From: a virus
IMG/VR virus record: IMGVR_UViG_3300027708_000315
Coordinates: 1-22,454 of that record
Direction: 5' to 3' (one strand)
DNA length: 22,454 nucleotides
How positions within the stretch are numbered: the first letter of the stretch is position 1; each line of letters opens with the position of its first letter. This document shows positions 1-22,454 of this stretch, one piece after another. The position numbers and the translations under genes are program-made. Below the pieces are notes generated by a model. The model was not told the origin of the DNA. It saw only the letters and a program-made list of their open reading frames with translations, and did no database searches.

Positions 1-349
1 GTTCAAGGTAATGGTTTGTGATTTGTTGTTGCGTGTCAAAGAGAAGGCCAAGGTTGTCACCGATGTCTTTGATGAGTTTGAGTTCAAGTTCTTCGTAAGA
101 CTGTTGTTGTTTGCTGGCTTTGGCTTTCGCTTTCGCCACAGGCTTTGGCGCTTCGGCGGCTGGTTTACTAACAAATAGACCAATGAACCAATCAAAAATT
201 CCTTTGATTGCCTTGACATCTCCAATGACTTGCTCTGCCGTCTTCTTTGCGCCCTCAAGTTCCATGCGACCTTCATGCAGGAGAGCGCACCCCTGCTTGA
301 TAAAACCAACGGCGGTTTGGGCTGCCAAGAGAAGAGTAAAAGGGTCCAC
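1..349 (-). CDS. Partial conserved phage protein, GTG start, C-terminus beyond the left edge
   Basis: An open frame starts at GTG (349-347), three bases after the stop of the Gly-rich adhesin, and runs 116 codons to the window edge without a stop. It begins M-D-P-F-T-L-L-L-A-A-Q-T-A-V-G and continues with an amphipathic helical stretch (residues 4-48), a hydrophobic segment around residues 48-60 (AIKGIFDWFIGLF), an Ala/Lys/Pro-rich linker (62-80) and a charged Glu/Leu/Lys helix from 84 onward. Gly-Gly-Thr-Gly-Gly-Gly-Gly in the end of the preceding gene is a weak ribosome binding site, so translation is probably coupled. I recall similar N-termini ('MDPFTLL-AAQ') in small proteins downstream of phage tail fibres, function unknown. 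A membrane-associated or lysis-related role is possible but is only inference from the hydrophobic segment. The start is confident; the product is not. Confidence 0.75.
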   Translation of the reverse strand, partial: MDPFTLLLAAQTAVGFIKQGCALLHEGRMELEGAKKTAEQVIGDVKAIKGIFDWFIGLFVSKPAAEAPKPVAKAKAKASKQQQSYEELELKLIKDIGDNLGLLFDTQQQITNHYLE

Positions 350-352
350 ACT

Positions 353-1105
353 TTAGTAACCCCACCATATAAAAACTATGCCCTGATAACCAGCGCCGGA
401 ATATTGCGCACCATTTTGCTGACCCCCAACATCAGACTGGCAGGTACCGCCACCACCGCCGCCGCCACCCCAAGCGATACCGGTTTGCGCTGGGCCACCA
501 TACGGCCCATCAGCACCGTTTGCAGTATAACTTTGATAAATGACTGTTGCTGCGCCTACAGTAGGTATTACTGAGTATCCATTTCCTCCGTAACCACCGT
601 CTTGTGTGCTATCTACAGCTGTACCACCACCAGCTGGAGATGCTAAATAACCAGAACCGCCAGTACCGCCAGCACTTCCACCAGAAGCATTAGGAGAAAC
701 TAAACCTCCACTACCACCAGTACAGGAATAAGTAGTGCCGTTTATAGTCACAGAAGTTGTTCCACCTGTTCCACCATTACTACCGCTGGAATAAATACCA
801 TCACGCGATGTGCCCGCGCCACCACCGCCGCCAACAGAGTACGTAATAGTCTGACCGGGTGTTACAGCAACAGTTGCGTAACCGTTTCCCCCCGACCCGC
901 CACCGCCACCGCCAGTAAAATATCCAGAATAAGATGAACGACCAGAACCGCCACCGCCGCCGCCACCACCACCAACAAACAATATTTTAACGCTTGTGCC
1001 AGAAGTTACGGGAAGCGTGTAAGAAGACCCACTGCTCAAAATACCGCTGTTACCCGGTATAACATAGGGTTTTCCCTCCGTCATTAACAGTTGAACCATT
1101 GACAT
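353..1105 (-). CDS. Polyglycine-rich tail fibre tip / adhesin
   Basis: This 250-residue protein has glycine runs at about residues 45-53 (nine Gly), 65-70, 92-96 and 213-220 (eight Gly), separated by short Ser/Thr/Tyr segments. The N-terminal 40 residues are not glycine-rich and probably form the attachment or first strand; the end is aromatic (F-I-W-W-G-Y). Such proteins resemble the glycine-rich adhesins of T-even-like phages (for example gp38 of phage S16), where poly-Gly strands form polyglycine-II sandwiches that present receptor-binding loops. That structural analogy is inference: no gp38 homology is claimed. It follows a 321-residue fibre protein with one base between stop and start and closes the block of fibre genes, consistent with a distal receptor-binding component. 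The codons are GGN-rich, giving CCN repeats on the plus strand. A second Met at residue 3 is an alternative start. Confidence 0.75.
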   Translation of the reverse strand: MSMVQLLMTEGKPYVIPGNSGILSSGSSYTLPVTSGTSVKILFVGGGGGGGGGSGRSSYSGYFTGGGGGGSGGNGYATVAVTPGQTITYSVGGGGGAGTSRDGIYSSGSNGGTGGTTSVTINGTTYSCTGGSGGLVSPNASGGSAGGTGGSGYLASPAGGGTAVDSTQDGGYGGNGYSVIPTVGAATVIYQSYTANGADGPYGGPAQTGIAWGGGGGGGGTCQSDVGGQQNGAQYSGAGYQGIVFIWWGY

Positions 1106-1106
1106 A

Positions 1107-2072
1107 TTAGGTCATTCCTACGCCAGTAATTACGGCTGATGATGCAGACAAAAATAATACGGTAGCAATACCGTACAGCGCTAAAGTTCGATTACCCGTT
1201 GTAGATGTAGACTGTCCCGCCCACTGTAGGGTCAAACTACTACCTTGCGTAATCGTTATAGACGACCCTGAATTGTTATAAATTGTTACTACGTTACCTA
1301 CTGAAAATACGCTGGTTGGAACTGTTACTCCACTGTTGGTAACGATGCATTGACCATTGTCTGTTGCTACTAGTGTGTAAGGCGCAGATTTTGTTTGCTG
1401 TACGATGTTACGAACATTACCTACAGAGTCATTTGCTGTAGAACCAGTTATTGCGCCTGTAGCAGTTATTGTGCTAGAAGCCGCCACAGTAGTGAACGAA
1501 CCTGCTGCTGCCGCAGTCCCACCAATAGCAGGAGGGGAGGCTAGATATGCATTAATGCCTGCACCAGAAACTGCGCCAGTTAACACAGATGCACCAGTCA
1601 GGGTAGTTGTGCCCGTTACGCCCAAAGTTCCTGTTACCGAAGCAGAGCCTGCGGTGAGGGTAGCCATATAGTTGGTGGCATTGACTATATCTGTGCCGTT
1701 AGATACAAGAAGTATTTTTGCTGCGGCTGGAACTGATACACCTGTTTGACCAGATACTTTGACCGTAACCTGCCCGCTGGAAGTGTTGTTATAGATGAAG
1801 TACAGTTTCTTATTGGCTGGCACTATTAAGTTAGTGCTCGCTCCGCCCGTTCCAGTTAACTCTAAGAACATATTCCGCGCAACGCCAGTCGCACCGTTGG
1901 GTATGGTGATGGTTGTGTCGGTTCCCGTGGCGACGGCTTGGGTTACATAGCCAGAGATAGCCTGCTCAATCAGCGTGCCAAGGTTGGTATTTGTGGTTGA
2001 ACCCCAGTTACCCGCTTGGTCACCCGCGCCCATCAGTTCGATGGCTAGGTTGGTTGAATATGTACTTGACAT
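1107..2072 (-). CDS. Tail fibre-like virion protein
   Basis: This 321-residue, low-charge, Thr/Ser/Gly/Ala-rich protein is of the tail fibre type. The N-terminal segment STYSTNLAIELMGAGDQAG (residues 3-21), followed by a Trp-Gly-Ser/Thr-Thr-Thr-Asn-Thr-Asn-Leu motif, is one I recall at the start of many environmental phage fibre proteins and probably attaches to the virion. Residues 58-135 look like a beta-sandwich (IPNGATG, NLIVPANKKLYFIYNN, VKVSGQTGVSVP). A PPAIGGT...GSFTT linker at 180-195 recurs in the 817-residue fibre at residues 108-123. The C-terminal third (about 230-321) is a second beta domain (TIYNNSGSSITI). No S74 chaperone or enzymatic motif is visible. It lies three bases downstream of the 89-residue gene with no clear ribosome binding site, so coupled translation is likely. 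Confidence 0.75.
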   Translation of the reverse strand: MSSTYSTNLAIELMGAGDQAGNWGSTTNTNLGTLIEQAISGYVTQAVATGTDTTITIPNGATGVARNMFLELTGTGGASTNLIVPANKKLYFIYNNTSSGQVTVKVSGQTGVSVPAAAKILLVSNGTDIVNATNYMATLTAGSASVTGTLGVTGTTTLTGASVLTGAVSGAGINAYLASPPAIGGTAAAAGSFTTVAASSTITATGAITGSTANDSVGNVRNIVQQTKSAPYTLVATDNGQCIVTNSGVTVPTSVFSVGNVVTIYNNSGSSITITQGSSLTLQWAGQSTSTTGNRTLALYGIATVLFLSASSAVITGVGMT

Positions 2073-2075
2073 AGT

Positions 2076-2345
2076 TTAGACGTCTGTTGCACCAGCGTAG
2101 TCTGTGTAAGTCTTAAGAACACCGTAGATCGCGGGGATCAGATCACCCTTGAGGTCTTCCACACCAATGTAGTGTGCGTTCTCTTTGATGGTCTGCATGT
2201 TGCCGTGGCGGGCATCTTCAGACGCATGGATAGCCACTTGCACTTGGATTTGGTCTTTTGTACCAAAGAAGTTGGTGATACGGGCGTAAGCCGTGGTTGT
2301 GGTTTCCCCAGTTGTTGGGTTTACTGCCGAGATTTTTAAAGCCAT
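2076..2345 (-). CDS. Small conserved phage protein in the fibre block
   Basis: This 89-residue protein begins MALKISAVNPTTGETTTTAY. Predicted beta strands (AYARITNFFG, QIQVQVAIHASED) are followed by a C-terminal region with a helix (DLKGDLIPAIYGVLKTY). The start is well supported by AGGAG seven bases upstream of the ATG, within a 20-base gap after the last large fibre gene. It has no signal peptide, membrane segment or recognised catalytic motif. Its place between two fibre genes suggests a small tail or fibre-assembly component, but this is inferred from position only; I do not recognise a named family. Confidence 0.7.
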   Translation of the reverse strand: MALKISAVNPTTGETTTTAYARITNFFGTKDQIQVQVAIHASEDARHGNMQTIKENAHYIGVEDLKGDLIPAIYGVLKTYTDYAGATDV

Positions 2346-2365
2346 GATATGCTCCTGTTAAAAAA

Positions 2366-4438
2366 TTAATACGTCATTTCCGTAGTACTGATTTGCGCCA
2401 CGGTCCTGATTGTGGTAGATGCCTGTCCCGTAAATGTAACCGATAACCCGCCATTTGTGGTATCTGCGGACAGGGTGATTGCCCATGTAGCAGCACCTAC
2501 ATCAGCATATGAAGACATTACTGTAGGCGTTCCAACAAGGGCGGTAGAGGCAGCATTTGCACCCCGTTTAATTACACCCTCGATGTACCAGCCTTTAGTA
2601 TTTCCACCACCCGTTACCCCAGATATGATCTCTCCACGGAAATAGTAGGCTGAGTTATTTGGGAGGATTACTTGGTTGTTTGTACTAGCACTACCACCGC
2701 TACTTCTTAAAATTGTTGCAGTTGCATCAGTTGTTTGTGTTCCAAGTATTAACAAACTAGATTGTGAAGCACCTAATGTATAAGATAACGCACCCGCAAG
2801 GTTTGAACCAAATATACAATTTCCTTGAATTGCTCTTGTAGTTGCATATTGACCAACTAATACAGAATCATATCCACCAGTTGCTCTATTACTTTGACCG
2901 CCTAATACACTTGAATATGCGTTCGTTGCTTGTGCGCCTGTACCGCCAACTACAACAGCACCAATTCCAGACGCTGTGTTTCCATTATTAATGTTGTCAC
3001 CAGTAGTGCCACCACCACCAATGAAAGAAGCTAATCCGCTTGCGATATTGTTTCTTCCACCCGCAACAACAGACCAATCACCAGACGCTACGTTACCGTT
3101 AGCACTAGTACCAGCGTCCCCTCCACCTCCTACAAAACTGTATGAGCCTGTTGCTTGGTTATTACCGCCAGCAACTACTGCCCCGTGTGGAGTGTAGAAA
3201 AACAAAGTGTTTGTAGATGAACCTGAAGCGGCTTGGGACAAAGTTAAAGATGTACCGCTTACCGCCGCAACATAGGTGTAGTTGGCAATAGAAGTACCAG
3301 TAACTAATTGACCAACTTTAATGGAAGCATTGGAGCCTGACAGCGTTACTGCTGTTGTGGCATTCATTGTGCCTGACTGAGTTGTTACCGTTGAACCAGA
3401 TGTGCCAGAATTTGTCCAACCGCCACCAATAAAGTTGAAATATCCTGCGGCTGTATTTGAACCACCGTTTACCACAGCAGAATCTAATCCACTTGCAATA
3501 TTAGTTTCACCGCCTCCAACAAAAGCATCTATTCCGTTTGCCGAATTACCATATCCACCGACAACACTGCTCCATCCAGCATTTGCTTGATTGGAATAAC
3601 CGCCACCAATAAAACTACTTGTAGCACTTGCAACCCTGTTTGCCGCACTTCTAACAGTCTGCCAGTCCACCGCATTAGTACCACGGGCATTACCACCCGT
3701 AGCAGAAGAAGTAGTAGCCTGCGCTTGAAGTGCGCCTGTTCCTGCTGGCTGGACATATAGAGAACCGTCTGATTGGAGACCTAATTGCCCCGCGCCTGAA
3801 AAAGAAAGAGAAGGCGTACCGTAAACTGCAGTTGCACTTGTAGCCACGTAAGGATTTGCAGATGTACCAACTTCATATTGAGGAGCTGCTATGTATACAG
3901 TTTGCCCCGTTCCCGTAAATACCCAACTTGTGCCATCTTCTGACATAAATAATGCTATACCAGACGCTGATGAAACAGATAAAGTAATAGCCAGTCTCCA
4001 CCATCCATTTCCAATATTTGTAGATGCTGTGGATATAGGTGCGCCATTCCAGTTAGCCGTTACAGCACCTGTTGTCAAATTAAAAATTGATCCAACTGTT
4101 GTGGAAGCATTTGCCAAACCAATATAGTTAGATGTTCCTGCTTTAGCGTATACACTTAATGTGTATGTTGAACCCACATTAGATGGTATTTGCCTAATTG
4201 AATGGCTAACACTAGGTGTTGTAGTATCTGTTAATAATGCCGCTGTCGTTCCGTTAAATGGATCGGTTTGACCGCCAGTTACAGTTAAGTTTCCAACAGT
4301 CCAAGCAGCATTAGTTAGAGAAGATGAATATAAATAAAGGTTGTTACCACTACCCTTAACAATAGCATTCCCACCAACAGAGAAGTTGCCAGTACTAGGC
4401 GTTGCCGTATCTGTAATGTCGTTGAAATTGATTGTCAT
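2366..4438 (-). CDS. Tail fibre with YadA-like beta-roll repeats (paralogue 3)
   Basis: This 690-residue protein is the third of three tandem paralogous fibres. Layout: a short N-terminus (1-27); a carbohydrate-binding-like jelly roll at about 28-205 with the hallmark GNGWWRLAITL and a Gln-Tyr-Glu near its end; a GALQAQATTSSATGGNARG linker (about 233-252); then short repeats of the S-F/V-V/I-G-G-G-x-x-N-x-A-S-G type from about 263 to 540. These repeats match left-handed beta-roll YadA head motifs, which trimerise. A module of about 80 residues (about 342-420, with KVGQLVTGTSIANYTYVAAV) interrupts the repeats. The C-terminal domain (about 557-690) starts with LLILGTQTTDATATILRS. It lacks the virion-anchor domain of paralogue 1, so how it attaches is unclear. 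It starts one base after the previous stop without a good ribosome binding site, suggesting coupled translation. Confidence 0.85.
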   Translation of the reverse strand: MTINFNDITDTATPSTGNFSVGGNAIVKGSGNNLYLYSSSLTNAAWTVGNLTVTGGQTDPFNGTTAALLTDTTTPSVSHSIRQIPSNVGSTYTLSVYAKAGTSNYIGLANASTTVGSIFNLTTGAVTANWNGAPISTASTNIGNGWWRLAITLSVSSASGIALFMSEDGTSWVFTGTGQTVYIAAPQYEVGTSANPYVATSATAVYGTPSLSFSGAGQLGLQSDGSLYVQPAGTGALQAQATTSSATGGNARGTNAVDWQTVRSAANRVASATSSFIGGGYSNQANAGWSSVVGGYGNSANGIDAFVGGGETNIASGLDSAVVNGGSNTAAGYFNFIGGGWTNSGTSGSTVTTQSGTMNATTAVTLSGSNASIKVGQLVTGTSIANYTYVAAVSGTSLTLSQAASGSSTNTLFFYTPHGAVVAGGNNQATGSYSFVGGGGDAGTSANGNVASGDWSVVAGGRNNIASGLASFIGGGGTTGDNINNGNTASGIGAVVVGGTGAQATNAYSSVLGGQSNRATGGYDSVLVGQYATTRAIQGNCIFGSNLAGALSYTLGASQSSLLILGTQTTDATATILRSSGGSASTNNQVILPNNSAYYFRGEIISGVTGGGNTKGWYIEGVIKRGANAASTALVGTPTVMSSYADVGAATWAITLSADTTNGGLSVTFTGQASTTIRTVAQISTTEMTY

Positions 4439-4439
4439 A

Positions 4440-6545
4440 TTAGTAGGTCACTTCGCAAGTATTTATGGTTGCTACCCAACGTATCGTAGTTGATGCCTGT
4501 CCAGTTACTGTTACCGCCAATCCACCGTTTGAGGTATCAGCAGTCAATGTGAACGCCCATGTAGATGCACCAGAGTCATAGCCTATGTTGTCTATCCTTG
4601 GTGTACCGACTAGAGCAGTAGCTGCTGCATTAGCCCCGCGCTTGATACAGCCTCTGAATTCCCAACTAGATGTATTACCACCACCCGTTACGTTGGCAAT
4701 CATTGTTCCTGTAAAAGTGTAAGCAGAGTTGTTGGGAAGAATGACTTGGTTTGTTCCGCTTGCGGCAGAACTATTTGAACGCAATACTGTTGCAGTTGCG
4801 TCTGTGGTTTGAGTTCCAAGAACTAATAGTGCGGCTTGAGAATTTCCAGCCACATAAGTTCCAAAAGGTGTTTCACTAGCGGCAGTTACAGTATTTCCAA
4901 CAATTCCTCTAGTAGTTGAATAACTACCACCATAAACTGAAGAAGAAGAACCACTTGCAGTATTTGTTACTGCACCATGAACAAACGAATAGTTATTACT
5001 CGCTATATTGGTTCTTCCTCCAACAATTGAAGAACATACGCCACTTGCTGTATTTCCATATATATTTCCATCAAAACCGCCACCACCAATAAATGACGCT
5101 AGTCCAGAGGCTACATTCTTAATACCACCACCAACAACAGCATAGTCATTAGAGGCGGTATTCCTATTACCAGCAGTACCAGCATCACCACCTCCTCCTA
5201 TAAAGGAGTAAGAGCCAGTAGCCTGATTGTTACCACCACCAACTACTATTCCGTGGGGCGTGTAGAAGGAAAGAGTAGAGGTTGAAGAGCCACTAGCGTT
5301 TTTGCTTAGTGTGAGGGATGTTCCAGATATAGCGGCAACATAAGTGTCACCAGCGATGGAAGTGCCTGTGATGTATTGACCGACTTTGATACTAGCGTTA
5401 GAGCCTGACAATGTAACAGCAGTAGTGCCGTTCATTGTTCCGCTTTGGGTAGTTACAGCAGAACTAGAAGTGCCTGAGTTTGTAAAACCACCACCAATTA
5501 AGTTATAGTAACCATTTGAAGCATTAGATTGACCTCCCCCAATATAAGCGTAATATCCACCAGCAGTATTAATGTAACCGCTACCGACACCCGCAATATA
5601 ACCGCTTGCAGTATTACCAACACCGCCTGAAACATTTGAATATTGAGCAGTAGCCAAATTTGCCGCACCGCCAGATATTGTTGATGCCAAACCAGATGCC
5701 ACATTTGATGCGGCATTTCTAGTAGTCTGTAAATCAACAGCGTTTGCGCCACGGGCATTACCCCCAGATGTAGCACTGTTAGTTATATTTGCCTGTAACG
5801 CCCCAGTACCTGCTGGCTGAACGTATAGAGAGCCATCTGACTGTAGCCCGATACCTGCTACGCCTGATAAGGTTAACTGCGGTGTGCCGTAGATAATAGA
5901 AGATGTGGTAGGAACATATGTATTTGTAATTGGTCCCGCTTCTAATTGAGCGCCCCAAAGGTAAATTGTTGTTCCAGCTGTAACTGTTGTTGTGTTATCT
6001 GCTCCAGAAATACCATAGTCCACAAAAGCATATGTATTTGTAGAAACTCCTGTTGCTGAACAACGATACCATCCATTACCGACGTTTGTAATTGTTGAAG
6101 TTACACCAGCATTAACAGATCCAACCGTACCAGTACTTAAATTAAACCAAGCATACGAACTAGTACCAATAAAAGTTAAACTAATCCAACCGTAGTTGGC
6201 AGTGCCAGCTTTAAAATAAATAGAAGCTGTAAATGTTTCGCCTGATATAGCAAAATAAGGAGAATTCAAACCTCTTCTAGCGGCAGATTGCGTTCCTGAT
6301 GCAGTAAGAGTAGATGCCGTACTTGTACCATCAGGAGCAGTTGTTGAGTTTCCTGTTAATGTTGCACTTGACAATGTTGCCCAGTTTGAACCATTTATAG
6401 CCTGAGAGTAAATAACAAAGTTCTGTCCCGTTCCCAGCAGGTTCACACCACCAGTACCCTGTGGCACTAGGTTCAAAGACGCATTGGCATTTACAGTGTC
6501 AGAAACACTTAGCGTGTTGGTGTATTGATCGTATTTAATAGACAT
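4440..6545 (-). CDS. Tail fibre with YadA-like beta-roll repeats (paralogue 2)
   Basis: This 701-residue protein starts at the ATG at 6545 (MSIKYDQYTNTLSVSDTV). The frame is open for 13 further codons upstream, but that start would lie inside the previous gene. The chosen ATG overlaps the previous stop as TAATG and has GAGGTAA about seven bases upstream. Domains: short N-terminus (1-38); a carbohydrate-binding-like jelly roll (about 39-230), with GNGWYRCSATG and YLWGAQLEAG; the GALQ...GGNARGANAVD linker (about 249-270); YadA-like repeats (about 279-550), interrupted by the 80-residue module at about 354-432; and the shared C-terminal domain (about 568-701), ending TIRWVATINTCEVTY. It is closely related to its two neighbours but diverged at many synonymous sites, so the duplication is not recent. 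Probable role: receptor-binding fibre or tailspike; the substrate is unknown. Confidence 0.87.
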   Translation of the reverse strand: MSIKYDQYTNTLSVSDTVNANASLNLVPQGTGGVNLLGTGQNFVIYSQAINGSNWATLSSATLTGNSTTAPDGTSTASTLTASGTQSAARRGLNSPYFAISGETFTASIYFKAGTANYGWISLTFIGTSSYAWFNLSTGTVGSVNAGVTSTITNVGNGWYRCSATGVSTNTYAFVDYGISGADNTTTVTAGTTIYLWGAQLEAGPITNTYVPTTSSIIYGTPQLTLSGVAGIGLQSDGSLYVQPAGTGALQANITNSATSGGNARGANAVDLQTTRNAASNVASGLASTISGGAANLATAQYSNVSGGVGNTASGYIAGVGSGYINTAGGYYAYIGGGQSNASNGYYNLIGGGFTNSGTSSSAVTTQSGTMNGTTAVTLSGSNASIKVGQYITGTSIAGDTYVAAISGTSLTLSKNASGSSTSTLSFYTPHGIVVGGGNNQATGSYSFIGGGGDAGTAGNRNTASNDYAVVGGGIKNVASGLASFIGGGGFDGNIYGNTASGVCSSIVGGRTNIASNNYSFVHGAVTNTASGSSSSVYGGSYSTTRGIVGNTVTAASETPFGTYVAGNSQAALLVLGTQTTDATATVLRSNSSAASGTNQVILPNNSAYTFTGTMIANVTGGGNTSSWEFRGCIKRGANAAATALVGTPRIDNIGYDSGASTWAFTLTADTSNGGLAVTVTGQASTTIRWVATINTCEVTY

Positions 6546-8998
6546 TAGAAAGTTACCTCGGTTGTCTCCAGCTTGGCAACCCACCTTATCGTAGTTGATG
6601 CCACGCCAGTCACAGTCACTGCTAGACCGCCATTAGATGTATCTGCTGTCAATGCTACTACCCATGTTGTAGATGCGCCAGTACCGTTAGCCACCGCCAC
6701 TCTGTTTAGCATAGGTGTACCGATCAGCACCGTAGAGGCAGCGTTAGCACCACGCATAATCGCACCTTCAAAACTCCATGCCGCGCCGTCAGCAGCACCT
6801 GTTACGTTTGCAATGATAGAGCCTTTAAAGTAATAAGCAGAGTTGTTGGGTAGGATTAATTGGTTATTTGTACCTGCCGTTCCCCCATCGGTTGCAAGGA
6901 CTGTTGCAGTTGCATCTGTTGTTTGTCTAGCAAGAATTAAAAGTCTTGATTGAGATACACCAGAAGTTGTTGAAATTGGGGCATAACCACTTGGAAATAC
7001 AATTGAACCATTTATGCCTCTTGTAGTTCCATAAGTGCCACCAACAACAACAGAATAATCTCCATTTGCTAAATTTACATAACCACCAGAAATAACAGAG
7101 CGTGAACCAGTTGCCTGATTTCCAGTACCAGAGCCAACAAATGATTCTGTTTGTGATGCAGAGTTATTACTTCCACCAACTATTACGCATTGAGGGCCAG
7201 TTGCTTGGTTTTTAAATCCACCACCAACAACAGACCAATCCCCACTAGCCACATTCCTGTTAGCCGCAGTACCAGCATCTCCACCACCACCGATAAAAGA
7301 ATAAGAACCCGTGGCTTGGTTGTTTCCTCCTCCTACTACTACTCCGTGAGGAGTGTAGAAGTTAAGTGTATTTGTTGATGAACCTGATGCGTTTTGAGAA
7401 AGGGTTAGGGAAGTACCTGATATGGCGGCTACATAAGTGTGTGGGAAATTGCTTATGCTTGTACCTGTTATTAGTTGACCAACTTTAATTGATGCATTAC
7501 TACCAGACAAAGTAACAGCAGTTGTGCCGTTCATTGTTCCTGATTGTGTAGTTACTGCTGAAGATGAAGTCCCACTATTGGTATATCCAGTACCTACAAA
7601 ATTGTAAAAACCTGCAGAAGTATTGCTATATCCAGAAACAACAGCCGAATTATTTCCGCTAGTCGTATTTAAATATCCACCACCTCCAAATGCATATGTA
7701 CCAGAAACTGTGGCAGAAGTACCGCCAGATAAAACAGCAGAATATCCACTAACTGTGTTTGATTCTCCACCAGCAATAACAGAACAAAAGTTAGATGATG
7801 TATTTCTATAACCACCACCTATAACAGCATATTGTCCATTGGCTACTTGAGAAGCCGCATTACGGCTAGTCTGCCAATCAACAGCATTAGCACCCCTAGC
7901 ATTACCACCAGTAGCAGTAGATGTAGTGGCTTGTGCTTGTAGCGCACCAGATGGATATGATGGGCTTACCGCTAAGTTTCCATACTGGTCTAAATTCAGC
8001 ACTTTGTTGCCAGCAAGTTGTAAGTTGGGTGCGTTAAATACTGTGCTTGATGTTGTTATTACTGGTACGCCAACACTATTTGCGGCTTCTAGTTGTGCGC
8101 CATAAAGATAAATTCCTGATGTTCCTGTTCCAGCAAATGAAACAGAACCAGCACTGGCAATCTTAAAGTTTGATATAACATTTGCACCACCTGCGCCCTT
8201 GCTTGCAGACAAAGAACAACGATACCATCCATTGCCAACAGAAGTAATTACAGCAGTCCCGTTTGTCCAAGAACCACCAGCACTAACTGCTCCCGCAGAT
8301 ACTGTACTTAAATTAAATGTGCAAAGTACATCACCAGTAGATGTATCTGACATATCAAGTTGAATCTGACTATATTCAGCAGATTTTGCATAAATAGAAG
8401 ATGTTACATATTCTTGCGCTAAAACATAATCTGTTTGATTTATTGAATGATTGCCATTGGTGGTGTTATCAGTAAGTTTGAACGCATTAGAACCACCTAA
8501 AGGGTCTGTTGTAGCACCAGTTGTAGCAACAGTAGCATTAGTTAAACTCCAGACACCATTAGTAAATGTATTTGAATATGTAAGAAAGTTTTGACCAGTA
8601 CCAGTAATATTTTCTGTTTGTGCTGTTAGAGTAGTAAATGTTCCTGTCGATGGGGTTGTGCCACCAATAGCAGGTGGGTATGCAAGCGTATCTGTACTGA
8701 CTGCCTTCTCCGCTGGGTAATCTACCCAGACATTGACTGTGCCAGAGAAAGTTACCGCCGAGCCAGAGTTGCTCGATGACAGGATGGTTGTGCGGGTTAG
8801 TGTCGGGCCTGTGGTGGAGTAAGTTCCTACTCCGACTTCCCAACTACCAGATGTGTCCGTAGCAGTGTAGTAAGTTGTATTCGTATCCCCAATAACAGCG
8901 AAAGACTGATAGCCCGTGACAGAGCCAGTCAGGGTAAAACTCACCGTCGTGTTAGCGGTGCCTGTCTGTTGTACGCGGTTGTATAAGGCTAGAGCCAT
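6545..8998 (-). CDS. Tail fibre with virion-anchor domain and YadA-like repeats (paralogue 1)
   Basis: At 817 residues this is the longest of the three paralogous fibres. Residues 1-100 form a domain I recall from many phage tail proteins (MALALYNRVQQTGT, GYQSFAVIGDTNTTYYT, SGSWEVGVGTY, VNVWVDYPAEKAV), probably the part that joins the virion. A PPAIGGTTPSTGTFTT linker (108-123) precedes a jelly-roll carbohydrate-binding-like module (about 133-320; GNGWYRCSLSAS, YLYGAQLEA). After the GALQ...GGNARGANAVD linker come YadA-like beta-roll repeats (about 375-665) with an 80-residue insertion (about 469-551), then the shared C-terminal domain (about 681-817; TTDATATVLATDGG to TTIRWVAKLETTEVTF). AAGG lies about seven bases upstream of the ATG, in the three-codon end of the S74 fibre gene. 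Only this paralogue carries the anchor domain. Confidence 0.88.
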   Translation of the reverse strand: MALALYNRVQQTGTANTTVSFTLTGSVTGYQSFAVIGDTNTTYYTATDTSGSWEVGVGTYSTTGPTLTRTTILSSSNSGSAVTFSGTVNVWVDYPAEKAVSTDTLAYPPAIGGTTPSTGTFTTLTAQTENITGTGQNFLTYSNTFTNGVWSLTNATVATTGATTDPLGGSNAFKLTDNTTNGNHSINQTDYVLAQEYVTSSIYAKSAEYSQIQLDMSDTSTGDVLCTFNLSTVSAGAVSAGGSWTNGTAVITSVGNGWYRCSLSASKGAGGANVISNFKIASAGSVSFAGTGTSGIYLYGAQLEAANSVGVPVITTSSTVFNAPNLQLAGNKVLNLDQYGNLAVSPSYPSGALQAQATTSTATGGNARGANAVDWQTSRNAASQVANGQYAVIGGGYRNTSSNFCSVIAGGESNTVSGYSAVLSGGTSATVSGTYAFGGGGYLNTTSGNNSAVVSGYSNTSAGFYNFVGTGYTNSGTSSSAVTTQSGTMNGTTAVTLSGSNASIKVGQLITGTSISNFPHTYVAAISGTSLTLSQNASGSSTNTLNFYTPHGVVVGGGNNQATGSYSFIGGGGDAGTAANRNVASGDWSVVGGGFKNQATGPQCVIVGGSNNSASQTESFVGSGTGNQATGSRSVISGGYVNLANGDYSVVVGGTYGTTRGINGSIVFPSGYAPISTTSGVSQSRLLILARQTTDATATVLATDGGTAGTNNQLILPNNSAYYFKGSIIANVTGAADGAAWSFEGAIMRGANAASTVLIGTPMLNRVAVANGTGASTTWVVALTADTSNGGLAVTVTGVASTTIRWVAKLETTEVTF

Positions 8999-9001
8999 TA
9001 T

Positions 9002-10402
9002 TTACCTTGTTTTAAGTTCCGCAATCTCAGCGGCTTGTGCGTCAACGATTGACTTTAGTTCTTGCAAGGCGTTAACCAAAACAGCAATCATTGATTGGTC
9101 GTTAAAACGCAGTTTTTCCAAATCTTCTGCATCAACAATGACTGGGGCATCCCCTTCCAAAGCAAGAACGTCTTGGGCTTTAAAGCCGTAGCGAACTGGG
9201 CCATGACCACTAACAGTTTCACGGTTTATTTTATAGCGATAAGCCGTGGGTTTTAATTTGCTAACAAAATCTAAACCGTGCGGTACTGGTGCAAAATCAG
9301 TTTTGTCACGGGCATCAGAAACAACAGTCCAAGCAACTTGAATATAGGCGTTGGTTACGCCTGTAGAACCCATGCAAAAACGGTCACTTTGAGTTGTTGG
9401 GTCAAATACTGGGGCATAAGTGCCCGCAGAATTAATTGGGTTTATTGCTGTGTTGGCGATGCCTGAGGTGTTATTGAGAAGTGCGAAATATCCAACAGCT
9501 GTGTTGTTGCCGCCCGTGTTGTTAAGTTTAAGTGCAGCTTCACCAATCGCTGTGTTGTTGCTCCCTGTATTAGTGTAAAGCGTTTGCCAACCAATCGCTA
9601 TGTTGGAGCTGCCAACTAGATTGTTGTAAAGTGCTTCCTGCCCAAAGGCCGCGTTGTAAGCGCCCGAAGTGTTTTTGTAAAGTGCAGATAATCCAACAGC
9701 TGTGTTGCTGCTGCCTGTGTTAGCAAAAAGTGCGTATGTCCCAACAGCTGTGTTGTTGCCGCCCGTGACATTACTGTATAAAGCGTTTCGCCCAATTGCT
9801 GTGTTGCTGGCGCCTGTTGTATTTGAAATCAAAGCACTATTACCCACAACCGTATTGCTACTTTGTCCGCCAGCACCACGGCCTATAGTTACGTCATACA
9901 CAGTCAAACTTGAGTCAGTAGTACTCCAAATTAAACGAGTCGAACCACCAAACGCACCACTGTTATTAAATTGAACCTGCGTGTTTGATCCGCCTGCTGC
10001 TGACGCTGAGGATGCTGAAGTTAACTGAAACCGCGTTCCATCATAAACAAGTACAACAATTGCATTTGCTACTAAATCTCCAGCAACCAAAGCAGTAGTG
10101 CCAAGCTTTGTTATGTTTTTATTACCAAGACTATTGACGTCTATAACACAGGAAGTAGTATTTGTAATACTTATTTTGACTATTAGAGTTAATCCTGTTA
10201 TATAAGATGTTGGGGCAACGCCTGCGGCAAAGGTCACAACTAATTGGTTAGCCGTCCCGCTAGCAACTAAATAATTGGCGTAGTTACTTGGGTCGTTTAA
10301 AAACGTAGTTATCTGGGTATAGTTGGAATCCAACTGAGAAAGCGGTAGACTGCCCGAAGCTGCGGCAAAGGTGTATGTTGGAGTTATGGAAGTAGTAGCC
10401 AT
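9002..10402 (-). CDS. Tail fibre with C-terminal S74 self-cleaving chaperone domain
   Basis: This 466-residue fibre has an N-terminal virion-binding region (about 1-130; SGSLPLSQLDSNYTQI, VVLVYDGTRFQL), an SNTQVQFNNSGAFGGSTRL segment near 140-160, and about seven repeats of roughly 21 residues with the core NTAVG-x-x-AL-x-x-NT-x-G (about 180-325), a YadA-like trimeric beta-roll. The C-terminal 105 residues are an intramolecular chaperone of the peptidase S74 family: the SDARDK motif puts the nucleophile Ser at 362 and its partner Lys at 367, followed by LKPTAYRY, GFKAQDV and a coiled-coil end (VLVNALQELKSIVDAQAAEIAELK). In this family the chaperone assists trimer folding and then cuts itself off before the Ser, leaving about 361 residues here. 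It starts five bases after the previous stop; no strong ribosome binding site is seen. Its receptor is unknown. Confidence 0.93.
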   Translation of the reverse strand: MATTSITPTYTFAAASGSLPLSQLDSNYTQITTFLNDPSNYANYLVASGTANQLVVTFAAGVAPTSYITGLTLIVKISITNTTSCVIDVNSLGNKNITKLGTTALVAGDLVANAIVVLVYDGTRFQLTSASSASAAGGSNTQVQFNNSGAFGGSTRLIWSTTDSSLTVYDVTIGRGAGGQSSNTVVGNSALISNTTGASNTAIGRNALYSNVTGGNNTAVGTYALFANTGSSNTAVGLSALYKNTSGAYNAAFGQEALYNNLVGSSNIAIGWQTLYTNTGSNNTAIGEAALKLNNTGGNNTAVGYFALLNNTSGIANTAINPINSAGTYAPVFDPTTQSDRFCMGSTGVTNAYIQVAWTVVSDARDKTDFAPVPHGLDFVSKLKPTAYRYKINRETVSGHGPVRYGFKAQDVLALEGDAPVIVDAEDLEKLRFNDQSMIAVLVNALQELKSIVDAQAAEIAELKTR

Positions 10403-10407
10403 GTTAA

Positions 10408-11337
10408 TTAACTCTGTGTGTCAATGATTGACCAAGAAGCAGCCTCCGAATCATCAATTGTAGTCCAAGAAGACGTTTGCGCGTTGTTTATCGCCGTCCA
10501 TGCGGCTGTTTGAGGGTCGTTAATTGTTGTCCAACCAGCCGTTTCTGAATTGTCTATAGCCGCCCAGTTTGCTGTTTGGCTATCATCGATTAGTTTCCAG
10601 TATACGGCAACCAAAGTTCCCGTCAAGCCCGAAGCAGCCACTCCAGACAAGGTAACACTGACATTTTTTGTTACAGTACCAACCGCGCCTGTTGCTCTAT
10701 TCCCAGTTAAAACTTGTGTGGCTACAACGCTACCAATATCGCCCTTCGCGGGGGCTCCTGTTATGGCAACTCTAGATGAGGCTGCTATTGAGCTTACTAA
10801 ACCAAAAGCATTGGCGCTAGTAAGCACAACATTGACGGATTTAATAACAGAACTAACGGAGCCAGATGCTACCGTGGTATTTCCAATCGTTGTCCAGTTG
10901 ACTGTTTGACTGCTGTTATTTGTCCAGCCAATTCCTTGACCGCTGTTATTTACCCAAGTAACAACATTGTTATTAAGTTGAACGGTAATATTTGCTTGAG
11001 TGCTTCCTACCGCACCAGAAGCCCCTACGCCAGAGATGCCAACTGCTATATCAGCAGTTACTGTTCCTACTGAACTTGCTGCCTCTACCCCAGATAAAAC
11101 GGAACCTTGGATTAACGTGCCTACTGCACCAGAAGCCTCTACACCGGACAGCGCTACCGATATATTTGGGGTTACCGTGCCTACAAAACCAGCTGCTTGG
11201 TCGCCCGTCTCATCCTGAGAACCTGTAGCAGTTAACGTGCCTACCGCGCCAGACGATGCTACGCCTGTAAGTGCAACAGTAACATCCGTGCCTATAGCGG
11301 CAAACGGAGCGGAGGCAAACGGGGAGAGACCAAACAT
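10408..11337 (-). CDS. Two-family repeat protein, probable tail or fibre component
   Basis: This 309-residue protein begins MFGLSPFASAPFAAIG, an N-terminus I recall from environmental phage proteins. Two repeat types fill it. Type 1, about 18-21 residues, has the core V-x-L-S-G-V-x-A-S-G-A-V-G-T and occurs about nine times (residues about 18-125 and 165-245). Type 2 is an 11-residue repeat, I-[DN]-[DN]-[SPA]-[QE]-[TA]-[AS]-x-W-[TAS]-x, present five times at the C-terminus (about 249-303); degenerate Trp-containing copies lie around 127-152. Tryptophan at a fixed 11-residue spacing suggests a stacked or solenoid-like fold. It sits between the paralogous beta proteins and the fibre block, so an elongated tail or fibre connector is plausible, but this is inference. 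Its Shine-Dalgarno sequence is unusually far from the ATG (see the leader feature). Confidence 0.82.
   Translation of the reverse strand: MFGLSPFASAPFAAIGTDVTVALTGVASSGAVGTLTATGSQDETGDQAAGFVGTVTPNISVALSGVEASGAVGTLIQGSVLSGVEAASSVGTVTADIAVGISGVGASGAVGSTQANITVQLNNNVVTWVNNSGQGIGWTNNSSQTVNWTTIGNTTVASGSVSSVIKSVNVVLTSANAFGLVSSIAASSRVAITGAPAKGDIGSVVATQVLTGNRATGAVGTVTKNVSVTLSGVAASGLTGTLVAVYWKLIDDSQTANWAAIDNSETAGWTTINDPQTAAWTAINNAQTSSWTTIDDSEAASWSIIDTQS
10411..10593 (-). repeat. Tandem 33-bp repeats encoding a Trp-containing 11-residue unit
   Basis: The 3' end of the 309-residue gene consists of five tandem 33-base units plus a partial sixth. On the plus strand each unit carries a CCA/CCAA tryptophan-codon core followed by a T-rich T-G/A-T-T-T/A-A/C-T segment. 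The units are diverged at DNA level yet keep the encoded Ile-Asp/Asn ... Trp-Thr pattern, pointing to selection on the protein rather than recent slippage. Confidence 0.8.
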
Positions 11338-11366
11338 GGTTTAAACGGCGTCTAGCCGCCCTCCTC
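11338..11366 (-). promoter_or_regulatory. Hairpin-bridged ribosome binding site of the 309-residue gene
   Basis: Directly after the TAA of the 158-residue gene the minus strand reads GAGGAGG (11366-11360), a strong Shine-Dalgarno sequence, but the ATG is at 11337, leaving 22 nt between them. No ATG, GTG or TTG lies in between. A small hairpin can form from GCGGC (11359-11355) and GCCGT (11349-11345) with a five-base loop. Folding it leaves TTAAACC, seven nt, between Shine-Dalgarno and ATG, which is near optimal. Phage T4 gene 25 is an established case of such a folded initiation site. The pairing includes one G-U pair and is short, so this is a prediction. Confidence 0.55.
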
Positions 11367-11843
11367 TTATGTTGTAGAAATACGCAGTAAAGCTGTCGTT
11401 GTAGTATTAGATGGCATTGTCAACGTAAAGTTACCAGCCGTAATTGTCTGGGAACCAAAAGTAAACACCGCTACCGCAGCATTACTTTGCGTTGAGTTGT
11501 ACATCAACATCGCATTAAAAGCTGTAGACAAAGTCACCGTAGAATAAACAATACTTGCCGAAGGAGTCCAGTACCCAACACCTGCTGTGACGGAAGAGTT
11601 GGTGGCAGTAGGCGCAGTAGCATTGGTTACTGTTAATCCGCCAGCAGTGTAGTTTGTTCCCGTTACCTCGTTAGTAGAAGAGTAGGCTGTAGTAGAGGCA
11701 TCAATCGTAGCAGAGGCTAAATACAAAGCTGCTTTAAAAGTGTCAGCGGTTGTGGCTGCGCGGATAGGAGCAACACCAAAGTTATGGGTTCCAGTCATTA
11801 ACTGGCCCAAAAAAGAAGTACACATGCTTTGAGTATTTGCCAT
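11367..11843 (-). CDS. Beta-rich phage structural protein (paralogue B)
   Basis: This 158-residue protein is rich in Thr, Ala and Ser with almost no charged residues, typical of phage beta-sandwich virion proteins. It aligns along its length with the 142-residue protein at 12048-12476: both have an N-terminal G-x-x-M-x-G-T-x-N-F, then TF-x-x-ALY...A-T-[IL]-DA-[ST]-TTAY, E-V-T-[AG]-[ST]-x-YTAGG, and a C-terminal F-T-[LV]-x-x-P-x-x-T-x-T-[TS]-A-[LI]-[LI]-RIS. It is therefore a tandem paralogue. AAGGA nine bases upstream of the ATG supports the start. Lying between the adaptor and the fibre genes, it may be a tail, tail-tip or decoration component. I recognise the sequence type from environmental phages but know no assigned function. 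Confidence 0.8.
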   Translation of the reverse strand: MANTQSMCTSFLGQLMTGTHNFGVAPIRAATTADTFKAALYLASATIDASTTAYSSTNEVTGTNYTAGGLTVTNATAPTATNSSVTAGVGYWTPSASIVYSTVTLSTAFNAMLMYNSTQSNAAVAVFTFGSQTITAGNFTLTMPSNTTTTALLRISTT

Positions 11844-11853
11844 ATCTGTTCCT

Positions 11854-12048
11854 TTATCCTAAAGAGGAGGTTTCTGCACCCACAAAACTGGGCACTTTTT
11901 TCAGAGTCACATGAGCGGAACGGTGGACAAGTTCTTCGCCTTTCCAGTACTCAACCCAAGTGGTCAGTTCGTTGTCATCTTCAAACGTGCCTTCCCGCTT
12001 CTCAAGCAAAGAGTCGTCCATCTCACCATACGTTGTAGTTACAAGCAT
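11854..12048 (-). CDS. Small acidic conserved phage protein
   Basis: This 64-residue protein (MLVTTTYGEMDDSLLEKREG, then a Thr-Thr-Trp-Val-Glu-Tyr-Trp segment and LVHRSAHVTLKK) begins at an ATG overlapping the previous stop as TAATG. It is acidic in its first half and basic near LKKVPS. I recall similar short proteins ('YG-MD-S-L-EKR', 'ELVHRSAHV-LK') among environmental phages, always without assigned function. It sits between two paralogous beta proteins and is probably translated with them. Possible roles are an assembly factor or a minor tail component; the sequence alone does not decide. Confidence 0.75.
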   Translation of the reverse strand: MLVTTTYGEMDDSLLEKREGTFEDDNELTTWVEYWKGEELVHRSAHVTLKKVPSFVGAETSSLG

Positions 12049-12476
12049 TACGAAATCCTTATGATGGCTGAAGTGTTAGTTACTGCTGGGAATTGTACGG
12101 TAAATGTATTGGTAGATGTCTTGTCATTACCAAAGTCCAACACACAAATAGCACCGTTGTCACCTGCTTTGTAAATCAATGCGCCCCTTGCGGTAAATGA
12201 ACCAGTCCATGAGGCGTTTGTAAATGAAATGTAGGATGTTGCCGCGCCAGTCTGGTTGCCGATTGTGGGAATCTGCGCGATTGTCAAAGCCTGACCGCCA
12301 GCCGTGTAACCAGAAGCTGTTACTTCGCCCGTGGCTGTGTATGCCGTTGTGGTTGCATCTAGCGTGGCTAAGTTGGTGTACAAGGCCATATAGAACGTGC
12401 CAGACGTAAAGTTAAACGTGCCATTCATTAGCCCCGTTTTAAATGTATTGCATGTCCAATTACCTGTAAAAGCCAT
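12048..12476 (-). CDS. Beta-rich phage structural protein (paralogue A)
   Basis: This 142-residue protein starts MAFTGNWTCNTFKTGLMNG at an ATG that overlaps the adaptor gene's stop (TAATG). It is Thr/Ala/Ser/Gly-rich, with a predicted all-beta fold: TFYMALYTNLATLDATTTAY, EVTASGYTAGGQALT, GALIYKAGDN, VLDFGND, NTFTVQFP and AIIRIS. The 158-residue protein two genes downstream has the same order of motifs. Its position just after the tail adaptor and before the fibres suggests a tail or collar structural role. I do not know a characterised member. Confidence 0.8.
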   Translation of the reverse strand: MAFTGNWTCNTFKTGLMNGTFNFTSGTFYMALYTNLATLDATTTAYTATGEVTASGYTAGGQALTIAQIPTIGNQTGAATSYISFTNASWTGSFTARGALIYKAGDNGAICVLDFGNDKTSTNTFTVQFPAVTNTSAIIRIS

Positions 12477-13192
12477 TATCTAATCCCAGTGTTCTGTGGC
12501 AAAGGCGCTTCACGGTACTGACCACTGCGGTACGCATCGCTACGCTCCAGACCATCTCCAAGACGTTTAGCCAAGGCAAGTGCTTCCTTGTACTTGGTGT
12601 CGTATAAGGTGATGATGTCTTGCTCACCCTTCATGTAGGTGTAAGCTTCGACCAAAGAACCGTACAGTAGCACAGTATCAAAGTTGTCACCAAGCCATGT
12701 AGTCGTAGCTGTAGTGATTGATTCTGGGTAGTAATAGTAATGCAGTTCTACGCTGTAGACCGCATCTGGAGTTGGGCCAAGAATAAACGATAGCTCAGTG
12801 CTAATCGTTGAGGATGCAACAGTTGGACCAAACAAAGCATAGTACTTAGGAGTACCTGTATCCGTAGGAATTGGGTATGCCTCACGGATAAAGTTAACGT
12901 CTTTGTTCAGCAAATATGTATACGATCCCGTGGCATCAATTACAGCCAATGAATAAGAGGCTAAAAAATCTAGCGGGCAAGATAGGTATTTATTTGTGGA
13001 AGTGACCGTGCCTGTTACATTTTTACGCAACGAAGGAAACTGAACAGAGTTGTATATACGCTGTTCAGCTTGCTCAATAAAGCGGTTCAACTGGGTCGTT
13101 GAAGACACAACAGTGCCATCTGCCAAAGTGGTAGACGGGAACGTATTCTCGGTATACGTTTGTATGCTGGTAATCAACTCGCTGTATGTCAT
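12476..13192 (-). CDS. SU10-like portal/tail adaptor protein
   Basis: This 238-residue protein begins MTYSELITSIQTYTENTFPS, followed by LNRFIEQAEQRIYNSVQFP, LRKNVTGTVTSTNKYLSCPL, an aromatic NKDVNFIREAYP, and a C-terminal helical region with the stretch LLYGSLVEAYTYMKGEQDI and YDTKYKEALA. The helix-beta-helix arrangement and these motifs match the phage SU10 adaptor family (T7 gp11-like fold), which forms a ring linking the portal to the tail. It starts at an ATG overlapping the stop of the 93-residue gene (ATGA). Its neighbours, a gp4-like protein upstream and beta structural proteins downstream, fit a connector-to-tail transition. The length is normal for the family and nothing appears missing. 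The family call is from memory of conserved motifs. Confidence 0.87.
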   Translation of the reverse strand: MTYSELITSIQTYTENTFPSTTLADGTVVSSTTQLNRFIEQAEQRIYNSVQFPSLRKNVTGTVTSTNKYLSCPLDFLASYSLAVIDATGSYTYLLNKDVNFIREAYPIPTDTGTPKYYALFGPTVASSTISTELSFILGPTPDAVYSVELHYYYYPESITTATTTWLGDNFDTVLLYGSLVEAYTYMKGEQDIITLYDTKYKEALALAKRLGDGLERSDAYRSGQYREAPLPQNTGIR

Positions 13193-13470
13193 GCCATCGG
13201 TCCGCGTGACATCACGCCTTTAGTAGCGCAACCAGTGCCGCGAATCTTTATGCCGTCGGTTTTGATGGCTTCATCACCAGCAGACTTGCTGAACTGACCG
13301 AGGCTAACGTCAGCGTTCTCTAATCTGCTTTTATTAGGAGGAAAGCCCGGATTAGTGCCAAACTCAGTAGGAGCTTGAGTCATTTTTTTACCAGACATAT
13401 TGTGTGGCTGGGCATAGACGCTGGCTGGGCCAACTTCTTTACCGCCTTTTTTCATGCTAAATGTAGCCAT
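13189..13470 (-). CDS. Small basic virion-module protein with KKGG and C-terminal DGI motif
   Basis: This 93-residue protein begins MATFSMKKGGKEVGPASVYA. It contains the Lys-Lys-Gly-Gly motif at residues 7-10 and ends with DGIKIRGTGCATKGVMSRG (72-90), a C-terminus I recall as conserved in several environmental phages. The ending is a variant of the DGIA-x-KGKT-K/R-G signature of three other small proteins in this window. The middle (PTEFGTNPGFPPNKSRLENA) is Pro/Asn-rich and probably flexible. The ATG overlaps the stop of the preceding gene (TAATG) and has GGGAG upstream. Lying between two connector genes, it may be a minor head or connector component, but no function is known to me. Confidence 0.8.
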   Translation of the reverse strand: MATFSMKKGGKEVGPASVYAQPHNMSGKKMTQAPTEFGTNPGFPPNKSRLENADVSLGQFSKSAGDEAIKTDGIKIRGTGCATKGVMSRGPMA

Positions 13471-13667
13471 TACTTGCTCCCTTGGTTTGCAACGCGGGCT
13501 AAGTTACGTCCCATAGACTTCATCATGTCCGTAGTTACGCCACCTTTTTTGAGTTTTAATTTAGTGTGCATTCCGGGATGCTCTTGTTTGTCATGCTGCT
13601 TGAAAGCCTTTTTAATAAGGGCTTTGTCTTGAGCCATATCAGATTTTTTAGATTCCATTTTTGCCAT
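13470..13667 (-). CDS. Small basic Lys-rich protein with KKGG motif
   Basis: This protein is 65 residues from the ATG at 13667 (MAKMESKKSDMAQDKALIKK). An in-frame TTG two codons upstream is unlikely to be the start because AGGAG ends right at it, whereas the spacing to this ATG is six bases. The sequence is strongly basic, with a helical N-terminal half (DKALIKKAFKQHDKQEHPG), then TKLKLKKGGVTTDMMKSMG and a short NLARVANQGSK tail. I recall the 'KAFKQHD-QEHPG-TKL-LKKGG' pattern from many environmental phage genomes, unassigned. A DNA- or capsid-interior-binding role would fit its charge, but that is inference. Confidence 0.8.
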   Translation of the reverse strand: MAKMESKKSDMAQDKALIKKAFKQHDKQEHPGMHTKLKLKKGGVTTDMMKSMGRNLARVANQGSK

Positions 13668-13676
13668 GTTCAACTC

Positions 13677-14105
13677 CTAAGTTGTTGCTATCGTAACTGT
13701 ACCAATTTGCACCAATAAAGCCAAGTTATTTGGCGTCAAAACTGCATCAAAACTGCTTGATCCGCCGACAGGATTCCAGCCCCATTGGAAGATTCTGCTA
13801 CCACCCTCTACAGTACCAAGACCGGTTGGACCAGTACCACCAGCATCATTAGTTTGTAATCCGCTGGTGCCAGAGGTTACATAACTCAAATCTGGACGTG
13901 GCTCCCGCAAAGCCTGCGCATCTTCTACTGGGTACATACCCAATTGCAACTGGGGTTGATCTGGCTCCCAACACTCAGGACATACCTTGATGTTTACCTG
14001 CTTTGTCTTGATTACCAGTTTTCTTAACTGCTTGAGCATGTACCGCTGACCACAGCGATCACACTCCGCAATTGCCCATTTGCCTGACGCAAACTTATTA
14101 GGCAT
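13677..14105 (-). CDS. Zinc-ribbon virion-module protein
   Basis: This 142-residue protein carries a probable zinc ribbon in its first 46 residues: Cys15-x-x-Cys18 (ECDRCGQRY) and Cys42-x-x-Cys45 (VCPECWEPDQP), 24 residues apart. After a Gln/Pro-rich linker and a Gly/Thr-rich stretch (about 80-98), the C-terminal 40 residues (FQWGWNPVGGSSSFDAVLTP, then LVQIGTVTIATT) look like beta structure typical of phage virion proteins. It overlaps the gp4-like gene by eight bases, so it is probably made in step with it. I recall zinc-ribbon proteins at this position, next to connector genes, in environmental phages. A structural zinc site in a connector or head-completion protein is plausible; DNA binding is an alternative. 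Confidence 0.8.
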   Translation of the reverse strand: MPNKFASGKWAIAECDRCGQRYMLKQLRKLVIKTKQVNIKVCPECWEPDQPQLQLGMYPVEDAQALREPRPDLSYVTSGTSGLQTNDAGGTGPTGLGTVEGGSRIFQWGWNPVGGSSSFDAVLTPNNLALLVQIGTVTIATT

Positions 14106-15018
14106 ACATCATGTTCCTTGGAACATAACGATCAGCCGCTTTATCTCTATCTTCCGTAGACGCCAATGCCCATTGCTCTTCGTACTCAGACTTCAGCCCA
14201 ATAGCACGCTCCAAAGCTCCGGGTATTTTTTGAGAAAGATAGAAAGCCAATCCTGCAACCATGCAAGGAATAAATCTAAATGGGATATCTTGGACATTTA
14301 CACCGCCACCAGCGTCTTGAACTCTACGCAATCTCCAATACACAAATGTATATTGGCTACCGGGATCTGCTGGAGTTGGCCACACATTAATGCATGGCAA
14401 CCAATTAGCATAAATTGATGCGCCGGCTGTATGCGCGGCAGCAGTCGTGTTGTTCTGCGCTCTAACGCAATTAAGCAGCTGGTTTCCACTTATGTTTGCA
14501 TAGTAAATGGTCTCTGAGTCAATGTTAATAAACCCAGTAGAGGCAACCTGAGATGCGTCACTAATTGTGATTGTTGTGTCCGCAGACGTAATAGTCGTGG
14601 ACAGCGTTGCCGTTGTTTTGTTTACATTCCCTGACTGGCGGTTAATCCATACTTGGATAGGGCGACCAGTAGCATTCTTGTTAGGGATAGTAGAGTAAGT
14701 TGACTCTGAAATACGGGTGATGTTCAAGTCAGATTGATTCTGATCCGTCCCAGTTCGGGTTACATGATCTAGCAAATCAATCGTATCTACAGGGAAAGGA
14801 TAGGAGATCTGACCAGTGTTTAGAGGAATAATCCCCTGCTCAATAGTCCATAAGTTGATACCTCTGTTTGCCCATTCAATGGTCAAAAGATTGAGGGAAC
14901 GACGTGCAGTACGCATGTCGTAACCAGTACGCAATTCTGATCCGCAACGCTCAAACGCCTCTTCGATTAAATCGGAAAGGTCTAGATTAAATGATGCGGT
15001 TCCAGAGGTATTAGCCAT
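14098..15018 (-). CDS. P22 gp4-like tail accessory / DNA stabilisation protein with inserted domain
   Basis: This 306-residue protein has a helical N-terminus (LDLSDLIEEAFERCGSELR, TARRSLNLLTIEWANRGINL), then TIEQGIIPLNTGQISYPFP, VWINRQSG and a helical C-terminus (IPFRFIPCMVAGLAFYLSQK, LKSEYEEQWALA). The order matches the P22 tail accessory factor gp4 family, a connector ring that closes the portal and stabilises packaged DNA. P22 gp4 is only about 166 residues. The extra length here is mostly an insertion at about residues 133-205, with the core FINIDSETIYYANISGNQLL and TTAAAH, which also occurs in the 955-residue protein. The ATG overlaps the previous stop as TAATG. The family assignment rests on the flanking helical segments and gene context. 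Confidence 0.83.
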   Translation of the reverse strand: MANTSGTASFNLDLSDLIEEAFERCGSELRTGYDMRTARRSLNLLTIEWANRGINLWTIEQGIIPLNTGQISYPFPVDTIDLLDHVTRTGTDQNQSDLNITRISESTYSTIPNKNATGRPIQVWINRQSGNVNKTTATLSTTITSADTTITISDASQVASTGFINIDSETIYYANISGNQLLNCVRAQNNTTAAAHTAGASIYANWLPCINVWPTPADPGSQYTFVYWRLRRVQDAGGGVNVQDIPFRFIPCMVAGLAFYLSQKIPGALERAIGLKSEYEEQWALASTEDRDKAADRYVPRNMMYA

Positions 15019-15263
15019 TACTCTTCTTCCGCTGGTACTTCTTCAGCAACAACTTCTTCAACTGCTGGCTCTTCCACCACAGGGGTTTCTTCAACCACGG
15101 GAGCCTCAACCACGGGGGCTGGTAGTTGACCTTCAACCTTAGCAACCAAAGCCTCTAGTTCAGCATCTTGCACGCCAAACATGGCTGTATAAGAAGCAGC
15201 TTTAGCACGAAGTGCGTCAACAATCATCTGATCTTCTGCGGGGGTTAGGGTAAGTTGTGACAT
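15018..15263 (-). CDS. Small protein with acidic Val/Glu/Pro tail
   Basis: This 81-residue protein is a helical domain (residues 1-47; LTPAEDQMIVDALRAKAASY, ELEALVAKVEGQL) followed by a Pro-Val-Val-Glu-Glu-rich tail (about 48-81) with at least five PVVEE/AVEEV-like units. The tail is strongly acidic, while the genes upstream encode basic proteins. AAGGAAACAC before the ATG supports the start. No family is recognised. The acidic tail might bind or neutralise the basic proteins made beside it, or serve as a scaffold or chaperone; that is inference from charge and position. Confidence 0.72.
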   Translation of the reverse strand: MSQLTLTPAEDQMIVDALRAKAASYTAMFGVQDAELEALVAKVEGQLPAPVVEAPVVEETPVVEEPAVEEVVAEEVPAEEE

Positions 15264-15272
15264 GTGTTTCCT

Positions 15273-15449
15273 TTACTTCTTCAAACCTTTGAGAGTCTCG
15301 GCTAGACGGGCGCGTTGACCCATTTTGCCGGGGGCTTTGGCTGCTTTCTCCAACTTCGCGGATGGAATCGGCTTGCCTTTTTTCGCACCAAGAGCGGAGC
15401 GCAGAGCGCCGGGTTTCTTGATTGCGTTCTGTATCCATTTTTCAGCCAT
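15273..15449 (-). CDS. 58-residue basic conserved phage protein
   Basis: This short gene is easily missed. The ATG at 15449 overlaps the previous stop (TAATG), and GGAGAAG lies six bases upstream. Its 58 codons read MAEKWIQNAIKKPGALRSAL, then GAKKGKPIPSAKLEKAAKA, PGKMGQRARLAETL and KGLKK, ending TAA at 15273-15275. The content is very high in Lys/Ala/Gly with no acidic run, and I recall nearly the same pattern ('W-Q-AIKKPGAL--LG-K-GKPIP') in many environmental phages, unassigned. A longer open frame at 15217-15438 in another phase has no such family resemblance and is a shadow. Role unknown; it is probably nucleic-acid- or capsid-associated given its charge. Confidence 0.85.
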   Translation of the reverse strand: MAEKWIQNAIKKPGALRSALGAKKGKPIPSAKLEKAAKAPGKMGQRARLAETLKGLKK

Positions 15450-15748
15450 TATCTTCTCCTTGATTCAGCCAATTTTAAAGAGTCAATCTTTCCACCTTTA
15501 GCCTTTTTTGCTGTCTTGGCAGATTGAATAAATGCATCTTCAGTAGGGGCGCCCTTGCTTCCGGGCTTCCTCATCTTCTCATTAGAGCCGTGGGCTATCC
15601 TCTGCTGTTTTGCATGGATATTGGCATACAAACCAACCTTTCCGCCCTTGGCGTACTCAGTAAAGTCCGTATTGTCACGGCGTGCTTTACGTTTTCCATC
15701 TGGCATCTTAGATGGACTGATTGCACCCATGCCACGGCTAGACATCAT
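15449..15748 (-). CDS. Small basic protein with two KGG motifs
   Basis: Chosen start: the ATG at 15748, overlapping the preceding stop as ATGA, with AAAGG about nine bases upstream; the adjacent ATG at 15745 is equally possible. The product is 99 residues: MMSSRGMGAISPSKMPDGKR, a basic stretch, EYAKGGKVGLYANIHAKQQR, a segment KMRKPGSKGAPTEDAFIQSA, and KKAKGGKIDSLKLAESRRR. The Lys-Gly-Gly motif occurs twice. The frame is open a further ten codons upstream inside the preceding gene, but that is unlikely to be used. I recall the 'GLYANI-AK--RI--GS-E-MR--G--G-P---AF' pattern in environmental phages, unassigned. Confidence 0.8.
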   Translation of the reverse strand: MMSSRGMGAISPSKMPDGKRKARRDNTDFTEYAKGGKVGLYANIHAKQQRIAHGSNEKMRKPGSKGAPTEDAFIQSAKTAKKAKGGKIDSLKLAESRRR

Positions 15749-16386
15749 TTTTTGCCTTTCATGTAGCCACCGCCACATGCAACGATAGTGCCACGGGTCT
15801 TGCCTTTAGTTGCAATACCGTCTGCACGGCTGGATGCAGTGGATCCACCTTTAGAAAACTTTATGGAGCCCATGCCCGTATATCCAGTCTCAGACTTGGT
15901 GCTCTTGAGTGGCAAAGGCTTGCGCTCCTCCCGCTCAGGCACCTTCATCTTATTCGTACCATAAAACGTACGTCCCTCTGCACGACGCTTTCCCTCAGCC
16001 TCGATCTCACGATCCTGTAGGCTTTGGTATTTCAGCGAAGGCTTAGGCATACGCGCGGCTAGGCGAGATGTTTCATCACCAGTATCAGTTACTTTTGGCG
16101 CAACAGATCTACTGGGTGAAGCAGACTCACCACGACGGGTTAAACCTTGTTGTTTATTCATGTAGTCACGCAAACTCAAACCTGATTTCTCAAGTTCTTC
16201 TTTGGTGACCATTTTTGGCTTAGCGCGTGAAACGTTTGCAGTTTCCTCGTCGCGCATCCCTTTTAAGATTTCTTCGCCGCGAGCTTCTGCTTGAGCATCA
16301 TCATAGGCTTCTTTCATCCCATAATTGCTATCTTCGCTAGTGACGTATCCCTCATTAGCGTAACGTTTTACTTTGCTTTTTGCCAT
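15745..16386 (-). CDS. Basic low-complexity virion-module protein with KGG and C-terminal DGIA signature
   Basis: This 213-residue, highly charged protein starts MAKSKVKRYANEGYVTSEDS. A charged middle (about 25-170; many Glu/Lys/Arg, including EELEKSGLSLRDYMNK) looks disordered or helical. The C-terminus has SIKFSKGGSTASSRADGIAT continuing into KGKTRGTIVACGGGYMKGKK, with KGG at 179-181 and the DGIATKGKTRG signature at 189-199. AAGGAG nine bases before the ATG supports the start. The signature recurs in the 103- and 167-residue proteins. No domain of known function is seen. A capsid-interior or connector-associated role is guessed from charge and gene context. Confidence 0.8.
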   Translation of the reverse strand: MAKSKVKRYANEGYVTSEDSNYGMKEAYDDAQAEARGEEILKGMRDEETANVSRAKPKMVTKEELEKSGLSLRDYMNKQQGLTRRGESASPSRSVAPKVTDTGDETSRLAARMPKPSLKYQSLQDREIEAEGKRRAEGRTFYGTNKMKVPEREERKPLPLKSTKSETGYTGMGSIKFSKGGSTASSRADGIATKGKTRGTIVACGGGYMKGKK

Positions 16387-16396
16387 GATAGGCTCC

Positions 16397-16900
16397 TTAA
16401 CACTTAGCCATTCCGCCTTTTTTCATGCCCTTGTTACCAGACATGACAATTTGCGTACCTTTGGTCTTGCCTTTAGATGCAACGCCATCGCGGCTAGGAG
16501 CGGCATGACGAACTTTGCCCATTGATGTACTGTTACCTACATCAACAGAACCGCCAGCAGCCATTTTTTTCATGCCGCCTTTTTTCATGCCCATCATCTC
16601 TTTTTTGTCCATTGCTTTGTCTTTAGCAGATGCTTCAAATTTAGCAAATGGGTTCATTTTCTTAGTAGCCATACTTCCACCTTTTTTAAAAAGTGCCTGC
16701 TCCCCATGATGGGTTTTAGGCTGGTTGATTGATTGTCTCTGAGGTTGTGTATCAGCACCACCCTTACTAAACTTCTTGCCTTTGTCGGCCTCACTGAAGT
16801 CGCGTCCCACGGATTGTGGGATCCCGACCTTTTTGGCAAACGCAGCATTGTGTGCCACGCCCTCCATCAAATTATGCTGTGCTTTACTCTTACTTGGCAT
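16397..16900 (-). CDS. Basic protein with four KGG motifs and C-terminal DGVA signature
   Basis: This protein is 167 residues from the ATG at 16900, which overlaps the previous stop (TGATG) and has GGGGAAG just upstream; an in-frame GTG one codon earlier is less likely. The N-terminus, PSKSKAQHNLMEGVAHN and AFAKKVGIPQSVGRDF (2-35), is one I recall as widespread in phages ('KAQH-LM--VAHN--FAKKVGIPQSVG'). Then come FSKGG (44-48), FKKGG (71-75), MKKGG (105-109) and, near the end, MKKGG (159-163), with DGVASKGKTKG at 138-148 and a C-terminal MAKC. Met77 (16672) follows a GGTGG and might be an internal start for a 91-residue form. The function is unknown. Confidence 0.8.
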   Translation of the reverse strand: MPSKSKAQHNLMEGVAHNAAFAKKVGIPQSVGRDFSEADKGKKFSKGGADTQPQRQSINQPKTHHGEQALFKKGGSMATKKMNPFAKFEASAKDKAMDKKEMMGMKKGGMKKMAAGGSVDVGNSTSMGKVRHAAPSRDGVASKGKTKGTQIVMSGNKGMKKGGMAKC

Positions 16901-17133
16901 CACTTCCCCGCAATAAGCTGGTCAATTTTTGCTTCAAGGCGATTAAAGCGTTGGTCAATGTGGTCAGTAATTCTTTGCACTTCTGCGTTAGTTGCGTAAT
17001 CACGGGCAATCTCCTCGCGTGTTTTGTTGAGCAGGATTTGAACCCGCTTTAACTCATCCGACTTGTCTTTCCATACCCACATGAGTACAGCAGAAAAAGC
17101 GGACAAAACTGAATTCCATATGATCATTTCCAT
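16900..17133 (-). CDS. Small membrane-anchored coiled-coil protein
   Basis: This 77-residue protein has one hydrophobic segment at residues 3-21 (MIIWNSVLSAFSAVLMWVW) followed by a charged helix to the end (KDKSDELKRVQILLNKTREE, then HIDQRFNRLEAKIDQLIAGK), consistent with one membrane anchor and a coiled coil. Its ATG overlaps the previous stop (TAATG). Similar short proteins in phages are often guessed to be holin- or spanin-related, but a single anchor with a coiled coil does not prove that. It lies within the structural cluster rather than beside a lysis gene, so a virion or entry role is equally possible. Confidence 0.75.
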   Translation of the reverse strand: MEMIIWNSVLSAFSAVLMWVWKDKSDELKRVQILLNKTREEIARDYATNAEVQRITDHIDQRFNRLEAKIDQLIAGK

Positions 17134-17444
17134 TAACAGAGCTTACCTTTGGTTTTGCCCTTTTGGGCTATACCGTCTGCCGCTTTAATGTATCCGCCCT
17201 CAGCGCAGTTCCACGCTCTAAGACTCTTGTTAATCCTAGAGTTCGGGTCGTTCGCTGTTTTTGCGGATGTCAACTTCTTTTTCATCCCACTCATGCGAGC
17301 GCAGAAAGAGTCGCGCCTTGAGCCGCCCTCTGGTTGAGGTGGTTTCAAGTCGTGCCCTTCTTTCTTCGCAGAGGCTCGCCCCTTGGCGTTCAAGCCGCCG
17401 TTGGGGTTCTTGCCTTCCTTGCGTTGCCATGCTGGTGTGGACAT
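17133..17444 (-). CDS. DUF6321-like small basic protein with C-terminal DGIA signature
   Basis: This 103-residue protein begins MSTPAWQRKEGKNPNGGLNA, followed by SRRDSFCARMSGMKKKLTSA and DPNSRINKSLRAWNC. These segments match, from memory, the phage/bacterial DUF6321 family ('W-RKEGKNP-GGLN--GR', 'SFCARM-GMK-KLTS--TA-DP-SRIN-SLR-WNC'). The last 22 residues extend beyond the family core with AEGGYIKAADGIAQKGKTKG and L-C, carrying the DGIAQKGKTKG signature (90-100). It starts four bases after the stop of the 955-residue gene with no clear ribosome binding site, so coupled translation is likely. The four Cys residues are spread and do not form an obvious metal site. Function unknown. Confidence 0.82.
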   Translation of the reverse strand: MSTPAWQRKEGKNPNGGLNAKGRASAKKEGHDLKPPQPEGGSRRDSFCARMSGMKKKLTSAKTANDPNSRINKSLRAWNCAEGGYIKAADGIAQKGKTKGKLC

Positions 17445-17447
17445 ACA

Positions 17448-20315
17448 TTAAGCCTGTGCTTCTTTCCAAGACAAACGAGCCAAGATAGTACCGCTTGTAG
17501 AACTTACCGCTTGGGCAACCACATACAAAATGTCAGGACCATCTGGATAGAAACCAGCCGCAGTGGTTGGTATAACATTTGATGTACCGCCACCAAGGAT
17601 AGAGTTACCTAAGTCACGCACTTGAGACAAGTCCAAGTTAGACACAGTACCAGCCGCACAGTATGCCGCCGCTACAGACTCACCACCGAACACAGATACT
17701 GCGCCTGTAGTATTAACTGCAACTTGAGCCAGCGAAGAGGTAATACCGTTAGCTTGTTGAATTGGCGATTTGAAATCGTTACCAGTACCAACAAATGCGC
17801 CAGTGGAGTAACCATTCAAAATCAGGTTAATCAAGTAAGTGTTACCAGTGGTAACAATACCCAGCGAATCCAACTGCAACTGCATACGATTGATAATTTC
17901 TTTTGAACCTAGCAGACCTGTTTGTCCGTTGTCTACTGAAGGCCCAATACGAATCGCCAGCAAACACACCGGAGAAGTACTGCTGGTGGCAACGGCAGTA
18001 ACCTGTCCATAGTTGAAAATCAACGACTTGTCGTCATCAAAACGTCCATCCATGATTACTGACGAACCCCAGTGTGATAGGGATGGAACAGTATCAGGAG
18101 AAGATAGCGCTACAGATACAGGTGCTGTTGCGCTGTAAGTGAATGCTGTAGCAGAACCGGCTCCACCTGATTGAACACGGGTCAAACCATACAAAATGCT
18201 ACCGTCATTGCCAGTATATGCAATGTATTCAATCGCGCCAGTTTGACCAGCGGCTTGCACTTTTACAGTACCCGATGGTGGGAAACGTGAACAGTCAAGG
18301 ATGTCGATTGAAGATACAACTACGTTTGAGTTTGTTACATGAGAAGCAGCAGTGGTGCCTCCAAAACCACGAGTGCAGCCAATCAAGTTAAGTCCTGAAA
18401 TGCCTGTGTAATAGATCAGTTCACTATCAATTTTGACCACGCCGGTGTTGTTATACGTAGATACGTTTGTAACTGGAATAATCGTAACCGACGAATCAAT
18501 AGCAGAACTCAAGTTGTAGTATCCGTTTGCCAAACTAGCTGTAATCACGGTAGTTGGAGCAAGACCATTGGACTCATAGTGCGCTGCCATGTTTCCAGAA
18601 CGCATGTACGCTTCAAACTGTACGTTGTTATTCTGAATCTGCGTGACGTAGTTAATCTGTCCATTGGTTGCACGGAATCCATAACGAACCACGCCAGCGC
18701 CATACCAAGAATAGTCGATGTACCACATCTGCATACGGGTCAGGTCAAGCGTATAGCCTGATGGCCCTGTACCGTTACATGGGTCTTGCCATGAGGACTG
18801 AGGAAGACGTGTCTCCAAAGTCAATGACATCAACGCGCCAGCAATCGTTGTTCCGCGATATTCTGGGCTGATATACATTGAAGTGTCACTTGCCACACTT
18901 ACCACACGATAAGATTGCCCACGGATAACAACAAAAGCACCGGGCGCGCATTGTGTGCTGAACTGCGTTCCTGTACCTGTCACTGCAGAAGAACCCTGAG
19001 TTACAGACACAGTGCCATTGGCTTGGTTAATTGAGTTACGAAGCACGGCATACAAGGTCTGCCCGTCATACTCAAAGAACATACCGTTTTGTTGGTCAAA
19101 TAAGCCTACGCGATTAGCAGAACCATACCAACTCAATGGGCTGACACGAATCATTTGACCTGTAGCGGTTGTATTAGCGCCAACAGATACTTGGGTTGTG
19201 TAAGTAAATGTGGTTGTGCTGGGTACTGTAGCAACAGTAAAGTTGCCGTTATACACGCCTTGGTCAGCACCAAATACTTGAATCTTTGCGCCAACAGTTA
19301 AGTTGTGCTGATAGCGTGAAGTTACTGTTGCAGTGGTAGTAGAACCAGTAATGCTGGTAACAAACAACGCTGGCTTTAAAGATGAACCAGTAGAGAACTG
19401 AATACCTTTACCAGACTGGTAACGGAAGTAACGACGAGTTTGACGAATCAACTGTTGGTCAGTAACCGCGCCGCCAGCGGAGAATGCTACGCCACCGTCA
19501 AATGTACGCGGCTCTACGAAACCAGATGGACGAGCATACAGAGTTACACCAGCACCAGCTGCTGCAGTAATGTTTGCGCCTGTTGGAGCGTTAACTACAG
19601 TAAAAGTAAAAGTGTTGGCAGTGGGAACTGTTGCAACCACCCAAGCACCATTAGGTGGATTGCTAGATGCAGTCGTACCTTGAACATAAATATAAGAACC
19701 AGCAGACAAACCGTGTGGGTTTGTTGTTGTTCCAGTAACAGTAGTAGTGGAATTGGTGAACGCTGCGCCAGAACCCGTACCTACTTGAATACCGCAACCG
19801 GAATAAAAATATCCAATATACGCATAAGTCAAAGCTGGGTTGTATTGGTTAGCCGATGGGACAGAAGTTCCGGTGGCAATTTGGCAAACAATGTTTACAC
19901 CAGCAGAAAAACTTGTAATAGTCCACCAGCCGTTAGCGGCGGGAGAATTTGAATTCTGAATAAAAATTGGTACACCAGCGGCTGCGCCAGTAGTGTTGCT
20001 GGTCAATATGGTCAATGTGGGGTTTGAACCATCGCCAGCAATGCTGGTAATTCCGGGAATTGGTTGTTGACCAATGTAGTACACGCTTTGGCGGTTGTTT
20101 TGCAACCCAATAGATTCCCACTTTGTAGGCTGTGTGCCGTATTCAAAGTCGGTATCAATCAACGCTTGAGGCGTTGACATACGCATCTTGCCTACTGGGT
20201 CTTGATTACCCGGCGCAGGTGCGAAATATGGGACACGCGCCCCAGAATTAGAAGTACCCTGTATGGGTAAAGATTTGTTCGTTCCCGAATCAACGACGGT
20301 CCATCCACCTGACAT
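17448..20315 (-). CDS. Large modular virion structural protein
   Basis: This 955-residue protein starts MSGGWTVVDSGTNKSLPIQG. It contains, near residues 41-70, STPQALIDTDFEYGTQPTKW, a motif I recall from large structural proteins of T4-like cyanophages and other environmental phages. The rest is a chain of small beta modules: FCCH/SH3-like units with PHGLSAGSYIYVQG (about 190-245) and NLTVGAKIQVFGADQGVYNG (about 318-378); GAFVVIRGQSYRVVS (about 428-488); a module with GVVKIDSELIYYTGISGLNL (about 601-670) shared with the gp4-like protein; and a second, weaker copy (about 671-735; TVKVQAAG, EYIAYTGND). The C-terminus (about 740-955) is one beta-rich region ending ILARLSWKEAQA. AAGGAGT precedes the ATG. 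A baseplate, tail-hub or head-decoration role is possible; the sequence does not decide. Confidence 0.85.
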   Translation of the reverse strand: MSGGWTVVDSGTNKSLPIQGTSNSGARVPYFAPAPGNQDPVGKMRMSTPQALIDTDFEYGTQPTKWESIGLQNNRQSVYYIGQQPIPGITSIAGDGSNPTLTILTSNTTGAAAGVPIFIQNSNSPAANGWWTITSFSAGVNIVCQIATGTSVPSANQYNPALTYAYIGYFYSGCGIQVGTGSGAAFTNSTTTVTGTTTNPHGLSAGSYIYVQGTTASSNPPNGAWVVATVPTANTFTFTVVNAPTGANITAAAGAGVTLYARPSGFVEPRTFDGGVAFSAGGAVTDQQLIRQTRRYFRYQSGKGIQFSTGSSLKPALFVTSITGSTTTATVTSRYQHNLTVGAKIQVFGADQGVYNGNFTVATVPSTTTFTYTTQVSVGANTTATGQMIRVSPLSWYGSANRVGLFDQQNGMFFEYDGQTLYAVLRNSINQANGTVSVTQGSSAVTGTGTQFSTQCAPGAFVVIRGQSYRVVSVASDTSMYISPEYRGTTIAGALMSLTLETRLPQSSWQDPCNGTGPSGYTLDLTRMQMWYIDYSWYGAGVVRYGFRATNGQINYVTQIQNNNVQFEAYMRSGNMAAHYESNGLAPTTVITASLANGYYNLSSAIDSSVTIIPVTNVSTYNNTGVVKIDSELIYYTGISGLNLIGCTRGFGGTTAASHVTNSNVVVSSIDILDCSRFPPSGTVKVQAAGQTGAIEYIAYTGNDGSILYGLTRVQSGGAGSATAFTYSATAPVSVALSSPDTVPSLSHWGSSVIMDGRFDDDKSLIFNYGQVTAVATSSTSPVCLLAIRIGPSVDNGQTGLLGSKEIINRMQLQLDSLGIVTTGNTYLINLILNGYSTGAFVGTGNDFKSPIQQANGITSSLAQVAVNTTGAVSVFGGESVAAAYCAAGTVSNLDLSQVRDLGNSILGGGTSNVIPTTAAGFYPDGPDILYVVAQAVSSTSGTILARLSWKEAQA

Positions 20316-20339
20316 ATATAACTCCTTAAATCCAAAGAA

Positions 20340-20356
20340 GGGGGCATAAAGCCCCC
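20340..20356 (-). terminator. GC-rich hairpin after the 248-residue gene, weak terminator or attenuator
   Basis: Ten bases after the stop of the 248-residue gene the minus strand reads GGGGGC-TTTAT-GCCCCC, a six-pair all-GC stem with a five-base loop. It is followed by TTCTTTGGATTT rather than an unbroken T run, and the ribosome binding site of the 955-residue gene lies close downstream. It may partly terminate transcription, stabilise the upstream mRNA end, or only insulate the initiation region. Confidence 0.5.
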
Positions 20357-20365
20357 GTTACTCAA

Positions 20366-21112
20366 TTAGTCGAAGTTACCGTATGGGTAAGTTGTCTGAG
20401 TTCCAATGTTTGGATCGGGTTGTGTGTAACGCACAATGATGTTGTACTTACCAGCAGTAAAAGGAGCTGCGCCATCAGCACCGGATACGTTTGTAGCCAG
20501 AGTTACAACAACTTGCGAAATCAAAGAACCATTGGGGTCTGTGTTAGCGCCTGTTGGGTTGGTAATGTCACCAGTCGTACCAGCCAACATGTTAGCCAAC
20601 TGAGTAGTCGTATATTGGTTTTGTTTGTTGGTTGTGATGGAAATTTGACGACCAGCGGTAAATGTTGTGCTAGATGTGCCAAGGGTGGCATATCGTGCTG
20701 TACCAGCAGAAGCAGTAAAGCCATTGCTCACCAAAACTTCCATACCGGTAACAGTACCAGTGGTTAGAGTCTGGAGTTCGACAACATCAACCAAAACATC
20801 ACGGATGATGGAGCCGTAGGGCAAATACATAACGCCACCACGATACAGGATGGTTCCTGTGTCGGCAGTGATTGTTGCTGCTGTAGGGGGAGATGCGGTA
20901 GCAGAAGGTGTATACACCACTGCGTTGGTGTTGGGAATACCGTTAGAGCCAACAAACTGACCAGAAGAACCAGAGTAACCGGCAGTTGCGTTGGTTACGT
21001 TAGCAAAACTCAAATATAGAGATTGAACGCTCTCAACGTAACCTACGTTACGAAGTGGGCCAAAACGGTTGTTGCCCTGTAGGATCGGGCCTTCAAATGT
21101 GGAACGTGCCAT
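20366..21112 (-). CDS. Virion structural protein downstream of the capsid gene
   Basis: This 248-residue protein starts MARSTFEGPILQGNNRFGPL, followed by VGYVESVQSLYLSF. It is low in charge and rich in Thr, Gly, Asn and Ala, typical of head-decoration or fibre-like virion proteins. A hydrophobic, beta-prone middle (GVMYLPYGSIIRDVLVDVV, then TGTVTGMEVLVSNG) and end (SQVVVTLATNVSGAD, YNIIVRYTQP) look like a beta-sandwich. AAGGA nine bases before the ATG supports the start. It is the first gene after the capsid terminator and is followed by a GC-rich hairpin, so its dosage may be set separately. I do not recognise a named family; a capsid accessory or decoration protein is the likeliest reading by position. 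Confidence 0.8.
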   Translation of the reverse strand: MARSTFEGPILQGNNRFGPLRNVGYVESVQSLYLSFANVTNATAGYSGSSGQFVGSNGIPNTNAVVYTPSATASPPTAATITADTGTILYRGGVMYLPYGSIIRDVLVDVVELQTLTTGTVTGMEVLVSNGFTASAGTARYATLGTSSTTFTAGRQISITTNKQNQYTTTQLANMLAGTTGDITNPTGANTDPNGSLISQVVVTLATNVSGADGAAPFTAGKYNIIVRYTQPDPNIGTQTTYPYGNFD

Positions 21113-21211
21113 GACAATAGTCCTTATGCAAAAGAGCTCTTACCGATCGTTGCATCGTCTGCTGGGGCAGTGGTGGTAAAAGCGAATCACCCAGATGTGT
21201 GGAATATACAC
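21113..21211 (-). other. Intergenic leader between the capsid terminator and the 248-residue gene
   Basis: This is the longest gene-free stretch (99 bases between terminator and start). It contains the AAGGA ribosome binding site near 21118-21124 and short palindromes (AAGAGCTCTT, CGATCG). The one -10-like TATATT has no convincing -35 element at the right spacing, so I cannot call a promoter. A phage-specific promoter is possible because the terminator upstream would otherwise reduce expression downstream. Confidence 0.5.
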
Positions 21212-21246
21212 TAAAAAATAAAAAAAGGGGGCTTTTAACCCCCTTT
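21212..21246 (-). terminator. Intrinsic terminator after the major capsid gene
   Basis: Four bases after the capsid stop codon the minus strand forms AAAGGGGG-TTAAAAG-CCCCCTTT, an eight-pair stem with a seven-base loop, followed by a T-rich run (TTTTATTTTTT). This is a classic Rho-independent terminator. It would let the capsid gene be transcribed more than the genes below it. Confidence 0.85.
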
Positions 21247-21250
21247 CTTT

Positions 21251-22162
21251 TTAGTATGAACCAGATGAGCCGAAAACGCCCAAAGGATCAGACCAGCCGA
21301 AGCTGTAACGCTCACGGGCCTTGTAACGCACGTTACCAGTATCGAAGTCGCCGTCCATGCTGTTTTGCAATGGTGTACGAACGAAATGCTTCAAACCGTT
21401 AGGTACGTCAGTTGTCAAGAACCAAGCATTGGTGTCAGTCAGATAGTGGTTAATTGTGTAACCTTCTGGAATGGCACCATTGTTTTTCAATGCGTTGATG
21501 TCGTTGTTGTTAGTTCCAACGCGGAGGCTGGTTTCTAACAGACGAGTCGCAACGAATTGCAATGCTGGTGGGATGATCAACTTCTTAGGCTTTGCAGCGA
21601 TCAACAGACCACGCTCATCAGTCCAAGCGGCGATTTGAATAACGGCGGCTTCCAAAGAAGTCTCGTTCAAATCAGCTTGAGTAGCTGGGGTGTTGCTGTT
21701 AACGCCACCGTTGACCAAGGGGTGTGAAGTGCTAAACAAAGCAACGCCGTCACCGCCAGCATAAGCAGCGCTGAAACCGTTGTTCAATGTAGCAGCAGCC
21801 TTGATCTGCTTGGTGTAAGCCATAGCGCGAGCCAAACCTTTGGTGTAGCGGGCTGACAAAGAATCGTAGAGGTTATCTTCGATAGCTTCTTCAGTGATCG
21901 CAAAACCCAAGGCAATGGTTTCGTGGTTATAGCGAGTTGTCCATGCCTCTTGTGCATTGTCATAAGCGATGGCAGAACCTTCGTTTTTGACTGGTGCGGC
22001 AGAGAAGCCAGACAGTTTGGTCTCTTCTTCGAAAGAACGCTCAGATGTCTCTGTTTCGTAGATCTCTTTGTGCTCTTCGCCGTAGCGAGCGTACTCAAGA
22101 CCGAACAATGCATTCAAGCCGGGAAGGAGTTCTTTAAGTAGTTGTGCGCGTGAAATAGCCAT
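21251..22162 (-). CDS. Major capsid protein (Mu gpT-like, HK97-type fold)
   Basis: This 303-residue protein begins MAISRAQLLKELLPGLNALF. Visible motifs are SFEEETKLSGFSAAPVKNEG, YNHETIALGFAITEEAIEDN, the helix LSARYTKGLARAMAYTKQ, ALFSTSHPLVNGG and KKLIIPPALQFVATRLLET; the end is RYKARERYSFGWSDP with a short Gly/Ser tail. This order matches major head subunits of the Mu gpT-like group, which have the HK97 capsid fold. TAAGGAG directly before the ATG supports the start and overlaps the previous stop. A strong terminator follows, consistent with separate, high expression of the shell protein. Residues 1-50 may be a scaffold-like N-arm; no protease site is called. Family placement is from memory of motifs. 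Confidence 0.92.
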   Translation of the reverse strand: MAISRAQLLKELLPGLNALFGLEYARYGEEHKEIYETETSERSFEEETKLSGFSAAPVKNEGSAIAYDNAQEAWTTRYNHETIALGFAITEEAIEDNLYDSLSARYTKGLARAMAYTKQIKAAATLNNGFSAAYAGGDGVALFSTSHPLVNGGVNSNTPATQADLNETSLEAAVIQIAAWTDERGLLIAAKPKKLIIPPALQFVATRLLETSLRVGTNNNDINALKNNGAIPEGYTINHYLTDTNAWFLTTDVPNGLKHFVRTPLQNSMDGDFDTGNVRYKARERYSFGWSDPLGVFGSSGSY

Positions 22163-22172
22163 GATTTACTCC

Positions 22173-22454
22173 TTAGGCGGTAGAAGTACCAGTGGCGTTG
22201 TAATACTCATGGAAACCAAAGTTGATTTTCACCAAAACTTCGGGATACTGAGTAAACACCATAGTAGAACTTGCTGGAATCGCAGTACCCGTAGCAGCAG
22301 CGCCGCCAGCGTTTACCACACCGTATTGGGCATTAACCACAACTGAAGTCGCGTTAGCGGCAGCAGCAGTAGAAACCCAGTTGGCTGTACCTACGTATTG
22401 ACCGTTAGCTGCCAAGAAACCAACTGCTGTACCCACTGGGAGTGCAGAGAAGTT
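22173..22454 (-). CDS. Partial small structural protein upstream of the capsid gene
   Basis: This is the C-terminal part only: the frame is open to the right edge, and the GTG at 22436 is not taken as the start because coding continues upstream (N-F-S-A-L-P-V-G). The visible 93 residues are rich in Ala, Thr, Val, Gly and Asn, with TSVVVNAQYGVVNAGG and VLVKINFGFHEYYNATG near the end. Low charge and a beta-prone pattern suggest a virion protein such as a decoration or head-fibre component, here placed just before the capsid gene. There are too few residues to name a family. Confidence 0.7.
   Translation of the reverse strand, partial: NFSALPVGTAVGFLAANGQYVGTANWVSTAAAANATSVVVNAQYGVVNAGGAAATGTAIPASSTMVFTQYPEVLVKINFGFHEYYNATGTSTA

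Follow-up and report, generated by a model that had tools for sequence, protein, structure and literature searches.

Three small proteins encoded by one virus record of 22,454 bases (hereafter the window, meaning the whole stretch that was analysed) share the pattern D-G-[IV]-A-x-K-G-K-T-[KR]-G near their C-termini, on bodies of 103, 167 and 213 aa that are otherwise unlike one another. The same tail recurs on some hundred kinds of small protein, nearly always between the capsid and connector genes and essentially within one viral lineage. The explanation that we favour, and that we consider close to an even call on sequence grounds, is that the tail is a tag which docks interchangeable small basic proteins to a common partner, most likely for loading into the head.

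The tail motif and its carriers in the window

The structural genes of the window lie on the minus strand, and the features discussed here are collected in Table 1. The initial annotation had pointed to a C-terminal signature on three small proteins whose remaining parts differ, and both halves of this claim were borne out. A degenerate DNA pattern for the motif matched three times in the window and not once in 100 dinucleotide shuffles. When the tails were cut off from the seven small proteins, the best pairwise alignment was no better than E = 0.3; with tails kept, the three motif carriers aligned through the tail only, at E 4e-4 to 4e-3.

Two details of the initial annotation have to be amended. 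K-G-G, attributed to six of the small proteins, was counted in five of the seven (those of 167, 213, 109, 93 and 67 aa). The 93-aa protein, put forward as ending in a variant of the tail, is to be dropped as a fourth example, as it belongs to a separate single-copy orthologous family with the end consensus RGTG[AC]ATKGxMxRGPMA. Its end, DGIKIRGTGCATKG (13216-13257), was rejected as the same tail, being present as one copy per locus in 55 loci and on one body cluster.

Table 1. Genes and motif copies of the window, with the profile or homology evidence for each
Feature	Position	Strand	Evidence
Major capsid protein, bordering the tail-gene block upstream	21251..22162	-	PF25209 E 6e-15; Mu gpT E 2e-9
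103-aa protein: tail added to a DUF6321 domain (residues 11-78)	17133..17444	-	Pfam PF19846 E 1.5e-19
Motif DGIAQKGKTKG	17145..17177	-	103-aa protein, 3 residues before the end
Neighbouring 77-aa protein of the block, without tail	16900..17133	-	50 homologues, 0 with tail
167-aa protein: N-terminal three-helix phiKZ165.1-like module, variable KGG-rich linker, tail ending in Cys	16397..16900	-	
Motif DGVASKGKTKG	16457..16489	-	167-aa protein, 19 residues before the end
Tailed 213-aa protein, orphan body (MAKSKVKRYANEG...)	15745..16386	-	
Motif DGIATKGKTRG	15790..15822	-	213-aa protein, 14 residues before the end
Small basic 109-aa protein of the block, without tail	15449..15778	-	PHROG 16028 E 4e-23
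Portal-adaptor homologue, downstream border of the tail-gene block	14098..15018	-	annotated homologues
93-aa protein with RGTGCATKGVMSRGPMA end, outside the tail family	13189..13470	-	separate single-copy family
Second connector, SU10-type adaptor	12476..13192	-	PF24175 E 1.2e-22

The 103-aa protein is a member of DUF6321, its score of 70.8 bits standing against a curated cut-off of 28.5. The N-terminal module of the 167-aa protein belongs to PHROG 16759, the phiKZ165.1 module (E 7.4e-20), and the protein also matches PHROG 22033 (virion structural) at E 9e-10. Pfam and PHROG profile searches with the 213-aa body returned no match; the tail is present in 12 of the 13 closed matches to this protein, some of which match through the tail region only. 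None of the 92 closed homologues of the 109-aa protein carries the tail. The capsid protein that borders the block is of the Phage_capsid_4/Mu gpT type, and homologues of the portal-adaptor protein at the other border are labelled adaptor, portal-adaptor or tail adaptor in DSL-LC04, Pag-Yong1 and CRP-901/902. The portal-adaptor gene is followed by that for the SU10-type adaptor; both are conserved single genes without the tail.

Spread, gene position and diversity of the tagged proteins

A scan of 2.9 million IMG/VR viral contigs retrieved at least 120 loci with the motif, and a control pattern with the residue order reversed retrieved none from the same 2.9 million contigs. A second scan, in which Cys was fixed at position 3 and residue 8 left free, again yielded at least the number of loci listed. 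The matches listed in the two scans comprise 532 motif-bearing ORFs from 220 loci. As the initial annotation had anticipated, the copies are C-terminal and not scattered at random positions: 520 of the 532 lie 30 residues or fewer from the C-terminus, and 313 of the listed ORFs stop exactly three residues past the motif. In the first scan set, again among the matches listed, the motif is near the C-terminus in 261 ORFs and near the N-terminus in 19. Most of the N-terminal copies form one family of 62-64 aa (MAFxxxADGIAxKGKTKGKNLGDSGP...), and two proteins, in loci L025 and L066, contain a tandem double motif; to judge from their arrangement, such copies would be typical of a linear binding motif.

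The carriers do not align along their full lengths as one family. With the tails removed, grouping by BLAST (E 1e-5, 40% coverage) sorts the bodies listed in the first scan into ~103 clusters, of which 78 have a single member. The count is a maximum, since remote homology is easily missed in short proteins of low complexity. Thus, the proposal of a common tail on unrelated bodies holds for about 100 body clusters among the matches listed. Only a handful of 106 body representatives match any Pfam or PHROG family. The largest cluster is that of the 167-aa type, which has conserved ends, an unconserved middle and a KGG-rich linker of variable length. The bodies are basic (median pI 10.1, 85% above 9) and large hydrophobic residues are scarce in them; ~8% are acidic and yet tagged.

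The position of the tagged genes is nearly constant. In 119 of 121 loci they accompany homologues of the capsid or connector genes of the window, and the expectation that they adjoin connector genes was upheld by the 78 records that contain both capsid and adaptor genes, where 193 of 198 copies lie between the two, with 0-6 copies per interval and a mean of 2.5. The loci were fetched around motif hits, and 18 whole records were therefore scanned as well; 49 of their 50 pattern matches fall in one cluster per record, and the remaining one is a different string on the opposite strand and spurious. The confinement to the capsid-adaptor interval is not absolute, since on contig L210 a tagged gene lies between a terminase gene and one for a large protein, with no known core gene. 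The GTDB genome collection contains the pattern once, on a contig titled as a Chitinophagales MAG, which is probably a misassigned phage contig because it carries the capsid and connector genes of this phage type.

Between tagged records and the window, capsid protein identity is 75-94%, and the bodies therefore turn over within a fairly tight lineage. Phage isolates with related proteins were reached via the capsid and adaptor genes. More distant relatives, at 39-65% capsid identity (the pelagiphages HTVC023P/027P, 023Pt_psg01, DSL-LC04, Roseobacter CRP-901, Alcaligenes QDWS535 and Caulobacter GB2A) have no recognisable tail in the stretches searched. Pag-Yong1/MinM2 (a Planktothrix phage and the equally long Synechococcus phage), with 72% capsid identity and 69% GC in the stretch read, has at the corresponding place, flanked by minor-capsid and portal-adaptor genes, an unrelated 308-aa body ending in RDGCAKRGRTKGRFI. 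A tblastn search of annotated phages with the tail alone and with the 62-aa family gave no match, and sequence searches of the PDB gave no useful one. The open-access literature searched held no description of the motif, which may be mentioned elsewhere.

These data bear on two alternatives. The tail is rich in Lys, Arg and Gly and its bodies are basic, as would suit a peptide that binds nucleic acid and keeps small basic proteins attached to the genome, whether packaged or replicating. We consider this improbable: the fixed D1-G2-x-A4 ... G7-x-T9 pattern specifies more than a patch of charge would, Leu and His occur at residue 8, the acidic bodies are tagged too, and a generic DNA-binding peptide should not stay in one lineage and one gene interval. 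The second alternative is binding of the tag, from outside, to the portal-adaptor neck or to an intermediate of assembly; its carriers would then not be cargo but would serve as accessories of head completion or of the connector, or as transient chaperones of assembly. Tagged genes do stand just before the adaptor gene in nearly every record, and the closeness of the adaptor genes is as compatible with a partner in the neck as with one in the interior. However, connector accessories are usually few and conserved, whereas the bodies here are hypervariable in number and sequence, and the two adaptors themselves are untagged single genes. Loading into the head is preferred over this unlikely, though serious, competitor because hypervariable bodies are also a feature of the T4 internal proteins (PMC9026906), and because the module of the 167-aa protein matches a virion structural PHROG and is found elsewhere beside portal/terminase genes or at the start of proteins annotated as structural (121Q, XbC2, Shewanella phage QDWS and BUCT555; annotations as given).

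The tail as a conserved peptide

The consensus of the ~25-residue tag is KGGxVSSASKRADG[IVC]Ax[KR]GKT[KR]G[KR]M[VC]-end; an alternative, longer form closes with ...GGKxC. Among the matches listed, 283 motif copies are encoded by 271 distinct 33-mers, and at the invariant residues of the motif the variation is confined to third codon positions, with none at first or second positions. Since synonymous codons vary freely, the pattern indicates that selection acts on the tail peptide itself, and a DNA-level element or recombination site as the cause of the conservation is ruled out by this codon variation. Cys is the last residue in 129 of 261 C-terminally tagged proteins, compared with 4 of the 664 ORFs in these loci that lack the tag and reach 150 aa or more.

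The tail is best read, from structure prediction, as a disordered linear motif. In the AlphaFold2 model of the 103-aa protein its pLDDT is below 50; in that of the 167-aa protein the three N-terminal helices are above 80 and all later residues low, the tail being at about 45-56. A Foldseek search with the 167-aa model returned weak matches only from the PDB, and from BFVD small uncharacterised phage proteins, several of them from phiKZ-like phages. Most copies literally contain G-x(4)-G-K-T, which raises the question of whether the motif could be a Walker A loop and its carriers nucleotide-binding proteins. We give this practically no credence, and the P-loop reading was rejected on residue 8: a Walker A loop, GxxxxGK[ST], has an invariant Lys, but this residue, when left free in the search, is K in 120 copies, R in 10, L in 6 and H in 4 (20 of 140 deviating), and the likeness is therefore accidental. 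Moreover, a Walker A loop follows a strand in a folded domain, whereas the tail is predicted to be disordered, with no preceding strand, in the models of both the 103- and the 167-aa protein.

The tail behaves as an addition to existing proteins. Only 6 of the 92 DUF6321 homologues in these loci are tagged, the others typically ending in ...RAWNC or ...RAWKC, and in the second scan set the tail is joined to DUF6321 through a different linker (...RVWKCADGCAVRGLTKGKYV), which suggests that this family may have acquired it repeatedly. In locus L041, the tail DNA of three tandem genes is the same, stop codon included and on into the start of the following gene, and tails can therefore be copied.

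The end of a tagged gene has a second use. The codon for Gly11 is GGA or GGG in 66% of short tails versus 8% of long tails and 2-13% at the other glycines of the motif; in short tails the next ATG is usually at the stop codon or within a few bases of it, and long tails have the same GGA/GGG bias at a glycine three codons before the stop. From this bias near the stop it follows that each tagged gene overlaps at its end with the ribosome-binding site of the gene after it. Together with the identical tail DNA of L041, the bias could be taken to mean that the tail is conserved for expression and recombination, providing the next gene's ribosome-binding site and a homology seam for cassette exchange, with no role for the peptide. 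Such an explanation is very unlikely: the purine codon bias depends on how far away the stop is, not on the motif, so the ribosome-binding site does not account for the motif and was rejected as the sole function of the tail; the motif core varies synonymously; and the motif is also found in long tails and at internal and N-terminal positions, where no ribosome-binding site is needed.

Tails on different bodies of the same genome resemble each other. Their agreement exceeds that of shuffled tails at positions 3, 5 and 14 (0 of 2000 shuffles) and, more weakly, at positions 6, 10 and 13. Rare variants of residue 8 co-occur within genomes, with 8 pairs against 1.07 expected (0 of 5000 shuffles), often written in different synonymous codons, as are the three GHT tails of L205. 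At third codon positions the within-genome agreement exceeds expectation only slightly (0.47 against 0.42; 56 of 1000). One genome-specific partner would produce such likeness, as far as the tail sequences tell, and older copying of tails followed by synonymous drift would look similar. About 100 unrelated bodies with one disordered tag in one interval point to a single common partner.

A putative docking tag and its precedents

The functions considered by the initial annotation (a sorting or packaging tag, binding to the capsid or portal, and nucleic-acid binding) would all fit the anatomy of the tail. Docking is the most economical explanation because the motif is disordered, duplicable and position-tolerant, and is found on many unrelated basic proteins between the capsid and connector genes. 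In the docking model, the motif would be the core of a disordered tag on interchangeable, mostly basic small proteins that are made together with the late structural proteins, and every tag in one phage would bind the same partner, the likeliest candidates being an inner-shell, scaffold or portal-vertex component. The tagged proteins may then be loaded into the head, sit there with the DNA and be ejected into the host. The more specific proposal, that widespread phages, called freshwater here from the isolates and the expectation of the initial annotation alone, load hypervariable cassette-like proteins into the virion via one receptor, with the bodies being swapped while the tag and the overlapping ribosome-binding site stay fixed, is tentative and in our judgment rather more likely to fail than to hold.

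If the tail is a packaging tag, sequence alone would label a large pool of phage proteins that are delivered with the genome, and these would be good candidates for counter-defence and host takeover; the tag would also offer a short C-terminal handle with which to load chosen proteins into these particles. Even without packaging, a single common partner could be sought directly.

Two of the bodies have counterparts in other phages. The first ~44 residues of the 167-aa protein share 72-74% identity with small proteins of the phiKZ type. The phiKZ version of the module is a stand-alone protein of 58 aa, whereas in the window a variable linker and the tail follow it. In cyanomyoviruses, DUF6321, which forms the body of the 103-aa protein, is the end of a large protein encoded between terminase genes.

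The prohead protease of T4 cleaves at a site of the (L/I)-x-E type, and the profile of the tail described here has no conserved Glu. A short capsid targeting sequence (CTS) sends the internal proteins of T4 into the prohead (PMC9026906). Like the tag, the CTS of IPI-III and Alt is a short peptide on small, basic, sequence-divergent proteins that vary between related phages, and the phages studied here likewise have one short peptide on several unrelated small proteins each. In contrast, the signal of T4 stands at the N-terminus and is cut off by the prohead protease, whereas the tag is C-terminal except for a few copies, among them one small N-terminal family. Since neither the position nor the cleavage site agrees, we do not claim that the tag belongs to the CTS family; no sequence resemblance between the two was established, and for the tag packaging is a putative role. 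In phage P1, a targeting stretch of the cargo protein carries DarB into the head (PMC9024508), but DarB is one very large anti-restriction protein, whereas here one tag is found on ~100 small bodies. By analogy, the T4 CTS and the P1 DarB signal may be regarded as functional precedents for the tag.

Tail copying and terminal cysteine

In one of the compared loci (L041), three tandem tagged genes have identical tail DNA, and this identity extends through the stop codon into the start codon that follows; this array is a snapshot of tail copying. A C-terminal cysteine is present in half of the C-terminally tagged proteins, versus 0.6% of the long untagged ORFs, among loci L003-L122.

Tagged genes in unusual settings

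The contig L210 lacks the usual core genes, and contains a tagged gene; the N-terminus of the neighboring 982-aa protein looks like a lytic transglycosylase. Another contig, JAGYJT010000012.1, is titled in GTDB as a Chitinophagales MAG, but contains the capsid and connector genes of the tag-bearing phage type, and is therefore probably misbinned phage DNA.

Features of the window and of the compared loci
Feature	Position	Strand	Remarks
93-aa protein	window 13189-13470	minus	single-copy family with RGTG[AC]ATKGxMxRGPMA end; 55 loci
142-aa protein	window 12048-12476	minus	match to PHROG 644 (family of unknown function)
158-aa protein	window 11367-11843	minus	match to PHROG 644
Three neighboring proteins (690, 714 and 817 aa)	window 2366-8998	minus	GGGxNxAxGxxSxVxGG-type repeats
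HTVC023P protein	L127:21361-21726		KMIRGFGAARTTG close to C-terminal end
Tandem tagged genes	L041:3135-4302		
Tagged gene, 119 aa	L210:1370-1729		between genes for terminase large subunit and 982-aa protein
~943-aa protein	L133:3412-6243		Synechococcus phage ACG-2014f; DUF6321 as its end

Other families and the DUF6321 domain

The HTVC023P protein may be a distant relative of the 93-aa family. The two PHROG 644 proteins, encoded close together, are paralogues. The three repeat proteins, for which a Pfam search at E 0.001 gave no match, look like paralogous fibres. DUF6321, the body of the tagged 103-aa protein, also occurs in the cyanomyovirus ACG-2014f, where the gene encoding it is flanked by the gp16 and gp17 terminase genes, which suggests that the role of this domain is head-related.
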